DNA of 64,000 nt from Streptomyces sp. SID13726. GTDB taxonomy: Bacteria; Actinomycetota; Actinomycetes; Streptomycetales; Streptomycetaceae. The stretch spans positions 186,001 through 250,000 of the forward strand of contig NZ_JAAGLY010000004.1 in assembly GCF_010548375.1 (NCBI RefSeq), written 5' to 3'. The translations under genes and the position numbers were made by a program. The notes beneath the pieces were generated by a model. That model did not search any database, was not told the DNA's origin, and was given only the letters and a program-made list of their open reading frames with translations. How positions within the stretch are numbered: position 1 is the first letter of the stretch; each line of letters starts with the position of its first letter. Shown here piece after piece: positions 1 through 64,000 of this stretch.

Positions 1-1552
1 GGATGCCGGCCGCGACCTGGTCCTGCGTCTGCGAGCCCGCGAGGTCGCACCAGACCGCGAAGGACCCGCCGAGGATCTGGTCGTCGTAGCTGGCGGGGAC
101 GGCCGCGGTGCCGCGTACGACCCTCGGGGTCCAGGACTCGTAGATCCGCTGCCCGGTCGGGTAGACGAAGGTGTTCGGCTCCCCGAGGACGTAGTAGAGG
201 AACTCGTCGTTGTAGTTGATGACCTTGCGCCCGGCGCTCAGGTACTCCACCGGCACCCGGGCGCCGATCTCCTTGCCTGTCCAGTACGCGACCCGCAGGT
301 CGGCGGCGGGCTTGACGGACGTACCCCGGAAGAAGCCGTCGTTCCAGGCGCGCGGGACCTTGTCGTGGGCCCGGACGGTGTCGGCGCGGTCGTTGAGCCA
401 CCCCGTCGTCAGGTCGGCGACGGAGGCCCCTGAGCCGTAGGTCTCCCGGGCGGCGGTGGCGAGCTGCGGGTAGGTCGTGGCGGGGCTGGAGACGGTCAGC
501 GCGCGGTACTCGTCGCCGCCGAGGTTCCAGTCGGCGCCGGGGAACAGCTCGGCGTACTCGTTCAGCAGATCGTCGACGATCTTGGCGGAGGCGGGCTTGG
601 AGATGTCGACGGCACCCCGCGCCGCCGTCCCCGCCGCGCTGCGCAGCTGGAGCTCGGGGTGGGCGGCGATGACCGCGCCCAGGTGCCCGGGCGAGTCGAT
701 CTCCGGTACGACGGTGATGTGCCGCTGCGCCGCGACCGCGAGGATCTGCCGCACCTGCGTCTTGGTGAGGTGCTGCCGCGACACGATCTCCGGGTGCGAG
801 TCGGACTCGATCCGGAAGCCCTGGTCGTCGGAGAAGTGCAGGCCCAGCTGGTTGTACTTCAGATCGCCGAGTTCCTTGACCCGGTCCTCGATCCACCCGG
901 CCGTGAAGTGCTTGCGCGCGATGTCCAGCATGAACCCGCGCACCGGCTTGGCCGGCTCGTCGCGCACGACGCCCTCCGGCGCCGTACCGCCGCCGTGCAC
1001 CTCCTGCTTGAGCGTGCGGGTGCCGTAGAACACCCCCGCGTCGTCCGCCGCACTGATCACGACCCGCCCGCCGCGCACGGTCATGGCGTACGACTCCGGG
1101 TCCGCCCCCTCGTCGTCGTTGAGCGTCAGCCGTACGTCCCCGGCGCGCACGTCGTCCTTCTGCCCGGCGTACGTCAGCCCCAGCTCACCGGCGACCAGCC
1201 GCCCCTCGTCGGCGAGGTCGGCGTCGTTCACGACCACCCGGAGCCCGGCGGCCGGGCGCCAGCCGGGGCCGCGGGCCGGGGTGTGGGCGCGGACGGCGGG
1301 GATGGTGCGCGGGGTCTTGGACAGCGGGTAGGAGCGGGTGGGACTGGGTGTCGGGCTCTGCGGCCGGGAGGCGGCGGACCCGGCTTCGTCGGGCGCCGTG
1401 GACCGCGCCTGCGCCCGCGCCGATCCGGCGGGCGCGCTGTCGTCGCCGCCCGCCCACAGCCCGAGCCCCACCCCGGCGGCGACGGTGACGGCGACCGCCC
1501 CGGCGATCAGCCCCCGCGCCTGCCGCTCCGGTCGCTTCCTGTGCTGGCTCAC
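1..1552 (-). CDS. beta-N-acetylhexosaminidase, GH20 (partial, 3' end off window)
   Basis: Secreted glycoside hydrolase family 20 enzyme expected to release N-acetylglucosamine or N-acetylgalactosamine from the non-reducing end of chito-oligosaccharides and glycans. The frame opens at GTG 1552 with a basic N-terminus followed by a hydrophobic stretch (about residues 13-35), a signal peptide or anchor. The TIM-barrel is clear: a segment reading LGLHFSDDQGFRIES, then VVPEIDSPGHLGA, and the GH20 catalytic Asp-Glu pair D347-E348 in WNLGGDEYRAL. In this family the Asp orients the substrate acetamido group and the Glu is the general acid. The reading frame leaves the window at base 1, so the C-terminus is missing. 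No neighbour suggests a sugar operon. Confidence 0.93.
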   Translation of the reverse strand, partial: MSQHRKRPERQARGLIAGAVAVTVAAGVGLGLWAGGDDSAPAGSARAQARSTAPDEAGSAASRPQSPTPSPTRSYPLSKTPRTIPAVRAHTPARGPGWRPAAGLRVVVNDADLADEGRLVAGELGLTYAGQKDDVRAGDVRLTLNDDEGADPESYAMTVRGGRVVISAADDAGVFYGTRTLKQEVHGGGTAPEGVVRDEPAKPVRGFMLDIARKHFTAGWIEDRVKELGDLKYNQLGLHFSDDQGFRIESDSHPEIVSRQHLTKTQVRQILAVAAQRHITVVPEIDSPGHLGAVIAAHPELQLRSAAGTAARGAVDISKPASAKIVDDLLNEYAELFPGADWNLGGDEYRALTVSSPATTYPQLATAARETYGSGASVADLTTGWLNDRADTVRAHDKVPRAWNDGFFRGTSVKPAADLRVAYWTGKEIGARVPVEYLSAGRKVINYNDEFLYYVLGEPNTFVYPTGQRIYESWTPRVVRGTAAVPASYDDQILGGSFAVWCDLAGSQTQDQVAAGI

Positions 1553-1707
1553 ACCGCCCACGCTAGGGCCTCGGGCGAAGACGTGCGTCCACCACACGTT
1601 CCGAAACTCTCCCGTGCGGGTGAAATTCGGGCATCCGTCGGACAGGTCATGTCCACTCTCGGTAGCGTGAGGTCACACCGCTCACAGCTTCCCCTGTCGA
1701 AACACAC

Positions 1708-2256
1708 GTGACGCCCACACACCTTTCCGGCCGACCGGCCATACCGTCCCTGCCCACCGTGCTGGACGCCTTCAACTCCGCCCCGGCCGACGAGGCCCGC
1801 GCGCTGCTGTCGGCCTGTCTCCGCAGCCTGCGCTGGGCGGACCGGATCGCGACCCACCGCCCCTACCCCACCGTGGACGCCCTGCTGGCCGCGTCCGACG
1901 AGGCCGCCTACGACCTCACGACCGCCGACCTCTCGGAAGCACTGGCGGGAGAGTCACTGCCGGCCCTCCCCGACGGCGGCTACTCCGCCGCCCAGCTGGC
2001 CCTCGACGCGGCCCACGCCGCCTACGAGGCCCGCTTCGGCCACGCCTTCGTCATCTGCCTGGACGGCCTGGCCCCGGCCGAGGCCCTGGACCACGTCCTG
2101 GAGGGCATCCGGTCACGTTTGACGAACGATCCGGAGGACGAACGGGTGGTGGCGGCGGAGGAGCTACGGCGCCTGGCAAAGGAACGTCTGATGTCTTCCC
2201 TGAGGGGCGCGAGGAACTGCGCGACAAGCCACACGCACCCCGCACCCGGCACATAA
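1708..2256 (+). CDS. OHCU decarboxylase-like protein, probably degenerate
   Basis: 182 aa from a GTG start. The overall pattern is that of 2-oxo-4-hydroxy-4-carboxy-5-ureidoimidazoline decarboxylases, the last step of urate to allantoin: a helical N-terminus, then AAYEARFGHAFVICLDG, LEGIRSRLTNDPEDE and a final helix ending KERL. The family's catalytic His motif (HPRIG-like) should follow ADLSEAL near residue 75, but here the sequence reads AGESLPALP, and the usual SxxEQAG segment reads YSAAQLAL. The fold family is therefore well supported while the decarboxylase activity is doubtful. No other urate-catabolism gene lies nearby. It sits divergent from the hexosaminidase and upstream of sdhC. 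Confidence 0.72.
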   Translation: MTPTHLSGRPAIPSLPTVLDAFNSAPADEARALLSACLRSLRWADRIATHRPYPTVDALLAASDEAAYDLTTADLSEALAGESLPALPDGGYSAAQLALDAAHAAYEARFGHAFVICLDGLAPAEALDHVLEGIRSRLTNDPEDERVVAAEELRRLAKERLMSSLRGARNCATSHTHPAPGT

Positions 2257-2450
2257 CAGTCGAGACCACCCCAGATGCCGCCTACGCTCACCCATCCGCG
2301 TGCCACTTTGATCACACCGGTAGGCCCGGCGTAAGCCCAGCGCTAGCGTCTCGCTACGATGCTGGGGGCCGGTGGACCGTACCCGGCCGGGCCCGTCCGA
2401 CAAAGCACAAGCCGGCGCGGCCCCAATACCCCGCTCCCGGAGGGACTTCC

Positions 2451-2831
2451 GTGCCGGCTGGAACGCTGTACCGCGGCCGGGAAGGAATGTGGTCCTGGGT
2501 GGCTCACCGAGTCACCGGCGTCCTCATCTTCTTCTTCCTGTTCGTTCACGTGCTGGACACCGCTCTCGTCCGTGTCTCCCCCGAGGACTACGACAAGGTC
2601 GTAGCCACGTACAAGACCCCGCTCGTCGCGTGCCTGGAGTACGGCCTCGTCGCCGCCATCCTCTTCCACGCGCTCAACGGCCTGCGCGTCATCGCCGTCG
2701 ACTTCTGGTCGAAGGGCCCGCGCTACCAGAAGCAGATGCTCTGGTCCGTCGTGGGCCTGTGGGTCGTACTCATGATCGGGGCGATCTACCCCGTCCTCGG
2801 CCACGCCGCTCGTGAACTGTTCGGGAGCTGA
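2451..2831 (+). CDS. sdhC: succinate dehydrogenase cytochrome b subunit SdhC
   Basis: 126-aa membrane anchor of respiratory complex II. It helps bind heme b and quinone and carries electrons from SdhB into the quinone pool. Three hydrophobic helices are visible (about residues 20-40, 57-78 and 94-116). A His in helix II (H73, in LFHALNGLR) is the likely heme ligand, and RVTG near residues 20-23 resembles the quinone-site helix of the family. The GTG start is set by a GGAGGGA ribosome-binding site a few bases upstream. It is the first gene of sdhCDAB and is followed by sdhD after 5 bases. Confidence 0.96.
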   Translation: MPAGTLYRGREGMWSWVAHRVTGVLIFFFLFVHVLDTALVRVSPEDYDKVVATYKTPLVACLEYGLVAAILFHALNGLRVIAVDFWSKGPRYQKQMLWSVVGLWVVLMIGAIYPVLGHAARELFGS

Positions 2832-2836
2832 GACTG

Positions 2837-3319
2837 ATGGCGACCACTGAAACCACCGCTTCCGGCATCGGCCCCGTCGAGGGCCCCTCCGGTTACGACG
2901 CCGACAACCCGGCGCCGCTGATCGAGGCCCCCCGCAAGCGCACGAAGAAGACCCCTCGCTCGACCCGCGGCAACTTCGAGATGGTCGCGTGGCTGTTCAT
3001 GCGGCTCTCGGGTGTCGTGCTGGTCGTCCTGGTCATCGGCCACCTGCTGATCCAGCTGGTGCTGGACGGCGGTGTGTCGAAGATCGGCTTCGCGTTCGTC
3101 GCGGGCCGCTGGGCTTCCCCGTTCTGGCAGGTCTGGGACCTGTTGATGCTGTGGCTCGCGATGCTGCACGGCGCCAACGGTCTGCGCACGGTCATCAACG
3201 ACTACGCCGAGCGCGCGAACACCCGGCTGTGGCTCAAGGGCCTGCTCTACACCGCCACGGTGTTCACCATCCTGCTGGGCACGCTGGTGATCTTCACCTT
3301 CGACCCGAACATCCGCTAG
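2837..3319 (+). CDS. sdhD: succinate dehydrogenase membrane anchor SdhD
   Basis: 160 aa, the second membrane subunit of complex II. A soluble basic N-terminus (about 45 residues) precedes three transmembrane helices (about 50-74, 98-120 and 135-155). [15 protein letters not shown] contains H111, which mirrors the His of SdhC and is the probable second axial heme ligand. It lies 5 bases after sdhC and 19 bases before sdhA, so the four genes are one transcript. Confidence 0.96.
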
Positions 3320-3338
3320 GCACGGGGCTGCGAGAATC

Positions 3339-5093
3339 ATGAAGATCCACAAGTACGACACCGTCATCGTCGGCGCCGGTGGCGCGGGCATGCGCGCGGC
3401 CATCGAGTCGACGAAGCGCAGCCGCACCGCGGTGCTGACCAAGCTGTACCCCACCCGCTCCCACACGGGCGCCGCGCAGGGCGGCATGGCCGCCGCGCTG
3501 GCCAACGTGGAGGAGGACAACTGGGAGTGGCACACCTTCGACACGGTCAAGGGCGGCGACTACCTGGTCGACCAGGACGCCGCGGAGATCCTGGCGAAGG
3601 AGGCCATCGACTCGGTCCTCGACCTGGAGAAGATGGGCCTGCCGTTCAACCGCACCCCGAACGGCACGATCGACCAGCGCCGCTTCGGCGGGCACTCCCG
3701 CAACCACGGTGAGGCGCCGGTCCGCCGGTCCTGCTACGCCGCGGACCGCACCGGCCACATGATCCTCCAGACGCTGTACCAGAACTGCGTCAAGGAGGGC
3801 GTGGAGTTCTTCAACGAGTTCTACGTCCTGGACCAGCTGATCACCGAGGTCGACGGCGTGAAGCGGTCGGCGGGCGTCGTCGCCTACGAACTGGCGACCG
3901 GCGAGATCCACGTCTTCCAGGCGAAGGCCGTGATCTACGCGTCCGGCGGCACCGGCAAGTTCTTCAAGGTGACGTCGAACGCGCACACGCTGACGGGCGA
4001 CGGCCAGGCGGCGGTCTACCGCCGGGGCCTTCCGCTGGAGGACATGGAGTTCTTCCAGTTCCACCCGACCGGCATCTGGCGCATGGGCATCCTGCTGACG
4101 GAGGGCGCCCGTGGTGAGGGCGGCATCCTCCGCAACAAGGACGGCGAGCGCTTCATGGAGAAGTACGCGCCGGTGATGAAGGACCTCGCGTCCCGAGACG
4201 TCGTGTCCCGCTCCATCTACACGGAGATCCGTGAGGGCCGCGGCTGCGGTCCCGAGGGCGACCACGTCTACCTCGACCTCACGCACCTCCCGCCGGAGCA
4301 GCTGGACGCGAAGCTCCCGGACATCACGGAGTTCGCGCGCACGTACCTCGGTATCGAGCCGTACACGGACCCGATCCCGATCCAGCCCACCGCGCACTAC
4401 GCGATGGGCGGCATCCCGACGAACGTCGAGGGTGAGGTCCTGTCGGACAACACCACGGTCGTCCCGGGCCTGTACGCGGCCGGCGAGGTCGCGTGCGTGT
4501 CGGTGCACGGCGCGAACCGTCTGGGCACGAACAGCCTCCTGGACATCAACGTGTTCGGCCGTCGCGCGGGTATCGCCGCCGCCGAGTACAGCCAGAAGGC
4601 GGACTTCGTGGAGCTGCCGGAGAACCCGGCGGAGCTGGTGGTCTCCCAGGTGGAGCGGCTGCGAGGGTCGACCGGCACGGAGCGCGTGGCGGTGCTGCGC
4701 CGCGAGCTCCAGGAGACCATGGACGCGAACGTCATGGTGTTCCGCACCGAGCAGACGATCAAGACGGCGGTCGAGAAGATCGCGGAGCTGCGCGAGCGGT
4801 ACAAGAACGTCTCGATCCAGGACAAGGGCCGTCGCTTCAACACGGACCTGCTGGAGGCGATCGAGCTCGGCAACCTGCTGGACCTCGCCGAGGTCATGGC
4901 GGTCTCCGCGCTGGCCCGCAAGGAGTCCCGCGGCGGTCACTACCGCGAGGACTACCCGAACCGCGACGACGTCAACTTCATGCGCCACACCATGGCGTAC
5001 CGCGAGGTGGGCGACGACGGCGCCGAGTCCATCCGTCTCGACTACAAGCCGGTCGTCCAGACCCGCTACCAGCCGATGGAGCGTAAGTACTGA
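3339..5093 (+). CDS. sdhA: succinate dehydrogenase flavoprotein subunit SdhA
   Basis: 584-aa catalytic subunit that oxidises succinate to fumarate on the cytoplasmic face, in the TCA cycle and the respiratory chain. The N-terminal FAD-binding Rossmann motif is [12 protein letters not shown]42 in [10 protein letters not shown] is the expected covalent 8-alpha-histidyl-FAD attachment. [14 protein letters not shown] and the HPTGI segment belong to the dicarboxylate site, and the capping and C-terminal helical domains are present at full length (ending [15 protein letters not shown]). Its stop overlaps the sdhB start by one base (TGATG), which implies translational coupling. Confidence 0.98.
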
Positions 5094-5872
5094 TGGCAAC
5101 CCCAGTTCTGGACAAGGCGGACGCGGCCGGCGAGCCCGAGCCCGGCTTCGCCGACTCCCCCTACATCACGATCACCCTGCGCGTCCGCCGCTTCAACGCG
5201 GAGGTCTCGGCGGAGGCCACCTGGGAAGACTTCCAGCTGGAGATCGACCCGAAGGAGCGTGTCCTCGACGCCCTCCACAAGGTCAAGTGGGACATGGACG
5301 GCACCCTGACCTTCCGCCGCTCCTGCGCCCACGGGATCTGCGGTTCGGACGCGATGCGGATCAACGGCAAGAACCGTCTTGCCTGCAAGACCCTCATCAA
5401 GGACCTCAACCCGTCGAAGCCGATCACGGTCGAGCCCATCAAGGGCCTGACGGTCCTGAAGGACCTGGTCGTCGACATGGAGCCGTTCTTCCAGGCGTAC
5501 CGGGACGTCATGCCCTTCCTCATCACGAAGGACACGAACGAGCCCACGCGCGAGCGTCTCCAGACGGCCGAGGACCGCGAGCGCTTCGACGACACCACGA
5601 AGTGCATCCTCTGCGCCGCCTGCACCTCCTCCTGCCCGGTCTTCTGGAACGACGGCCAGTACTTCGGCCCGGCGGCCATCGTCAACGCCCACCGCTTCAT
5701 CTTCGACTCGCGTGACGAGGCGGGCGAGCAGCGCCTGGAGATCCTCAACGACCGCGACGGCGTCTGGCGCTGCCGCACGACCTTCAACTGCACGGACGCC
5801 TGCCCGCGCGGCATCGAGGTCACGAAGGCGATCCAGGAAGTGAAGCGAGCGCTGATCACTCGACGCTTCTGA
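5093..5872 (+). CDS. sdhB: succinate dehydrogenase iron-sulfur subunit SdhB
   Basis: 259 aa. It relays electrons from the SdhA flavin to the membrane subunits through three Fe-S clusters. The N-terminal 2Fe-2S ferredoxin domain holds the cysteines of SCAHGICGSDAM and a later C in RLACKTL. The C-terminal domain has CILCAACTSSCP and CRTTFNCTDACPRG for the 4Fe-4S and 3Fe-4S clusters. The length and the end at ALITRRF fit the family. It is the last gene of sdhCDAB and is followed within about 20 bases by a strong hairpin. Confidence 0.98.
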   Translation: MATPVLDKADAAGEPEPGFADSPYITITLRVRRFNAEVSAEATWEDFQLEIDPKERVLDALHKVKWDMDGTLTFRRSCAHGICGSDAMRINGKNRLACKTLIKDLNPSKPITVEPIKGLTVLKDLVVDMEPFFQAYRDVMPFLITKDTNEPTRERLQTAEDRERFDDTTKCILCAACTSSCPVFWNDGQYFGPAAIVNAHRFIFDSRDEAGEQRLEILNDRDGVWRCRTTFNCTDACPRGIEVTKAIQEVKRALITRRF

Positions 5873-5891
5873 TCTTCCCCGTTTCCACATC

Positions 5892-5927
5892 AGGGCCCTG
5901 TTTCCGTCACTTCGGAAACGGGGCCCT
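5892..5927 (+). terminator. intrinsic terminator of sdhCDAB
   Basis: A near-perfect 15-bp inverted repeat (arms AGGGCCCTGTTTCCG and CGGAAACGGGGCCCT, one T:G pair) encloses the loop TCACTT, 20 bases after the sdhB stop. It has no long T tract, as is usual in Streptomyces. It separates the sdh operon from the accessory genes that follow. Confidence 0.85.
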
Positions 5928-6040
5928 CATGCGTTTCTGACGAAATTTCGCCCTCTACTGAATACTTCGTTCCGCCTGTCACACTCCGGATCGGTGCGAT
6001 CCAGGCACATCCGACGACGTGGCACACGAGAGGCGGATGC

Positions 6041-6727
6041 ATGGACAAGCGCGGTGCCCGGCCTCATGATCCGGAAGACAGCGAGACCTCACGAGCCGTT
6101 CCGGGAGCGGGCTATCCGGCATCCGTCCACTCGGCCGTGAACGTGGCAGCTCCCATGCTGGCCGCCGCTGCTGTGACTCTTACCGGCGTGGTCGCTGCTG
6201 ACGAGATCAAATTCCGCTGGCCCGGTGCGGCCATGCTCTGCCTCATGCTGGCGGCAGCCAGTCTCATAGCCAGCGTGCAGTTCGGATTCCGGGCCCAGAT
6301 GTACCGGTTCACAGAGGACGAACTCGATCACTGGTTCGTCGGGGCCGCCCCGGATCCGTATCCCGAGGGCAGCGACAGCAAGGTGCACACACTGGCGGTG
6401 GCCCGGAACACATGGGAGATCAAGGTTCGTCCAGCCGTGTACACCTACAACGTCGGAACCGTGCTTCTCGGCCTGGGACTCGCAGGCTGTCTGATGCCGA
6501 AGCCTGATTCCGAACAATCCGGTGTCCGCTGGGCGGCGATGGCGGTGGCCCTGGCTCTCACGCTCGGAGAGCTGGTCTGGGCCCTGAAGCTGAACGTGCC
6601 CCACACCCCCGCCATGAGCCCTCCCCTCGAGGGTTCGCCGACTGCCCCTGTACACGTCGAGGGTCCCGGCGGAGACGCCTCTGCGCCCGGGACTCCGGTC
6701 GAAAGGAGGGCCCACGATGATGCATGA
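6041..6727 (+). CDS. hypothetical four-helix membrane protein
   Basis: 228 aa, family not recognised. About 35 polar residues come first, then paired hydrophobic helices (about 38-56 and 62-82), a soluble stretch containing YRFTEDELDHWFVG and a regular charged helix, a second pair of helices (about 131-150 and 165-185) and a Pro/Ala-rich tail. It could be a small membrane scaffold or an immunity-type protein, but nothing shows its function. The start ATG follows GAGAGGCGGATGC. Its end overlaps the next ORF by 11 bases, so they are co-translated. Base composition is less G+C-rich than in the flanking sdh genes. Confidence 0.7.
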   Translation: MDKRGARPHDPEDSETSRAVPGAGYPASVHSAVNVAAPMLAAAAVTLTGVVAADEIKFRWPGAAMLCLMLAAASLIASVQFGFRAQMYRFTEDELDHWFVGAAPDPYPEGSDSKVHTLAVARNTWEIKVRPAVYTYNVGTVLLGLGLAGCLMPKPDSEQSGVRWAAMAVALALTLGELVWALKLNVPHTPAMSPPLEGSPTAPVHVEGPGGDASAPGTPVERRAHDDA

Positions 6728-7037
6728 AGTCGTCCTGCCGGGTCAGGGGGTGACGCACCACTGCCCCATCTGCCGGGCCCCGTTCACTGGCATGTACGGC
6801 TGGATATCCAAACAACGATGGAAAAAGGCACAAAAGGAGGGTCCGGCGGCTGTCGCCGCACTTCTTTTCGACGCCAAGAGCACCGTCAATCACAAACCCA
6901 CGACCTGCCCCGGCCGTTTTCTTCCCGGATGCGTCCTGGCCAATGAGCCGGACCCGCGCAAAGCCGAGGCTGAGGCCCTGAAGATCCAGCAGACGTACTT
7001 CGGGGGCACCGCCGGAGGAACACCCCCGACGGCGTGA
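6717..7037 (+). CDS. small Cys-rich hypothetical protein, possible zinc ribbon
   Basis: 106 aa. HHCPICRAPF near the N-terminus and TTCPGRFLPGC near residues 72-82 provide two cysteine pairs that could bind one zinc. The central part is basic (QRWKKAQKEG), and the C-terminus is a charged helix ending in a Gly/Pro tail. No family was recognised. Its start lies inside the end of the preceding membrane-protein gene (11-base overlap), so the pair is probably one functional unit: a membrane protein with a soluble Cys-rich partner. A nucleic-acid-binding role is possible but only a guess. Confidence 0.6.
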   Translation: MMHEVVLPGQGVTHHCPICRAPFTGMYGWISKQRWKKAQKEGPAAVAALLFDAKSTVNHKPTTCPGRFLPGCVLANEPDPRKAEAEALKIQQTYFGGTAGGTPPTA

Positions 7038-7083
7038 GTAACATGACGGCCTGACGGAGAGACAACACCGGAGACAGGTCGCG

Positions 7084-7788
7084 GTGAGGGACGGCGAGAA
7101 CGGGAAGGGCGCGGCGACGCGGCCTCGAATATGGGCTGGTTCGGCCGCGCTTTCCGTTGGATGCTTCCTGCTCGGGGATGCCTTTCATCGAATCCGGGCG
7201 GCTCTCCACGTCGTAGGTGAGTGGTGGCCCTGGGCCTTGTTGGTACTCGCGGCCTTCAATCTGCTGCGCTCCGCGATCTCCATCAGCTCTCTGATCGGCC
7301 CGGCCGTCCTTGCGGCAGCCGCCTTGTGTGGCCTTGCCCTGTCCCGCAACCTGGATGTGCGATCCGTTGTGGCTCTGGGCACCCCGCTCCTCTTGGCCGG
7401 CCTCGGGCTTGCCTTGCTCCTGAGCGCCAGTCGAGGTGATCGACGAAACCGGTGGAGCCGCGTCTTCTCCACCGGGCGGGTGCGTGTTCCGCTGAACAGC
7501 GACGAGTTGCTCGTCTTCCGAGCCGTTTGTGGTGAACTCCGCGCGGATCTCACCGCAGCCGACACCTCGACAGTTCCTTCGGCTGTGCACATCACTGCTG
7601 TCGCGGGCCACGTCCATCTGCTGGTGCCACGCTTCTGGCGGGTCAGGCTCCATACGTCCGGCAAGCTGCTCACCCGAGTCACCGAAGGGCGGGGACAGGA
7701 CAGGACACCTGAATCAGCCATACATCAGGGCGACGTCGACATACACCTATTGGCTGTCTGCAGCGCGGTCAGCATCGCATACGGCTGA
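7084..7788 (+). CDS. membrane protein with LiaF-like C-terminal domain
   Basis: 234 aa from a GTG start. It has about 20 polar residues, then four hydrophobic segments (to about residue 120), then a soluble beta-rich domain. The domain's signature is the alternating pattern VHITAVAGHVHLLVPRFWRV and a final VDIHLLAVCSAVSIAYG. This resembles the C-terminal half of LiaF / cell-wall-active antibiotic response proteins, where a beta-helix sits behind N-terminal membrane helices and modulates a sensor kinase. No kinase gene is adjacent. The 3' end overlaps tail-to-tail with the next, oppositely oriented gene by 42 bases. Confidence 0.6.
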   Translation: MRDGENGKGAATRPRIWAGSAALSVGCFLLGDAFHRIRAALHVVGEWWPWALLVLAAFNLLRSAISISSLIGPAVLAAAALCGLALSRNLDVRSVVALGTPLLLAGLGLALLLSASRGDRRNRWSRVFSTGRVRVPLNSDELLVFRAVCGELRADLTAADTSTVPSAVHITAVAGHVHLLVPRFWRVRLHTSGKLLTRVTEGRGQDRTPESAIHQGDVDIHLLAVCSAVSIAYG

Positions 7789-8724
7789 CTTCCGCAGTGA
7801 GCCGTGTCTATAGGGCAGGTCCGCGATCCACTCCCCTGCCAACGAGTCCGTCACCTGCTCGAAGACTTCACGCTCGTTCGCCTTGTCAGGAAGGCGATGG
7901 TGCAACGCGTCCAGCAGGTCAAAGCGGTGCAGGTCGTAAGCCACGCGCATCAGGGACGAATAGCTCTGAGCCGCGACCACGGCCCCCTTGTACGCAAGTG
8001 CGGCAACGACCAACATTGCTGCCGGAATCCAGAGCACACGCGGCTCGTCGTAGAAGGAAACCCCTGACAGCAAGGCCGAGGCGAGGAAACTCCAACAAAG
8101 ATTGGCCGCCGAGTCCAGGGCGTCTCGCGCCGACTGGAGTGTGCGATGCATGCGGGGCGGGAGCTGCATGTAGATGCGCGGCCAGGAGATCAGAGTGTCA
8201 AGGCCGTACCGCTCTCCTGCGGTGATCTCTCCCGTACGCAAGGCATTGCCGAGCGCGGTGGGGAGCAGGACATCCGGGGACGGCTTCATCGCGAGGCGCC
8301 GTTGGGCATCGGCTGAGAGCCGTACGACTGTTTCGTTCGACGGAGCCTGGCGTGCCCTCGCGTTCAGCGCCACCCACTTCCGTCGCTGAATCTCAGTACA
8401 CACTCCCGCCAGCTGAGCAGTGATCCTCCAGCGCTCCCAGTACCCCTCCAGAGCCCGAACCGCTCGGACCTGAAACGGTGACAGAAGCATGGCCAACACG
8501 CTCGCGCACGACGCTATGCCGAGCACGGCTTCGATGCGGCCAGGCACAGCCGTCGGCAGAACCACTGCCCAGTCGCTGCGCCCGCCGAAGCTGCCCGCCC
8601 TGCTCAACACCCATGCACAGGTCACGAAAAGCGCACTGGGCACGAAGTTGACTGCCAGCAGCCGTCGCACCAAGCCCGACCTTCCCCAACGCATCCTGAC
8701 GGAACACAAGTATGAGTTAGACAC
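7747..8724 (-). CDS. hypothetical membrane protein
   Basis: 325 aa, family not recognised. Hydrophobic segments lie near residues 23-42, 64-84, 209-226 and 231-250, with a long soluble stretch between the second and third pairs and a soluble C-terminus of about 75 residues. It resembles no known transporter and has no visible catalytic motif. The start is uncertain: GTG 8724 gives the full length and an ATG at 8694 (MRWGRSGLVRR) is an alternative. Its stop lies within the LiaF-like gene, so the two are convergent and overlapping. G+C is below the window norm, in line with an accessory block from 6.0 to 9.4 kb. Confidence 0.6.
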   Translation of the reverse strand: MSNSYLCSVRMRWGRSGLVRRLLAVNFVPSALFVTCAWVLSRAGSFGGRSDWAVVLPTAVPGRIEAVLGIASCASVLAMLLSPFQVRAVRALEGYWERWRITAQLAGVCTEIQRRKWVALNARARQAPSNETVVRLSADAQRRLAMKPSPDVLLPTALGNALRTGEITAGERYGLDTLISWPRIYMQLPPRMHRTLQSARDALDSAANLCWSFLASALLSGVSFYDEPRVLWIPAAMLVVAALAYKGAVVAAQSYSSLMRVAYDLHRFDLLDALHHRLPDKANEREVFEQVTDSLAGEWIADLPYRHGSLRKSAVCDADRAADSQ

Positions 8725-8784
8725 TCGCGTTCTGGACAGGCCTTGACGTTTTGTACGGCGCGGGGAAGGGACACGGGCTCGTCG

Positions 8785-9399
8785 TCATCGACCTCGTCGG
8801 TCAATCCCTGTCAGATCGATCTCGATGTCGAACGGTACCGAGACCTTGAGGCGCTGGTGGAAGATGCCGGTGAGCCCGTAGGACTTCGTGGCCGGGTCGA
8901 GTTCGTAGACGTAGACGACGGGGAAGCCCTTGTCGTCGTCCTGCTCGACACGCCAGAAGTGCGGTACGCCGGCGGCCGCGTACTTGTGAGGTTTGACCTC
9001 GCGGTCGCGTTCTCTGGAGTCCGCCGATACGACCTCGACGGCCAGAAGGATGTCTTCCGGCTCGTACCAGGTCTGGTTCGGGCCGGTCACCGCGTCCACC
9101 GGGAAGACCACGATGTCCGGCTCTGGACGGTTCTTCGAGTCCAGCCTGATCGTCATCTCACGATCCACGTCCAGGTGGTCCGGTGCTTGCCGCAACAAGG
9201 CGTTGTCCAGCAGACGCATGGTCCGGCTGTGGAAGCGTGTCTGCGGACTCATGAAGACGAGACTCCCGTCGATCAACTCCGTGTGCGGGGGGAGTCCCGG
9301 AATCCGGTCGAGGTCGTCCGCAGTCCAGCCTTCGGCAGGCGGAATCGGCCAGCGGTACGCCGGCTCGTCGTCCATGCCGTCGTCGGTTGCGGCGCTCAT
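8785..9399 (-). CDS. Uma2 family (DUF820) endonuclease-like protein
   Basis: 204 aa when started at ATG 9399, which has GGAG seven bases upstream. A longer frame reaching 9546 lacks this. The PD-(D/E)xK-type Uma2 core is visible: HTELIDGSLVFMSPQTRFH, RPEPDIVVFP, LLAVEVVSADSRERDREVKPHKYAAAGVPHFW. These match the family order of E, D, ExV and K active-site positions. Streptomycetes carry many Uma2 copies of unknown role, often isolated as here. A nuclease function is inferred from fold membership only. Confidence 0.85.
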   Translation of the reverse strand: MSAATDDGMDDEPAYRWPIPPAEGWTADDLDRIPGLPPHTELIDGSLVFMSPQTRFHSRTMRLLDNALLRQAPDHLDVDREMTIRLDSKNRPEPDIVVFPVDAVTGPNQTWYEPEDILLAVEVVSADSRERDREVKPHKYAAAGVPHFWRVEQDDDKGFPVVYVYELDPATKSYGLTGIFHQRLKVSVPFDIEIDLTGIDRRGR

Positions 9400-9596
9400 C
9401 GGTGCTCCCATGGGACGGAGTCTCGCCATTCGGTTCAGCGTAGCCAGCGAGAACGGCAGCCGCCTCACCTCATCGAGTGATCCAATGCACGAGTCGTTCA
9501 GTATCGACCGCGTGATCAAGACAGGCGGAGGCTCAAGGCCGGCCAAGTCCTATGCGGCTGTTGTGACTTGTGTGGTCGCGGTCGCAGACTGCCGCC

Positions 9597-10403
9597 ATGG
9601 CACTCCTGAGAAAAGCCGTCGCGCTCTCCACCGCCGCGGTCGCGCTGCTCGTGATACCCCCCACTGCCTCGGCCGCACCCACGTCAGGGACCGCGCACAG
9701 GAAGACGTTCGTCCGGGAGAACTTCGATCGGCTTCCCCTCGGGCCGGTCACCGAGGGGCGCGGTTGGACCACCGACTCGGCAGGCGGCACGCTGACCGTC
9801 GTACCCGGTGCGAAGGGGCACGGGCGGGAACTGCGCATCCGCACCGAGGACAACGGACGGGCCTTCCTCGTGTTCGATGAGCTCGCCCCGCCCGGCAACA
9901 GCTTCTGGGGGCGGGTGCGGCTGCGGGTCGGTGGGTTTCCCATCGCTCCCGACTGGGCGCACTGGACGATCGCCGAGGCGTCGGGGGCGGACTCGCCGAC
10001 GCTGGTGCGGCCGCTCGGGGGCCAGTACGCGCCCACCGACAACGGCAACTTCTGGGGGGCCGGGTCGGATCTCGGGCCCACCGGGGACTGGACGTCCTGG
10101 AAGACGTCGTCGCCGGCCGTCGCCGGGGCCTGGCAGTGTGTCGAGTTCCATCTGGACGCCTCCGACAACCGCGTCAGCGTGTACCTCGACGGCGTGGAGC
10201 GCAGCGACCTGACCGTGTCCACCAAGGTGCACGGCGGAACGTCCGACGACTTCGTCTTCCCGCGCTTCGACAAGCTGAAGCTGGGCTGGCAGCTCTATCA
10301 GGCGAACCCGACGCCGTCGTCGTACGACATCCGGATGGACGACATCGCGCTCAGCACCCGGCGGGTGGGCGGCTGCGGGGACGGGAACGCGAACAGGAGC
10401 TGA
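9597..10403 (+). CDS. secreted Cip1-like / polysaccharide-lyase-fold protein
   Basis: 268 aa from ATG 9597. The signal peptide (basic MALLRK, hydrophobic core, cleavage after ASA near residue 27) decides this start over one nine codons upstream. The mature part reads as a beta-jelly-roll: ENFDRLPLGPV, GRVRLRVGGFPI, NGNFWGAGSD, WQCVEFHLDASDNRVSVYLDG, LGWQLYQANP and a final DIRMDDIALS. The layout resembles the fungal Cip1 core, a lyase-fold secreted protein found with cellulases and also present in Streptomyces. The assignment is from memory of the fold pattern, and no enzymatic residue can be named with certainty. A carbohydrate-binding or lyase role outside the cell is the best guess. Confidence 0.6.
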   Translation: MALLRKAVALSTAAVALLVIPPTASAAPTSGTAHRKTFVRENFDRLPLGPVTEGRGWTTDSAGGTLTVVPGAKGHGRELRIRTEDNGRAFLVFDELAPPGNSFWGRVRLRVGGFPIAPDWAHWTIAEASGADSPTLVRPLGGQYAPTDNGNFWGAGSDLGPTGDWTSWKTSSPAVAGAWQCVEFHLDASDNRVSVYLDGVERSDLTVSTKVHGGTSDDFVFPRFDKLKLGWQLYQANPTPSSYDIRMDDIALSTRRVGGCGDGNANRS

Positions 10404-10490
10404 GCCGGGGATTGTGCCCGTGCGCGGAGTGCGATCCACTTCGGCGGTCTTGAGCGGAGGGTCCCTGGGAGGGGCAGGGAGCAGTGGTGC

Positions 10491-11038
10491 GTGCCGTTGG
10501 AGAAGAGGCCGTGTCGTTTGCGGGGTGGAGATCCGTACGGACAGACGGTTCACCACGTGGTGCGCGGGCTGTACCGGGTGCGCCGTGCGCTGGCGCGGCG
10601 GTACGGCGAGTGGCTCTTCACCGAGTTGAGCGGCGGGGGCGAAAGAGGTGAAGACGGTGGCGGACGGCGGCGGTTCAGCGCTTCCGGTCCGCTCGCCTAC
10701 GCCCTCGCCCTCGGCGTACACGCATCTCGGTGTCCGTTGCCGGCTGTTGACGCTGGGGCTGCCGCTGTGGGAAGTGCTGACCCCGCAGGAGCGGATCGCC
10801 CTGCTGGGCCACGAGCTCGGTCACTTCACCAGCGGGGACACCTGGCACTACTACGTCCAGCCCACCGAGGACCCGAACTCTCTCGAACTCGTCGTCAACC
10901 TCCTCTACTTCCTGCCTCGTTGGCTGATCGCGGACGTGGTGAGTACCTGGCCGACGCGGGGGCCGCCCGGAGTCCGAGACGAACGTCCGCGCCGGGCCGT
11001 GGCCGGGAGATCATCAGGGACGGGTACGCGTACGCGTG
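10491..11038 (+). pseudogene. M48 family metallopeptidase remnant, frameshifted and internally deleted
   Basis: Fragments of one M48 peptidase lie in two frames. VRGLYRVRRALARRYGEWL is in the frame starting at 10491. LPLWEVLTPQERIALLGHELGHFTSGD, with the zinc site HELGH (about 10794-10842), and NLLYFLPRWLIADVV are in the frame of 10648. The downstream third-zinc-ligand segment EYLADAGAA returns in the first frame at about 10940, directly after ADVV, so the stretch that normally separates them is missing. At least two frame changes and one deletion have removed function. The active gene would be a membrane zinc protease. Confidence 0.75.
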
Positions 11039-11109
11039 ACGGCTCCTCGGGAGACCTCAGGACGCCCAGACCAGGTCACGGCAGCCCTGCCTCGCAGCCT
11101 CACGACCTC

Positions 11110-13581
11110 TCACAACTGACTCAGGATCGTCGGGTCCGTGATCTTCGTGTCGGCCGCCAGCATCATCGCCTTGCTCAGGATGACCGCCAGCATGCGATCC
11201 CCCTCGTAGGGCAGGTAACCGGCCTGCGGTGCGGACGGGTTGGACTTCGGGACGATGCAGAGGTACTGGTCGTTCGGGGTACGGAGGATGTTGCCCGAGC
11301 CGAGGTGGATCTTGTAGGTGTGGCGGTCGCCCTTGACGTGCAGGAAGCGGCCCTCCAGGGTGCAGCGGTCGGCTATCGCGAGGCGGGGGATCAGACGGTC
11401 CAGCAGCAGGCGCCTGGTCTCGGCGCTCTGGTTGAGCTCGCCGAAGCCGTACGACGTCCAGTACTCGCGGAACCGGCCGCCGGGGCCGCCGTCCTGCCAG
11501 GTGGGGTCGTTGCCGACGCTGGCCACGCCGACGAACAGGTCGACGTCGCGCAGGACTTCGGAGAGGACCAGGGGCGGGACGGCGGAGAGGGGCAGGGGGT
11601 CGACCGGGTTCGCGCCGTCCCGCAGCCACATGCGGTACTCGCCGCCGCAGCAGTGCGCCGAGTTCTGCGGGGCGTCGATCGGGTAGAAGCGGACCTGGTC
11701 GGTGCGCAGCCGCAGGAAGGAGCCGGAGTCGGTGATGCCCGAGAAGTCCTCGCCGCCTTCGCCCTCGATCCAGTACTCGGCTCGCAGGCCCCAGCGCGGG
11801 AGGTCGCGGGTGGCCGGGGGTGCCTCGTCGTCGACGGCCAGGCGGAGTCTGTTGGTCCAGCCGCGCGCCGCCGCCAGGGAGTGGAACTGGTGCTGGCGCA
11901 GGACGTGGGCCGCGAAGCGGTTGGAGTAGGTGTCGGTGGCGCGCTCCGCGTCCGTGAGCAGGTAGACCTCGCGGTGGGCCTGCTTGAAGGGCTGGGTGAC
12001 GGTGTGGCGCTCCAGCCAGTCGCGCCAGGCGACGATCTCGGCGGGGGCGTGGTCCACCGGGTGCCAGAGGCGGACTTCGGTGCCTTCGGTGACCGGGGTG
12101 TCCGCGAGGGTGCGCAGGGCGCCGTCCGCGAAGCCGACCGTCGTGCCGTCGACCGTCCACAGGAGTCGGCGGGCGAGGGTGCCGACCAGGGGGTGGTCGA
12201 GGTAGCGCTCGCGCCAGGCGGCGTAGGGCCAGGTGCGGTCCGCCAGGAACTGGCGGTCCAGGCGCTCGCTCTGGGCCGAGAGCATCTTGTCGACGTCCTT
12301 GACAGCCGCCTTGAGCTCCTTCAGCTCCTCGGCATGATCCCGGCGTACGGCGGCGGGGACGCTCTTCACCGGCTTGCCGCTCGCGTTGCTCCACGTCAAC
12401 ACGGCCTTGGAGCCCTGGACTTCGAGGACGGCGGTGACCTCGCCGAGCCGGTGCTCCGCGCGTCCGACCTCGGTGAGGCCGTACGCCGGCACGGCGAGTT
12501 CCTCGATCTCCTCGCGGCTGAGACCCAGGGCGGCGGCGCGGGTCTCCAGGGCCGCGTCGAGCAGCTTGGCGGTGTTCTTGTACGTCACCCGGGTGGCCAG
12601 GCGGGCCAGTTCGGCGAGGGCGGCCTCGCTGTCGATGCGGGCGAGGGCGTTGACCCCGGCGTTGGCGACCTTCGGGTTGCGCGGGCCCAGGCCGGCGACC
12701 TTCTTGAGGGAGGTCTCGACGAGGGTGCCGAGGGCGCGGGCGGTGCCGGGGTGCGGCGGGAGGAGGGAGAGCAGCCAGGCGAGACCGCGCAGGGCGTTCG
12801 CGTTGTAGGGGTCGTAGGCGCTGTTGACGTCCGGTTCGTACGGGCCGCGTTCCAGTTCGAAGGTGCGGGGGCGGCCGACGAGGGCGAGCCAGGGAAGCGC
12901 GGTCTCGCGGACGTGGTCGGCGCCGAGCGCGGCGATCAGGGCGGTGGCCTGCTGGTCCCACTTGGCGGAGGGCTTGGCCGCGGTGGCGGTCGCCGTGTGC
13001 GCGAGCAGGTCCTTCCAGGCGGGGCCGGTTGCCGACTCGGTGTCCCGCAGGGCCTGTTCGGCCCATTCCTCGCCGACGTTGAGGGGCGGCTCGGTGAGCT
13101 TCTTGGCCAGCTCGGCCAGGGTCGGCTCCCAGTGTGTGCTCACGGCCGAGCGGCGGAAGACGGCCACCACGGCGGGGGCGAGCCTGCGGCCCGCGACGAG
13201 TTCGGCCTCGGCGAGGGTCTCGTGACGCGAGGTGTAGTAGACGCAGTTCTGCCGGGCGAGTTCGTCGAGCCTGCGCAGCCGCTCCGCGACGAGCGGGGCG
13301 TCGGGCAGGTCGCGGGAGACGATCCCCAGCAGGGTGAGGGCGTTGCCGCGGGCGACCGGGCCCGCCTCCGGCGAGTGGTACTGCGTGACCAGGCCGTCGA
13401 CGAGCAGTTGGCGTGTCTCCGGCGGCAGTTCGCGCAGCCGGTCCAGGACTCCGGTCCACAGGCCGCCCCAGTGGCCGTTGTTGACGCAGGCGGCCTTGAG
13501 CATGTCGACGGCGAGCTGCTCCAGGTCGCCGTCGGCGACGCGGCGGCCGATCAGGTCCTTGTACTTCTGGATCTCGCCCAT
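11110..13581 (-). CDS. DUF4132 domain protein
   Basis: 823 aa, cytoplasmic, no membrane segment. The first half is a helical repeat-like region. Residues of about 430-620 carry the DUF4132 core (around LDRQFLADRTWPYAAWRERY, LLWTVDG, TPVTEGTEVRLWHPVDHAP). The C-terminal 100 residues (TLEGRFLHVKGDRHTYKIHL, then GSGNIL and LCIVP) form the conserved end domain. The family includes E. coli YehI and MolR, whose molecular role is unknown. The ATG lies two bases after the stop of the upstream small gene, so the two are translationally coupled. That partner looks like a ubiquitin-like protein, which is the main clue to function. Confidence 0.85.
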   Translation of the reverse strand: MGEIQKYKDLIGRRVADGDLEQLAVDMLKAACVNNGHWGGLWTGVLDRLRELPPETRQLLVDGLVTQYHSPEAGPVARGNALTLLGIVSRDLPDAPLVAERLRRLDELARQNCVYYTSRHETLAEAELVAGRRLAPAVVAVFRRSAVSTHWEPTLAELAKKLTEPPLNVGEEWAEQALRDTESATGPAWKDLLAHTATATAAKPSAKWDQQATALIAALGADHVRETALPWLALVGRPRTFELERGPYEPDVNSAYDPYNANALRGLAWLLSLLPPHPGTARALGTLVETSLKKVAGLGPRNPKVANAGVNALARIDSEAALAELARLATRVTYKNTAKLLDAALETRAAALGLSREEIEELAVPAYGLTEVGRAEHRLGEVTAVLEVQGSKAVLTWSNASGKPVKSVPAAVRRDHAEELKELKAAVKDVDKMLSAQSERLDRQFLADRTWPYAAWRERYLDHPLVGTLARRLLWTVDGTTVGFADGALRTLADTPVTEGTEVRLWHPVDHAPAEIVAWRDWLERHTVTQPFKQAHREVYLLTDAERATDTYSNRFAAHVLRQHQFHSLAAARGWTNRLRLAVDDEAPPATRDLPRWGLRAEYWIEGEGGEDFSGITDSGSFLRLRTDQVRFYPIDAPQNSAHCCGGEYRMWLRDGANPVDPLPLSAVPPLVLSEVLRDVDLFVGVASVGNDPTWQDGGPGGRFREYWTSYGFGELNQSAETRRLLLDRLIPRLAIADRCTLEGRFLHVKGDRHTYKIHLGSGNILRTPNDQYLCIVPKSNPSAPQAGYLPYEGDRMLAVILSKAMMLAADTKITDPTILSQL

Positions 13582-13583
13582 GG

Positions 13584-13964
13584 TCAGCCACCCACCAGCG
13601 GGACGAGCTTCAGGAAGGTGACCTCGGTGCCCAGTACGAGGTCGATCTCCTCGTCGAGCTCGGTGGCCTGGCGGTCGCCGACCAGCACCAGGAAGCCGTT
13701 GCCCGCGAAGGCCTTGAGGGCCAGCTCGGTCTGGGTCTCGGGGTCTATGCGGCGGGGCGTGCGCAACGCGTAGCCGTTCAGCACGCGTTCGGTGTCCTCG
13801 GGCTGGACCAGGCCCTGGAAGACGGCGGGCGTGCGCGCGTTGTACTCGGCGACCTCCTGGAAGACCCGGCGGCGGATCAACTCGCGCACGGCGAGCCGCT
13901 CCTCGGCGATCTCCAGCCCCCAGCCGTCGCTGCGGCTCCCGCTTGTCGTCTCGTCGACGAACAT
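13584..13964 (-). CDS. predicted ubiquitin-like beta-grasp protein with C-terminal Gly-Gly
   Basis: 126 aa from ATG 13964, which has GGGA at a good distance; ATG 13976 would add four residues. The protein can be threaded as a beta-grasp fold: strand MFVDETT, strand plus helix in GWGLEIAEERLAVRELI, a helical insertion of about 50 residues, strand GFLVLVGDRQ, and a last strand EVTFLKLVPLVGG that ends the protein in Gly-Gly. The final part reads like MoaD/ThiS C-termini (NG, then a DEV strand, then PPVAGG). The gene is translationally coupled to the DUF4132 gene. The family name is unknown to me. The fold is inferred from pattern; the terminal GG and the coupling are seen directly. Confidence 0.6.
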   Translation of the reverse strand: MFVDETTSGSRSDGWGLEIAEERLAVRELIRRRVFQEVAEYNARTPAVFQGLVQPEDTERVLNGYALRTPRRIDPETQTELALKAFAGNGFLVLVGDRQATELDEEIDLVLGTEVTFLKLVPLVGG

Positions 13965-14023
13965 CACGATTCCCATGCCAAAACAGTACGAGCCGCCACT
14001 GACAACGGCCCCTGCCCCGGCGA

Positions 14024-14608
14024 TCAGACGAGGTTGCGGACCACCGTCCAGGTCACGGCGACCGCGAGCACGAGCAGTTGAGCCCGGGGGCTCAGGGTGG
14101 GGCGCCAGCGGCGGCCGCGCAGCCCCGCCCACGCCCAGCGGCCCAGCAGGACGAGGGCGTACGGGGAGGCGAGCAGGAGGACCCGGTTGTCCAGCCAGGC
14201 CTCGGCGAAGTGACCGTGCATCAGGTCGTACACCATGCGGGTGCCGCCGCAGGCCGGGCAGAGCAGCCCGGTGAGCATCCGGAACGGGCACTGCGGCAGG
14301 AGGTGGCCGGGCTCGTGCGGGTCGGTGCGGTAGAGGTACACGGCACCGGCGGCCGCGGCGGTGAGCATGGCCGCGGGCGCCGCCGCGGGGTGGCGGAGCG
14401 GGGAACGCCGTACGGAGGACTCGGCGGCCGGTGACGTCCTGACGTCGGGCTCGGCGACCGGTGACGTCCCGATGGTGGACTCGGTGCCCGGCGACGCCCC
14501 GGCGGCGGGCCCGGCGACCGGTGGCGTCCCGATTGCGGGCCCGGCGCCCGGCGACGCCCCGGCCCCGGCGCCCTCCGCCCTAGCTGCGGAGGACCCGGCC
14601 GTGTTCAT
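14024..14608 (-). CDS. DUF2752 membrane protein
   Basis: 194 aa. The DUF2752 core is plain: CPFRMLTGLLCPACGGTRM followed by a membrane segment and NRVLLLASPYALVLL, with three hydrophobic helices (about 79-95, 140-158 and 173-190). The start chosen is ATG 14608, which overlaps the end of the TM2 gene by 29 bases; the next in-frame ATG is 80 codons further on. Residues 1-75 are low-complexity repeats of the form GxSPGxGPAxGTxPVA. Homologues often occur beside TM2-domain genes, as here. Function is unknown. Confidence 0.8.
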   Translation of the reverse strand: MNTAGSSAARAEGAGAGASPGAGPAIGTPPVAGPAAGASPGTESTIGTSPVAEPDVRTSPAAESSVRRSPLRHPAAAPAAMLTAAAAGAVYLYRTDPHEPGHLLPQCPFRMLTGLLCPACGGTRMVYDLMHGHFAEAWLDNRVLLLASPYALVLLGRWAWAGLRGRRWRPTLSPRAQLLVLAVAVTWTVVRNLV

Positions 14609-15086
14609 CGGTGTGGTCGTTCCCGGTGAGCAGGAGGATGCCGTCGACGAGGGACCAGATGCCGAGGCCGCCGCAGGTGAAGAGCTGGGCGAGCCCCATG
14701 CCGACGTTGCCGAGGTAGAAGCGTCCGACGCCGAAGCCGCCGAGGGTGAGCTGGAGGATGCCCGCGATGACCTTGGACTTGTCGGAGTACGGGCGTCCGT
14801 ACGGGTCGTAGCCGTAGGGGGCGTTGGGGTCGCCCGTGTACGTCCCCGGAGGCGGCGGGTAGTAGCCGGGCGGCGGGAATCCGGGAGGCGGGTACCCCGG
14901 CGGCGGATATCCCTGCTGCTGGTATCCCTGCTGAGGACCGGGCGGCGGGCCGGGCGGGGGACCCTGCTGACCGCCCTGCTTCTCATGAGCCCGCTGCTCG
15001 TGACCGTACTGCTCGTGACCCTGCTGCTCGCTCAAGGGGGACTGCTCCTGGGGACCGAAGCGGGCGGACCCGCGAAAAGACGACAA
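14580..15086 (-). CDS. TM2 domain-containing membrane protein
   Basis: 168 aa. The N-terminal half is Gln/Gly/Pro-rich with repeats GYPPPGYPPPGF, a disordered cytoplasmic tail. The C-terminal half is a TM2 domain: KVIAGILQLTLGGFGVGRFY, GNVGMGLAQLFT and WSLVDGILLLTG, giving two helices joined by the DRF-like turn, here GVGRFY. The start is a TTG at 15086, the only in-frame initiator ahead of the tail. It is followed by DUF2752 with a 29-base overlap. Function is unknown. Confidence 0.85.
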   Translation of the reverse strand: MSSFRGSARFGPQEQSPLSEQQGHEQYGHEQRAHEKQGGQQGPPPGPPPGPQQGYQQQGYPPPGYPPPGFPPPGYYPPPPGTYTGDPNAPYGYDPYGRPYSDKSKVIAGILQLTLGGFGVGRFYLGNVGMGLAQLFTCGGLGIWSLVDGILLLTGNDHTDEHGRVLRS

Positions 15087-15161
15087 TGAGCCCGGTCATC
15101 ATGCACGACGGACACCGCGTCGCAGAAGCCTGTTCCGTGACACCCGGCTTAATCTGACGAC

Positions 15162-15587
15162 ATGTCAGATGACCAGTCGTACGAACTGCTCGGATTCGAC
15201 AACGTGCTGCTGCCCGTCGGGGACCTCGGCGAGGCGGTCGCCTTCTACGAGCGCGCGGGCTTCACGGTGGGCTTCCGGCTCGACGAGGCCGGGATCGCCC
15301 TGCTGAAGGTCGGCGCCGAGACCCCCGGGATCCTGCTGCGCCAGGAGGACGGGCTCGGGCACCGGCCACCGCCGTGGCCCGCCACACGCGTGTGGCTGGA
15401 GGTACCGGACGCCAAGGCGGCCGCCGGGGAGGTGCGGGCGGCGGGCATCGCGCTGCTCGACGAGCCCTTCTCGGTGGCGACCGGCTGGACCGTCGAGACC
15501 GCCGACCCCTGGGGGAACGTCGTAGGACTCACCGACTACACCAAGCGGCCACAGCTGGCCAGGCGAACCCAGGCACAACGGGCTTGA
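15162..15587 (+). CDS. VOC superfamily (glyoxalase/bleomycin-resistance-like) protein
   Basis: 141 aa, a single vicinal-oxygen-chelate module. FDNVLLPVGDLGEAVAFYERAGF opens the first beta-alpha-beta-beta-beta repeat. VWLEVPDAKAAAGEVRAAGI opens the second, and TVETADPWGNVVGLTDY closes with the usual DPxGN turn. Many such proteins are dioxygenases, isomerases or drug-binding proteins, and the substrate cannot be told. It lies 94 bases upstream of a TetR regulator on the same strand. Confidence 0.85.
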   Translation: MSDDQSYELLGFDNVLLPVGDLGEAVAFYERAGFTVGFRLDEAGIALLKVGAETPGILLRQEDGLGHRPPPWPATRVWLEVPDAKAAAGEVRAAGIALLDEPFSVATGWTVETADPWGNVVGLTDYTKRPQLARRTQAQRA

Positions 15588-15681
15588 GCGCGACGGGCCC
15601 GAGAGCCCCGAGCCTGAAGCGGCTCCCCCGCCTCACCGGGCCGCGACAACGGCGACCGCGCCACTGATTAGGCTTTCGTGC

Positions 15682-16434
15682 GTGCCCGCGAACAACGACG
15701 GCCCCGGTGAGGGCGGTACCCCCAGCAAGTCCGAGCCGACGAGCAAGTCCGAGCAGACGCGCGCGCTGATCCTGGAGACGGCGATGCGGCTGTTCCAGGA
15801 GCGCGGGTACGACCGGACCACCATGCGGGCCATCGCCCAGGAGGCCGGGGTCTCGGTCGGCAACGCGTACTACTACTTCGCCGGCAAGGAACACCTGATC
15901 CAGGGCTTCTACGACCGGATCGCCGCCGAGCACCAGGTGGCGGTCCGCGAGGTCCTGGCCCGGGAGAGCGACCTGGAGGCACGGCTCGCGGGCGTACTGA
16001 AGGCGTGGCTGGACATCGCACAGCCGTACCACGAGTTCGCGGTGCAGTTCTTCAAGAACGCCGCCGACCCCGACAGCCCGCTCAGCCCCTTCTCGCCCGA
16101 GTCGGAGCACGCGCGCGTGGAGGCCATCTCGGTGCACCGGGAGGTGCTGCGGGGCGCGACGCGGACGAAGGTGCCGGAGGAGCTGCGGGACGTCCTGCCC
16201 GAACTGATGTGGCTCTCCCAGATGGGCCTCGTCCTGTACTGGATCTTCGACCGCACGGAGGGGCGGGAGCGGAGCTACCGGCTCGCCGAGCGGGGCGCCA
16301 GGCTCACCGCGCGGGGGGTGACGCTGGCCCGGTTCCGGGTGCTGCGGCCGCTCGTACGGGAGGTCCACGAGCTGTTCACGGACTTCCTGCCGGGGATGAC
16401 GAAGATGATCCCGGACCCCGGCAGGAAGCCGTAG
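15682..16434 (+). CDS. TetR family transcriptional regulator
   Basis: 250 aa from GTG 15682. The TetR helix-turn-helix is at residues of about 25-70: ALILETAMRLFQERGYDRTT, then AIAQEAGVSVGNAYYYF and AGKEHLIQGFY. The C-terminal ligand domain (about 80-250) resembles the TetR_C group found beside exporters. It is convergent with the MMPL exporter gene, whose stop is only 24 bases away, so it may control that exporter or the VOC gene. No operator could be pinned down. Confidence 0.9.
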   Translation: MPANNDGPGEGGTPSKSEPTSKSEQTRALILETAMRLFQERGYDRTTMRAIAQEAGVSVGNAYYYFAGKEHLIQGFYDRIAAEHQVAVREVLARESDLEARLAGVLKAWLDIAQPYHEFAVQFFKNAADPDSPLSPFSPESEHARVEAISVHREVLRGATRTKVPEELRDVLPELMWLSQMGLVLYWIFDRTEGRERSYRLAERGARLTARGVTLARFRVLRPLVREVHELFTDFLPGMTKMIPDPGRKP

Positions 16435-16457
16435 TTGCCCAACCCGACGGCGTCCGC

Positions 16458-18881
16458 TCAGTTGACGGCGTCGACCTCGCCCTCGGAGACCTCCGCCAGC
16501 TCGACGTCGTACACCAGCGGCCCCTCGCCCACGACGACGTGCCGCGCGCGGGAGCCGTACGACGCGGCCGTGGTCGCCAGCAGATACGTCCCCGGCGCCG
16601 GGACCGAGACGATGTACGAGCCGTCGGCCAGCGACACCACGCGGTCCAGTTGGCGTCCCCCGCCCGACAGCAGGCTGACGGCCGCGCCCGCCACCGGATC
16701 ACCGTCGGCCGTACGGACGAAGCCGTGGACGACGGAGGCCGGGCCGTTCGCCACCGGCGCCGCAGCGACCGCCTCCTCCTTGGGCTCCACGGCGAGATGC
16801 GGCAGCCGCCGCTCCAGCCACCGCGGCAGCCACCAGTTGGAGTCGCCGAGCAGATGCATCGCGGCCGGCACCAGGGCCGTACGCAGGATGAAGGCGTCCA
16901 GGGCGACCGCCGCGGCGAGTCCCACGCCCGCCATCGCGGCCCCGTAGTCGCCGCTGAGGACGAACGCCAGGAAGACGCAGACCATGATCAGGGCGGCGCT
17001 GTTGATGACGCGGCTGGTCTCGGCCAGGCCGACGCGTACCGCGCGCGCGTTGTCGCGCGTGTGGACCCACTCCTCGTGCATACGGCTGACCAGGAACACC
17101 TGGTAGTCCATGGAGAGGCCGAAGAGGAGCGACAGCATGATGATCGGGAGGAAGGCCGCGATGGGGCCCTCCTTGCCGAGTCCGAGCAGGTCCAGGCCCC
17201 AGCCCCACTGGAAGATCGCGACCAGGACGCCGAAGGAGGCCGCCGCCGCGATCAGGTTCATGAGGGCGGCCGTCAGGGGGACCACGATGGAGCGGAAGGC
17301 GATCAGGAGCAGCAGGAAGCCCAGGCCGATGATCGTCGCGATGAACAGCGGCAGCCGGTCGGCGGTCACCGACGCGAAGTCCTTGGAGACCGCCGTCACG
17401 CCCCCTACGTGCCCCTCCACGCCCGCGGCTGGGATCACCCGGTCCCGCAGGGTGTCGATGAGTTCGTCCGTCTCCTTGGCCTGCGGTGAGGTGGTCGGAA
17501 CGACCTGGATGACCGTGACGCCGCCTGCTGGGGGCGCAGAGGCCGCCTGGGCCACGCCGTCCGTCTGCCGGATCGCCGTCACCAGGGAGGGGCCGGCGTC
17601 GCCCTTCACGACGACCTGGAGCGGCCCGTTGAAGCCGGGGCCGAAGCCCTCGGCGAGCAGGTCGTACGCCTTCCTGGTGGTCGACGAGGCCTCGTCGTTG
17701 CCCTGGTCGACGGTGCCGAGGCGCAGTGACAGCAGCGGGACGGCGAGCAGTGCCATGACGGCGACCGCGAGAACGGCCACCGCGCGCGGGCGGCGTTCCA
17801 CGGTCGCGGACCAGCGGGCTGCGAGACCGCTCGGGCGCTGGGTGCCGGAGCCGCCCGCGGCGAGCCTGCGCCGCTGGCGGCGGCTGAGCACGCGGTGGCC
17901 CAGGAGGCCCAGCAGCGCCGGCAGCAGCGTCACGGCCGCGAGGACGCTGAGCACGACGGTCAGCGAGGTGCCGATGACCACGCCGTCCAGGAAGCGCAGG
18001 TTGGTCACCAGCATGCCGGCGAGCGCGATGCACACCGTGCCGCCCGCGAACAGCACGGCCCGCCCGGAGGTGTCGAGGGCGGTGACCGCCGCCTCCTCGG
18101 GGTCGAGGCCGCGCTGGATGCCCTTGCGGTGCCGGGTGACGATGAACAGCGCGTAGTCGATGCCGACGCCCAGGCCGATCAGCGTGGAGAGCAGCGAGGC
18201 GAGTTCGGGCACGTCGGTGACATGGCTGAGCAGGGTCGTGGAGAACACGCCGGTGCCCACGCCGAACAGGGCGACCAGGATCGGCAGCAGCATCGCGAAG
18301 ACCGAGCCGAAGGCCAGGAACAGCACGACGGCCGCCGCGAGGATGCCGACGATCTCGGCGGTCCCGGTGGGCGGCTCCTGCACGCGCGTGATGGCCTGTC
18401 CGCCGAGTTCGACCTGAAGGCCGTCCCCGCGCGCGTGCTCCGCCGTGTCGACGACGTCCTGCACCAGGTCCTTCGGTACGGCGTTCGCCTGCTCGGCGAA
18501 GGTGACCTGGGCGTACGCGATCCGCCCGTCCTCGCTGATCTGTGCCGCACCGCGCGCCCCGTACGGGTCGGTGACCTCGCCGACGCCCTTCATAGCGCCG
18601 ATCTCCTTGAGCGCGGGTTCGATCCGGGACCGTACGGAGTCGTCCCGTACCGAGCCCTCGTCGACCTTCCACACCACCGTGTCGGTGTCGCCCGCGCGTT
18701 CCGGGAAGGCCTTCTGCATCAGGTCGTACGCCGTCTTGGAGTCCGTGTCGGGCAGTGAGAAGACGTCCGCGTAGTTCGTGCCCGCGGACGAACCCGCCGC
18801 GCCGAGCCCGAACAGCGCCCCCACCCACAGCAACAGGACCACCAGCCGGTGCCGGTAGCACCAGCGTGCCAATGCCGCCAC
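16458..18881 (-). CDS. MMPL/RND exporter with C-terminal carboxypeptidase-regulatory-like domain
   Basis: 807 aa from GTG 18881. This start has GGAG eight bases upstream, while a TTG two codons earlier is too close. It has twelve predicted helices arranged as two MMPL halves, each with a large extracytoplasmic loop (about 40-170 and 400-510). Conserved family segments include GLGVGIDYALFIVTRHR and LLFGLSMDYQVFLVSRMHEEW, whose Asp-Tyr residues form the proton path. Such proteins export lipids or drugs by proton motive force. Residues from about 720 (VVHGFVRTADGDPVAGAAVS to GTYLLATTA) form an additional Ig-like beta-sandwich on the cytoplasmic tail, an uncommon fusion. It is convergent with the TetR gene. 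Confidence 0.9.
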   Translation of the reverse strand: MAALARWCYRHRLVVLLLWVGALFGLGAAGSSAGTNYADVFSLPDTDSKTAYDLMQKAFPERAGDTDTVVWKVDEGSVRDDSVRSRIEPALKEIGAMKGVGEVTDPYGARGAAQISEDGRIAYAQVTFAEQANAVPKDLVQDVVDTAEHARGDGLQVELGGQAITRVQEPPTGTAEIVGILAAAVVLFLAFGSVFAMLLPILVALFGVGTGVFSTTLLSHVTDVPELASLLSTLIGLGVGIDYALFIVTRHRKGIQRGLDPEEAAVTALDTSGRAVLFAGGTVCIALAGMLVTNLRFLDGVVIGTSLTVVLSVLAAVTLLPALLGLLGHRVLSRRQRRRLAAGGSGTQRPSGLAARWSATVERRPRAVAVLAVAVMALLAVPLLSLRLGTVDQGNDEASSTTRKAYDLLAEGFGPGFNGPLQVVVKGDAGPSLVTAIRQTDGVAQAASAPPAGGVTVIQVVPTTSPQAKETDELIDTLRDRVIPAAGVEGHVGGVTAVSKDFASVTADRLPLFIATIIGLGFLLLLIAFRSIVVPLTAALMNLIAAAASFGVLVAIFQWGWGLDLLGLGKEGPIAAFLPIIMLSLLFGLSMDYQVFLVSRMHEEWVHTRDNARAVRVGLAETSRVINSAALIMVCVFLAFVLSGDYGAAMAGVGLAAAVALDAFILRTALVPAAMHLLGDSNWWLPRWLERRLPHLAVEPKEEAVAAAPVANGPASVVHGFVRTADGDPVAGAAVSLLSGGGRQLDRVVSLADGSYIVSVPAPGTYLLATTAASYGSRARHVVVGEGPLVYDVELAEVSEGEVDAVN

Positions 18882-19040
18882 GCTCAACTCTCCTCAGTAG
18901 GTCGGTCGGTTGGTCCCCCAGGTCCTGGGCAACAGGATTGGCGGCGGCACGCGCGCGTGGACATGAGACGCCCATGACTCTCAAGGAACTCCAAAGCGGG
19001 ATCCGGCCCGACTGTCAGTGGCCCGGCCGATACTGGGGAC

Positions 19041-19742
19041 ATGACTGGGGGAGAGACGGCACAGCCGGGCACGGTGCTGGTGGTGGAGGACGAGGAGAGC
19101 ATCGCCGACGTCCTGGCCATCGCCCTGCGCTACCACCGTTTCGAGGTGATGGTGGCGGGCTCCGTCCGCGAGGCGCTCGCGCTCACCGGGCGGACCCGGC
19201 CGGACGTGGCCCTGCTCGACGTGATGCTGCCCGACGGCGACGGCCGCGCCCTCGGCCGCGAACTGCGGGCGCGGCGGCCCGACCTGGCCCTGGTCTTCCT
19301 CACCGCGCGGGACTCCCCCGCCGAGATCGTCGGCGCCCTCGGCTTCGGCGACGACTACATCACCAAGCCGTTCAACATCGACGAGGTCGTCGCGAGGATC
19401 ACCGCGGTCCTGCGCCGCACCCGCCCCGCCGACGTCCTGCCCCAGCGCCCCCTGCTGCGCTACGGCGATCTGGAGCTGGACGAGACGACGTACTCGGTGC
19501 ACCGCGACGGCCGTACGGTCGAGCTGACCCCCACCGAGTACGCGCTGCTGCGGTTCCTGGTGCGCAACGGCGGCCGGATCGTGCCCAAGGATCAACTCCT
19601 GCGCCATGTCTGGCAGTACGAGCACACCCCGCCCGAGTCGACCGTCGTCGAGACCTACATCAGCTATCTGCGGCGCAAGCTGGACGTCCTGGGCCCGCCG
19701 GTGATCACCACCCGGCGGGGTGTCGGATACGGGCTCGCATGA
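19041..19742 (+). CDS. OmpR/PhoB-type response regulator
   Basis: 233 aa. The receiver domain has the acidic pair E16/D17 in VVEDEES, phospho-acceptor D60 in VALLDVMLPDGDG, T near 88 in FLTARD and the KP pair in YITKPFN. The C-terminal winged helix (about 140-233) contains ELTPTEYALLRFLVRNGGRI and YISYLRRKLD. It activates or represses target promoters after phosphorylation by the histidine kinase encoded next. Its stop overlaps that kinase's start as ATGA. It is divergent from the MMPL exporter, which makes that gene a possible target. Confidence 0.95.
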   Translation: MTGGETAQPGTVLVVEDEESIADVLAIALRYHRFEVMVAGSVREALALTGRTRPDVALLDVMLPDGDGRALGRELRARRPDLALVFLTARDSPAEIVGALGFGDDYITKPFNIDEVVARITAVLRRTRPADVLPQRPLLRYGDLELDETTYSVHRDGRTVELTPTEYALLRFLVRNGGRIVPKDQLLRHVWQYEHTPPESTVVETYISYLRRKLDVLGPPVITTRRGVGYGLA

Positions 19743-21196
19743 ACCTGAAGGTGCGCTGCGGCCACGGCATCCACTCCCTGCGCGGCAAGCTGACGCTGGC
19801 CAATGTGGCGCTGCTCGCGATCGGGATCGTCGCGGCGACCGTCGTGAGCGTGATGGGCATGCGGTACTACCTGCTCGACCAGATCGACCGCGAGCTCATC
19901 AAGACCCGTGACTCCCTGGGTGGTTCGCAGCTCACCCTGCGGGAGATCGACTCGCTGAGCATGCTGAGCTTCGTGCGCGACCGGCTCATGCCGGACAAGC
20001 AGGAGTCGAGCGACGAGCGCTCGGGCGAGACCGTCTTCGCGGCCGTCGACAGCCGGGGCGAGCCGATCGGGATCCTCGGCTTCGACCCGACCGAGGCCCA
20101 GCGGGGCCTGGCGCGGGCGGTCGGCGACCCGCGCGCGCTCGCCGCCGACTCCGGGCCGCGTGACGTCACCCTGGACGGCTCCACCTACCGCACCACGGCG
20201 GCCCGCCTGGGCGACGGCAGTTACGCGCTGCTCGCCGCGCCCACCGACGTCCTGCACCAGGGCGTGGCCAAGGCCGTCCGGCTCGACCTGGCGATCGGCA
20301 GCCTGCTGCTCGCCCTGCTGGCGTGTCTCACGATGTTCAGCGTCCGGCGCCGGATGCGGCCGCTGGAGGACATGGTGGAGACCTCGTCGGCGATCGCCGA
20401 GGGCGACCTGACCCGGCGCGTGCCCTCCAGCCGCGAGGCCACCCTGGAGGTCGAGCAGCTGCGGGTCGCCCTCAATTCCATGCTCCACCAGGTCGAGTCG
20501 GCGTACCGCACGCGCGAGCGCAGCGCGGCCCAGCTGCGCAGCTTCGTCGCCGACGCCTCGCACGAACTGCGCACCCCGCTGTCCGCGATACGCGGCTACC
20601 TCCAGCTGTACGACAAGGGCATGCTGCGCGACCTCGACGAGCGCAAGCGGGCCTGGGAGCGGGTCCTCGCGGAGACCGACCGCATGGGGCGGCTCGTCGA
20701 CGAACTGCTCACCCTCGCCCGCCTCGACCAGCAGCCCGAACTGCGTTTCAGGAACGTCGACCTGAGCCGTCTGGTGCGGGACGCGGCCGAGGACCTGCGG
20801 GTCCAGCAGCCCGAGCGGCCCGTCGAGGTCGCCGCCGAGGGCTCGCTGCTGGTGCGGGCCGACGAGTCGGGGCTCAGACAGGTGCTGGGCAACCTGGTGG
20901 GCAACGTACGCACGCACACACCCGCCGAGGTGCCGGTGCGGCTGGGCGTGGAGCGCGAGGACGGGGTCGTACGGCTGTGTGTCGCGGACGAGGGGCCGGG
21001 GCTGCCCGCGGAGGACGCGGCGCGGGTCTTCGACCGGTTCTTCCGGACCGGCGGCGGCGCGGGCAGCGGTCTGGGCCTGGCGATCGTGCAGGGCGTGGTG
21101 CGGGCCCACGGCGGCGAGGTGGCGGTGCGCACGGCGCCGGGCGAGGGGCTGGCGGTGACGGTCACGCTGCCGTCCCGGGCGCCCGTACGGTCGTAG
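19739..21196 (+). CDS. sensor histidine kinase
   Basis: 485 aa. There is a short basic cytoplasmic N-terminus, TM1 (about 19-41), an extracytoplasmic sensor loop of about 135 residues, TM2 (about 183-203) and a HAMP domain. The HisKA box has phospho-His H275 in FVADASHELRTPLSAIRGYL. The HATPase_c domain shows the N box NLVGNVRTHTP, the G1 box ADEGPGLP and the G2 box GSGLGLAIV. It autophosphorylates and passes phosphate to the upstream-encoded regulator. The ATG lies in the ATGA overlap. The stop codon sits inside the first copy of a 20-bp tandem duplication. Confidence 0.95.
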   Translation: MNLKVRCGHGIHSLRGKLTLANVALLAIGIVAATVVSVMGMRYYLLDQIDRELIKTRDSLGGSQLTLREIDSLSMLSFVRDRLMPDKQESSDERSGETVFAAVDSRGEPIGILGFDPTEAQRGLARAVGDPRALAADSGPRDVTLDGSTYRTTAARLGDGSYALLAAPTDVLHQGVAKAVRLDLAIGSLLLALLACLTMFSVRRRMRPLEDMVETSSAIAEGDLTRRVPSSREATLEVEQLRVALNSMLHQVESAYRTRERSAAQLRSFVADASHELRTPLSAIRGYLQLYDKGMLRDLDERKRAWERVLAETDRMGRLVDELLTLARLDQQPELRFRNVDLSRLVRDAAEDLRVQQPERPVEVAAEGSLLVRADESGLRQVLGNLVGNVRTHTPAEVPVRLGVEREDGVVRLCVADEGPGLPAEDAARVFDRFFRTGGGAGSGLGLAIVQGVVRAHGGEVAVRTAPGEGLAVTVTLPSRAPVRS

Positions 21197-21220
21197 AGGC
21201 GCCCGTACGGTCGTAGAGGT
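21181..21220 (+). repeat. 20-bp tandem duplication across a stop codon
   Basis: Two copies of a 20-base unit (GCCCGTACGGTCGTAGAGGC, the second differing only in its last base) stand head to tail. The first contains the histidine kinase stop TAG. The second repeats the last codons and the stop outside the gene. It looks like a recent slippage duplication with no effect on the protein. Confidence 0.9.
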
Positions 21221-21252
21221 CATGGACGCGCTGGACGCGCTTCTACGGCCGC

Positions 21253-21651
21253 TCAGTCGGCCAGTACCAGGGCCCACACGGTCTTGCCGTGCCGGCCGCG
21301 GCTCCACACCCCCCACGCGGCCGCGATGTTCTCCACGAGATGCAGGCCCCGGCCGGTCTCCTCCCACTCCCCTACCACCCGCAGCCGGGGTTCCAGCCGG
21401 CCCTCGTCGGAGACCTCTATGAGGCAGGAGCCGTCGGCGAGGGCGGTCACCGCGACCTCAAACTCGCGCTCCAGGAGCGGTCCGTGGCGGACCACGTTGG
21501 TGGCCAGTTCCGACACCAGCAGCACCGCGTCGGCCAACGCCTGATCGTCAGGCCCGTGCCCCCAGTCGGCCAGATGGTCCCGGACCCGGCGCCGGGCCAG
21601 GCCGACGGAGGCCGGGTGCCGCGGCAGCCGAAAGGAGTTGCGTCTCAACAC
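21253..21651 (-). CDS. RsbW/SpoIIAB-like ATP-binding protein (anti-sigma-type kinase)
   Basis: 132 aa, a stand-alone HATPase_c domain. The N box is LLVSELATNVVRHG, the G1 box is EVSDEGRLEP and the G2 box is ETGRGLHLVENIA. Streptomycetes encode dozens of these. Those studied bind anti-anti-sigma or sigma factors, and most are uncharacterised. The GTG start at 21651 has GAGGAG eight bases upstream. No partner STAS or sigma gene lies next to it. It is convergent with the histidine kinase gene. Confidence 0.88.
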   Translation of the reverse strand: MLRRNSFRLPRHPASVGLARRRVRDHLADWGHGPDDQALADAVLLVSELATNVVRHGPLLEREFEVAVTALADGSCLIEVSDEGRLEPRLRVVGEWEETGRGLHLVENIAAAWGVWSRGRHGKTVWALVLAD

Positions 21652-21773
21652 GTTTACTCCTCACCCCGCGCACACCTCCGTCACATGGTGCTGCGTTGAG
21701 TGGCTGCCCGGCGTCACTCGGGCGAATGTCAGTTCCATGGAAATGCGTCAGATACGGCGCGATCGCGTCGGGA

Positions 21774-23330
21774 TCAGATCCAGTCGAGGCGCCACAGCCG
21801 GAACACCCCGGTGCCGTCCGAGAGGTACTGGCCGCCGCCGACGTCCTCACTGGTCACGACGTAGTCCTTGGCCTGCCACAGCGGGATGACCGGGACGTCC
21901 TTGGCGACCGACGCCTGGAGATCGCGGAAGTCCTGCTCGGCCTCACCACGGTCGGCGAACCGCTGGCTGTCCTGAATCAGATGGTCGACCTCGGGGCTGC
22001 TGTAGCCGGTGTTCATGGTGCCCTCGGTGCCGACGAGCGGGCCGCCGTAGGTGTCCGGGTCGGGGTAGTCGGCCACCCAGCCGACCGCGTACGCGTCCAG
22101 CTTCCCGGAGGCCCAGCGCTTCTGGAAGTCGGTCCACTCGTAGCCCTTGAGTGTCACCTTGAACAGGCCGCCGGCCTCCAGCTGCTTCTTGAGCTGCTTC
22201 GCCTCGGCCTCGGCGGACCCGCTGTTGAGGCCGTAGCCGTAGGTGAAGCTGACCGGCGTGGTCACACCGGCCTCGGTGAGCAGGGCGCGCGCCTTCTTGA
22301 CGCTGGGCTCCGGGTAGGTGTCGAAGAACGACGTGGTGTGGCCGGTGATGCCGGTCGGGATCAGCGAGTAGAGCGGGTCGACGGTCCCCTCGTACACCGA
22401 GGCGGCCAGCTGCTCGCGGTTGATCAGCCAGGCCATGGCCTGGCGCACCTTGGTCTCGTGCAGCGGCCTGCCCGCGCGGGTGTTGAGGTAGAGGTTGCGG
22501 ATCTCGGAGCTGTCGGCCTCCGAGACGCGCTGGCCCGGGTCGCTCGGGTTGAGTCCGGCGAGGACGTCCGGCGGCAGCTGGCGGTAGGCGACGTCGAGCT
22601 GCTTGCCCTTCCAGGCGTTGTTCAGCTTGGTCGAGTCGGTGTAGTAGTCGAGTTCGACCGGGCGTCCGGCGCTCTTGATCATGCCCTTGTAGCTGCCGTT
22701 GGGCGCGAGGACCGCCTTCTTCTCCTTGGTGTACGAGGTCAGCTCGTACGGTCCGGTGCCGTCGACACCGCTGTCCTTGCGGAGGGAGTTCGCCGGGTAC
22801 TTGGAGCTGTCGACGATGGAGCCGGCGCCCGTGGCCACCTTGAACGGGAAGGTGGCGTCGGGCGAGGAGAGCCGGAAGGTGACGTCACGGCCGCTGGCGC
22901 TCACCGACTGGAGGGTGTCCAGCAGGGCGGCCGGGCCGACGTCGGAGTTGATCTTCTTGACCCGGTCGAAGGAGTACTTGACGTCCTGGGCGGTCATCTC
23001 GCGGCCGCTCGGGAACTTCAGGCCCTGGCGCAGTTCGCAGCGGTACGTGCGCAGGTCGGTGCCCTCGAAACCGCAGCTCTCGGCCGCGTCGGGCACCGGA
23101 GTGGCACTGCCCGGCTCGAAGGCCAGCAGCGACTGGAACACGTTGTTGAACAGCGCCCAGGAGCCGGCGTCATAGGCGCCCGCCGGATCGAGTGAGGTGA
23201 CGGCGTCCGTCGTCCCCACCTTGATCGTCTTCCCGGTGTCCTCCTGCGACGGCAGCAGCTGCCAGCCGCCCACCCCCACGACTCCCAGAACGAGCAGCGT
23301 CGCGAGAATCCGCATGCGAACCGATCGCAT
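21774..23330 (-). CDS. ABC transporter solute-binding protein, family 5 (peptide type), orphan
   Basis: 518 aa. An N-terminal hydrophobic segment (about 8-24) is followed by a family 5 binding protein: IKVGTTDAVTSLDPAGAYD, the ligand-pocket region LRQGLKFPSGREMTAQDVKYSF and the conserved LINREQLA region. These proteins deliver peptides, nickel or sugars to an ABC importer. No permease or ATPase gene is adjacent. The leader contains no cysteine, so it is not a lipoprotein and is either an anchored or a fully released binding protein, unusual for a Gram-positive importer. It may act in sensing or with a transporter encoded elsewhere. Confidence 0.88.
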   Translation of the reverse strand: MRSVRMRILATLLVLGVVGVGGWQLLPSQEDTGKTIKVGTTDAVTSLDPAGAYDAGSWALFNNVFQSLLAFEPGSATPVPDAAESCGFEGTDLRTYRCELRQGLKFPSGREMTAQDVKYSFDRVKKINSDVGPAALLDTLQSVSASGRDVTFRLSSPDATFPFKVATGAGSIVDSSKYPANSLRKDSGVDGTGPYELTSYTKEKKAVLAPNGSYKGMIKSAGRPVELDYYTDSTKLNNAWKGKQLDVAYRQLPPDVLAGLNPSDPGQRVSEADSSEIRNLYLNTRAGRPLHETKVRQAMAWLINREQLAASVYEGTVDPLYSLIPTGITGHTTSFFDTYPEPSVKKARALLTEAGVTTPVSFTYGYGLNSGSAEAEAKQLKKQLEAGGLFKVTLKGYEWTDFQKRWASGKLDAYAVGWVADYPDPDTYGGPLVGTEGTMNTGYSSPEVDHLIQDSQRFADRGEAEQDFRDLQASVAKDVPVIPLWQAKDYVVTSEDVGGGQYLSDGTGVFRLWRLDWI

Positions 23331-23518
23331 CGGTTTGCCCTCCCCGGACCCCTACGGGTCCCAGTGCACATGCCACCCCCTAGTGGCGCGGATCACCTAA
23401 CCACAGGTGTTTCACCTGGGGGAAGAGGGATTTGTCGAGTTGGGAAAGACGTTACCGCAAGGAGTTTCGGCCATGTTTCACAGGGCTTCCACAGGGTCTC
23501 CCGCCGAAGGTCTCGTGT

Positions 23519-24823
23519 TCAGGCCTGCTTCGACGCCAGCTCGATCACCGTGATGTCCGACGGGGCACCCACGCGCGTGGGCGGGCCCCAGGCGCCGGCG
23601 CCGCGGCTGACGTAGAGCTGGGTGTCGCCGTAGCGCTCCAGGCCTGCGACGGTCGGGTTCGCCGCCTCCGCGAAGAAGTTGCCTGGCCAGAGCTGGCCGC
23701 CGTGGGTGTGGCCGGAGAGCTGGAGGTCGACGCCGTGGTCGACCGCGTCGTGGATCTGGACCGGCTGGTGGGCGAGGAGCACGCACGCGCGTGCCGTGTC
23801 CCGGTCACCGAGGGCCCTGGCGAAGTCGGGGCCCTGGCCCTCGCTCTCGCCCGCGATGTCGTTGACACCGGCGAGGTCGAACCACGGCAGTTCCGTACGG
23901 TCGTTCTCCAGCGGGCGCAGGCCCAGGCGCCGTACCTCGTCGACCCACTGCTCGGCGCCGGAGAAGTACTCGTGGTTGCCGGTGACGAAGAACGAGCCGT
24001 GCCTGGCCCGGAGCTGGGCAAGGGGGGCCGCAGCCGGGCCGAGGTCCTTCACGCTGCCGTCGACCAGGTCGCCGACGACCGCGATCAGGTCGGGCTGGGT
24101 GGAGTTGATGGTGTCGACGACCTTCTGGGCGAAGCCGCGACCGAGCACGGGGCTCAGGTGGATGTCGCTGACGACCGCGATCCGGTAGCCCTGCGCCGCG
24201 CGCGGGAGCTTGGCGAGCGGCACGGTGACCCGCTTGACCCTGGGCCCGCGCAGCACGCCGTAGGTGCCATAGCCGACGGTCCCCGCGGCGAGCACGGCGG
24301 CGGCGCCCCCGACCACGCGGGAGACGAACAGACGGCGGGAGGGGCCGTTCGCGAGGGCGGGCGCAGCGGGCCCCTGCGGTCCGGCCCCGCCGGGCTCATG
24401 GGGCCCAGGGGTCGGGCTCACGGCCTCCTGGCGCTCCTCCGCCGGCGCTCCCGCCGGTACCCGCTCCGGATGCGGTACGGCGGTCACGGCCGCCGGCTCG
24501 CCGCGCCCGTCCCGGCGTTCGAGGAAACGGCGCAGCAGGGGTCGTACGACCTCACCCGCCACGACCGCGAGCAGCAGGTAGACCGACAGCGCCAGCCAGA
24601 GGAAGCCGGGCCAGGCCAGCACGCGCTGGAGCCAGAAGGGCGCGTGCGCGCGCTCCGCGACCAGGGCGCCGATCGCCAGCACCCAGCCGCCGCCGATGAC
24701 GGCCGCGCCCACCCTGCGGGCCCGTCCTGGACCGCGGGTGGTGTCACGGAACAGGCGGCGCCACAGGTACCAGTTGGCCGTCACCAGGACGGCCAGGGCG
24801 AGCAGCGCGAAGACGACGATCAC
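23519..24823 (-). CDS. membrane-anchored metallophosphoesterase
   Basis: 434 aa from GTG 24823 (GGAG ten bases upstream). N-terminal helices (about 2-18, 36-56 and 66-88), a Pro/Gly/Ala linker and a further hydrophobic segment (about 153-172, after a twin-Arg-like SRRLF) place the catalytic domain outside the membrane. That domain has the calcineurin-type metal motifs in order: VVSDIHL, VVGDLVDG, VTGNHEYF, LLAHQP and SGHTHGGQ. The arrangement matches YaeI/YkuE-like enzymes, which hydrolyse phosphodiesters in the envelope. The substrate is not evident. It shares its strand with the SCO4848-like gene upstream. Confidence 0.88.
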   Translation of the reverse strand: MIVVFALLALAVLVTANWYLWRRLFRDTTRGPGRARRVGAAVIGGGWVLAIGALVAERAHAPFWLQRVLAWPGFLWLALSVYLLLAVVAGEVVRPLLRRFLERRDGRGEPAAVTAVPHPERVPAGAPAEERQEAVSPTPGPHEPGGAGPQGPAAPALANGPSRRLFVSRVVGGAAAVLAAGTVGYGTYGVLRGPRVKRVTVPLAKLPRAAQGYRIAVVSDIHLSPVLGRGFAQKVVDTINSTQPDLIAVVGDLVDGSVKDLGPAAAPLAQLRARHGSFFVTGNHEYFSGAEQWVDEVRRLGLRPLENDRTELPWFDLAGVNDIAGESEGQGPDFARALGDRDTARACVLLAHQPVQIHDAVDHGVDLQLSGHTHGGQLWPGNFFAEAANPTVAGLERYGDTQLYVSRGAGAWGPPTRVGAPSDITVIELASKQA

Positions 24824-24846
24824 GATGTGCCAACTCCCGCGGTCGG

Positions 24847-25089
24847 CTATGAGTTCCCACGCAGTGCGCGCACTCCACGCAACCCGATGAGCCCGACGAC
24901 CGTCCCCAATACGAAGGAGACGACGGCCAGCAGCAGGTGCACCCAGAAGTACCCCGTCGGGTCGCCCGCGTCGTCGAAGGCGAGCCCGCTGGCGTCCGCG
25001 ACTAGATTTTTGACGAAAGTGACCCAGATGATCCAGCTCCACACCCCGAAGGCGAGCAGGAACCAGGAGACGGGGCGGCTGAGCTTCAT
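24847..25089 (-). CDS. SCO4848-family small membrane protein
   Basis: 80 aa from ATG 25089 (MKLSRPVSWFLLAFGVWSWI). Two membrane helices (about 8-27 and 47-70) flank a short loop with ADASGLAFDDAGDPTGYFW. It matches the small family named after S. coelicolor SCO4848, of unknown role. It lies 23 bases upstream of the metallophosphoesterase gene and is divergent from the carboxypeptidase gene 91 bases away, an envelope-gene context. Confidence 0.8.
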   Translation of the reverse strand: MKLSRPVSWFLLAFGVWSWIIWVTFVKNLVADASGLAFDDAGDPTGYFWVHLLLAVVSFVLGTVVGLIGLRGVRALRGNS

Positions 25090-25180
25090 GGGTCCAGTAT
25101 CGCGGACCGTTGTCCGCTTCGGCCGCCGGGGTGGGGAGGGCGGTGGGACTTCGCACCCGGCGGCATGTACGTTCCTGAGC

Positions 25181-26488
25181 GTGTCCGCACCCCACAAGAA
25201 GACCGCCGGGCGATCCCTGCTGGTCACCTCCGCCGCCGCTCTGTCGTCCCTCGCGCTGACCACGCCCGTCGCGTTCGCGGCCCCCAGTCCGTCGCCGAGC
25301 ACCAGTCCCTCGGCCACTCCCCCGGCGAACATGTCGAAGGTGGGCGGCGCGCGGCTCGGCCAGGCGGGCACGCAGGTCAATCTCGCGAACGGCGTGCCGG
25401 TACTGCCCAAGGACATCACCGCGCGCTCCTGGATCGTCACCGACGCCGAGTCAGGTGACGTGCTCGCCTCGCACAACGCGCACTGGCGGCTGCCTCCGGC
25501 GAGCACCATGAAGATGCTCTTCGCGGACACCGTGCTGCCGAAGTTCGCCAAGACCGAGACACACAAGGTCGTCCCCTCCGACCTCGCGGGCATGGGCGCC
25601 GGCTCCAGCCTGGTCGGCATAAAGGAGGGCGAGACATACACCGTGCACGACCTGTGGCTCGGGGTGTTCCTGCGCTCCGGCAACGACGCCGTGCACGTCC
25701 TGTCGGCGATGAACAAGGGCGTCGCCAAGACGGTCACGGAGATGAACGAGCACGCCGAGGAGCTCCAGGCCCTCGACACGCACGTGGTCAGCCCGGACGG
25801 CTACGACGCCCCCGGGCAGGTCTCCTCCGCCTACGACCTGACCCTGTTCGCGCGCTCCGGGCTCCAGAAGAAGGACTTCCGCGAGTACTGCTCCACGGTC
25901 ACCGCGAAGTTCCCGGGCGAGACGAAGAAGGACAAGAAGGGCAAGACCGTCCGCAAGCCCTTCGAGATCCAGAACACCAACCGGCTGCTGAGCGGCGACT
26001 ACGACATCTCGCAGTACCCGGGCATCGCGGGCGTCAAGAACGGCAACACCACCAACGCCGGTTCGACCTTCACCGGGGTCGCCGAGCGCAATGGCCGGGT
26101 GCTGCTCGTGACCGTGATGAACCCCTCCAAGGAAGAGCACAACGAGGTCTACAAGGAGACCGCGAAGCTCTTCGACTGGGGCTTCAAGGCGGCCGGCAAG
26201 GTGGAGCCGGTGGGTGAGCTGGTGCCGCCCAAGGGCGCCGATCGGGCCAGTGCCCAGCCGGGTGCCTCCGGTGAGGCGGGCGAGGGGGGGGGCGGCTCCG
26301 GCGGCTCGGGGGCGGGGTCTTCGGCGAAGCCGGTGGCGTCCTCGACGGCGAACGGCGGCTCCGGCGGCGTCGGGACCGCGCTCGCCGTCACCGGCGGCCT
26401 CCTGGTGCTGCTCGCGGGCGCCGCGTTCCTCGTCAACCGCCGTTGGCCGCTGCCGGATCTGGTACGTCGTCGCTCGACTCGTCAGTGA
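25181..26488 (+). CDS. D-alanyl-D-alanine carboxypeptidase (S11, DacA type)
   Basis: 435 aa from GTG 25181, the start that gives a clean signal peptide cut near residue 34. The penicillin-binding motifs are S108-TM-K111 (PASTMK), SGN at 166-168 and, in place of the usual KTG, K286-N-G (GVKNGNTT). It trims the terminal D-Ala from peptidoglycan stem peptides on the outer face of the membrane and limits cross-linking. After the catalytic domain come a Gly/Ser/Ala-rich linker and a single TM (about 403-425) with a basic tail, so it is membrane-tethered. Its 3' end overlaps the convergent YihY gene by 56 bases. Confidence 0.92.
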   Translation: MSAPHKKTAGRSLLVTSAAALSSLALTTPVAFAAPSPSPSTSPSATPPANMSKVGGARLGQAGTQVNLANGVPVLPKDITARSWIVTDAESGDVLASHNAHWRLPPASTMKMLFADTVLPKFAKTETHKVVPSDLAGMGAGSSLVGIKEGETYTVHDLWLGVFLRSGNDAVHVLSAMNKGVAKTVTEMNEHAEELQALDTHVVSPDGYDAPGQVSSAYDLTLFARSGLQKKDFREYCSTVTAKFPGETKKDKKGKTVRKPFEIQNTNRLLSGDYDISQYPGIAGVKNGNTTNAGSTFTGVAERNGRVLLVTVMNPSKEEHNEVYKETAKLFDWGFKAAGKVEPVGELVPPKGADRASAQPGASGEAGEGGGGSGGSGAGSSAKPVASSTANGGSGGVGTALAVTGGLLVLLAGAAFLVNRRWPLPDLVRRRSTRQ

Positions 26489-27344
26489 GTTCCTGCTCCT
26501 TGCTCCCCGTCGCCGTCCAGGCGGAGCAGAACAGCACCAGTTTCGCCGTGAAGTTGATCCACAGCAGCAGGGCGACGGGGACGCCGAACGCGCCGTACAT
26601 GCTCTTCGTCGCGACGCCCTGCATGTAGCCGCTCAGCAGCAGCTTCAGCAGTTCGAAGCCGACCGCGCCGATCAGCGCGGCGACGACCAGCCGGTGACGC
26701 CTCGGCTCGACGCCGGGCAGCAGGGTCAGGACGTACAGCAGGAGCAGGAAGTCGGCGAGTACGGCGATGGCGAACGCGGCGATCCGCAGCAGGACGCGGC
26801 CCGCGCCGCCCTCCTGGAGGCCGAGTTCGCCGCCGATCCTGTCGACCAGCGCCGAGGCGACGGTGGAGATGGCGAGGGTGACCAGGACCGCGCCGCCGAG
26901 GCCGATCAGGATGCCCAGGTCCTTGCCCTTGCGCAGGACCGCGTTCTCCTCCTCGTCGGGCAGCTCCCACACCGCGCGCAGGCACTCGCGCATGGAGCCG
27001 GCCCAGCCGATGCCGGTGAACAGCAGGGCGGCACCGGCGATGAGGCCGATGGTGCCGGCGTTCTGGACCAGGTCGTGGATGTTCAACTGCTCGGAGATGC
27101 CGGGCACCTGGTCGGCGATCTTCTCCTGGAGCTCGTTCTGCTGCTCGGTGCTGAGCGTGGCCGCGGCGACGGCGGCGGCCACGGTGAGCAGCGGGAACAG
27201 CGCGACGAAGCTGGTGAACGTCATCGCCGCCGCCAGCCTGGTCCACTTCACGCGGTCCAGTCGCTCGTACGACCGCCACGCGTGCGTGGCCGTCAGGCGC
27301 ACCCAGAGGGGCCCGACGACGGGGAGTCTCTTCAGCCAGTCCAT
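26433..27344 (-). CDS. YihY/BrkB family inner membrane protein
   Basis: 303 aa with six hydrophobic helices. The family pattern is present: RLAAAMTFTSFVALFPLLTV, then LFTGIGWAGSMRECLRAVWEL, and FGVPVALLLWINFTAKLVLFCSAWT. The family was once called ribonuclease BN in error; its role is unknown, perhaps in envelope transport. The C-terminus is an acidic tail read from bases that also encode the end of the carboxypeptidase on the other strand (56-base overlap). Confidence 0.92.
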   Translation of the reverse strand: MDWLKRLPVVGPLWVRLTATHAWRSYERLDRVKWTRLAAAMTFTSFVALFPLLTVAAAVAAATLSTEQQNELQEKIADQVPGISEQLNIHDLVQNAGTIGLIAGAALLFTGIGWAGSMRECLRAVWELPDEEENAVLRKGKDLGILIGLGGAVLVTLAISTVASALVDRIGGELGLQEGGAGRVLLRIAAFAIAVLADFLLLLYVLTLLPGVEPRRHRLVVAALIGAVGFELLKLLLSGYMQGVATKSMYGAFGVPVALLLWINFTAKLVLFCSAWTATGSKEQELTDESSDDVPDPAAANGG

Positions 27345-27441
27345 GATCGGATCTTGCCCTCCGTGCGGAAGACCGATGTACGGGTACCCCGAAAACCCGG
27401 GGTGGTGGCGTAGGCCGTGCCGACGGGTTCGCGGTGACCTG

Positions 27442-28422
27442 CTACCACTGGGCCACCGCCAGGCCGTACATCGCGAGCCAGGTCAGCACGATGAGGGCGA
27501 GGGCGCGGTCGCGCAGGAGGACGTCCTCGGGTTCGCCCGCGGTGCCTCGGTCGGCGAAGACGGCGTAGCGCAGGATCGCGAGGATGAAGGCGACCATGGA
27601 GAGCTGCCGCCAGGGCAGCGGGCACGCGGGCGTGTCGTGGTCCGCTTCGAGGGCCCAGAGGCAGTAGCCGAGCACGGCGACACCGGCCGCAAGCTGCCAG
27701 ACGAAGCGGAGGTAGCCGGTGGTGTACTCGGTGAGCAACGCGCGCGTGGCGCCCGCTTTCCCGGCCATCTGGACGGCTTCGGAGTACCGCTTGGCCGACA
27801 CCATGAACAGCGCACCGAACCCGGTCGTGATCAGGAACCAGCGCGAGAGCGGAATGCCGAGCGCAAGCCCGCCCGCGGTGGCGCGCATCAGGAAGCCGGT
27901 CGTGACGACGACCAGGTCGACGACGAGGACGTGCTTGAGGCTGACGCAGTAGGCCAGTTGCATGCCGATGTACGCCGCGAGGAGCGCCGCGACGACCGGG
28001 GAGGCCAGCCAGAGCGCGGCGGCCGGTGCCAGGACGCCCAGAGCGCCGCCGACGGCGTACGCGACGGGGACGGGGACCTGTCCGGCGGCGACGGGGCGGT
28101 GGCGCTTGACGGGGTGGGCGCGGTCGGCGTGGACGTCGCGCGCGTCGTTGATCAGGTAGACGGCGGCGGCGCAGGCCGTGAACAGGGCGAAGACGAGGGC
28201 GAGTCGGGTGAGGGCGTGCGGGTCGAAGAGCCGGCCCGCGGCGGCGGGGGCGGCGATGACCAGGACGTTCTTGACCCACTGCTTGGGGCGGGCGGTCCTG
28301 AGCAGGCCCTGGAGGACGCCGGTGAGGGTGCCGGGCGCCGGTGGCGGGGTGGGGCGGGGAGGTGTGCGCTGTTCCAGGAGGGCGGGGCGGGCGTTGTTGG
28401 TGAGGGGCGCTGTCTCCGTCAT
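27442..28422 (-). CDS. ubiA: decaprenyl-phosphate phosphoribosyltransferase (UbiA family)
   Basis: 326-aa polytopic membrane enzyme expected to transfer 5-phosphoribose from PRPP to polyprenyl phosphate, the first committed step to decaprenyl-phosphoryl-arabinose. The first UbiA Asp motif reads LINDARDVHADRAHPVKRHR, which is typical of the DPPR synthase subgroup. The second polar motif is in the loop with SAKRYSEAVQM. About nine hydrophobic helices follow. The ATG at 28422 has AGGAGG upstream and overlaps the PAP2 stop as ATGA. The dprE1/dprE2 pair lies divergently about 1 kb away, completing the pathway. Confidence 0.9.
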   Translation of the reverse strand: MTETAPLTNNARPALLEQRTPPRPTPPPAPGTLTGVLQGLLRTARPKQWVKNVLVIAAPAAAGRLFDPHALTRLALVFALFTACAAAVYLINDARDVHADRAHPVKRHRPVAAGQVPVPVAYAVGGALGVLAPAAALWLASPVVAALLAAYIGMQLAYCVSLKHVLVVDLVVVTTGFLMRATAGGLALGIPLSRWFLITTGFGALFMVSAKRYSEAVQMAGKAGATRALLTEYTTGYLRFVWQLAAGVAVLGYCLWALEADHDTPACPLPWRQLSMVAFILAILRYAVFADRGTAGEPEDVLLRDRALALIVLTWLAMYGLAVAQW

Positions 28423-29030
28423 GCGCGCCTCCTGTCGTCCCGTACTGCGTCGGCCGTCGAGTGCTGTACGTCGCCGGTCGTCCGGCGCCTTACGCCATCG
28501 GTCGTCCGGCGCCCTACGCCATCGGTCGTCCAGTGCTGCATGTCGTCGGTCATCCAGCGCGCTCCCACACGCGCGGTGAGCGCGCCAAGGGCCGCGCCCG
28601 CGACGACGTCCGACGGGTAGTGGACGCCGACGACCAGACGGGAGAGGCACATCGCGGCGGCGAGCGGCGGGACCACGCGCGCGCCGAGCGTGCCGTAGGC
28701 GACGGCCGCCGCGGCGGCGGAGGTCGCGTGGGAGCTCGGGAAGGAGTGCCGACCCGCCGTGCGCACCAGGGGCTCGACATGCGCGGGGCGGGGGCGCCGC
28801 ACCACCCTTTTCACGCCCATGCTCACGAGGTGCGCGCCAGCGGTGAGCGCCGTACCGCGCAACCAGGCACCGCGCCGCGCGCCGTCCACGGCGGCTCCTG
28901 CGAGCCCCGCCGCGAGCCACAGCGCACCGTGTTCACCGGCCCGGGACAGGGCGCGCGCGGCCCCGGCGACGTACGGCTCGCCGCCGTACGCCCGGAGTGC
29001 CGAGAGAAGCTGGTGGTCCATGCGATCCAT
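28419..29030 (-). CDS. PAP2 family phosphatase, candidate decaprenyl-phosphoribose 5'-phosphatase
   Basis: 203 aa. The three PAP2 active-site motifs are complete: KRVVRRPRP, PSSHAT and SRLVVGVHYPSDV. Placement before the UbiA gene (ATGA overlap) matches the mycobacterial Rv3807c-Rv3806c pair, so it probably removes the 5-phosphate from decaprenyl-phosphoryl-5-phosphoribose in the membrane. After the last helix the protein carries a hydrophilic tail of about 45 residues built from four 8-residue units of the type TTDGVxRR, encoded by 24-bp tandem repeats. That tail is not part of the usual family. Confidence 0.85.
   Translation of the reverse strand: MDRMDHQLLSALRAYGGEPYVAGAARALSRAGEHGALWLAAGLAGAAVDGARRGAWLRGTALTAGAHLVSMGVKRVVRRPRPAHVEPLVRTAGRHSFPSSHATSAAAAAVAYGTLGARVVPPLAAAMCLSRLVVGVHYPSDVVAGAALGALTARVGARWMTDDMQHWTTDGVGRRTTDGVRRRTTGDVQHSTADAVRDDRRRA
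28461..28556 (-). repeat. four 24-bp in-frame tandem repeats in the PAP2 gene
   Basis: Units at 28461-28484, 28485-28508, 28509-28532 and 28533-28556, related to GCGCCCTACGCCATCGGTCG plus TCCG. The length is a multiple of three, so the repeat adds eight residues per copy to the C-terminal tail of the phosphatase. The middle copies are nearly identical and the outer ones more diverged. Confidence 0.9.
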
Positions 29031-29163
29031 GGGGACTCACTGTTCACGGCGGCGTGACGGGATCTCCGCCCATATTGAGCGACATCCCATTAATCACCCA
29101 TTTCGGGGAGAGTGAGGATGTTTCAAAACTAATCGTGATCAAAGCGGCGATACGGTCACGGGC

Positions 29164-30519
29164 ATGTCTGCCGACACCGTTCCCGTCACCGGATGGGGCC
29201 GCACCGCGCCCACAGCGGCCCGTCTGATCCGTCCACGGAGCTACGAGGAGGCCGTGGCAGCCGTCCGGGGCTGCGGGGGCCGCGGCGGCATCCCCAGGGG
29301 CCTGGGGCGGGCGTACGGGGACGCGGCGCAGAACGCGGGCGGCGCGGTGTTCGACATGACCGGCCTGGACCGGCTGCACGTCGTCGACGCGGACAACGGG
29401 ATCGTGCTGTGCGACGCGGGCGTCTCCCTGCACCGGCTGATGGAGGTGCTGCTGCCGCTCGGCTGGTTCGTGCCGGTGACGCCCGGCACCCGCCATGTCA
29501 CCGTCGGCGGGGCGATCGGCGCGGACATCCACGGCAAGAACCACCATGGGTCCGGCTCCTTCTCCCGCCATGTGCTGTCCTTCGAACTCCTCACCGCCGA
29601 CGGCGAGATCCGCACCGTGGGCCGCGGCACGCCGCTGTTCGACGCGACCTGCGGAGGCATGGGACTCACCGGGATGATCCTCACCGCGACGGTCCAGCTG
29701 CTGCCGGTCGAGACGTCGCTGATGTCGGTCGACACGGAACGAGCGCGTGACCTCGACGATCTGATGGCCCGTCTGAAGGCCGGCGACCACCGGTACCGGT
29801 ACTCGGTCGCCTGGATCGACCTGACGGCACGCGGGGCCGCGACGGGACGGGCGGTGCTGACGCGGGGGGACCACGCACCGCTGGACGCGCTCAAGGGCGG
29901 CACGCGTGCGCGCGGGAACCCGTTGGCGTTCCGGACCCGGCAGTTCCCCGCCCCGCCCGCGCTCCTTCCCGAGGGGCTCGTCAACCGCACGACCGTGGGG
30001 CTGTTCAACGAGCTCTGGTACCGGAAGGCGCCCCACGCGCGTACCGGCCGACTCCAGCGGATCTCCGCGTTCTTCCACCCCCTGGACGGCGTGCCGCACT
30101 GGAACCGGGTCTACGGCCGCGGCGGCTTCGTGCAGTACCAGTTCGTCGTCGGGTACGGCCACGAGGAAGCCCTGCACCGGATCGTGCGGCGGGTGGCGGA
30201 GCACCGGTGCCCGTCCTTCCTCGCCGTCCTCAAGCGGTTCGGGGACGCCGACCCTGGCTGGCTCTCCTTCCCGGTGCCCGGCTGGACCCTCGCCCTGGAC
30301 GTCCCGGCCGCGCTGCCCGGCCTCGGCGCTCTCCTCGACGAACTGGACGAGGAGGTCGCCGCGGCCGGCGGGCGGGTCTACCTCGCCAAGGACTCGCGGC
30401 TGCGGCCGGAGCTGGTGGCCGCGATGTACCCGCGGCTCGACGACTTCCGTGCGCTGCGCGCGGAGCTGGACCCGCGCGGGGTGTTCGTGTCCGACCTGGC
30501 CCGCCGACTCAACCTCTAG
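29164..30519 (+). CDS. dprE1: decaprenylphosphoryl-beta-D-ribose oxidase DprE1
   Basis: 451-aa FAD-dependent oxidase that makes the 2-keto intermediate when decaprenyl-phosphoryl-ribose is epimerised to the arabinose form. The N-terminal FAD_binding_4 domain has RGLGRAYGDAAQN, TVGGAIGADIHGKNHHGSGS and CGGMGLTG. The C-terminal substrate domain ends with AKDSRLRPELVAAMYPRLDD, holding the catalytic Lys of AKDSR, and FVSDLARRLNL. Where mycobacterial DprE1 has the benzothiazinone-reactive Cys in NICVDFP, this protein reads TLALDVP, with Ala. It is divergent from the PAP2/UbiA pair and followed after 19 bases by dprE2. Confidence 0.93.
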   Translation: MSADTVPVTGWGRTAPTAARLIRPRSYEEAVAAVRGCGGRGGIPRGLGRAYGDAAQNAGGAVFDMTGLDRLHVVDADNGIVLCDAGVSLHRLMEVLLPLGWFVPVTPGTRHVTVGGAIGADIHGKNHHGSGSFSRHVLSFELLTADGEIRTVGRGTPLFDATCGGMGLTGMILTATVQLLPVETSLMSVDTERARDLDDLMARLKAGDHRYRYSVAWIDLTARGAATGRAVLTRGDHAPLDALKGGTRARGNPLAFRTRQFPAPPALLPEGLVNRTTVGLFNELWYRKAPHARTGRLQRISAFFHPLDGVPHWNRVYGRGGFVQYQFVVGYGHEEALHRIVRRVAEHRCPSFLAVLKRFGDADPGWLSFPVPGWTLALDVPAALPGLGALLDELDEEVAAAGGRVYLAKDSRLRPELVAAMYPRLDDFRALRAELDPRGVFVSDLARRLNL

Positions 30520-30538
30520 ATCACCCCAGGAGCTGCTC

Positions 30539-31294
30539 GTGAAGGACGCCTTCGGCATCCCCCAGTCCCTGCTCGTCCTCGGCGGCACGTCCGAGATCGC
30601 GCTGGCCACCGCCCGCCGCCTCGTCGTCCGCCGCACCCGCACGGTGTGGCTGGCGGGGCGCCCCTGCCCCGCTCTGGAGACGGCCGCCGCGGAACTGCGC
30701 GCCCTGGGGGCGGACGTGCACACCGTCGCCTTCGACGCGCTGGACCCCGAATCCCACGAGGCCGTGCTCGGCAAGGTCTTCGCCGAGGGCGACATCGACA
30801 TGGTGCTGATGGCCTTCGGGATCCTCGGCGACCAGGCCCACGACGAGCGCGAGCCGGTCGCCGCGGTGCGGGTCGCCCAGACCAACTACACGGGCGCCGT
30901 CTCGGCCGGACTGGTCTCCGCGCGCGCGTTGCAGGCCCAGGGGCACGGCTCGCTGGTCGTGCTCTCCTCCGTCGCCGGTGAGCGCGCCCGCCGCGCCAAC
31001 TTCATCTACGGCTCCAGCAAGGCAGGCCTCGACGCCTTCGCACAGGGCCTCGGCGACGCCCTGCACGGCACCGGTGTGCACGTCATGGTCGTACGCCCCG
31101 GGTTCGTACGGTCGAGGATGACGGCCGGACTGGAGGAGGCACCCCTCGCGACCACTCCGGAGGCCGTCGCGACGGCGATCGAGCTGGGGCTGCGACGGCG
31201 CTCCGAGACGGTGTGGGTGCCGGGGGCGCTGCGGGTGGTCATGTCGGCGGTGCGGCATGTGCCGCGGGGGCTGTTCCGGCGGCTGCCGCTGTGA
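30539..31294 (+). CDS. dprE2: decaprenylphosphoryl-2-keto-ribose reductase DprE2 (SDR)
   Basis: 251-aa short-chain dehydrogenase, the NADH-dependent second half of the epimerase. The start GTG 30539 has GGAG six bases upstream. The nucleotide-binding motif is VLGGTSEIALATARRL, NYTGAVSAG and LSSVAGERARRANFIYGSSKAG hold the Ser-Tyr-Lys triad, and VVRPGFVRSRMT follows. It lies 19 bases after dprE1. Immediately after its stop are the four 22-bp repeats. Confidence 0.93.
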   Translation: MKDAFGIPQSLLVLGGTSEIALATARRLVVRRTRTVWLAGRPCPALETAAAELRALGADVHTVAFDALDPESHEAVLGKVFAEGDIDMVLMAFGILGDQAHDEREPVAAVRVAQTNYTGAVSAGLVSARALQAQGHGSLVVLSSVAGERARRANFIYGSSKAGLDAFAQGLGDALHGTGVHVMVVRPGFVRSRMTAGLEEAPLATTPEAVATAIELGLRRRSETVWVPGALRVVMSAVRHVPRGLFRRLPL

Positions 31295-31308
31295 CGTGTG
31301 ACGGCGGC

Positions 31309-31396
31309 CCGCTGTAACTATCGGTACAAGGAGCTGTAACTACAGGTACGGCGAGCTGTGATTGCAGGTACGGCGGCCTGTAACTACAGGTACAGA
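31309..31396. repeat. four 22-bp tandem repeats with internal dyads
   Basis: Four contiguous units begin at 31309, 31331, 31353 and 31375. Each contains CTGTAACTACAG or a variant, an inverted repeat of CTGTA around AC, followed by a GGTAC box. Copies 2 and 4 are perfect dyads; copy 3 (CTGTGATTGCAG) has two transitions that keep G:U pairing; copy 1 is degenerate. They fill the space between the convergent dprE2 and RNA-ligase-like genes. The ligase gene ends in CAGCTGTAA, the same word in the opposite direction. Confidence 0.9.
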
Positions 31397-31410
31397 CTGC
31401 GTGGCCGCGG

Positions 31411-31995
31411 TTACAGCTGGCCCGTCGGCAGCGAACCGCGCTCCACATGCCCCGCCTGGGGCGGCACGACCGACCCGCCGAAGGTGAACTCGCGCAGCTT
31501 GCGCCACACCCCGTCGGGGCCCTGCTCGTAGAGCGCGAAGCCGGTGCACGGCCACTCGGCCTCGAACCCGGCGAGTTCGGCGAAGGCGCGGTCCATGGCC
31601 GCCTCCTCGATGCCGTGCGCCACCGTGACGTGCGGGTGGTACGGGAACTGGAGGTCGCGCGCCACCGGCCCGGAGGCGTCACGGACCTGCTTCTGGAGCC
31701 AGGTGCAGGCCTCGGCGCCCTGGACGACCTGGACGAACACGACCGGCGACAGCGGCCGGAAGGTGCCGGTGCCGGACAGCTTCATCGGGAAGGGCCGGCC
31801 GGCCGCGGCGACCTCGGTGAGGTGCGCCTCGATGGCCGGCAGCGCGGTGGCCTCGACCTCGGTCGGCGGCAGCAGGGTGACATGGGTGGGAATGCCGTGA
31901 GCCGCGGCGTCGCCGAAGCCCGCGCGCCGCTCCTGGAGCAGGCTGCCGTGAGGCTCCGGGACCGCGATCGACACGCCGATCGTTACGGTCCCCAC
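31411..31995 (-). CDS. 2'-5' RNA ligase superfamily protein
   Basis: 194 aa from GTG 31995, set by AGGAG five bases upstream. The two HxT motifs of the 2H phosphoesterase fold are H-V-T in PTHVTLLPPTE and H-V-T in YHPHVTVAHG, about 90 residues apart. Such proteins open or form 2',5' or cyclic phosphodiesters in RNA or nucleotides. The substrate here is unknown. It lies downstream of trpS on the same strand with a gap of about 180 bases. Confidence 0.88.
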   Translation of the reverse strand: MGTVTIGVSIAVPEPHGSLLQERRAGFGDAAAHGIPTHVTLLPPTEVEATALPAIEAHLTEVAAAGRPFPMKLSGTGTFRPLSPVVFVQVVQGAEACTWLQKQVRDASGPVARDLQFPYHPHVTVAHGIEEAAMDRAFAELAGFEAEWPCTGFALYEQGPDGVWRKLREFTFGGSVVPPQAGHVERGSLPTGQL

Positions 31996-32144
31996 GTCGT
32001 CTCCTGTTCGTCCCTGTCGTCCTGTCGGATTCGTTCCCAGCCGTCCGGCTATCGACTGTACGGCCACGGCTGTGCTGTGGGCAGGCGCAGGCGTAGTGAT
32101 GTGCAGCGCTCTGCCCGGTGGTGCTCGTGTGCGGTGGTACGCCT

Positions 32145-32162
32145 CGGCGGCCGGGGCCGCCG
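32145..32162 (-). terminator. possible trpS terminator hairpin
   Basis: An 18-base perfect palindrome (CGGCGGCC, GG, GGCCGCCG) lies 14 bases after the trpS stop on the minus strand. It could form a short, very stable hairpin of about 6-7 bp with a small loop. It has no T tract. Confidence 0.45.
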
Positions 32163-32176
32163 GTCCGCGGCGACGA

Positions 32177-33876
<1,700 letters not shown>

Positions 33877-33893
<17 letters not shown>

Positions 33894-34890
33894 CGGGAGG
33901 AGTCCGTACGAGGGTGAGGGCGGCCGGGGTCCTGAGGGCGCCGGAGGGCGGGGGCCGCGCGGCCGGGGCAGTTCGGGAGGCGACCGGGGTCCGGGAGCGC
34001 GGGGACGTGAGCGCGGGAGGGCGCGCGGGGGCGGTGAGTCCGGGTTGCCGGACGAGCTGCGGACGCTGGGCCGGTCCCTGGGGGGCGCCGAGGGTTCCGT
34101 GGACTCGGAGACGATGGTCGAGCGGGTGCTGGGCCAGATACTGGCCGAGCACGTGCCGGTGCCGGTGGCCGAGCCGCCGGGTGCCGGTGAGCGATTGCGG
34201 GCTGCGCGGCGGTGGGTACGAGTGCGGTGGCGTTCGCTGACCGCGACGCTGTGCGGGCTGCTGACGGTCCTCGCGCTCACGCCTCCGGTGCGGGCGGCAG
34301 TGCTGGACTGGTTCGACTTCGGCGGGGTCGAGGTGCGCCACGACCCCACGGCGGTGCCCTCTCCGGGCGCCGAGGTGCCTGGTTGCGGGCGCTCGGTGTC
34401 GTCGGCGCAGGCCGAGCGGCGGGCGGGGTTCGCGCCTCTGGTGCCGTCGGCGCTCGGCACTCCGGATGTGGTGACGGTGTCGGCGGAGCCCCGGGGCCGG
34501 TCCCTGGTGAGCCTGTGCTGGCGGGAGCGCGGGGACACGATCCGGCTCGACGAGTACTCGGCCCGACTGGACATCGGCTTCACCAAGACCGTGCGGGAGA
34601 AGCCGGAGTGGCTCTCGCTGAGCGGGGACTCCTCGGACCTCGGTGGGGTCAATGACACGGCTCTGTGGTTTCCCCGGCCGCATCTGCTGAGTTTCTGGCT
34701 GGTGGACGCGGAGGGCTCCCAGTACACGCGTGAGCAGCGCACCGCCGGGCCGACGCTGCTGTGGATGCACGGGGCGGGGGTGTCCGGCGTGCCGGATGTG
34801 ACGCTCCGGCTGGAGGGCGTGGCGTCGAAGGGGCGGGCGTTGGAGATCGCGAGGTCCCTCGGCGACCCGGCGGAGGAGTCCCCGAAATAG
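33877..34890 (+). CDS. membrane anti-sigma-like protein
   Basis: 337 aa from GTG 33877 (GGGAGAG upstream). The first 50 residues are Gly/Arg-rich and disordered, followed by a helix with LPDELRTLGRSLGG and SETMVERVLGQILAEHVP, a basic stretch (RRWVRVRWR) and one transmembrane helix near 118-138. The extracytoplasmic domain of about 195 residues has cysteines in VPGCGRSV and LVSLCWRERG and no enzyme motif. Topology and the 17-base overlap with the sigma gene point to an anti-sigma factor. The short N-terminus lacks a clear zinc-type anti-sigma HxxxCxxC motif, so this rests mostly on context. Confidence 0.65.
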
Positions 34891-34902
34891 TGCGCGCGGG
34901 GT

Positions 34903-34931
34903 GGGAACCCCGTCGGGCCGGGCGGTGTACC
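34903..34931 (+). promoter_or_regulatory. second ECF-type promoter, twin of the one at 33256
   Basis: GGGAACC (34903-34909), 15 bases, GTGTACC (34925-34931). GGGTGGGAACC and CCGGGCGGTGTACCA are identical to the first copy, and only some spacer bases differ. It lies 13 bases after the anti-sigma stop and 58 bases before the next start codon, so it would drive the two exported-protein genes under the same sigma factor. Confidence 0.78.
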
Positions 34932-34988
34932 AGAAGTGACAAGCGGCTCGCGGACGGGCCGCACGGGGATCGTCTGTTGGGGGTTCGG

Positions 34989-35732
34989 ATGACAAGGCAT
35001 GGGACCGGTGGCAGGAGTCGATGTCGTGAACTGACAGCAGGGGCGGGCGCGTTGGCGGCGGCGCTCTCCCTGATGGTGTGGGGCGCGCCCGCAGCGTCGG
35101 CCGGCGGACCGACGAGCGTGCTCGTGGTCTCGCCGGAGAGCGGGGAGACGGCGTCGCTCTACTTCTCCGACGAGGAGTACGGCGAGTTGGAGCGGCTGCT
35201 CGGTCCGCTGGGCGTGGGCACCCGTGTCAAGCCGCCCGAGGCGAATCTTCAGGTAGCGCGCCAGATCAACGTCACGTGGCTGGTCCATGACGTCTCGCCC
35301 TGGCGGCTGGACCAGGTCTTCCCGCTGAGCGAGGGGAACGCGGTGTGGATACACACCACGAACAACATGCCGGAGTCGATGAACGGCACCTGGCACCGCA
35401 CCAAGAATCCGGCCCAACTACGCGCTCTACTCAAGGACTTGGGAGTGATGGGCAAGGTCTCCGGCGAAGGGCATGCCGTCTTCCCGGCACCGGAGCAGGA
35501 GGCGGTGCCCGACGCGGGCGCGGTGGAGAGGGAGACCGCCGGGCCCTCCGAGGTTCCGGCGCCCGCGGTCACCGCTGCAACGGCGGACGACGGCACCGAG
35601 TGGTGGTGGGCCCTGCCGGGCCTGGCGGCCGGGGCCGTACTGGCGCTGGTGCTGCGGCCGTTCGCGCTGCGGTTGAGCTGGGGGCAGCTGCGCGGGGAGT
35701 CGGGGCCGCGGCAGGAACTGCGCGACGTGTGA
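34989..35732 (+). CDS. exported single-pass membrane protein, ECF target candidate
   Basis: 247 aa. The signal peptide (TAGAGALAAALSLMVW, then cleavage after ASA near residue 36) is followed by an outside domain of about 170 residues beginning GGPTSVLVVSPESGETASLY, a Glu/Pro/Ala linker, one TM (about 209-228) and a short tail ending RQELRDV. No known family was recognised. The gene follows the second GGGAACC promoter and is followed after 23 bases by a gene of the same architecture with a similar end (RQELIDL). The two are probably distant paralogues acting together at the cell surface. Confidence 0.75.
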   Translation: MTRHGTGGRSRCRELTAGAGALAAALSLMVWGAPAASAGGPTSVLVVSPESGETASLYFSDEEYGELERLLGPLGVGTRVKPPEANLQVARQINVTWLVHDVSPWRLDQVFPLSEGNAVWIHTTNNMPESMNGTWHRTKNPAQLRALLKDLGVMGKVSGEGHAVFPAPEQEAVPDAGAVERETAGPSEVPAPAVTAATADDGTEWWWALPGLAAGAVLALVLRPFALRLSWGQLRGESGPRQELRDV

Positions 35733-35755
35733 GACGGGGTCGAGGTCGGAGGGGG

Positions 35756-36517
35756 ATGGCAGTGCGGAAGGGACGTGCAGGGCCGCGGCTCGGGGTGGTT
35801 ACAGCTCTTGGGGTGGTCGCGGCGTTCAGGGCGGTCACAGTTTTCGCGCCGCTGGCGGTGGCAGCGGCGGTGACCGTGCCCGGCGCTCCGGGGGCCGAGG
35901 CCGCGGTGGAGCCGGTGCGGGCGGTGGGCGTCGACAGGCCCGATCTGGCGATGGTCGTCACCGGTGTCGCGGGCCGGACGGCGGCGGTACGTTCCGGCGA
36001 TCCGGAGTTCGCCCGGTTGTGGGAGCTGTTCCAGCCGATGTACCTGGGCACGGAGCGGGTGCCGGACGCCTGGGAGGAGGGCCGGTATCCGTCGGTGCGG
36101 GTCACCGTGATGTGGGGACTGACGGGTGTCGGGGGCTGGCCGCAGACGAACAAGGCGCCGGGTGGTGACGTGGCCGTGGAGCGGCAGGACCAGCTGGTCC
36201 TGGCTCAGGACGGCACACCGTGGGTGCGTACCGATCCGGCGCCGGAGTCGGAGGACGACGACATCCGCTGGCACCGGGCACCGAGAGCGGTCTTCGACCG
36301 GGCGGACCGGTTGGGGCTGTTGGGCGCCGACGAGGAGCGGGACGGGGCGGCCGAGGGCCCTGCGGGACTGGGGCGCGGCGCCTGGTGGGCCGTGCCGGGG
36401 CTGGCCGTGGGGTTCGCGGCCGGGGTCGGCGGCACCCGCCTGATACGCCGCGCGGCGGCCCGGCCGGGAGCCGGACCGCCGCGGGAGGAGCCACGACAGG
36501 AACTCATCGATCTTTGA
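35756..36517 (+). CDS. exported single-pass membrane protein, paralogue of the preceding
   Basis: 253 aa from ATG 35756, preceded by GGAGGGGG. It has a basic N-terminus, a hydrophobic leader (about 12-45), an outside domain of about 160 residues (RVTVMWGLTGVGGWPQTNK; GTPWVRTDPAPESEDDDIRW), one TM (about 211-230) and a tail ending EEPRQELIDL. The order leader, domain, TM and RQEL tail repeats that of the previous gene. The domain shows no active site. It is the last gene of the module and is convergent with glyA, with 38 bases between the stops. Confidence 0.75.
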   Translation: MAVRKGRAGPRLGVVTALGVVAAFRAVTVFAPLAVAAAVTVPGAPGAEAAVEPVRAVGVDRPDLAMVVTGVAGRTAAVRSGDPEFARLWELFQPMYLGTERVPDAWEEGRYPSVRVTVMWGLTGVGGWPQTNKAPGGDVAVERQDQLVLAQDGTPWVRTDPAPESEDDDIRWHRAPRAVFDRADRLGLLGADEERDGAAEGPAGLGRGAWWAVPGLAVGFAAGVGGTRLIRRAAARPGAGPPREEPRQELIDL

Positions 36518-36555
36518 GAGTCGCCGGTCTTTGACAACTCAACAGAGAGCGTGGA

Positions 36556-38007
36556 TCAGCCCAGGTCGACCTCGGGGTAGAGCGGGAAGCCCGCCACGAG
36601 GTCGGTGGCCCGGTGGGAGATCTCGTCGGCGACCTTCGGGTCGAGGACGTGCTGGGCCTTGGAGGGGGCGCCCTTGCTGGTGGTGCCGGGCTCCGTGGTG
36701 GTGAGGACCCGGTCGATGAGGGCGGCGACCTCGTCCATCTCGGCGGTGCCGAGGCCCCGGGTGGTGAGGGCGGGGGTGCCGATGCGGATGCCGGAGGTGT
36801 ACCAGGCGCCGTTGGGGTCGGCCGGGATGGCGTTGCGGTTGGTGACGATGCCCGACTCGAGGAGGGCGGCCTCGGCCTGGCGGCCGGTGAGACCGTAGGA
36901 GGAGGTGACGTCGATCAGGTTGAGGTGGTTGTCGGTGCCGCCGGTGACCAGGGTGGCGCCGCGGCGCATCAGGCCGTCGGCCAGGGCGCGGGAGTTGTCG
37001 ACGATGCGCTGCGCGTAGTCCTGGAACGAGGGGCGACGGGCCTCCGCGAGGGCGACGGCCTTCGCGGCCATGACGTGCGGGAGCGGGCCGCCGAGGACCA
37101 TCGGGCAGCCGCGGTCGACCTGGTCCTTGAGGGAGTCGTCGCACAGCACCATGCCGCCGCGCGGGCCGCGCAGCGACTTGTGGGTCGTGGTCGTGACGAT
37201 CTGGGCGTGCGGCACCGGGTCGAAGTCGCCGGTGAGGACCTTGCCGGCGACGAGACCGGCGAAGTGGGCCATGTCGACCATGAGCGTGGCGCCGACCTCG
37301 TCGGCGATCTCGCGCATGATCCGGAAGTTCACCAGGCGCGGGTAGGCGGAGTAGCCGGCGACGATGATCATCGGTTTGAACTCGCGGGCCGAGGCGCGCA
37401 GGGCCTCGTAGTCGACCAGGCCGGTGGCGGGGTCGGTGCCGTAGGAGCGCTGGTCGAACATCTTGCCGGAGATGTTCGGGCGGAAGCCGTGGGTGAGGTG
37501 GCCGCCCGCGTCCAGGGACATGCCGAGCATGCGCTGGTTGCCGAAGGCCTGGCGAAGCTCGGCCCAGTCGGCGTCGGAGAGGTCGTTGACCTGGCGGACA
37601 CCGGCCTTCTCCAGGGCGGGTACCTCGACACGCTGGGCGAGGACGGACCAGAAGGCGACCAGGTTGGCGTCGATGCCGGAGTGCGGCTGGACGTAGGCGT
37701 GGCGGGCGCCGAAGAGCTCCTTGGCGTGCTCGGCGGCCAGCGACTCGACGGTGTCGACGTTGCGACAGCCGGCGTAGAAGCGGCGGCCGATGGTGCCCTC
37801 GGCGTACTTGTCGCTGAACCAGTTGCCCATCGCGAGGAGGGTGGCCGGGGAGGCGTAGTTCTCCGAGGCGATCAGCTTGAGCATCTCGCGCTGGTCGGTG
37901 ACCTCCTGGCCGATGGCGTCGGCGACGCGCGGCTCGACGGCACGGATCACGTCGAGGGCGGCGCGGAAGGCCGTGGACTCGGTGGACAGGGGCTGCTGCT
38001 CTGACAT
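36556..38007 (-). CDS. glyA: serine hydroxymethyltransferase
   Basis: 483-aa PLP enzyme that interconverts serine and glycine and charges tetrahydrofolate with a one-carbon unit. The PLP-Lys is in [14 protein letters not shown]. The N-terminal [17 protein letters not shown] and the later [10 protein letters not shown] and [13 protein letters not shown] are family landmarks. It is about 60 residues longer than the common 420-aa type, through an extra segment around residues 130-175 ([20 protein letters not shown] region). ATG 38007 has GGAGG upstream. A ZTP-type riboswitch in its leader links expression to purine/folate status. Confidence 0.95.
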
Positions 38008-38054
38008 GGCGGCCTCCGGGCTGCGTGGCTTGAAGCGGTCACGGGTTCACGGTT

Positions 38055-38135
38055 CGGCCCAGGCGCACGGCACTCGGTCATTCACAGGCCGCTCCCCGAT
38101 GGTCCGTCCCATCCCAGCGCGCCAGTCACGGCCTG
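38055..38135 (-). promoter_or_regulatory. ZTP (pfl motif) riboswitch in the glyA leader
   Basis: Reading the minus strand towards glyA, the conserved pfl blocks appear in order: CCGTGACTGGCGC (38131-38119 region), CATCGGGGAGCGG and, after a variable linker, GTGCGCCTGGGC (ending near 38057). The CCGTGACTGGCG helix, the GGGGAGC turn and the CGCCTGGGC end are the signature of RNAs that sense ZTP/ZMP, the alarmone of folate shortage. In other bacteria they stand before glyA, folD and purine genes and raise expression when folates are low. The start codon lies about 50 bases further on, so translational or transcriptional control are both possible. Confidence 0.85.
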
Positions 38136-38194
38136 CCGGCCAGCGTACCGGGCACGCCCGGTGGCGGCTGGGGCGAGTCCACCATGCGAGCCGG

Positions 38195-38231
38195 GCTCCG
38201 AGGCCCGGCTCAGGGTTCCGGGCCTCGGAGC
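38195..38231 (-). terminator. bidirectional terminator, 14-bp perfect stem
   Basis: Arms GCTCCGAGGCCCGG (38195-38208) and CCGGGCCTCGGAGC (38218-38231) pair perfectly around a 9-base loop. It lies between the oxidoreductase gene (stop at 38368, transcribed towards it) and the glyA leader, so it would stop read-through into the riboswitch. The remaining bases of this 360-base gap hold the riboswitch and a short 9-bp repeat. Confidence 0.8.
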
Positions 38232-38330
38232 GGACGGGTGGGCATGGCGGACGGGCAGCGGGACGGGCGAGCGAGCTGACGGACCTGGTGGTCAGGACAG
38301 ACGGGCGCGTCGGCGGACGAGGCGGTCGGT

Positions 38331-38367
38331 GCGGGCGATGCGGGCGGTGCGGGCGATGCGGGCGATG
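38331..38367. repeat. 9-bp microsatellite-like repeat
   Basis: About four copies of GCGGGCGAT or GCGGGCGGT run head to tail directly after the stop codon of the oxidoreductase gene. It is non-coding, and no function is visible. Confidence 0.7.
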
Positions 38368-39219
38368 TCAGAAGAGGACGTCGGCGAGGCGGTCGATCTG
38401 GTCGGGGTCCGAGGCCCAGCAGTAGAGCATCACCTCGTCGGCGCCGATGCCGAAGTAGGCGTCGGTGGCCTCGCGGATCTCTCGCGGGGTGGTGAGCAGG
38501 CCGGCCTCCATGTACTCGACGTGGCCGCTGAAGGCGTAGTAGTCGCGGAGGTTGCGGCGGGCCCGGTGCAGGGTGCTGTCCGGGCCGAGGGCTACGTTCG
38601 CCTGGGCGACGAGGCGGGGGCGGCCGGGGCGGTCGTACTTCTCCCAGGCCCTTTCGGCGTCGTGGAACAGGTTGGCCATGTAGGTGGGCGGCAGGGCGGC
38701 GCCGAGGAAGCCGTCGCCGAAGCGGCCGACCCGTTCGAGGGCGGCGGGGGCGAAGCCGCCGAACAGGATCTCCGGGCCGCCGGGGGTCGCGGGGGCGGGA
38801 CCGATGGGGCCGACGTGTTCGCCGTAGGGCTCGCCGGACCAGGTGCGGCGGAGCAGGGCCAGCTGTTCGTCGAGGCGGCGGCCCCGGCGGTGGAGGTCGA
38901 TACCGGCGGCGAGGCAGTCGTCCTCGCGGCCTCCGACACCGATGCCGAGGGTGAAGCGGCCGCCCGAGAGGCGGTCGAGGGTCGCCGTCTGCTTGGCGAG
39001 CAGGGCGGTGTTGTGGAGGGGCGCGAGCAGCACTTCGGTCTGGACGCGGATGCGGGACGTGGCACCGGCCAGCGTCGCGAGGGTGACGAGGGGTTCGGGG
39101 TTGTCGTAGACGAGGCGGTCGAGCAGACCGAGGGTGCGGAAAGGGGCCGCGTCCGCGCGCCGGGCCCAGGTGAGCAGCAGGGCGGGGTCGTCGACGGGAA
39201 GGCCGAGGCCGATGTTCAT
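38368..39219 (-). CDS. LLM class (luciferase-like, probably F420-dependent) oxidoreductase
   Basis: 283 aa, a TIM-barrel of the bacterial luciferase superfamily. MNIGLGLPVDDPALLLTWAR opens the barrel. TSRIRVQTEVLLAPLHNTAL, LDRLSGGRFTLGIGVGGR and FGGFAPAALERVGRFGDGF are the characteristic strands and the cofactor-phosphate loop. Members in Streptomyces mostly use coenzyme F420 rather than FMN. The substrate is unknown. It is a monocistronic gene followed by a perfect 14-bp hairpin. Confidence 0.88.
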   Translation of the reverse strand: MNIGLGLPVDDPALLLTWARRADAAPFRTLGLLDRLVYDNPEPLVTLATLAGATSRIRVQTEVLLAPLHNTALLAKQTATLDRLSGGRFTLGIGVGGREDDCLAAGIDLHRRGRRLDEQLALLRRTWSGEPYGEHVGPIGPAPATPGGPEILFGGFAPAALERVGRFGDGFLGAALPPTYMANLFHDAERAWEKYDRPGRPRLVAQANVALGPDSTLHRARRNLRDYYAFSGHVEYMEAGLLTTPREIREATDAYFGIGADEVMLYCWASDPDQIDRLADVLF

Positions 39220-39455
39220 GGGGAGTGTCCTCCGGAGGGCGTACGGGATCCGCCGGTCGGCCGGATCCGGTGCCGCCCCTCCGTGGTGCCACGCGCTGTG
39301 CGCGGACCTGCTCCCGTTCTGCGGCGATGGTTCCAGAGAGCGTGTGCTTCAGAGTGAGGGGAACGTAGCGGGGTGGGTGGGGGCGGGGCAACGTGTTTTC
39401 AGCGGCGGGCCGCCGCCCCCTGGAGCCGTCCCGACTGCCCCTGGAGCCACCCCGC

Positions 39456-40640
39456 CTAAAGGATCACGTGCGGCAGAAACCGCGCGTACTCATCCGTCAC
39501 CAATCCGGACGACTCCCGGATCCCCAATCCCGCCGACTCGTCCTCCACCACCCAGGCGCCGAGGACGACATGGTTGCCGTCGAAGTCGGGAAGGGGCGCC
39601 AACTCCTGGTAGCAGCAGGGTTCTTCGCGAAGCGCGGGGGCCGAGCCCGGGGCGTGGACCGTCACGCCCGCGCCCTCCCGGCCGAACAGGGGCTTGGAGA
39701 CGTAACCGGTCGTCGACGCCAGGTCGCGGGGGCCGTCCAGGTGGGCGGGGAGGAGGTTGGGGTGGTCCGGGTACAGCTCCCAGAGGATGGCGAGGAGGGC
39801 CTTGTTGCTGAGGAGCATCTTCCAGGCGGGTTCGATCCACAGGGTGCTGCCGGTGCCGCCGCCGTTGTCGAGGGTGTCGAGGACGTGGTCGGCGAAGCGG
39901 TCGGTGGTGAGCCACTCCCAGGGGTAGAGCTTGAAGCAGCTGCGGATGAAGCGGAGCTGGTTGTCGACGAAGCGGCCGGAGAGGGGGTCCCAGCCGATCT
40001 CCTCCATGGAGATCCAGTCGGTGTCCAGGCCTGCCTGTTCGGCGGTCTCCTTGAGGTAGGCGACCGTCATGAGGTCCTCGCCGAGTTCGTCGGCGGAGGA
40101 GTGCGCGAAGTACAGGGGGCTGCCGGGCGGGAGGAGGGCGGCCTGCTTCTTCCAGGAGGTGACCAGGCGTTCGTGGAGGGAGTTCCACTGGTCGGCGCCG
40201 GGGAAGCGCTCCTCCATCCAGAACCACTGGGGCGAGGCGGCCTCGACGAGGGACGTGGGGGTGTCGGCGTTGTACTCCAGGAGTTTGGCCGGGCCCGTGC
40301 CGTCGTAGCGGAGGTCGAAGCGGCCGTAGACGGAAGGGAGTTCGGCGCGCCGGTGCCAGGCCTCGGCGACCGCCTCGGCCACGCGCGGGTCGGTGATGCC
40401 GAGGTCGGCGAAGCGGTTCTCGGTGACGATGTGCTCGGCGGCCGCCAAGCACCTGCGGTGGAGGTCCTCGACGACCTCCGCCAGCGCCTCCACCTCGGGA
40501 AGCGTGAAGGCGTAGTAGGCGCTCTCGTCCCAGTAGGGGCGCAGGGAGTCGTCGGGGTGGCGGGTGAGCGGGTAGACGAGGCCCTGGGCCTCGACGGTCT
40601 GCTGCCAGCCAGGACGTGGGGTGATGGTGTGTCGCCGCAT
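39456..40640 (-). CDS. glutathionylspermidine synthase family (YgiC/YjfC-like) ligase
   Basis: 394 aa, an ATP-grasp C-N ligase resembling the synthetase half of glutathionylspermidine synthase without the amidase domain. Landmarks are ELPSVYGRFDLRYDGTGPAK, LLEYNADTPTSLVEA, WKMLLSNKALLAILWELYP and KPLFGREGAGV. Streptomyces make no glutathione, so the YgiC-type function, unknown in any organism, applies better than GSP synthesis. The upstream neighbour is a lipoprotein gene 5 bases away, the same order as E. coli ygiB-ygiC. Confidence 0.85.
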   Translation of the reverse strand: MRRHTITPRPGWQQTVEAQGLVYPLTRHPDDSLRPYWDESAYYAFTLPEVEALAEVVEDLHRRCLAAAEHIVTENRFADLGITDPRVAEAVAEAWHRRAELPSVYGRFDLRYDGTGPAKLLEYNADTPTSLVEAASPQWFWMEERFPGADQWNSLHERLVTSWKKQAALLPPGSPLYFAHSSADELGEDLMTVAYLKETAEQAGLDTDWISMEEIGWDPLSGRFVDNQLRFIRSCFKLYPWEWLTTDRFADHVLDTLDNGGGTGSTLWIEPAWKMLLSNKALLAILWELYPDHPNLLPAHLDGPRDLASTTGYVSKPLFGREGAGVTVHAPGSAPALREEPCCYQELAPLPDFDGNHVVLGAWVVEDESAGLGIRESSGLVTDEYARFLPHVIL

Positions 40641-40645
40641 GATGG

Positions 40646-41038
40646 TCAGCCGCCGGAGCTGCCCTTGCTGATGCCGCTGTCGCCGCTACCACCGCTGCCG
40701 CCACTGCTGCCGAAGCCGCCGCGGTCGACGCCGCCGCTCCCGCTGCCGCCGCTGGTCGAGGAACTGCCGGAGCCCTTGCCGGACTTCTTGCTGAAGGAGC
40801 CGCCCGAGACCCAGCTGCCCTTCTTCTTGCCGCCGTAGTAGTAGGAGCCCTTGGTGGCGGTGGAGGACTTGCAGTTCTTGTCGGCGACGACCTGGTAGCC
40901 CTTGCCGAGGGTGTAGCTGTCGCGGTCGACGCACCGCTTGTCGGGGTCGGAGGAGCAGGCGGTGAGGGCCGCGGCGAGCAGCCCTACCCCGCCGAGTGCG
41001 ACCGTGCCCGAGCGAAGTTGCCGGCGTGTGTCCGCCAT
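40646..41038 (-). CDS. lipoprotein, YgiB (DUF1190)-like
   Basis: 130 aa. The signal peptide ends in the lipobox LTAC (Cys near residue 28). A short conserved part follows (CVDRDSYTLGKGYQVVADKNC, ATKGSYYYGGKKKGSW), then a Gly/Ser-rich tail of about 50 residues. The Cys and Tyr-Tyr pattern and the position 5 bases before the GSP-synthase-like gene recall E. coli YgiB (DUF1190) with YgiC. It is expected to sit on the outer face of the cytoplasmic membrane. The family match is tentative because the protein is short and low-complexity. Confidence 0.65.
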   Translation of the reverse strand: MADTRRQLRSGTVALGGVGLLAAALTACSSDPDKRCVDRDSYTLGKGYQVVADKNCKSSTATKGSYYYGGKKKGSWVSGGSFSKKSGKGSGSSSTSGGSGSGGVDRGGFGSSGGSGGSGDSGISKGSSGG

Positions 41039-41162
41039 GGTGGTGTCTCCCCGTTGGTCAGGCCGTGGGCCTGGTGTGCAGTTGTCCGGCGGACAGCCTA
41101 GAGATCAGTAAGAGTGCACCCCGAGGCAGGCCCGCCCTCACCGCCTCGCCTAAGGTCGCTTT

Positions 41163-42035
41163 GTGCTCTTTGGAATGGTGTGCGCCCTGGGCGCCTCGGT
41201 CTGCTTCGGTACGGCCACCGTGTTGCAGGCGATGGCGACGCGAGAGGCGGGTCCGGGCGAAGGCGACGGTGCCGGCGAGGGAGCGGCGTTCGCGGTGACG
41301 CTGCTGCTGCGGGCGGTGCGGCAGTGGCGGTACATCGCGGGGTTGGCGCTGGACGGGCTGGGATTTCTGTTGCAGATCGCCGCGTTGCGGTCGGTCCCCA
41401 TCTACGCGGTGGGCGCGGCGCTCGCGTCCAGTCTTGCGGTGACGGCGGTGGTCTCGGCGCGGCTGCTGCGGGTGCGGTTGAGCGGGAGCGAGTGGGGCGC
41501 CGTCGGGGTGGTGTGCGCCGGGATGGCGTTGCTGGGGATCGCGTCCGGCACGGAGGGTGACCGGGGCGGGCCCGCGGCCCTGAAGTACGCGCTGCTCGGG
41601 ACGGCCCTGGCGGTGCTGGGGCTGGGGCTGCTGGGCGGGCGACTGCCGGAGCGGGGGCGGGCGTTGGCGCTCGGGCTGGGGGCGGGGTTCGGGTTCGGGG
41701 TGGTCGAGGTGGCGGTGCGGCTGATCGACTCGCTCGCCCTGCCGGACCTGATCGCCAATCCGGCGGCCTACGCGCTTCTCGTCGGTGGGGGCGCGGCCTT
41801 TCTGTCGCTGACCTCGGCGTTGCAGCGGGGGTCGGTGACCGCGGCGACCGCCGGGATGGTGATCGGGGAGACGATCGGGCCCGCGCTGGTGGGAGTGGTG
41901 TGGCTCGGGGACCGTACGCGGGAGGGGCTGGGGTGGGTGGCGGTGCTGGGCTTCGCCGTGGCCGTCGCGGGGGCGCTGGCGCTGGCCCGGTTCGGGGAGG
42001 CACCTGCGAATTCCGCCCCGGATTCGATCTCCTGA
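41163..42035 (+). CDS. DMT superfamily (EamA-like) transporter
   Basis: 290 aa with nine to ten hydrophobic helices in two repeats: MVCALGASVCFGTATVLQAM opens the first, and the second ends TAGMVIGETIGPALVGVVWL and VAVLGFAVAVAGALALARF. Drug/metabolite transporters of this kind export or import small metabolites, and the substrate is unknown. The start is GTG 41163 or ATG 41175. It lies 141 bases upstream of the PABA-type operon on the same strand, so it could serve as its exporter, but the AT-rich gap suggests a separate promoter. Confidence 0.8.
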   Translation: MLFGMVCALGASVCFGTATVLQAMATREAGPGEGDGAGEGAAFAVTLLLRAVRQWRYIAGLALDGLGFLLQIAALRSVPIYAVGAALASSLAVTAVVSARLLRVRLSGSEWGAVGVVCAGMALLGIASGTEGDRGGPAALKYALLGTALAVLGLGLLGGRLPERGRALALGLGAGFGFGVVEVAVRLIDSLALPDLIANPAAYALLVGGGAAFLSLTSALQRGSVTAATAGMVIGETIGPALVGVVWLGDRTREGLGWVAVLGFAVAVAGALALARFGEAPANSAPDSIS

Positions 42036-42176
42036 ATTGTTGAAAAGTTACTCGGGGTACGGCTCGACAGAATAAGCCAAGGCGACCGAAAGGCCGATAA
42101 AGAGCCACGATACGGACATTCGAAAAACGTCGTTGAATATTTGAACGTGATGTGAAGGCATTGCGTACTGGGTGGC
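42036..42176 (+). promoter_or_regulatory. AT-rich leader/promoter region of the PABA-type operon
   Basis: This 141-base gap is much richer in A+T than the surrounding genes (for example GTTGAAAAGTTACT, ATTCGAAAAACGTCG, TTGAATATTTGAACG). It is the only sizeable non-coding stretch before the co-directional run of PABA genes, so their promoter most likely lies here. No consensus -35/-10 pair with correct spacing could be named with confidence. Confidence 0.45.
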
Positions 42177-42755
42177 GTGAGCAGTAATCCCGTCACCGTC
42201 ACCGTGGCCTATCAGGTGGTGCCGGGCCGTGATGCCGACTTCCACTCGTGGGGGTGGGCCATGCTGGCCGCGAGTTCGCGGCAGCCGGGTTTCCTGGGGG
42301 GTGGCGTCCTTGTCGACCGAGAGGCGGAGTGGCATGTGGTCTATCGCTTCGCCAGCGAGGGAACGGCCCGGGCCTGGGAGGATTCGACCGCCCGGACGCA
42401 GTGGGACGCCCGGGTGGTGGGCTTCGCCCGGCAGACGGAGCGCAGGAGCGTGCGGGGCACCAAGGTGTGGTTCGATTCCCAGACCACTGCTCCGAAGGCA
42501 CCCGCACCGCCGGCGAAATGGAAACTGTGGTTCGTGAACATGAGCGCGGTCTTTCCGCCGGTGCTCCTGTTCAATCTGATCGTTCTTCCTTATCTGGGCG
42601 GACTTAATCCGCTCGTCCGCACGCTGCTGTTGTGCCTATGCGTGACGGCTCTGGTCACCTGGATTCTTATGCCCCGGCTTCAGCGTTTCTTCAAGAAATG
42701 GCTGTATCCACCGCTCCAGGCACTTCGCGGACGGCACAAAAGACGGACCGCATAG
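42177..42755 (+). CDS. antibiotic biosynthesis monooxygenase-like protein with two C-terminal membrane helices
   Basis: 192 aa from GTG 42177. Residues 1-100 are an ABM ferredoxin-like domain: VTVTVAYQVVPGRDADFHSW, AASSRQPGFLGG, EWHVVYRFASEGTARAWEDS. Residues 110-165 hold two membrane helices and the end is very basic (RGRHKRRTA). This fused form is known in bacteria as a membrane ABM protein without a defined reaction; classical ABM domains oxidise polyketide phenols or handle heme. It lies 29 bases before pabAB and opens the operon, so it is likely part of the pathway. Confidence 0.75.
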   Translation: MSSNPVTVTVAYQVVPGRDADFHSWGWAMLAASSRQPGFLGGGVLVDREAEWHVVYRFASEGTARAWEDSTARTQWDARVVGFARQTERRSVRGTKVWFDSQTTAPKAPAPPAKWKLWFVNMSAVFPPVLLFNLIVLPYLGGLNPLVRTLLLCLCVTALVTWILMPRLQRFFKKWLYPPLQALRGRHKRRTA

Positions 42756-42784
42756 GTCCGGAACGAACCGAGGGAGGTGGGCGG

Positions 42785-45061
42785 GTGAAGACCCTGCTCA
42801 TCGACAATTACGACTCGTACACGTACAACCTGTTCCAGCTGGTCGCCGAGGTCAACGGCGAGGAACCGGTCGTGGTCCTGAACGACGCCGTCGACTCGAT
42901 TCCCGATCTCGGGACGTATCTCGCGGAGTTCGACAACGTCGTCGTGTCGCCGGGGCCCGGGCATCCGGGCCGGCCGCGTGATTTCGGCCTGAGCAGCGCC
43001 GTCATCGCACAGGCGCGCATTCCCGTACTGGGAGTGTGCCTGGGACACCAGGGAATCGCGCTCGGGGAAGGCGCTTCGGTGGAGCCCGCCCCGGAACCGC
43101 GGCACGGGCATCTGTCGGCGGTCCGGCACGACGGACGGGATCTGTTCCGGGGGCTGCCGCAGGGTTTCACCGCGGTCCGCTATCACTCCCTGGCCGTGTC
43201 CGAGCCGCTTCCCCGGACGCTGGAGGCCACCGCCTGGGCCGAGGACGGGGTGGTGATGGGGCTCAGGCACCGGAGCCGGCCGTTGTGGGGGGTGCAGTTC
43301 CACCCGGAGTCCGTGCTCACCGACTTCGGTCACCGGATGCTCGTCAACTTCCGCAATCTCACGGCGGAACGGGCCCGTAAGCCGCGCACGAAGAACACCG
43401 CGGTCACCCCGGACGCGGCGGCCGTCCCCCGGCCCGCGCCGGTGATCCCGCGCCCCCGGCGGGCCACCCCCGCCTACCGGCTGCACACCCGGCGGATCGC
43501 GGGCGCGGTGGACGCGGAGGCCGCGTTCACCCGGATGTACGCGGCGTCGAAGCGGGCGTTCTGGCTGGACAGCGCGCTGGTCGAGGAGGGGCGGGCGCGG
43601 TTCTCGTTCTTCGGTGACGACACGGGGCCGCTGGCGGAGTTCGTGCGGTACGACGTGGAGAGCGGCCGGTGCGAGATCGAGCGGGCCGGCCGGCCGCCGC
43701 GGAAGGTGTCGGCGAGCGTCTTCGACTATCTGGGGCGGCAGTTGAAGAGCCGTCGGGTGGACGGTGGCGGGCTGCCGTTCGACTTCACCGGGGGCTATGT
43801 CGGCTACTTCGGCTACGAGACGAAGGCCGACTGCGGATCGCCGAACCGGCACTCCTCCGAAGTCCCGGACGCCTGCTGGCTGTTCGCCGACCGGTTGATC
43901 GCCGTGGACCATCTGAAGCGGTTCACCTACGCGGTCTGTCTCGCCGAGGACACCCCGCAGGCCGCGCGGGAGGCCGAGGACTGGCTGGAGGGCGCGCTGG
44001 CCCAGCTGACCTTCGTCACCACCGAGCCGCAGCAGACGGCACCCGCCACGCAGCCCGATCCCGACCTCGGGGCCGCCGAGCCGTGGCTGGTGCGGGACCG
44101 GGCGACATACCTCGCCGACATCGAGGCGTGCCGGCGGGAGTTGCGGGCGGGGACCAGTTACGAGGTCTGTCTGACGAACGCGGCCCGGTTACCCGCACCG
44201 CCGGACGCGTACGAGTTCTACCGGGTGCTGCGCCGGGTCAACCCGGCTCCGTACGGGGCGTTTCTGAGGTTCGGGGACGTCGACGTGGCCGGTTCGTCGC
44301 CGGAGCGGTTTCTGCGGATCACCCGGGACGGGATCGCCGAGGCCCGGCCCATCAAGGGCACCGCACCGCGTGGGAGCGGTCCTGAGGAGGACGCCCGACT
44401 GCGGGACGCGCTGGCCTCGGACGCCAAGACGCGGGCCGAGAACCTGATGATCGTCGACCTGCTCCGCAACGACCTGGGGCGGGTGTGCCGGACCGGTTCG
44501 GTGCGGGTGACCCGGCTGATGGCCACGGAGACGTACGCGACCGTGCACCAGCTCGTCTCCACCGTGGAGGGGCGGCTGCGGGAGGGCACCGACGCGGTGC
44601 AGTGCGTACGGGCCTGCTTCCCCGGCGGTTCGATGACCGGGGCGCCCAAGCTGCGCACGATGGAGATCATCGACTCCCTGGAGACGGAGGCCCGCGGTGT
44701 CTACTCCGGTGCTCTCGGCTACCTGGGGTGCAGTGGGGGCGCGGATCTCAACATCGTGATCCGTACGGCGGTGTTCGCGGACGGGCTGATGCATCTGGGG
44801 GCCGGGGGCGCGATCGTCCTCGACTCCGATCCGGTCGCCGAGTACGACGAGATGCTGCTGAAGACGGCGGCCCAGATGCGCGCCCTGCACCTGTACACGG
44901 CGGACCGGATAGCGGAGCAGCGACAGCGGACGACGGCTCGCGACGACGCACATCGCGGGCACGCGGGCACGGCCACGGTCAGGGCCACAGCCGCCAGCAC
45001 CGCCGCCACCGTAGCCACAGCCGCTACCACGGCCGCCACCACCGAGGAGCCGGTCCGATGA
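42785..45061 (+). CDS. pabAB: aminodeoxychorismate synthase, fused PabA-PabB
   Basis: 758 aa from GTG 42785 (GGGAGG upstream). The N-terminal glutamine amidotransferase (1-200) has LIDNYDSYTYNLFQL, nucleophile Cys in GVCLGHQGIAL and WGVQFHPES. The C-terminal chorismate-using part (about 240-710) ends with SPERFL, PIKGTAPRG, NLMIVDLLRNDLGRV, PGGSMTGAPK and LDSDPVAEYDE. The Lys in PIKGT marks aminodeoxychorismate synthase rather than anthranilate synthase, which has Ala. It converts chorismate and glutamine to 4-amino-4-deoxychorismate. Fused forms like this typify Streptomyces antibiotic clusters. The last 45 residues are an Ala/Thr-rich low-complexity tail. Confidence 0.94.
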   Translation: MKTLLIDNYDSYTYNLFQLVAEVNGEEPVVVLNDAVDSIPDLGTYLAEFDNVVVSPGPGHPGRPRDFGLSSAVIAQARIPVLGVCLGHQGIALGEGASVEPAPEPRHGHLSAVRHDGRDLFRGLPQGFTAVRYHSLAVSEPLPRTLEATAWAEDGVVMGLRHRSRPLWGVQFHPESVLTDFGHRMLVNFRNLTAERARKPRTKNTAVTPDAAAVPRPAPVIPRPRRATPAYRLHTRRIAGAVDAEAAFTRMYAASKRAFWLDSALVEEGRARFSFFGDDTGPLAEFVRYDVESGRCEIERAGRPPRKVSASVFDYLGRQLKSRRVDGGGLPFDFTGGYVGYFGYETKADCGSPNRHSSEVPDACWLFADRLIAVDHLKRFTYAVCLAEDTPQAAREAEDWLEGALAQLTFVTTEPQQTAPATQPDPDLGAAEPWLVRDRATYLADIEACRRELRAGTSYEVCLTNAARLPAPPDAYEFYRVLRRVNPAPYGAFLRFGDVDVAGSSPERFLRITRDGIAEARPIKGTAPRGSGPEEDARLRDALASDAKTRAENLMIVDLLRNDLGRVCRTGSVRVTRLMATETYATVHQLVSTVEGRLREGTDAVQCVRACFPGGSMTGAPKLRTMEIIDSLETEARGVYSGALGYLGCSGGADLNIVIRTAVFADGLMHLGAGGAIVLDSDPVAEYDEMLLKTAAQMRALHLYTADRIAEQRQRTTARDDAHRGHAGTATVRATAASTAATVATAATTAATTEEPVR

Positions 45062-46761
45062 CGACTCCGCATACCGTGCTGCCGCCGGCCGACGCCGCCA
45101 CCTCCGACACCTCCGACACCTCCGGCACCGACCCATCTGGCCCCTCCCATACCTCCAATACCGCCACCGGCACCCCCGCCTCCCACCCCTCCGACACCCC
45201 CGGCAATCTCGCCGCCCAGCTCGCCGATCTCGCCGAGCGGCGCGGTTGGGGCGGGCGGCCGGCCTTTCATCAAGGGCACCGGGTCTGGACCCACGGTGAG
45301 GTGCACGCCCTGGCGGCCGGGGCGGCGAGTGTGCTGGCCGGGTACGGCGTGCGGCCGGGTGACCGGGTGGTGCTGGCGTTGCCTGACGGGATCGCGTGGG
45401 TGACGGCCTTCCTGGCCGTCGCGCGGGTCGGGGCGGTCGCCGTGCTGGTCAACCCCGAACTCCCGGCGGCGGACCACGCGTTCGTGGCAGCGGACACCTC
45501 GGCCGTGCTGTGTGTGACGGGGCCGGGGCTGGAGGACAGGTTCGCCGACCGGGCGCGGCTCGGTGCCGACCAGCTGCTCGCGCTCACCGCCTCCGCCGAA
45601 CCGGCCCCGGCTCATCCGGTGGACGCGCACGCGCCGTTGTACGTGCAGTACACGTCGGGCACCACGGGCCGCCCCAAGGGGGTCGTGCACACGCACGGCG
45701 ACCCGAAGGCGTATCACGACCTGATCGGGCGGCGGCTGCTGCGGATCACCGGGGACGACGTGACGCTGTCGGTGTCGAAGCTGTACTTCGCCTACGGATT
45801 CGGGAACGCGTTCGTCTTCCCGCTGTTCTCCGGGTCCTCGGCCGTGCTGGTGGACCGGCGCCCGAACCCGGCCGCCGTGGACGAGCTGGTGGCCCGGCAC
45901 CGGGTGACGCTGCTGTACTCGGTGCCGTCGGCGTACGCGGCGCTCGTGGCCGACCGGGGCAGCGGGCACGAGGCCTGTTTCGCCTCGGTGCGGGCCGCGG
46001 TGTCGGCCGGTGAGGGGCTGCCGGAGGAACTGGGCAAGCGGGTCACCGAGTTGCTCGGCGCGCCGGTGCTGGAGCAGATCGGCTCCACCGAGGCCGGTCA
46101 CGCCTTCTGCGCCAACAGCTTCGACCACAACGCTCCGGGCACCGTCGGGCGCCCCGTGCCCGGCTTCGAGGTGGAGCTGCGTGACCGCGCGGGCCGTCCG
46201 GTACCGGACGGTGTGGAGGGCGAGCTGTGGGTGCGCGGTCCGACGGTGACCCCGGGCTATCTGAACCGGCCCGAGGAGACCGAACGCACCCTGGTCCGCG
46301 GCTGGTTGGCCACGCACGACCGGGCGGTGCGGGAGCCCGACGGCGCCTACCGGCATCTGGGCCGAGCCGACGACATGGAGATGGTCGGCGGCATCACCGT
46401 CTCCCCGCTGGAGGTGGAGGCCGTGCTGCGCACCCACCCGGCGGTGAAGGAGGTCGCGGTCGTGGCCGTCATCGACGGGACCGGGGTGGGCCGGCTGCGG
46501 GCGTTCGTCGTACCCGCCGCTCAGAGGGACAGCGCCGAACTCCCAAGCCCCCCAGGCCCCCAAGGCACCCAGCGCCCCCGAGGACTCCAGCCCGCCCAGG
46601 GCCTCCAGAACCTCCAGAACCTCCAGGAGGAGCTGTTGAAGCTCGCCCGCGAGCACCTGGCCGCGTTCAAGGTGCCCAGGAGCGTCAGCCTCGTCCCCTC
46701 CCTCCCCCGCACCGCCACCGGCAAGCTCCGCCGCCACCTGGTCCGCCAAGGCGCCTGGTGA
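45058..46761 (+). CDS. benzoate-CoA ligase family enzyme, candidate aminobenzoate-activating
   Basis: 567-aa class I adenylate-forming enzyme starting in an ATGA overlap with pabAB. The P-loop is YTSGTTGRPKGVVHTHG, then SKLYFAYGFGNAFVFPLFSG, which is typical of benzoate-CoA ligases, EQIGSTEAGHAF, and the C-terminal domain hinge GRADDMEMVGG with the catalytic Lys in TATGKLRRHLV. It probably activates 4-aminobenzoate or a derived acid as AMP ester or CoA thioester. Residues 10-50 are Ser/Thr/Pro low complexity, and a Gln/Pro-rich insertion with QNLQNLQE repeats sits in the C-terminal domain. Confidence 0.88.
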   Translation: MTTPHTVLPPADAATSDTSDTSGTDPSGPSHTSNTATGTPASHPSDTPGNLAAQLADLAERRGWGGRPAFHQGHRVWTHGEVHALAAGAASVLAGYGVRPGDRVVLALPDGIAWVTAFLAVARVGAVAVLVNPELPAADHAFVAADTSAVLCVTGPGLEDRFADRARLGADQLLALTASAEPAPAHPVDAHAPLYVQYTSGTTGRPKGVVHTHGDPKAYHDLIGRRLLRITGDDVTLSVSKLYFAYGFGNAFVFPLFSGSSAVLVDRRPNPAAVDELVARHRVTLLYSVPSAYAALVADRGSGHEACFASVRAAVSAGEGLPEELGKRVTELLGAPVLEQIGSTEAGHAFCANSFDHNAPGTVGRPVPGFEVELRDRAGRPVPDGVEGELWVRGPTVTPGYLNRPEETERTLVRGWLATHDRAVREPDGAYRHLGRADDMEMVGGITVSPLEVEAVLRTHPAVKEVAVVAVIDGTGVGRLRAFVVPAAQRDSAELPSPPGPQGTQRPRGLQPAQGLQNLQNLQEELLKLAREHLAAFKVPRSVSLVPSLPRTATGKLRRHLVRQGAW

Positions 46762-46901
46762 CCCGGCAACGAAAGCACCCCGGACGCGCCCCCGCCGGCA
46801 CCCTCAACTCCCCCTCCCCCAACATCCCCGCCCTCACCCCCATCTCCCCCATCTCCCCCGACACCCCCACAACCACCCCCACCGCAGAGAGGAACAGCCC
46901 C

Positions 46902-48464
46902 ATGCGAGAGCAACAACCCCCCTTCGCCGACCGGGGGTTCTACCTGGGCCCGGTGTTCCGCCGGGCGGCCGATCGGCACGGCGCTGTGTTCGTCACTCTG
47001 GACCGGCCGCTGGACACCCACCCGGGACTCGGTGTCGACCTCACCTACGCGGTGCTGGCGGAGGTCGTCGAGGAGTTGTCGGGGCGGCTGTGGGAGGCGG
47101 GGGTACGGCCCTCGGAGCAGGTGGTCCTGCACAAGACGGACAACGTCGACATCGTGCTGCTGACCTGCGCGATATCCCGGATCGGCGCGGTGCCGGTGCT
47201 GCTCTCCCCCGGTCTGGCCGGTGAGGTGGCCGGGGAGCTGATCGAGCGGCTCAGGCAGCCGTGGCTGGTGACCGACCGGGCCAAGCTGGAGGGTCCGCTC
47301 AAGGGGGTCGGGCTGCGGGTCCGGCAGGTCCTGTCCGTGGACGAGGCGCCGGGGGCCCACCGCCTCGCGGAGTACGCCGGTTCCGAGCCGCCCGCTCCGG
47401 TACGCCTGCATCCGCGCGAACCGGCGCTGATCACCCACAGTTCGGGCACCACCGGGCTCCCCAAGCTGGCCGTGCACTGCGCGAACACCATGTGGAACCG
47501 GCTCGTTCCGCAGAAGGCGATGGGCTGGCCGACGCGTGGGGAGACGGCGGCGCTGCACATGTCGTTCGTGCACTCGCGCTTCTACCATCTGCTCGGCGTG
47601 CTGCTGCACTTCGGCAGTCCGCTGGTGCTGATCACCGACCCGGACCCGGCCGCTGTGGGACCGCTGCTGACCAGGCACCGGCCCGGGATCGTGGAGACGC
47701 ACCCCAACACCTTCGTGCTGTGGGAGGAGTTGGCCGACGCGCCCGGGGCGCCGCTCGCGCGGGTGCGGTCGTACGGCTCGACGTTCGACGCGATCCATCC
47801 GCGCACGGTACGGCGGCTGCTGGACGCCTCGAAGCGCCGTACGCCCTGGCTCGTCCAGCTGTACGGGCAGAGCGAGACCGGGCCGGTCGCCTTCCAGTGG
47901 TTCACCCGGCGCAGTGCAGCCCGGGCGGACGGCCGGCGGGTCGGCATCGGGATACCGGGCTTCACCCGGGTGCGGGTCACCGGCTCCGACGGACGGCCCG
48001 CGGCACCCGGGACCACCGGGCGGATCGAGGCCCGCACCCGGGGCCGCATCCTCACCTACCTCGGCATGCAGGACCGCTACGAGCGTCAACTCAACGACGG
48101 CTGGTGGGAGATGGGTGACATGGGCTACCGCAGCCGCCTCGGCACCCTGCATCTGATCGACCGGGAGATCGACCGGATCGACTCCGTGCACAGCAATCTC
48201 GAGGTCGAGGACACCCTGATGGAGCGCCTGGAGGAGCTGCGTGAGGTGGTCATCGTGCCGGGGGCGGACCGGGAGCCGGTGCCGGTGGTGTGTGTGCGGG
48301 GCGAGCGGCCGCTGGACCCCGAGCGGTGGCGGGAGGCGACGGCCGATCTGCCGGCGATGGCCGAGCCCAGGCAGTGGCGGTTCGAGGAGCTGCCCATGAC
48401 CGCGACCTGGAAGGTGAAGCGGGTCGAGATCACCCGGATGCTCGCGGAGGGTGCGCGCACGTGA
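46902..48464 (+). CDS. second AMP-dependent synthetase/ligase
   Basis: 520 aa from ATG 46902 (GAGAGGA upstream). Adenylation motifs are THSSGTTGLPKLAVHC (P-loop), YGQSETGPVAFQW, GRIEARTRGRILTYLG, WWEMGDMGYRSRLG and the catalytic Lys in TATWKVKRVEI. It differs clearly from the preceding ligase, so it should act on another acid or a later intermediate; the region MSFVHSRFYHLLGVLLHFG forms the pocket wall. A C-rich 140-base gap separates it from the first ligase, and it overlaps the next gene by four bases. Two ligases and no NRPS or PKS suggest an amide, ester or CoA-bound modification route. Confidence 0.85.
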   Translation: MREQQPPFADRGFYLGPVFRRAADRHGAVFVTLDRPLDTHPGLGVDLTYAVLAEVVEELSGRLWEAGVRPSEQVVLHKTDNVDIVLLTCAISRIGAVPVLLSPGLAGEVAGELIERLRQPWLVTDRAKLEGPLKGVGLRVRQVLSVDEAPGAHRLAEYAGSEPPAPVRLHPREPALITHSSGTTGLPKLAVHCANTMWNRLVPQKAMGWPTRGETAALHMSFVHSRFYHLLGVLLHFGSPLVLITDPDPAAVGPLLTRHRPGIVETHPNTFVLWEELADAPGAPLARVRSYGSTFDAIHPRTVRRLLDASKRRTPWLVQLYGQSETGPVAFQWFTRRSAARADGRRVGIGIPGFTRVRVTGSDGRPAAPGTTGRIEARTRGRILTYLGMQDRYERQLNDGWWEMGDMGYRSRLGTLHLIDREIDRIDSVHSNLEVEDTLMERLEELREVVIVPGADREPVPVVCVRGERPLDPERWREATADLPAMAEPRQWRFEELPMTATWKVKRVEITRMLAEGART

Positions 48465-49630
48465 CACCGGTCGTGGTGGTCGGCGCCGGGCCCGTGGGCC
48501 TGTCGGCGGCGCTGGCGCTGCGGGCGCGCGGGCTGCCGGTCGTGCTGCTGGAGGCGGACCCGGAGGACCGTGAACGACCGGGCAGCCGGGCCCTGTTCGT
48601 GCACCGCGAGACCCTCGCGCTCCTCGACGGGATGCGGCCGGGGCTGGCCGGCGAGATCACCTCGTACGGGCGGACCTGGCAGACCCGCCGGACCCTGTAC
48701 CGGGGGCGCGAGGTGTACTCCCGCACCCATCCGCCGAGGCCGGGCCCGCCGCCGTTCACGAGCCTGCGCCAGGTCGACACCGAGCGTTTCCTGCGGGCGG
48801 CGTGCGAGGGAGCGGGGGTGGAGTTCGTGTGGGACACCCGGGTGCTCGACGTCCGCACCACCGCGTCCGGGGCGTGGCTGAGCTGCGGGGACGGCCGGGA
48901 GTGGAGCTGCGAGTACATCGTGGCGGCCGACGGCGCCCGGTCCGCCGTGCGGGGCGGGCTCGGTATCGCCATGGAGGGCGAGCGCGGCGAGGGATTCCAC
49001 GTGGTCGTCGACGTGGCCGATGTGCCGGGCGCCGAGCTGCCGTTGGAGCGGGTCTTCCACTACGAGCATCCGGGCACCGGGGGCCGCAGTGTGATGCGGG
49101 TGCCGTTCACCGGGGGCTTCCAGGTCGACCTCCAGTGCCGGGACGACGACCAGGAGGAGGACTTCGGCACCGAGGAGGCCGTACGGCGGTGGCTGCCCGC
49201 GGTCGTGGGCGAGGGGTACGACGAGCGCGTCCTGTGGGTGTCGACGTACCGCTTCCTGCGGAAGGTGGCCGCGTCCTTCACCGATCCGCACCGGCGGGTG
49301 CTGCTGGTCGGGGAGGCGGCGCATCTCTTCCCGCCGTTCGGGGCGCGGGGCATGAACAGCGGCATCGCGGACGCGGCGGCCGCGGCGGAGGCCGTCGCGG
49401 AGGGGACCGTGGAGGCGTTCGCAGGGGTACGACGGTCCGCCGCGCTGTTCAACAGTGCCGCCGCCGGTACCGCGCTGGACCATCTGCGGCCCCGGCGCCG
49501 GATCGTGCGGGTCGGGCAGCGGGCGGCCGCGGCGCTGGCGCCGGTGCTGCCGTGGTGCGGGTCGTGGCTGGAGCACGCGCCGTACGGGCCGCGGCACGGA
49601 TCGCCGGTGGTCGCCGGCGGCAAGTACTGA
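48461..49630 (+). CDS. FAD-dependent aromatic monooxygenase (PHBH fold)
   Basis: 389 aa from GTG 48461 in a GTGA overlap. The FAD motifs are VVVVGAGPVGLSAALALRAR (GxGxxG), AADGARSAVRGGLG (the DG motif) and LLVGEAAHLFPPFGARGMN (the GD-type motif, here GE). These are the hallmarks of class A flavoprotein hydroxylases that act on phenols and aminobenzoates. In this operon it most likely hydroxylates, or oxidatively decarboxylates, p-aminobenzoate or its activated form. The C-terminus is basic and needs no membrane. Confidence 0.9.
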   Translation: MTPVVVVGAGPVGLSAALALRARGLPVVLLEADPEDRERPGSRALFVHRETLALLDGMRPGLAGEITSYGRTWQTRRTLYRGREVYSRTHPPRPGPPPFTSLRQVDTERFLRAACEGAGVEFVWDTRVLDVRTTASGAWLSCGDGREWSCEYIVAADGARSAVRGGLGIAMEGERGEGFHVVVDVADVPGAELPLERVFHYEHPGTGGRSVMRVPFTGGFQVDLQCRDDDQEEDFGTEEAVRRWLPAVVGEGYDERVLWVSTYRFLRKVAASFTDPHRRVLLVGEAAHLFPPFGARGMNSGIADAAAAAEAVAEGTVEAFAGVRRSAALFNSAAAGTALDHLRPRRRIVRVGQRAAAALAPVLPWCGSWLEHAPYGPRHGSPVVAGGKY

Positions 49631-49643
49631 GGAAGGAACGGCT

Positions 49644-50483
49644 GTGACACAACCGGTCATCGCTCAGGGGCTGTTGGCGTGGTCGCCGAGCCGTGGGCTG
49701 ACCCCGGCGGCGGAGGCGACGGCGCCCTTGCTGGTCGCTGACTCCTGGCTGGTACGGGACGGCAGGGTGCGCGGGCTCGAACGGCACCGGGAGCGGTTCC
49801 TGCGGTCCTGCGGGGAGGTCGGCGGGCCGCCGTTGCGCAGGCTGCTGGAGTTCTGGCGGGACATGACCGACGCCCTGCCCCGCACCGGAGAGTGGTTCCC
49901 CCGGGTCGAGCTGGCCCCCGAGTTCCGTACGGGGACGGCGGACCCCGAGTCGCACGCCTCGCCCCGGGCCCTGGAGCTGCACCTCCTGTTGCGGCACGCT
50001 CCCCCGCTGGGGACCGACGTACGGGTCTGGGCTGCGGGTCAGTCCGATCCGCGGGCCGTGCCCCGCCGCAAGGGGCCGGACCTGGGCGCGCTCGCCCGGG
50101 TTCGGGAGCGGGCGTCCGGTGCGGGCGCGGAGGAGGCGGTGCTGGTCGCGCCGTCCGGCGCCGTGCTGGAGGCGGCCACCGCCAGCGTGCTGTGGTGGGA
50201 GGACGACACCCTGTGTCTGCCGCCGCCCCGGCTGCCGGTGCTGCCCGGGGTGACCGTGGCGCTCATCCAGGACCGGGCCCGGCGCGAGGGCCTTCGTGTC
50301 GACCACCGCGAGCGGACCGTGGCCGAGTTGGACGGCCGTGAGGTGTGGCTGGTCAACGCGCTGCACGGGATCCGGCCGGTGACGGGCTGGATCGGCGGGC
50401 CGCTCGAAGCGGCACCGGCGAGGCGCGCCCCGGAATGGCGGGCGTGGCTCGACGACATCATGGAGCCGCTGCCGGAGAAATAG
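49644..50483 (+). CDS. pabC: class IV aminotransferase fold, aminodeoxychorismate lyase-like (PabC)
   Basis: 279 aa from GTG 49644 (GGAAGGAA upstream). The fold-type IV PLP signature has the Lys in PRRKGPDLGALARVRE, EEAVLVAPSGAVLEAATASV, and the end EVWLVNALHGIRPVTGW, which fits aminodeoxychorismate lyase rather than a branched-chain aminotransferase. It would remove pyruvate from 4-amino-4-deoxychorismate to give PABA, completing the route begun by pabAB five genes earlier. It is followed by a T-free purine tract and a hairpin that end the operon. Confidence 0.85.
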   Translation: MTQPVIAQGLLAWSPSRGLTPAAEATAPLLVADSWLVRDGRVRGLERHRERFLRSCGEVGGPPLRRLLEFWRDMTDALPRTGEWFPRVELAPEFRTGTADPESHASPRALELHLLLRHAPPLGTDVRVWAAGQSDPRAVPRRKGPDLGALARVRERASGAGAEEAVLVAPSGAVLEAATASVLWWEDDTLCLPPPRLPVLPGVTVALIQDRARREGLRVDHRERTVAELDGREVWLVNALHGIRPVTGWIGGPLEAAPARRAPEWRAWLDDIMEPLPEK

Positions 50484-50555
50484 AGAACCGGGAAAGAGGG
50501 AACCGGGGGAAAGGGAAACCAGGGAACCGGGAACCGAAGAAAGAGAACCGAAGGA
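50484..50555 (+). repeat. T-free purine-rich tract with GGGAACCGG-like repeats
   Basis: For more than 70 bases after the pabC stop the plus strand has no T at all and is mostly A and G, built from irregular copies of GGGAACC, GAGAACCG and GGGAAAG. It lies just before the terminator hairpin. It is non-coding. Confidence 0.85.
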
Positions 50556-50586
50556 ACGGGCATCGGGAATTCACGCCGATGCCCGT
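50556..50586. terminator. bidirectional terminator between pabC and a CMD gene
   Basis: Arms ACGGGCATCGG (50556-50566) and CCGATGCCCGT (50576-50586), a perfect 11-bp stem around a 9-base loop GAATTCACG. It lies between two convergent genes, 8 bases from the stop of the minus-strand CMD gene, and can serve both. Confidence 0.82.
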
Positions 50587-50594
50587 GTTCCCCG

Positions 50595-51080
50595 TTATTT
50601 CTTGACCGGCTGATAACCCCCGGGAACCATCCGGGTCGCGATGGCGATCCGGTTGTACGCGTTGATGACGGTGGCCGCCCAGATCAGCGCCGCGAGCTGT
50701 GTCTCGTCGAAGACCTCGGCGGCTTCGGCGTAGACGGCGTCCGGGACCTGGCCGTCGTGGACCAGGGTCACGGACTCGGTCAACGCCAGTGCGGCGCGCT
50801 CGCGTTCGGTGAAGAAGGGGGTCTCCCGCCAGGCGTTCAGGGCGTAGATCCGCTGCTCGGTCTCGTCCGCGGCGCGGGCGTCCTTGGTGTGCATGTCGAG
50901 GCAGAACGCACAGCCGTTGAGCTGCGAGGCGCGGATCCGGATCAGTTCCAGGAGTTCCGGTTCGACCTTGGCCTCCTGGGCCGCGGAAACGGCGGCGGTG
51001 TGCAGGGAGCCCATCGCCGCGGACACGTGGGGGGTGATTTTCTTCAGGGCCACACGGGATATGGCTGCGCTATCGCTCAT
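50595..51080 (-). CDS. carboxymuconolactone decarboxylase (AhpD-like) family protein
   Basis: 161 aa. The AhpD-type redox motif CxxC is in LNGCAFCLDMHTKDAR, followed by WRETPFFTERERAALALTESVT and NAYNRIAIATRM. Such proteins are small helical peroxidase or reductase units that use the two Cys as a thiol-disulfide pair. It is the first of three related genes within 3 kb (the others at 52731 and 53225) and shares this motif and the ERERAALALTE block with them. It is monocistronic and convergent with pabC. Confidence 0.9.
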   Translation of the reverse strand: MSDSAAISRVALKKITPHVSAAMGSLHTAAVSAAQEAKVEPELLELIRIRASQLNGCAFCLDMHTKDARAADETEQRIYALNAWRETPFFTERERAALALTESVTLVHDGQVPDAVYAEAAEVFDETQLAALIWAATVINAYNRIAIATRMVPGGYQPVKK

Positions 51081-51139
51081 GGGGTGACTCTATCCGCGCG
51101 ACCGTATTCGGGAATAGCGGATCGCTGGAATCGGCCGCG

Positions 51140-52684
51140 TTATTCGGGCAACACCGCGCACAGCGCTTCGAGCGCTCCGGACCAGGCGTGGTCCGGCGGG
51201 GTCCCGTAGCCGACGACGAGCGCGTCGCGCCGCTCGACGGCCGCCTGCGGGTGCTGGTAGCGGTCCAGCGCGTGCACCGCGAGGCGCTGCCAGGCCGCCG
51301 CCCGCAGCACCGCCGGCTCGGTGCCCGCCGGCAGTCGCAGCACCACGTGCAGTCCGGCCGCGATCCCGGTGGCGTGGACCCGCGGGGCCCGCCGTGCCAG
51401 CTCGGCGACCAGGGCGTCACGGCGGCGCCGGTAGCGCAGCCGGGCGGCGCGCACATGACGGTCGTAGGCGCCGGAGGTCAGGAACTCGGCGAGGGTCAGC
51501 TGGTCCAGGGACCCGCAGGTGTCGGCGTGGCCCTTGGCCGCGAGCACCGGCTCCATCAGGTCGGGCGGCAGCACCAGCCAGCCCAGTCGGAGGCCGGGGG
51601 CGAGGGACTTGCTGGCGGTGCCCGCGTAGACGACGTGGTCGGGGTCGAGGCCCTGGAGGGCGCCGACGGGCTGGCGGTCGTAGCGGAACTCGCCGTCGTA
51701 GTCGTCCTCGACGACCAGTCCGCCGGTGCGGCGCGCCCAGTCGACGACGGCCGCCCGGCGGTCGCGGTGCAGGGTGCCGCCCATCGGGAACTGGTGGCCG
51801 GGGGTGAGCAGCACCGCGCCCTGGCCGGTCAGCTCGCCCGGGTCCGTGCCGCGGTCGTCGAACGGCAGCGGGGCGGTGCGCAGGCCCGCCGCCGCGAGGA
51901 GGTTCCAGTGCACGTCGAGGCCGTACGACTCCACAGCGACCGTGCGGGCACCGCGGGCCCGCAGCACCGCGCCGAGCAGGCGCAGGCCGTGCGAGAAGCC
52001 GGCGCACACCAGGATGCGGTCGGGGTCGGCGCGTACGCCCCGGGCGCGGGAGAGGTAGCCGGCGAGGGCGGTGCGCAGTTCGATCCGGCCGCGCGGGTCG
52101 CCGTAGTCGAGGGCCTGGTAGGGGGCCGTGGCGAGGGCGCGGCGGGCGGCCTTCAGCCACTCCGTGCGCGGGAAGGAGCCGAGGTCGGGGGTGCCGGGGA
52201 TGAGGTTGTGGGTGGGGTGCGCGGGTTCACGGGGGCGGGGTGGAGGTGGGGGCGCGGGTGAGGTGCCGGTCGGCGGGGCGCCCGTACCGGCCCGGCGTCC
52301 GGCGGGCGCGGGAGAGACCCTCGCGGGACCGGCACCTGTGGGAGCGGCCCGCGCGGCACCGGCACCCGTGGGAGTGGCCCTCGCAGGAGACACCCCCGTT
52401 GGAGAAACCCTCGCCGGAGCGATCCCCATCGCCACACGCGTACCGGAACCCTGGCGGGCGGTGAGCCAGCCCTCGGCGACGAGGTCGGCGTAGGCGTCGG
52501 CGACCGTGTTGCGGGCGACGCCCTGGTCGGCGGCGAGGGTGCGGGAGGAGGGCAGCCGGGTGCCGGGGGCGAGGCGGCCGGTGCGGACGGCCTCGCGCAG
52601 GGCGTCGGTGAGGCCGCGCCGGATGCCTGGTCCGGTGGGTTCCAGATGCAGGTCGACGCCGAAAGTGGCCCAGGGTTTCGCCAT
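51140..52684 (-). CDS. MocR/PdxR-like regulator (GntR wHTH fused to aminotransferase domain)
   Basis: 514 aa. The N-terminal winged helix (about 15-85) has GLTDALREAVRTGRLAPGTR, LPSSRTLAADQGVARNTV and WLTARQGSGT. The C-terminal fold-type I aminotransferase-like domain (about 160-514) keeps the PLP Lys in YAGTASKSLAPGLRLGW and the Asp-Tyr of VVEDDYDGEFRY. A Pro/Ala/Thr linker of about 70 residues built from PTGAxxAR repeats joins them. MocR proteins sense PLP or an amine and control neighbouring genes. It is divergent from the CMD-CMD-PEP-mutase operon, its likely target, with only 46 bases between starts. Confidence 0.92.
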   Translation of the reverse strand: MAKPWATFGVDLHLEPTGPGIRRGLTDALREAVRTGRLAPGTRLPSSRTLAADQGVARNTVADAYADLVAEGWLTARQGSGTRVAMGIAPARVSPTGVSPARATPTGAGAARAAPTGAGPARVSPAPAGRRAGTGAPPTGTSPAPPPPPRPREPAHPTHNLIPGTPDLGSFPRTEWLKAARRALATAPYQALDYGDPRGRIELRTALAGYLSRARGVRADPDRILVCAGFSHGLRLLGAVLRARGARTVAVESYGLDVHWNLLAAAGLRTAPLPFDDRGTDPGELTGQGAVLLTPGHQFPMGGTLHRDRRAAVVDWARRTGGLVVEDDYDGEFRYDRQPVGALQGLDPDHVVYAGTASKSLAPGLRLGWLVLPPDLMEPVLAAKGHADTCGSLDQLTLAEFLTSGAYDRHVRAARLRYRRRRDALVAELARRAPRVHATGIAAGLHVVLRLPAGTEPAVLRAAAWQRLAVHALDRYQHPQAAVERRDALVVGYGTPPDHAWSGALEALCAVLPE

Positions 52685-52710
52685 GGAAGTGGACCATACT
52701 CCTGGGCTGC

Positions 52711-52728
52711 CTCGATCCTAGGGTCGAG
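52711..52728. promoter_or_regulatory. 18-bp dyad in the MocR/CMD divergent region, candidate operator
   Basis: CTCGATCCTAGGGTCGAG is an inverted repeat with one mismatched pair. It ends two bases before the start codon of the plus-strand CMD gene and lies 27 bases from the MocR start. A dyad at this place could be a repressor site for either gene, or a hairpin covering the CMD ribosome-binding site (AGGG). Confidence 0.6.
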
Positions 52729-52730
52729 AC

Positions 52731-53228
52731 ATGACCACTGAAGAGATCACCGAGTACGCGGCCGAGCGGCCGGCCAGGTTGAGCTGGGCCCAGCTGGCCC
52801 CCGACGTCTACAAGGCGATGGCGCGTCTCGACACGGCCGCCAAGAAGGGTCTCGACCCCCGTCTGGTGGAGCTGGTGCGGCTGCGCGCGTCCGCGCTCAA
52901 CCACTGCGCGTTCTGCCTCGACATGCACACCAAGGACGCGCTCGCGGCGGGCGAGAGCGTCCAGCGGATCGTGCAGCTGAACGCGTGGGAGGAGTCGCGG
53001 CACTTCTACACGGACAGGGAGCTCGCCGCGATCGAGCTGACGGAGGCGGTGACCGTCCTGACCGACGGTTTCGTGCCGGACGCGGTGTACGAGAGGGCGG
53101 CCAAGCACTTCGAGGAGGCCGAGCTGGCGCAGCTGATCGCCACGATCGCGGTGATCAACGCATGGAACCGGTTCGGCGTGACCTCCCGTATGACTCCGGG
53201 CCACTACGAGGCCGGGAAGCACCAGTGA
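52731..53228 (+). CDS. carboxymuconolactone decarboxylase (AhpD-like) family protein
   Basis: 165 aa. It has the same build as the 50595 gene: SALNHCAFCLDMHTKDALAA with the CxxC pair, then ESRHFYTDRELAAIELTEAV and NAWNRFGVTSRMTPGHYE. It is first of a three-gene unit facing away from the MocR gene, and its stop overlaps the next start as GTGA. AhpD-type activity on peroxides or an organic substrate is likely. A decarboxylase role is not implied by the family name. Confidence 0.9.
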   Translation: MTTEEITEYAAERPARLSWAQLAPDVYKAMARLDTAAKKGLDPRLVELVRLRASALNHCAFCLDMHTKDALAAGESVQRIVQLNAWEESRHFYTDRELAAIELTEAVTVLTDGFVPDAVYERAAKHFEEAELAQLIATIAVINAWNRFGVTSRMTPGHYEAGKHQ

Positions 53229-53668
53229 GCCGTACGGACCTGCTCGACCGCGAGGTCGGCCGGGCCCTGTCCGCGGTGAGCGCGACCGCCAAGCGGGGGC
53301 TGGGCGATCCGGCCCTCGCCGAACTGGTCGTCATCCGGGCCTCGCAGCTCAACCACTGCGCGTTCTGCCTGGACATGCATCTCGCGGTCGCCCGTGAACA
53401 GGGGGTGAGCGAACGGAAGTTGGAGCTGCTCGCCGCCTGGGAGGAGGCCGAGGGCGTCTTCGACGAGCGGGAGCGGGCCGCGCTCGCGCTGACGGAGGCG
53501 GTGACCGTGCTGACCGACGGCTTCGTGCCGGACGCGGTGTTCGAGACGGCCGCCAAGCACTTCGACGAGAGTCAGCTCGCCCATCTGGTCGGGCTGATCG
53601 TCGCCATCAACAACTGGAACCGGGTGATGGTCAGCCGCCGGACCCCGCCGGGGGGTCACCAGCCGTGA
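53225..53668 (+). CDS. carboxymuconolactone decarboxylase (AhpD-like) family protein
   Basis: 147 aa from GTG 53225 in a GTGA overlap. CxxC is in LNHCAFCLDMHLAVAREQG, with FDERERAALALTEAVTVLTD and NNWNRVMVSRRTPPGGHQ at the end. It is closely related to its neighbour upstream (shared TEAVTVLTDGFVPDAV), so the pair arose by tandem duplication; both subunits may form one mixed oligomer. It is followed by the PEP-mutase-like gene through another GTGA overlap. Confidence 0.9.
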   Translation: MSRTDLLDREVGRALSAVSATAKRGLGDPALAELVVIRASQLNHCAFCLDMHLAVAREQGVSERKLELLAAWEEAEGVFDERERAALALTEAVTVLTDGFVPDAVFETAAKHFDESQLAHLVGLIVAINNWNRVMVSRRTPPGGHQP

Positions 53669-54480
53669 GCAAGGTCGAGGTCTTTCGCGCACTGCACAAG
53701 GGCCGGCTCCCGGGCGATCCGCTCGTGCTGCCCGGCCCCTGGGACGCGGCAAGCGCGCGGGTGCTGGAGGAGGCCGGGTTCCCGGCGCTCGCCACGCCCA
53801 GCGCGGGGGTCGCGGCCTCGCTCGGGTACGAGGACGGGTCCACGCCGGCCGACGAGATGTTCGCTGCGGTGGCGCGCATCTCCCGGGCCGTGGACATCCC
53901 CGTGTCGGCCGACGTCGAGGACGGATACGGGCTCCCGCCCGGGGAGTTGGTGGAGCGGCTGCTGGAGGCGGGCGCGGTGGGCTGCAACCTTGAGGACTCC
54001 CACCGGGGCGTTCTCAAGGACCCGCGCGAGCACGCCGACTGGCTCGCCGAGGTGCGGTACGCGGCCGCTGACCGGCTGTTCGTCAACGCCCGCGTGGACA
54101 CGTTCGCCTGCCGCGCCCCGCAGGCGAAGTCCGGACAAGGCCCCGAAGGCGCCGACCCAACCCCCGGACCGGCCACCGGACAGGCCACCGGACCCGAGCA
54201 AGCCGCCGAGCAAGCCGCCGAACAGGCCATCGAGCGAGCCGCGTTGTACGTCGCCGCGGGCGCCGACTGCGTCTACCCGATCGGCGCCCCGGCCGCCGTA
54301 CTGCCCCTGCTGCGGTCCGGGATCCAGGGCCCGATCAACGTGGGCGGCCGGCTGGACGGCAGGGGCCCCTCGCCCACCGAACTCGGTGAACTCGGGGCCA
54401 CCCGCGTCACGTTCGGGCCGGGACTCCAGCGCTGGGCCGCGCTGGCGCTCCAGGGCATGGCCGACGAGCTGAAGCGGTAG
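53665..54480 (+). CDS. isocitrate lyase/PEP mutase family protein
   Basis: 271 aa from GTG 53665. The barrel begins LPGPWDAASARVLEEAGFPA and ATPSAGVAASLGYEDG, followed by the metal-binding ADVEDGYG and GCNLEDS and the substrate loop RVDTF. The family splits or forms C-C or C-P bonds of alpha-oxo acids (2-methylisocitrate, oxaloacetate, PEP). The usual signature Cys loop KKCGH is absent, as in the short oxaloacetate-decarboxylase-like members. An Ala/Gln/Gly/Pro-rich insertion (about 150-190) interrupts the barrel. Coupling to two AhpD-like genes suggests one pathway for a small oxo acid. Confidence 0.85.
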   Translation: MSKVEVFRALHKGRLPGDPLVLPGPWDAASARVLEEAGFPALATPSAGVAASLGYEDGSTPADEMFAAVARISRAVDIPVSADVEDGYGLPPGELVERLLEAGAVGCNLEDSHRGVLKDPREHADWLAEVRYAAADRLFVNARVDTFACRAPQAKSGQGPEGADPTPGPATGQATGPEQAAEQAAEQAIERAALYVAAGADCVYPIGAPAAVLPLLRSGIQGPINVGGRLDGRGPSPTELGELGATRVTFGPGLQRWAALALQGMADELKR

Positions 54481-54486
54481 GGGTGT

Positions 54487-55434
54487 TCAGGACAGCCACG
54501 CCTTCCACGTGGACTCGTGGCTGTCCACCCACCTCTTCGCCGCCTTCTCCGGGGTCAGCTTCTGGTCGGCGATCATCAGGGAGACCTCGTTCTGGTCCTC
54601 GGTCGTCCACTTGAACTTCTTCAGGAAGGCCGCCGCCTTGCCGCCGCTCTTGGCGAAGTCGGTGTTGAGGTACTTCTGGAGCGGGGTGTGCGGGTAGGCG
54701 CAGGCGACCTTCGCCGGGTCCGCGTCGCAGCCCTCCTTGTAGGCGGGCAGCTTCACCTCGGTCATGGGGACCTTCTTGAACAGCCACTGGGGGGCGTACC
54801 AGTAGGTCAGGAAGGGCTTCTTCTCCTTGGCGAACTGCCGCATCTGGGTGATCTGCGCGGCCTCCGAACCGGCGAACACCACCTGGTAGTCGAGGTCCAG
54901 GTTCTTCACCAGCGCCTTGTCGTTGGTGACGTAGGACGGGGAGCCGTCCATCAGCTGGCCCTTGCCGCCGCTCTCCGCCGTGCGGAACTGCGAGGCGTAC
55001 TTGTCGAGGTTCTTCCAGTTCGTGACGTCCGGGTGCTGCTCGGCGAAGTACGTCGGCACGAACCAGCCGATGTGCCCGGTCACGCCGAGTCCGCCGCCCG
55101 GCGTGATGGTCTTCTTGTCCTTGACGTACCGCTGTTCCTGCTCGGGGTGGCCCCAGTCCTCCAGGATCGCGTCGACCCGGCCCTGGCTGAGCGCGTCCCA
55201 GGCGGGCACCTCGTCGACCTGGACGGTGTCGACGCGGTAGCCGAGCTCGTGCTCCAACAGGTACTGGGCGACGGCCACGTTGGCCTGCGCGCCGACCCAG
55301 GACTGCACGGACAGGGTGACGCTCTTGGCACCCTGGGCGTTGGCGAACGGCGAGGCCTGCTTGGTCATGTCGGCGGCACCGCAGCCGGTGAGCAGCAGCA
55401 GGGCGCCGACTCCGGCGACGAGACGTCCTCGCAT
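54487..55434 (-). CDS. glycine betaine ABC transporter substrate-binding lipoprotein (OpuAC type)
   Basis: 315 aa with a lipobox LLTGC (Cys18), so it is anchored to the outer face of the membrane. It shows the ProX/OpuAC pattern: VQSWVGAQANVAVAQYLLEH, VDAILEDWGHPEQ, SYVTNDKALVKNL and FLTYWYAPQWLFKK, with the Trp/Tyr residues that form the aromatic cage around the quaternary ammonium group. It is the last gene of the transporter operon, one base after the permease stop, and convergent with the PEP-mutase-like gene. Confidence 0.92.
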   Translation of the reverse strand: MRGRLVAGVGALLLLTGCGAADMTKQASPFANAQGAKSVTLSVQSWVGAQANVAVAQYLLEHELGYRVDTVQVDEVPAWDALSQGRVDAILEDWGHPEQEQRYVKDKKTITPGGGLGVTGHIGWFVPTYFAEQHPDVTNWKNLDKYASQFRTAESGGKGQLMDGSPSYVTNDKALVKNLDLDYQVVFAGSEAAQITQMRQFAKEKKPFLTYWYAPQWLFKKVPMTEVKLPAYKEGCDADPAKVACAYPHTPLQKYLNTDFAKSGGKAAAFLKKFKWTTEDQNEVSLMIADQKLTPEKAAKRWVDSHESTWKAWLS

Positions 55435-55435
55435 G

Positions 55436-57382
55436 TCAGGCTCCCTTCCTCTTGCTGCGTTCGGTCGGTTGCGTCACCCGGTCGAGCATCAGGCCGAGGC
55501 AGACGATGGCCGCGCCGGCGACCAGTCCGGTCGCCAGGTCGCCCTGGGCCAGGCCGAAGACGGTGTCGTAGCCGAGTGCGCCACCGCCGACCAGGCCGCC
55601 GATGACGACGACGGCGAGGACCAGGACCACGCCCTGGTTGACGGCGAGCAGCAACTCGGGCCGGGCGAGCGGGAGTTGGACCTGGCGCAGTTGCTGCCAG
55701 CTGGTCGCGCCGAGCGAGTTCGAGGACTCCATCGCCGCCGGGTCGACCTGGCGCAGGCCCTGGGTGGTGATGCGCACGACGGCGGGCAGGGCGTAGACGA
55801 CGGCCGCCGCGGCGGCGGGCGCGCGGCCCACGCCGAACAGGGCGACGACCGGGATCAGGTACACGAACTGCGGCATCGTCTGGAAGACGTCCAGGACGGG
55901 TCGGAGCATCCGTTCGAAGCGGTCGCTGCGGGCCGCCGCGATGCCGATCGCGAAGCCCAGCACGAGGGTGACGGCGACGGCCGCGAGGACCTGGGAGAGC
56001 GTGTCGAGCGACGGCTGCCACACCCCGAGCACGCCGATCGCGGCCATGGCGAGGACCGCGGTGAGCGCGGTGCGCCAGGTGCCGATCAGCCAGGCCAGGG
56101 TGGCGACGACGAGCAGCACGGACCACCAGGGCAGCGCCTGGAGTCCGTCGCGGACCGGGTCGAGGACCCAGGTGGTGAAGTGGGCGGCCCAGTCGGCGGT
56201 GCCGCCGATGACGGGGACCCCGGAGTAGAGGTGGTCGGTCATCCAGTCGACGGCCCGGTTGACGGGCTCGGCGATGCTCACCGTCCAGGCGTCGGGCCAG
56301 TCGAGACGGCCGAGCAGCCGCCCGGCGACCGCCACGGCGACAGTCCCGGCGAGGGCGTACGCCCATCCGGCGCGCCCGGGGCGCTCGGCACCGTCGTCCG
56401 CCGTGCCCGCCGCGCCGGTCACCCGGTCGAGGACCACGGCGAGCAGCACGATCGGGATGCCGGCCGCGAGGGCCGCGCCCACGTCGACCGAGGCCAGCGC
56501 CTGGTAGACGCGGTCACCGAGGCCGCCGGCGCCGATCACGGAAGCGATGACGGCCATCGAGAGGGCCATCATGATCGTCTGGTTGAGGCCGAGGAGGAGT
56601 TCCTTGCGGGCCAGTGGGATACGGGCGGTCAGCAGCCGCTGGCGGGCGGTGGTGCCGAGCGACTCGACCGCCTCCAGCACCTCCTTGTCGGCTCCGCGCA
56701 GCCCGAGCGCGGTGAGCCGGGCCATGGGCGGGGCGGCGTAGACGACGGTCGCGAGGACCGCCGCGGGGACGCCGATGCCGAAGACCAGGACCACCGGGAG
56801 GAGGTAGGCGAAGGCGGGCAGCACCTGCATGGTGTCCAGGACCGGGCGCAGGATCTTGTCCATACGGCGGGACAGCCCGGCGGCGAGCCCCAGCACCGTG
56901 CCGACCAGGACCGAGGCGAGCACGGCGACGACCATCAGGGCGAGGGTCTGCATGGTGGGGACCCACATGCCGAGCAGCCCGCAGGCGAGGAACGCGGCCG
57001 CGGTGCCCAGGGCGAGCCGCACCCCGGCGACCCGCCACGCGACGAGGGCGCCGAGCGCGGTGACACCGGCCCAGCCCGCGCCGAGCAGGACGAGATAGAC
57101 GGCGCGTACGGAGATCACGACGGCGTTGCTGACGTAGCCGAAGAAGTAGAGGAACAGGGGGTGGCTGTCCCGGTTGTCGATGATCCAGTCGCTGGCGCCG
57201 GTGAGCGGCTTGGTGAGGTCGACGGTGAGGGCGTCCGGCCAACTGCCGCTGGCCCAGCGGGCGTTGGCGAGCGGGACGAGGATCGCGGCGGCGAGGGCGA
57301 TGAGGAGGAGCTTGTGGACGGCCCGGTTCTTGAGCAGCCCGGTGGGGAGGGCGCGGGGCGTGGACGCGGTGACGGTCGCCAT
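55436..57382 (-). CDS. glycine betaine ABC permease, two OpuAB domains fused in one protein
   Basis: 648 aa from ATG 57382, which overlaps the ATPase stop by one base. It has two homologous binding-protein-dependent permease domains. The first, to about 320, has the coupling loop LEAVESLGTTARQRLL, and the second, about 390-640, has MESSNSLGATSWQQLRQV. In most bacteria one domain is encoded and forms a homodimer; here the dimer is a single chain. It imports betaine or choline driven by the ATPase encoded upstream. Confidence 0.92.
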   Translation of the reverse strand: MATVTASTPRALPTGLLKNRAVHKLLLIALAAAILVPLANARWASGSWPDALTVDLTKPLTGASDWIIDNRDSHPLFLYFFGYVSNAVVISVRAVYLVLLGAGWAGVTALGALVAWRVAGVRLALGTAAAFLACGLLGMWVPTMQTLALMVVAVLASVLVGTVLGLAAGLSRRMDKILRPVLDTMQVLPAFAYLLPVVLVFGIGVPAAVLATVVYAAPPMARLTALGLRGADKEVLEAVESLGTTARQRLLTARIPLARKELLLGLNQTIMMALSMAVIASVIGAGGLGDRVYQALASVDVGAALAAGIPIVLLAVVLDRVTGAAGTADDGAERPGRAGWAYALAGTVAVAVAGRLLGRLDWPDAWTVSIAEPVNRAVDWMTDHLYSGVPVIGGTADWAAHFTTWVLDPVRDGLQALPWWSVLLVVATLAWLIGTWRTALTAVLAMAAIGVLGVWQPSLDTLSQVLAAVAVTLVLGFAIGIAAARSDRFERMLRPVLDVFQTMPQFVYLIPVVALFGVGRAPAAAAAVVYALPAVVRITTQGLRQVDPAAMESSNSLGATSWQQLRQVQLPLARPELLLAVNQGVVLVLAVVVIGGLVGGGALGYDTVFGLAQGDLATGLVAGAAIVCLGLMLDRVTQPTERSKRKGA

Positions 57383-58461
57383 CAGACGGCCTCCTTGCGG
57401 AGCTCCGTTCCGGCGACCACCCGGAGCAGGCGCTCGTGGTCGACGACGCCCAGGCAGTGGCCGTTCTCCACCACGCACGCCGGGCGGCCGCTGTCGGCGA
57501 CGACCTTGATCGCGTCGGCGACCACCGAGTCCGGGGCCAGTGCGCCGGGGTGGGCGGGGCCCGCGCAGTCGCCGGGTTTCATGGCGCGGCGGACCGTCAT
57601 GACCTGTTCGCGCGGGACGTCCCGGACGAACTCGCGGACATAGCCGTCGGCCGGGGAGCCGACGATCTCCTCCGGGGTGCCGAGCTGGACGACCTTGCCG
57701 TCGCGCATCAGGGCGATACGGTCGCCGAGCTTCAGCGCCTCGCTCAGGTCATGGGTGATGAAGACCATCGTGCGGCCCTCCTCGCGGTGCAGCCGCACGA
57801 CCTCCTCCTGCATGTCCCGCCGGATCAGCGGGTCGAGCGCGCTGAACGGCTCGTCGAACAGCAGGACCTGGGGGTCAACCGCCAACGCCCGGGCCAGGCC
57901 GACGCGTTGCCGCTGGCCGCCGGAGAGCTGGGAGGGCCTGCGCTGTTCCATGCCCTCCAGGCCGACCTTGGCGACGACCTCGGCGGCCCGCGCCCGGCGC
58001 TCGGCCTTGCCCATGCCCTGGATCTCCAGGCCGTACGCCACGTTGTCGAGGACCGTGCGGTGCGGGAGGAGGCCGAAGTGCTGGAAGACCATCGCGGCGC
58101 GGTGGCGGCGCAGTTCGCGCAGCCGGGACTTGTCCATCGCGCGGACGTCCTCGCCGTCGATGCATATCGTGCCCGCGGTCGGCTCGATGAGCCGGGTCAG
58201 ACAGCGCACCAGCGTGGACTTGCCGGAGCCGGACAGGCCCATGACGACGAAGACCTCGCCCTTGCGGACGTCGAAGCTCACATCGCGCACGGCGGCCGTG
58301 CAGCCGGTGAGGGAGCGCAGTTCGTCGGGGTCGAGGGCGGACAGCTCGGGGTCGTCGGGGACCCGGTCCGCCTTGGGGCCGAAGACCTTCCACAGGCCGT
58401 CGACGGAGAACACGGGGTTGTCCGTCGTCGGCGGCTTCTCCATGGTCGCGGTCGTACTCAT
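57382..58461 (-). CDS. glycine betaine/quaternary amine ABC transporter ATP-binding protein (OpuAA type)
   Basis: 359 aa from ATG 58461. The Walker A motif is [13 protein letters not shown], the signature is [15 protein letters not shown], Walker B is [13 protein letters not shown] and the H loop is FITHDLSEA. The C-terminal CBS-type extension (about 280-359: [20 protein letters not shown]) is typical of OpuAA, where it senses ionic strength. It overlaps the choline dehydrogenase stop by one base upstream and the permease start downstream, so oxidation and transport genes are one operon. Confidence 0.94.
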
Positions 58462-59990
58462 CACGCACCACCTCCCAGCAGGTCTACGGCCTTCTCGCCG
58501 ACCATGAGCACCCCGATCATGGGGTTCACGGCGGTCATGGTCGGGAACACGGACGCGTCGGCGATACGGATGCCGTCCAGGCCGCGGACCCTCAACTCGG
58601 GGTCCACGACGGCCAGTCGATCGTCGGCGGCACCCATACGGCAGGTGCCCGCCGGGTGGTACACGGTGTGCGCGACCTTGCGGGCGTACTCGCTCAGCTC
58701 CTCGTCGCCGGTGACGTCGGGGCCGGGGCACACCTCCCGCTTCAGCCAGCCGGCGAGCGGTTCGGTGCGCGCGATCTCGCGGGCGATCCTGATGCCGTCG
58801 ACGAGGGTGCGGCCGTCGTAGTCGTCCTCGTCGGTGAAGTACCGGAAGTCGAGGGCGGGTTTGACCCGTGGGTCCGCGCTGGTCAGGTAGAGGCGGCCGC
58901 GGCTCTTCGGCTTGGGGATGTTCGGGGTCATCGAGACGCCGTACGCGGGGCGTTCGTAGCCGAGGCGCTCCGGGTTGTCCGTGAAGGGGATCTGGTAGAA
59001 GTGGAACATCAGGTCCGGGCCCGGGTGTTCGGGGTCGCGGCGCACGAACAGGCCCGCGTCGGAGTCCATCGCGGAGTTCTCGGGGAGGGGTCCGTTCGTC
59101 TCCCAGACGATGACCGACTCGGGGTGGTCGAGGAGGTTCTCGCCGACGCCCGGGAGGTCGTGCACCACCGGGATGCCGAGCGCTTCGAGGTCCTCGCGCG
59201 GGCCGATGCCGGAGTGCAGCAGCAGCCGGGGCGAGTCGACGGCCCCGGCGCACAGCAGGACTTCGCGACGGGCCCTGATCAGGGTCTCCTCGCCGTCCTT
59301 CGAGCGCACGCGCACGCCGTCCGCGCGCGTGCCGTCCAGCTCCAGCTGGTACGCCCAGGTCTCCAGCAGGATCGTGAGGTTGGGGCGCTCGTCCATCACC
59401 GGGTGCAGATACGCCACCGACGCCGAGGAGCGCTTGTTGTTCTCCGGGTGGTAGGCCAGGTCGAAGAAGCCGACGCCGTCGTTGAAGGGCTTCTTGTTGA
59501 AGCCCTCGATGCGGGGGACGTCGAGGGATTTCCGCGCCGAGTCGACGAAGTCGCGGGCGATGGCGTTCCGGTCCTTCTCGTCGACCGGGACGATGTTGTT
59601 CTTCAGCCGCGCGTAGTACGCCTCCATCGGCACGGCGCCCCAGCCCTTGGCACCGGCCGACTCCCACTCGTCCCAGTCGGAGGGGAGCGGCTTGAAGGCG
59701 ATGAGGGTGTTGTGGGAGGAGCAGCCGCCGAGGACCCGGGCGCGGCTGTGCCGGATGTGGGAGTTGCCGCGCGGCTGCTCGGTGGTGGGGTAGTCGTAGT
59801 CGAGGTCGCCGCCGAGCAGGCCCATCCAGCGGCGCAGGGTCAGGACGTCGTCCCGGTCGACGTCACTGGGGCCGCCCTCGATGACGGCGACCGTGGTGTC
59901 GGGGTTCTCGGTGAGGCGGGAGGCGATGACGGAGCCGGCTGTTCCGCCGCCGATGACGACGTAGTCGTACTCCTGTTTGATCTCGGACAT
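58461..59990 (-). CDS. betA: GMC family oxidoreductase, choline dehydrogenase type
   Basis: 509-aa FAD enzyme. The N-terminal nucleotide motif is [29 protein letters not shown] follows, and [16 protein letters not shown] is the second GMC signature. The C-terminal active-site block [15 protein letters not shown] holds the catalytic His, and [14 protein letters not shown] closes the FAD site. The place between an aldehyde dehydrogenase gene and a betaine transporter supports oxidation of choline to betaine aldehyde, although other GMC alcohols cannot be excluded. Confidence 0.88.
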
Positions 59991-60036
59991 GGGGGTACTC
60001 CAGGGAGGTCTGGGGAGGGAGAGACGGCGCGTGGGC

Positions 60037-61563
60037 TCAGCCGGCGAACCAGCGCACCGGCTTCGGTGCCAGGTTCTGGTAGACGTGCTTGGCCTCGCGG
60101 TACTCGGCGAGTCCCGCGGGGCCGAGTTCGCGGCCCACTCCGCTCTTGCCGAAGCCGCCCCACTCCGCCTGCGGGAGGTAGGGGTGGAAGTCGTTGATCC
60201 AGACGGTGCCGTGGCGCAGGCGTCCAGCGACCCGGCGGGCGCGGCCCGCGTCGGTGGTCCAGACGGCTCCGGCGAGGCCGTACTCGGTGTCGTTGGCGAG
60301 GGCGATCGCCTCGTCCTCGGTGCGGAACGTCTCGACGGTGAGGACCGGCCCGAAGACCTCCTCGCGTACGACCCGCATCTCGCGGTGGCAGCGGTCGAGG
60401 ACGGTCGGCTCGTAGAAGTAGCCGTCGGCGGGGCGTTCGGCCGAGGGCTCGGGGCGCTGGCCGCCGGAGCGCAGCACCGCGCCCTCGGCGAGCGCGGAGG
60501 CGACGTACGACTCGACCTTGGCGCGCTGCTGCTCGGAGACCAGCGGCCCGCACTCGACGCCGTCCGCGGTACCGCGGCCGAGGCGGATCTTCCCGGCCCG
60601 GCGGGCGAGTTCGGCGACGAAGCGGTCCCGGACGGACTCCTCGACGATGAGGCGGCCGCCCGCGGAGCAGACCTGGCCGCTGTGGATGAAGGCGGCGTTG
60701 AGGGCCTGGTCGACGGCGGTGTCGAAGCCCTCGGGGGTGGCGCAGGCGTCGGCGAAGACGACGTTGGGGTTCTTGCCGCCGAGTTCGAGGGCGACCTTCT
60801 TCACCGAGACGGCCGCCGCCTGGGCGACCTTGGTGCCGCTGACCAGCCCGCCGGTGAAGGAGACGAGGTCGACGTCGGAGTGCTCGGCGAGCCGGGCGCC
60901 GACGGTGTGGCCGGGCCCGGTGACGATGTTGGCGACGCCCTCCGGCAGCCCGGCCTCGGCCAGCAGCTCGATGAGCGCGATCGTCGTCATCGGGGTGATC
61001 TCGCTCGGCTTGACCACGAAGGTGTTGCCGGCCGCGAGCGCCGGGGCGATCTTCCAACTGGCCTGGAGCAGCGGGTAGTTCCAGGGGGTGATCAGCGCGC
61101 ACACACCGACGGGTTCGTGTACGACGACGCTGTGGACGTCGGTGGAGCCGGCGTCGACGACCCGGCCGGGCGACTCCCCGGCCACCAGGTCGGCGAAGTA
61201 GCGGAAGGCGTCGGCGACACAGTCGATGTCGACCCGGCCCTCCTCCACGGTCTTGCCCGCGTCCCGGCTCTCCAGGAGGCCGAGTTCTTCGCGGTCGCGT
61301 ACGAGGAGGTCGGCGACGCGGCGCAGCAGTGCGGCGCGTTCGGCGACGGGAGTGAGCGGCCAGACGCCCTGGCCGCCGTCGAAGGCCCGGCGGGCGGCGG
61401 CGACCGCCAGGTCGGTGTCCTTCTCGTCACCCTCGGCGACCACGGCGAACGGCCGCGCGTCGGCGGGGTCGATGATCTCGCGGGTGGCTCCGGAGACGGC
61501 TGCACGCCACTCGCCGCCCGCGTGGATGGTCTGCGGCTCCTGCCGCGCCTGCTGTCCGGCCAT
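60037..61563 (-). CDS. betB: betaine-aldehyde dehydrogenase-type ALDH
   Basis: 508 aa, NAD(P)-dependent aldehyde dehydrogenase. ITPWNYPLLQASWKIAPALA and FVVKPSEITP bind the cofactor, the general base Glu is in VALELGGKNPNVV, and the nucleophilic Cys is in HSGQVCSAGGRL. FGPVLTVETF and EWGGFGKSGVGRELG complete the family signature. It oxidises betaine aldehyde to glycine betaine, and the neighbouring GMC and OpuA genes support that substrate. A 46-base gap precedes betA. Upstream lies a 20-bp dyad that may bind a regulator. Confidence 0.9.
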   Translation of the reverse strand: MAGQQARQEPQTIHAGGEWRAAVSGATREIIDPADARPFAVVAEGDEKDTDLAVAAARRAFDGGQGVWPLTPVAERAALLRRVADLLVRDREELGLLESRDAGKTVEEGRVDIDCVADAFRYFADLVAGESPGRVVDAGSTDVHSVVVHEPVGVCALITPWNYPLLQASWKIAPALAAGNTFVVKPSEITPMTTIALIELLAEAGLPEGVANIVTGPGHTVGARLAEHSDVDLVSFTGGLVSGTKVAQAAAVSVKKVALELGGKNPNVVFADACATPEGFDTAVDQALNAAFIHSGQVCSAGGRLIVEESVRDRFVAELARRAGKIRLGRGTADGVECGPLVSEQQRAKVESYVASALAEGAVLRSGGQRPEPSAERPADGYFYEPTVLDRCHREMRVVREEVFGPVLTVETFRTEDEAIALANDTEYGLAGAVWTTDAGRARRVAGRLRHGTVWINDFHPYLPQAEWGGFGKSGVGRELGPAGLAEYREAKHVYQNLAPKPVRWFAG

Positions 61564-61649
61564 GATCGGTGTTGCCTTCCGTTCCTGTTCAGTGCCCCTG
61601 TGTCACACGCGTGTCACTCACGGGGACCGTCACCGCCTGCCCCCGGGTC

Positions 61650-61669
61650 TCGATTGCATGCGCAATCGA
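61650..61669. promoter_or_regulatory. 20-bp perfect dyad in the betB upstream region, candidate operator
   Basis: TCGATTGC (61650-61657) and GCAATCGA (61662-61669) form an 8-bp inverted repeat around ATGC. It lies 87 bases upstream of the betB start and 85 bases before the exported-protein gene on the other strand. No regulator gene is adjacent, so the binding protein would be encoded elsewhere. The form fits a dimeric TetR-, GntR- or LacI-type site. Confidence 0.65.
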
Positions 61670-61753
61670 CGGCCGAAAGTGCGCCGGGTCACTGAACATG
61701 CGGACAAAATGGGCGAAACGTACGCTGGACGTGCCCACCGTGGAGGTGACGCC

Positions 61754-62509
61754 ATGGCACGGAGAGTGTTGGTCTGTACGGCGGCGAGCGCGGCGCTGCT
61801 GCTGTCACCGGCCCTGGTCCCGGTGGCCGCGGCCGCCGATGATCCGAGCGCGCGTGAACTCGTGGACCAGGCGAAGGAGAACCTCCTCGACGCGAGGTCG
61901 GTCCATCTGGAGCTGACGGACCGGGGCGCGGACACCCGCACCAGCAAGACCCAGCCGACCTCGATGGATCTCGCCCTCGACCAGGACGGCAACTGCGCCG
62001 GGTCGCTGCGGATGGGCTCGGGCGGCGGCAGCGTCGAGATCGTCAAGCGGGGCGACGAGGTGTGGATGAAGCCGGACACCGCGTTCTGGAAGGCGCAGGT
62101 GCCGGGCGCTCAGGGCGACGCGGTGGCCGAGCTGTTCAAGAACCGCTACATCCACGGCTCCACCAACGACGCCATGCTCAAGGGAATGGCCGACACCTGC
62201 GATCTGACCTCCTTCCAGAAGGACATCACCGACGACTCATCCGACGCGGGGCGGCTGACCAAGGGCGCGGAGACGAAGGTCGACGGCACGGACGTGATCC
62301 CGCTGAAGGGCACGTCGGAGGGCAAGCAGGCGGTGCTGTACGTGACTTCGGACGCGCCGCACCGGCTGGTGCGGGCCACACAGAAGGGCGGCGGGACCGA
62401 CATGACCCTGTCCTTCTCGGACTACGGCAAGCCGGTGCCGTCGAAGACACCGTCGGCGGACGACAGCGTGGACGTCGGGAAGCTCCAGGACGAGTTGCAG
62501 AGCGTGTGA
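61754..62509 (+). CDS. secreted protein, LppX/LprG-like or LolA-like fold candidate
   Basis: 251 aa from ATG 61754 (TGGAGGTGA upstream). The signal peptide (basic MARR, hydrophobic core, cleavage near AAA-DD at residue 27) has no lipobox Cys. The mature part alternates strands: SVHLELTDRG, MDLALDQDGNCAGSLRMG, VEIVKRGDEVWMKPDTAFW, DVIPLKGT, KQAVLYVTSD, PHRLVRA, DMTLSFSDYGKPV. This resembles the open beta-barrel of LppX/LprG lipid carriers, a frequent pattern among Streptomyces lipoproteins. The two Cys (GNCAGS and DTCDLT) could form a disulfide. Function is unknown. Confidence 0.7.
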   Translation: MARRVLVCTAASAALLLSPALVPVAAAADDPSARELVDQAKENLLDARSVHLELTDRGADTRTSKTQPTSMDLALDQDGNCAGSLRMGSGGGSVEIVKRGDEVWMKPDTAFWKAQVPGAQGDAVAELFKNRYIHGSTNDAMLKGMADTCDLTSFQKDITDDSSDAGRLTKGAETKVDGTDVIPLKGTSEGKQAVLYVTSDAPHRLVRATQKGGGTDMTLSFSDYGKPVPSKTPSADDSVDVGKLQDELQSV

Positions 62510-62524
62510 CCCGGCGGGCCGCGC

Positions 62525-63973
62525 TCAGCCGGCCGACGCCCGCTCGCAGGTGCCGGGGGCGCAGAAGCCCTGCAAAGCGGTGGTCAGGAGGTCCAGTTCG
62601 TCCTCGCGGCCGTCGTTCTCCAGGCCGTACGCGGCTATCGCGTAGATGAGGCCGTCCTGGGCGACGAAGCGTTCGTCGTAGACGTGCCAGGGGCCGATGT
62701 CCGGTTCGCCGCTGAGGGTGTCGGCGAGGTACTCCAGCCGCTCACCGGTGAACTGGCCGTCCTCGACGGGCCGCAGCCCGAGTTTCTCGAAGCCGTCGGG
62801 CTTGGTGGTCTCGTCGGAGAGGTACAGCGCGAAGGACGCCCCGGGCGACTCCTCGGCCACCTGGTACACCTGGAGTCTGCGTTCGCTGTCCGGGCTGCGG
62901 TAGTTGACCACGTCGATGCCGTACCGGGACCCGACGGTGCTGCGGGTCCAGCCTTCTGGGCGCGCGATCCGGAACCCCTCTTCGTCCTCGTACAGCTCGT
63001 AGCCCGCGGGGAGTTCGGGCGTGGAGGGGAGCGGGGAAGCGGACTCTTCTTCGGGCTCGGGGGTCGGCGAGTCGTAGGAATCGCTCTGCTGCGAGACGAC
63101 TTCGGTGGGGGACGGGCTCGTGTCGCCGCCTGCCTTGTCGTCCTTGTCGCCGCCTCCCACGACCGAGGTCAGCACGAGGGTCACGGCGACGGCGACGGCC
63201 GCGGCACCCACGACGACGGACCAGACGAGCCGCCGGTTCGCCCCACCGGCCGGTGCGGCGGGCGCGGCGGGCGCGGCCTGATCCCCGGCCGCCCAGGAGA
63301 CCCCGGACCACTCGGCCGCCGGGCCCCCTCCCCCACCGACCTGCTCCACGGACGACCAGCCGCCGTCCACGGTTCCGGGACCGTGCCAGGTGCTGCCGGC
63401 ACCGAGACCGGGCCCTGCGCCTGCTCCCTCCCCTGACCCTGCCCCCGCCCCGGGCCAGCCGGCGGATGCGGTGACCGAGGACGGCGCGGAGGACGCCTCC
63501 GAAGACGACCCGGTCGAGGCGGTCGGCCCGGTCGAGGCGGTCGGCCCTGTGGAGGCGGTCGCCCCGGCAGCCCCCGCGGTCACGTCACCGGACGCACCGC
63601 CGTCCGCCCGCCAGGGCCACGACGAAGTCCCGCTCGTACCCGACCCGTTGGAGGCTCCGCCCAAGGTGGGCCAGACCGAAGCCCCGCTCGCGTCGCCGGG
63701 ACCCGCGTCCGCCCCGGCCGCCGGGGGCCACACCGGTGAGACCAGTTCCGTGGACGGTGTCCCGCCGCTCGCCGACGCCGTAGGCACGTCCGCCGATGTC
63801 CCTCCGGCCGCCCCTTCGCCCAGCGCGGCCGGAGGCCACACCGGTACGTCGTCCGACCGGACCGGCGCCTGCGGAGCCACCCCTGCACCCGCACCGGAAG
63901 CCGCACCCGACTCCCCGTCACCCTCCTCCCAGCGCTGGGTCTCCTCGTCCCAGTACCGCGCTCCCCCGCTCAC
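62525..63973 (-). CDS. single-pass membrane protein with long disordered N-terminal domain
   Basis: 482 aa from GTG 63973, which has GAGGAGG at the right distance; the frame stays open to 63991. The opening VSGGARYWDEETQRWEEG resembles short WW-like tags of actinobacterial membrane proteins. Residues of about 20-245 are Ala/Gly/Pro/Ser/Thr low complexity with TGPTAS repeats and repeated VWP motifs. One TM lies near 253-275. The outside domain (about 320-480) has YELYEDEEGFRIARPEGWTR and WHVYDERFVAQDGLIYAIAAYG, and two cysteines close to the end. No catalytic motif is visible; the domain may be a ligand- or cell-wall-binding module. Confidence 0.75.
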   Translation of the reverse strand: MSGGARYWDEETQRWEEGDGESGAASGAGAGVAPQAPVRSDDVPVWPPAALGEGAAGGTSADVPTASASGGTPSTELVSPVWPPAAGADAGPGDASGASVWPTLGGASNGSGTSGTSSWPWRADGGASGDVTAGAAGATASTGPTASTGPTASTGSSSEASSAPSSVTASAGWPGAGAGSGEGAGAGPGLGAGSTWHGPGTVDGGWSSVEQVGGGGGPAAEWSGVSWAAGDQAAPAAPAAPAGGANRRLVWSVVVGAAAVAVAVTLVLTSVVGGGDKDDKAGGDTSPSPTEVVSQQSDSYDSPTPEPEEESASPLPSTPELPAGYELYEDEEGFRIARPEGWTRSTVGSRYGIDVVNYRSPDSERRLQVYQVAEESPGASFALYLSDETTKPDGFEKLGLRPVEDGQFTGERLEYLADTLSGEPDIGPWHVYDERFVAQDGLIYAIAAYGLENDGREDELDLLTTALQGFCAPGTCERASAG

Positions 63974-64000
63974 CGCACCCTCCTCGAACACCGGCAGCGC

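What the first reader, a model, noticed from the sequence alone, without database searches (positions are those of the whole stretch)
42177..50483. Compact p-aminobenzoate-derived biosynthetic cluster of unknown product
Seen: six co-directional genes (membrane ABM protein, fused PabAB, benzoate-CoA-ligase-type enzyme, a second AMP ligase, FAD aromatic monooxygenase, PabC-like lyase) with 4-base overlaps at several junctions, an AT-rich start and a terminator at the end. Known: fused PabAB with PabC supplies PABA for candicidin-type and chloramphenicol-type antibiotics. Here no PKS, NRPS, prenyltransferase or N-oxygenase of the AurF type is adjacent. Inference: PABA is activated by one ligase, oxidised by the flavoenzyme and joined to or exchanged with a second acid activated by the other ligase. 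I do not recognise the gene combination as a published cluster.
Basis: partly seen in the sequence, partly recalled or inferred. Interest (0 to 1): 0.78.

Follow-up and report, generated by a model that had tools for sequence, protein, structure and literature searches.

The report
PABA diazotisation operon of Streptomyces
A conserved Streptomyces operon appears to make the vitamin precursor PABA and then turn its amine into a reactive diazo (nitrogen-nitrogen) group with nitrite, a compact and apparently undescribed version of known diazo-antibiotic pathways.

Summary
The six co-directional genes are real (42177-50483). Of 54 named loci of at least 20 kb, 53 carry all six in order, and 53 have a seventh gene (AhpD/CMD, 50595-51080 minus) right after them.

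The reading changes at one gene. The "second AMP ligase" D (46902-48464) looks like a nitrite-activating enzyme, not a carboxylate ligase. Its best sequence match among solved structures is Tri17, an N-N bond former. The diazotase CmaA6 is its top structural match, though fold does not discriminate. Of its 45.5-54.5% identical homologues, 41 of 73 lie within 25 kb of nitrosuccinate lyase.

The sister D clade sits in plasmid clusters with PabAB-C-D-E-F, CMD and CreE-CreD. PabAB-C-F also occurs beside a polyketide synthase without D or E, so it looks like a PABA supply-and-activation module.

Best reading: PABA is made, activated, oxidised by the flavoenzyme and diazotised by D. The operon has no nitrite genes of its own. 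No activity was tested; the product is unknown. The open library searched held no paper on it. New variant of a known kind.

The parts
42177..42755 (+). A: ABM-domain protein with a two-segment hydrophobic C-terminal tail; role unknown
   Evidence: Pfam ABM 22.8 bits (cut-off 23.1); hydropathy; conserved with the operon; no match among the 35 pADI95-16a cluster proteins compared
42785..45061 (+). B: fused PabAB, aminodeoxychorismate synthase
   Evidence: GATase and chorismate_bind Pfam; TIGR00553 over cut-off; PIKGT motif visible in the translation (homologues)
45058..46761 (+). C: benzoate-CoA-ligase-type enzyme, inferred to activate PABA (or its hydroxylated form) at the carboxylate
   Evidence: TIGR02262 374.3 bits (cut-off 375.25); nearest PDB benzoate-CoA ligase; 56% identical ligase sits in a PabAB-C-F triad beside a PKS
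46902..48464 (+). D: predicted ATP- and nitrite-dependent diazotase of the CreM/Tri17/CmaA6 kind
48461..49630 (+). E: FAD aromatic monooxygenase (class A), inferred ring hydroxylase
   Evidence: Pfam FAD_binding_3; PDB relatives; model mean pLDDT 79
49644..50483 (+). F: class IV PLP enzyme, inferred aminodeoxychorismate lyase
   Evidence: Pfam Aminotran_4; NCBIfam PabC models matched far below cut-off; homologues in PabAB gene groups
50556..50586 (.). hairpin (possible terminator) between F and the convergent AhpD gene
   Evidence: not listed by the consensus scan (loop of 9 nt)
50595..51080 (-). G: AhpD/carboxymuconolactone-decarboxylase-family protein; seventh member of the cluster
   Evidence: Pfam CMD, TIGR00778; within 1.5 kb after F in 53 of 54 loci; same strand, directly after F, in L119 and L121; 62% homologue in the pADI95-16a cluster

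Best explanation
A compact PABA-diazotisation operon. B and F turn chorismate and glutamine into PABA. C activates PABA or its oxidised form as a CoA thioester or adenylate. The flavoenzyme E oxidises the ring, most likely next to the amine, which would stabilise a diazo group. D uses ATP to activate nitrite and attach it to the aromatic amine, giving a diazo (diazonium or quinone-diazide) product or an intermediate that couples or loses N2. Nitrite is not made by the operon; it comes from cell nitrite, for example from nitrate reductase. Shown by computation: the gene set, its conservation, the family of D, and the linkage of a homologous gene set to nitrite synthesis genes in a sister cluster. 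Inferred: the substrates of C, D and E, the order of steps, and the product.
For: (1) D's best hit among 177,635 distinct PDB sequences is 8TF7/9BQ0, which the review PMC11705231 names as Tri17 (passage). The D model's first Foldseek and VIA match is CmaA6, titled 'ATP-dependent diazotase'. (2) In 295 Streptomyces genomes, 41 of 73 D homologues at 45.5-54.5% identity lie within 25 kb of a nitrosuccinate lyase over its curated cut-off; that is 30 of the 47 genomes that hold these 73 (some are paralogues in one cluster or repeats at both chromosome ends). Random expectation about 0.18%. (3) On pADI95-16a one cluster carries PabAB 61%, C 57%, D 56%, E 59%, F 47% and CMD 62% identical to the window's, plus a CreE-like gene and CreD (798 bits, cut-off 650); the Mg1 plasmid has the same set. 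(4) The operon's D clade is sister to these plasmid D's (99/93), and next comes NBC_00388 (99/96), whose record shows 'pcaB' and an FAD/NAD(P)-binding protein side by side (that pair was not tested against the CreD model). (5) L147 pairs PabAB (56%) and a D homologue (51%) with CreE-like and CreD-like genes. (6) The adenylation Glu and Lys are invariant in 70 of 70 D-family rows, and the A8 Gly of CoA ligases is Asp in 69 of 70; the window's own C keeps Gly (of 72 rows, C and one 29% outlier were left out). (7) PabAB-C-F occurs beside a type I PKS without D or E in the 20-kb stretch seen, which points to PABA as C's substrate.
Against: No nitrosuccinate lyase over cut-off lies within 25 kb of any of 41 loci of the >=60% clade. 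Genomes with the operon do not carry one more often than others (13 of 40 against 67 of 255, Fisher p 0.45), nor a CreE homologue (25 of 40 against 124 of 255, p 0.13). The own genome has no nitrosuccinate lyase over cut-off; its best match is PcaB in a pca operon. D is only 21-26% identical to CmaA6 and Tri17 and is far below the NCBIfam AvaA6 diazotase cut-off (77 against 975 bits). The next distinct PDB entry after Tri17, 9XB8, is named 'Fatty-acid-CoA ligase FadD' (85.5 bits) and outranks CmaA6 (73.5). Fold does not discriminate: ordinary ANL ligases score within about 1 Z of CmaA6, and an amide synthetase is Foldseek rank 2. 'CreE' is my label by similarity and position beside CreD; no curated model matched it. 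Roles of A, E and G are guesses.
Confidence: 0.66

Rival explanations
1. Diazotisation-dependent deamination: D diazotises the PABA amine, which is then replaced by hydride or hydroxyl with loss of N2, so that the operon makes benzoate or hydroxybenzoate and C converts it to the CoA thioester.
For: The ava and cma pathways do this with a diazotase and a reductase (PMC10777205, PMC11705231 passages). C's nearest solved relatives are benzoate-CoA ligases.
Against: E is a monooxygenase-type flavoprotein, and none of the seven genes was recognised as an AvaA7-like reductase, though no search for one was run. The PKS-linked PabAB-C-F triad points to PABA as C's substrate.
Confidence: 0.16
2. One reading: D activates a second carboxylic acid or acts as an amide synthetase, joining it to PABA or hydroxy-PABA.
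For: The ANL amide synthetase McbA is Foldseek rank 2 for the D model. A PDB entry named FadD is the next distinct sequence match after Tri17. The operon lacks nitrite genes.
Against: Best sequence match, gene neighbourhood and tree all place D among nitrite-linked homologues. The A8 motif differs from that of C.
Confidence: 0.12
3. The operon only supplies an activated, oxidised PABA unit to an assembly line elsewhere in the genome.
For: A PabAB-C-F triad is next to a type I PKS in S. angustmyceticus.
Against: A, B, C, D and E have matches in 54 of 54 full-length loci (F in 53) while the flanking genes that were traced vary. PKS genes in the flanks or elsewhere in the own genome were not searched for.
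Confidence: 0.06

Closest known systems
Cremeomycin (cre) and CreM-type diazotase pathways
   Same: An aminobenzoate-type arylamine and an ANL-superfamily ATP-dependent diazotase using nitrite (PMC11705231 and PMC11429834 passages).
   Different: The aminobenzoate there comes from CreH/CreI via 3,4-AHBA, here it should be PABA; cre carries CreD and CreE, this operon does not. CreM itself could not be aligned here.
Penzonemycin (pzm) cluster
   Same: Chorismate-derived aminobenzoate plus Pzm18, described as a CreM homologue of 527 aa, with CreD and CreE homologues (PMC9323291 passages). Several fetched loci with D homologues of about 50% identity (e.g. L123, L124, L159, L160) also combine an anthranilate-synthase-like gene, CreD and CreE.
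   Different: Uses an anthranilate-synthase-like Pzm6 leading to 3-hydroxyanthranilate; of 9 such genes in the fetched loci, 8 show PISGT (none found in the ninth) where PabAB here has PIKGT.
pADI95-16a / pSMg1-1 / S. goshikiensis plasmid clusters (product unknown to me)
   Same: PabAB-C-D-E-F in the same order plus CMD (pADI95-16a; Mg1; for S. goshikiensis only D and PabAB seen).
   Different: Adds CreE-CreD, a second E-like enzyme, fatty-acyl-AMP ligase, three desaturases, ACP, P450, and an AMP-binding protein with an aldehyde dehydrogenase; A not found.
Avenalumic and p-coumaric acid (ava/cma) diazotases
   Same: ATP-dependent diazotisation; 72 of 134 ava-related clusters also lack avaE/avaD (PMC10777205 passage).
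   Different: Act after a type II PKS on 3,4-AHBA-derived acids; D fails the AvaA6 model cut-off.
PABA-starter-type PKS clusters (PabAB plus ligase plus PabC-like)
   Same: PabAB-C-F triad, e.g. S. angustmyceticus plasmid p1.
   Different: No D, E, A or AhpD gene annotated or matched in the 20-kb stretch seen there; no PKS among the operon's genes.

Membership tests
CreM/Tri17/CmaA6-type ATP-dependent diazotases (for D) | Sequence closer to characterised members than to ordinary CoA ligases | tested here: met
   Tri17 124.8 bits against 68.7 for the best 4-chlorobenzoyl-CoA ligase entry; but an entry named FadD (9XB8, 85.5) lies above CmaA6 (73.5); identity to Tri17 only about 25%
CreM/Tri17/CmaA6-type ATP-dependent diazotases (for D) | Catalytic adenylation residues (CreM E352 equivalent in the YGxxE motif, A10 Lys) | tested here: met
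   E325 and K504 in 70 of 70 family rows; E352 role from PMC11705231; equivalence by motif, CreM not aligned
CreM/Tri17/CmaA6-type ATP-dependent diazotases (for D) | Nested among homologues linked to nitrite synthesis genes | tested here: met
   41 of 73 next-nearest homologues near CreD; sister clade with CreE-CreD
CreM/Tri17/CmaA6-type ATP-dependent diazotases (for D) | CreD/CreE in the same cluster | tested here: not met
   0 of 41 loci of the >=60% clade have CreD within 25 kb. Common but not obligatory: 72 of 134 ava-like clusters lack them (PMC10777205)
CreM/Tri17/CmaA6-type ATP-dependent diazotases (for D) | Nitrite- and ATP-dependent diazotisation in vitro | not testable with these tools
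   No assay
AvaA6 equivalog (NF058622) | Score over curated cut-off | tested here: not met
   77.4 bits against 975
Aminodeoxychorismate synthase, fused PabAB (for B) | TIGR00553 pabB cut-off | tested here: met
   347.7 against 328.4 bits; PIKGT motif present (translation)
Aminodeoxychorismate lyase PabC (for F) | Score over a curated PabC model | tested here: not met
   Best PabC-model scores 49.3 and 48.1 bits, cut-offs 253 and 273; Pfam Aminotran_4 met. The role is inferred from neighbourhood only
Benzoate-CoA ligase family TIGR02262 (for C) | Score over curated cut-off | tested here: inconclusive
   374.3 against 375.25 bits

The most novel reading that the evidence does not exclude
The operon is the first recognised PABA-based diazo pathway. 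It is a stripped-down descendant of larger clusters, makes a reactive diazo compound (for example a 3-hydroxy-4-diazobenzoate or its CoA ester) from a vitamin precursor, and takes its nitrite from nitrate respiration or assimilation rather than from a dedicated pathway, so that diazo formation would be switched on by nitrate. It is found in about one in seven Streptomyces species sampled (40 of 295, decayed copies included).
Probability: 0.35. Interest if true: 0.78.

Novelty: new variant of a known kind. Interest (0 to 1): 0.6.

Why it matters
Diazo natural products are rare, reactive and hard to isolate. A small operon whose D gene is present in 40 of 295 sampled Streptomyces genomes, and whole in 53 named loci, would be an easily tested source of a PABA-derived diazo, azo or hydrazone metabolite and of a new diazotase acting on simple aminobenzoates. 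The related loci also suggest how diazotases may get nitrite: from CreE-CreD in many clusters and perhaps, in three fetched loci with no CreE-CreD in the stretch seen (L139, L144, L146), from a cluster-borne nitrate reductase (two of the three checked and best matched to NasC, below its cut-off).

Tried and rejected
Second acid ligase or amide synthetase for D: kept as a rival, not favoured. Linked or co-occurring nitrite genes as support for the compact operon: rejected, no linkage and no enrichment. L120 (G069), which at first looked like a minimal PabAB-D-PabC operon and so like proof that D acts on PABA: rejected, because its D has lost the A3 motif and no PIxGT motif was found in its PabAB, so it is probably a decaying copy. 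L122 (G180) also looks broken; its D is shorter than full length. Own-genome CreD match: rejected as PcaB, with pcaHG-type and pcaDC-type neighbours recognised by eye. Fold comparison for D: consistent but not discriminating. CreM itself was not aligned: I had no copy of its sequence, and the 2018 CreM paper is not in the library. The MocR-type regulator and EamA transporter beside the operon are not part of it: present in 29 and 32 of 54 loci.

Papers: searches. Passages seen in PMC11429834, PMC11705231, PMC10777205, PMC9323291 and PMC13061610; all other papers seen only in search listings. Most subscription literature is not in the library, and supplements were not opened, so 'undescribed' is limited to this. 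The meaning of the A3/A8/A10 motifs and of the PIKGT signature, and gene names given to window neighbours by eye, are recalled. 'CreE' is my label for the gene beside CreD (length and position; no curated model matched).


Full report
WHAT IS THERE. The window lies in genome G000, contig C444 186001-250000; its relatives by D are Streptomyces. Six co-directional genes occupy 42177-50483: A, an ABM-domain protein with a hydrophobic tail; B, fused PabAB; C, a benzoate-CoA-ligase-type enzyme; D, a second AMP-forming ligase; E, an FAD monooxygenase; F, a class IV PLP enzyme of PabC kind. Four-base overlaps occur at B/C and D/E only. A strong hairpin follows F and then a convergent AhpD/CMD gene, 50595-51080.

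CONSERVATION. A search for D in named genomes found 92 relatives and kept the best 80 loci. Of 54 with at least 20 kb, 53 have A-F complete and in order, and 53 have the AhpD gene within 1.5 kb after F; L092, the exception to both, lacks a match to F but does hold the AhpD gene. Of all 80, 61 show all six genes; several of the other 19 are contigs that end inside the operon. The MocR gene next door is found in 29 and the EamA gene in 32 of 54. In two diverged versions (L119, L121) the AhpD gene is on the same strand directly after F. So the unit is seven genes. Among 295 Streptomyces genomes, 40 carry D at 60% identity or more, 41 loci, decayed and partial copies included. In a sample of 396 genomes of the phylum, homologues at 1e-100 occur in 5, in 2 of 236 genera.

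WHAT D IS. The best solved relatives by sequence are 8TF7 and 9BQ0, named Tri17 in PMC11705231 (passage): a CreM homologue that joins nitrite to nitrogen. The third distinct hit is an entry named FadD (9XB8) and the fourth, 8ZTZ, is titled 'ATP-dependent diazotase CmaA6'. CmaA6 is also first for the predicted structure (mean pLDDT 91.5; Foldseek; VIA Z 41.8). Other ANL enzymes score almost as high, so the fold alone decides nothing. Neighbourhood says more. Nitrosuccinate lyase (NF052556) over its cut-off lies within 25 kb of 41 of 73 D homologues with 45.5-54.5% identity (30 of 47 genomes), of 1 of 4 in the 42.5-45.5% band and of 8 of 32 listed in the 36-42.5% band. A random place has about 0.18%. 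For the operon's own clade it is 0 of 41.

LINK TO PABA AND NITRITE TOGETHER. On pADI95-16a the block PabAB (61%), C (57%), D (56%), E (59%), F (47%) appears in the operon's order, with CMD (62%), and about 10 kb upstream of PabAB lie a CreE-like gene and CreD (798 bits, cut-off 650). The Mg1 plasmid has the same set, and S. goshikiensis plasmids carry similar D and PabAB. In the tree the operon's D is sister to the ADI95-16 and Mg1 D's (99/93), then to the D of plasmid NBC_00388 (99/96), where an FAD/NAD(P)-binding protein and 'pcaB' lie side by side. A third case, L147, has PabAB (56%), a D homologue (51%), a flavin hydroxylase-like gene, CreE-like (54%) and CreD-like (601 bits, below cut-off) genes in 14 kb. 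The simplest history is that the operon derives from a nitrite-linked cluster and lost that linkage; the tree is rooted by midpoint only.

C AND THE PABA MODULE. In S. angustmyceticus plasmid p1, PabAB (63%), C (56%) and F (53%) stand together beside a type I PKS and a diiron oxygenase, without D or E in the 20 kb seen. That stretch also holds an FAD/NAD(P)-binding protein 34% identical to the CreE-like gene, so it may have N-N chemistry of its own. B-C-F looks like a portable unit that makes and activates PABA; D-E is the added chemistry.

MECHANISM. Proposed: chorismate to PABA (B, F); activation (C); ring oxidation (E); ATP-dependent nitrite activation and diazotisation (D). D keeps the adenylation Glu and Lys (70 of 70), while the A8 Gly of CoA ligases is Asp in 69 of 70 family rows, in keeping with no thioester step. 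E's closest solved relatives are aromatic hydroxylases and related flavoenzymes. Order and regiochemistry are inferred. A (ABM) and G (AhpD) have no assigned step.

NITRITE. The own genome has no nitrosuccinate lyase over cut-off; the best match is a pca-operon PcaB. It has a CreE-like gene without CreD in the 20 kb around it (60%). CreE homologues at 1e-150 occur in 149 of 295 genomes and are not enriched with the operon. The own genome has narG over cut-off. In seven fetched D-homologue loci a gene of one BLAST cluster, a molybdopterin oxidoreductase where checked, lies nearby. The two run against NCBIfam best match NasC (730 and 745 bits, under the 1100 cut-off), each with a NarK/NarU-type transporter beside it, and L139 has two proteins similar to the N-terminal part of NirB. 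L139, L144 and L146 show no CreE-CreD in the stretch fetched. Nitrate reduction as nitrite source is therefore plausible, not shown.

AGAINST. No enrichment of CreD or CreE in genomes with the operon; D is distant from Tri17 and CmaA6 and fails the AvaA6 model; F fails the PabC models; the product is unknown.

NOVELTY. Searches listed no paper on a PABA-diazo cluster in the open library (listings, plus passages of the papers named). Diazotase clusters as a kind are known; a PABA-based, nitrite-gene-free, seven-gene form is a new variant.

Noticed in passing
L139:11776-17847, L144:11304-17536, L146:3062-7906; also L125, L127, L143, L158: D homologues co-cluster with a molybdopterin oxidoreductase (NasC-like in the two checked), NirB-like flavoproteins and, in six of the seven loci, a transporter of the NarK-like group: a possible cluster-borne nitrite source instead of CreE-CreD.
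   Followed up: partly
G000:C11:202976-204796 (L197:9911-11992): A CreE-like aspartate-N-hydroxylase homologue (60%) without CreD nearby; CreE homologues at 1e-150 occur in 149 of 295 Streptomyces genomes while CreD over cut-off occurs in 80.
   Followed up: partly
L120 (G069), L122 (G180): Apparently decaying copies of the operon: lost adenylation motif and missing genes in L120, interrupted frames in L122.
   Followed up: no
L166:1277-19501: D homologue with type III PKS, Orf2-type prenyltransferase, DegT aminotransferase, two O-methyltransferases, CreD- and CreE-like genes: a meroterpenoid-like diazo cluster.
   Followed up: no
L131:8233-19001: D homologue (39%) with 3,4-AHBA-type aldolase and DHQ-synthase II genes, prenyl diphosphate synthase, DXS and a partial CreD match.
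   Followed up: no
L189 (NZ_CP107949.1 59385-84917): Plasmid cluster with a D homologue, an annotated anthranilate synthase, annotated paaA, paaB, paaC and paaD, and a gene pair that may be CreE/CreD.
   Followed up: no
L191:15722-17635 (S. angustmyceticus plasmid p1): A CreE-like protein (34%) beside the PabAB-C-F triad and a type I PKS.
   Followed up: no
window 52731-53228: A second AhpD/CMD-family gene, about 50% identical to homologues of the one beside the operon, 1.6 kb further on.
   Followed up: no
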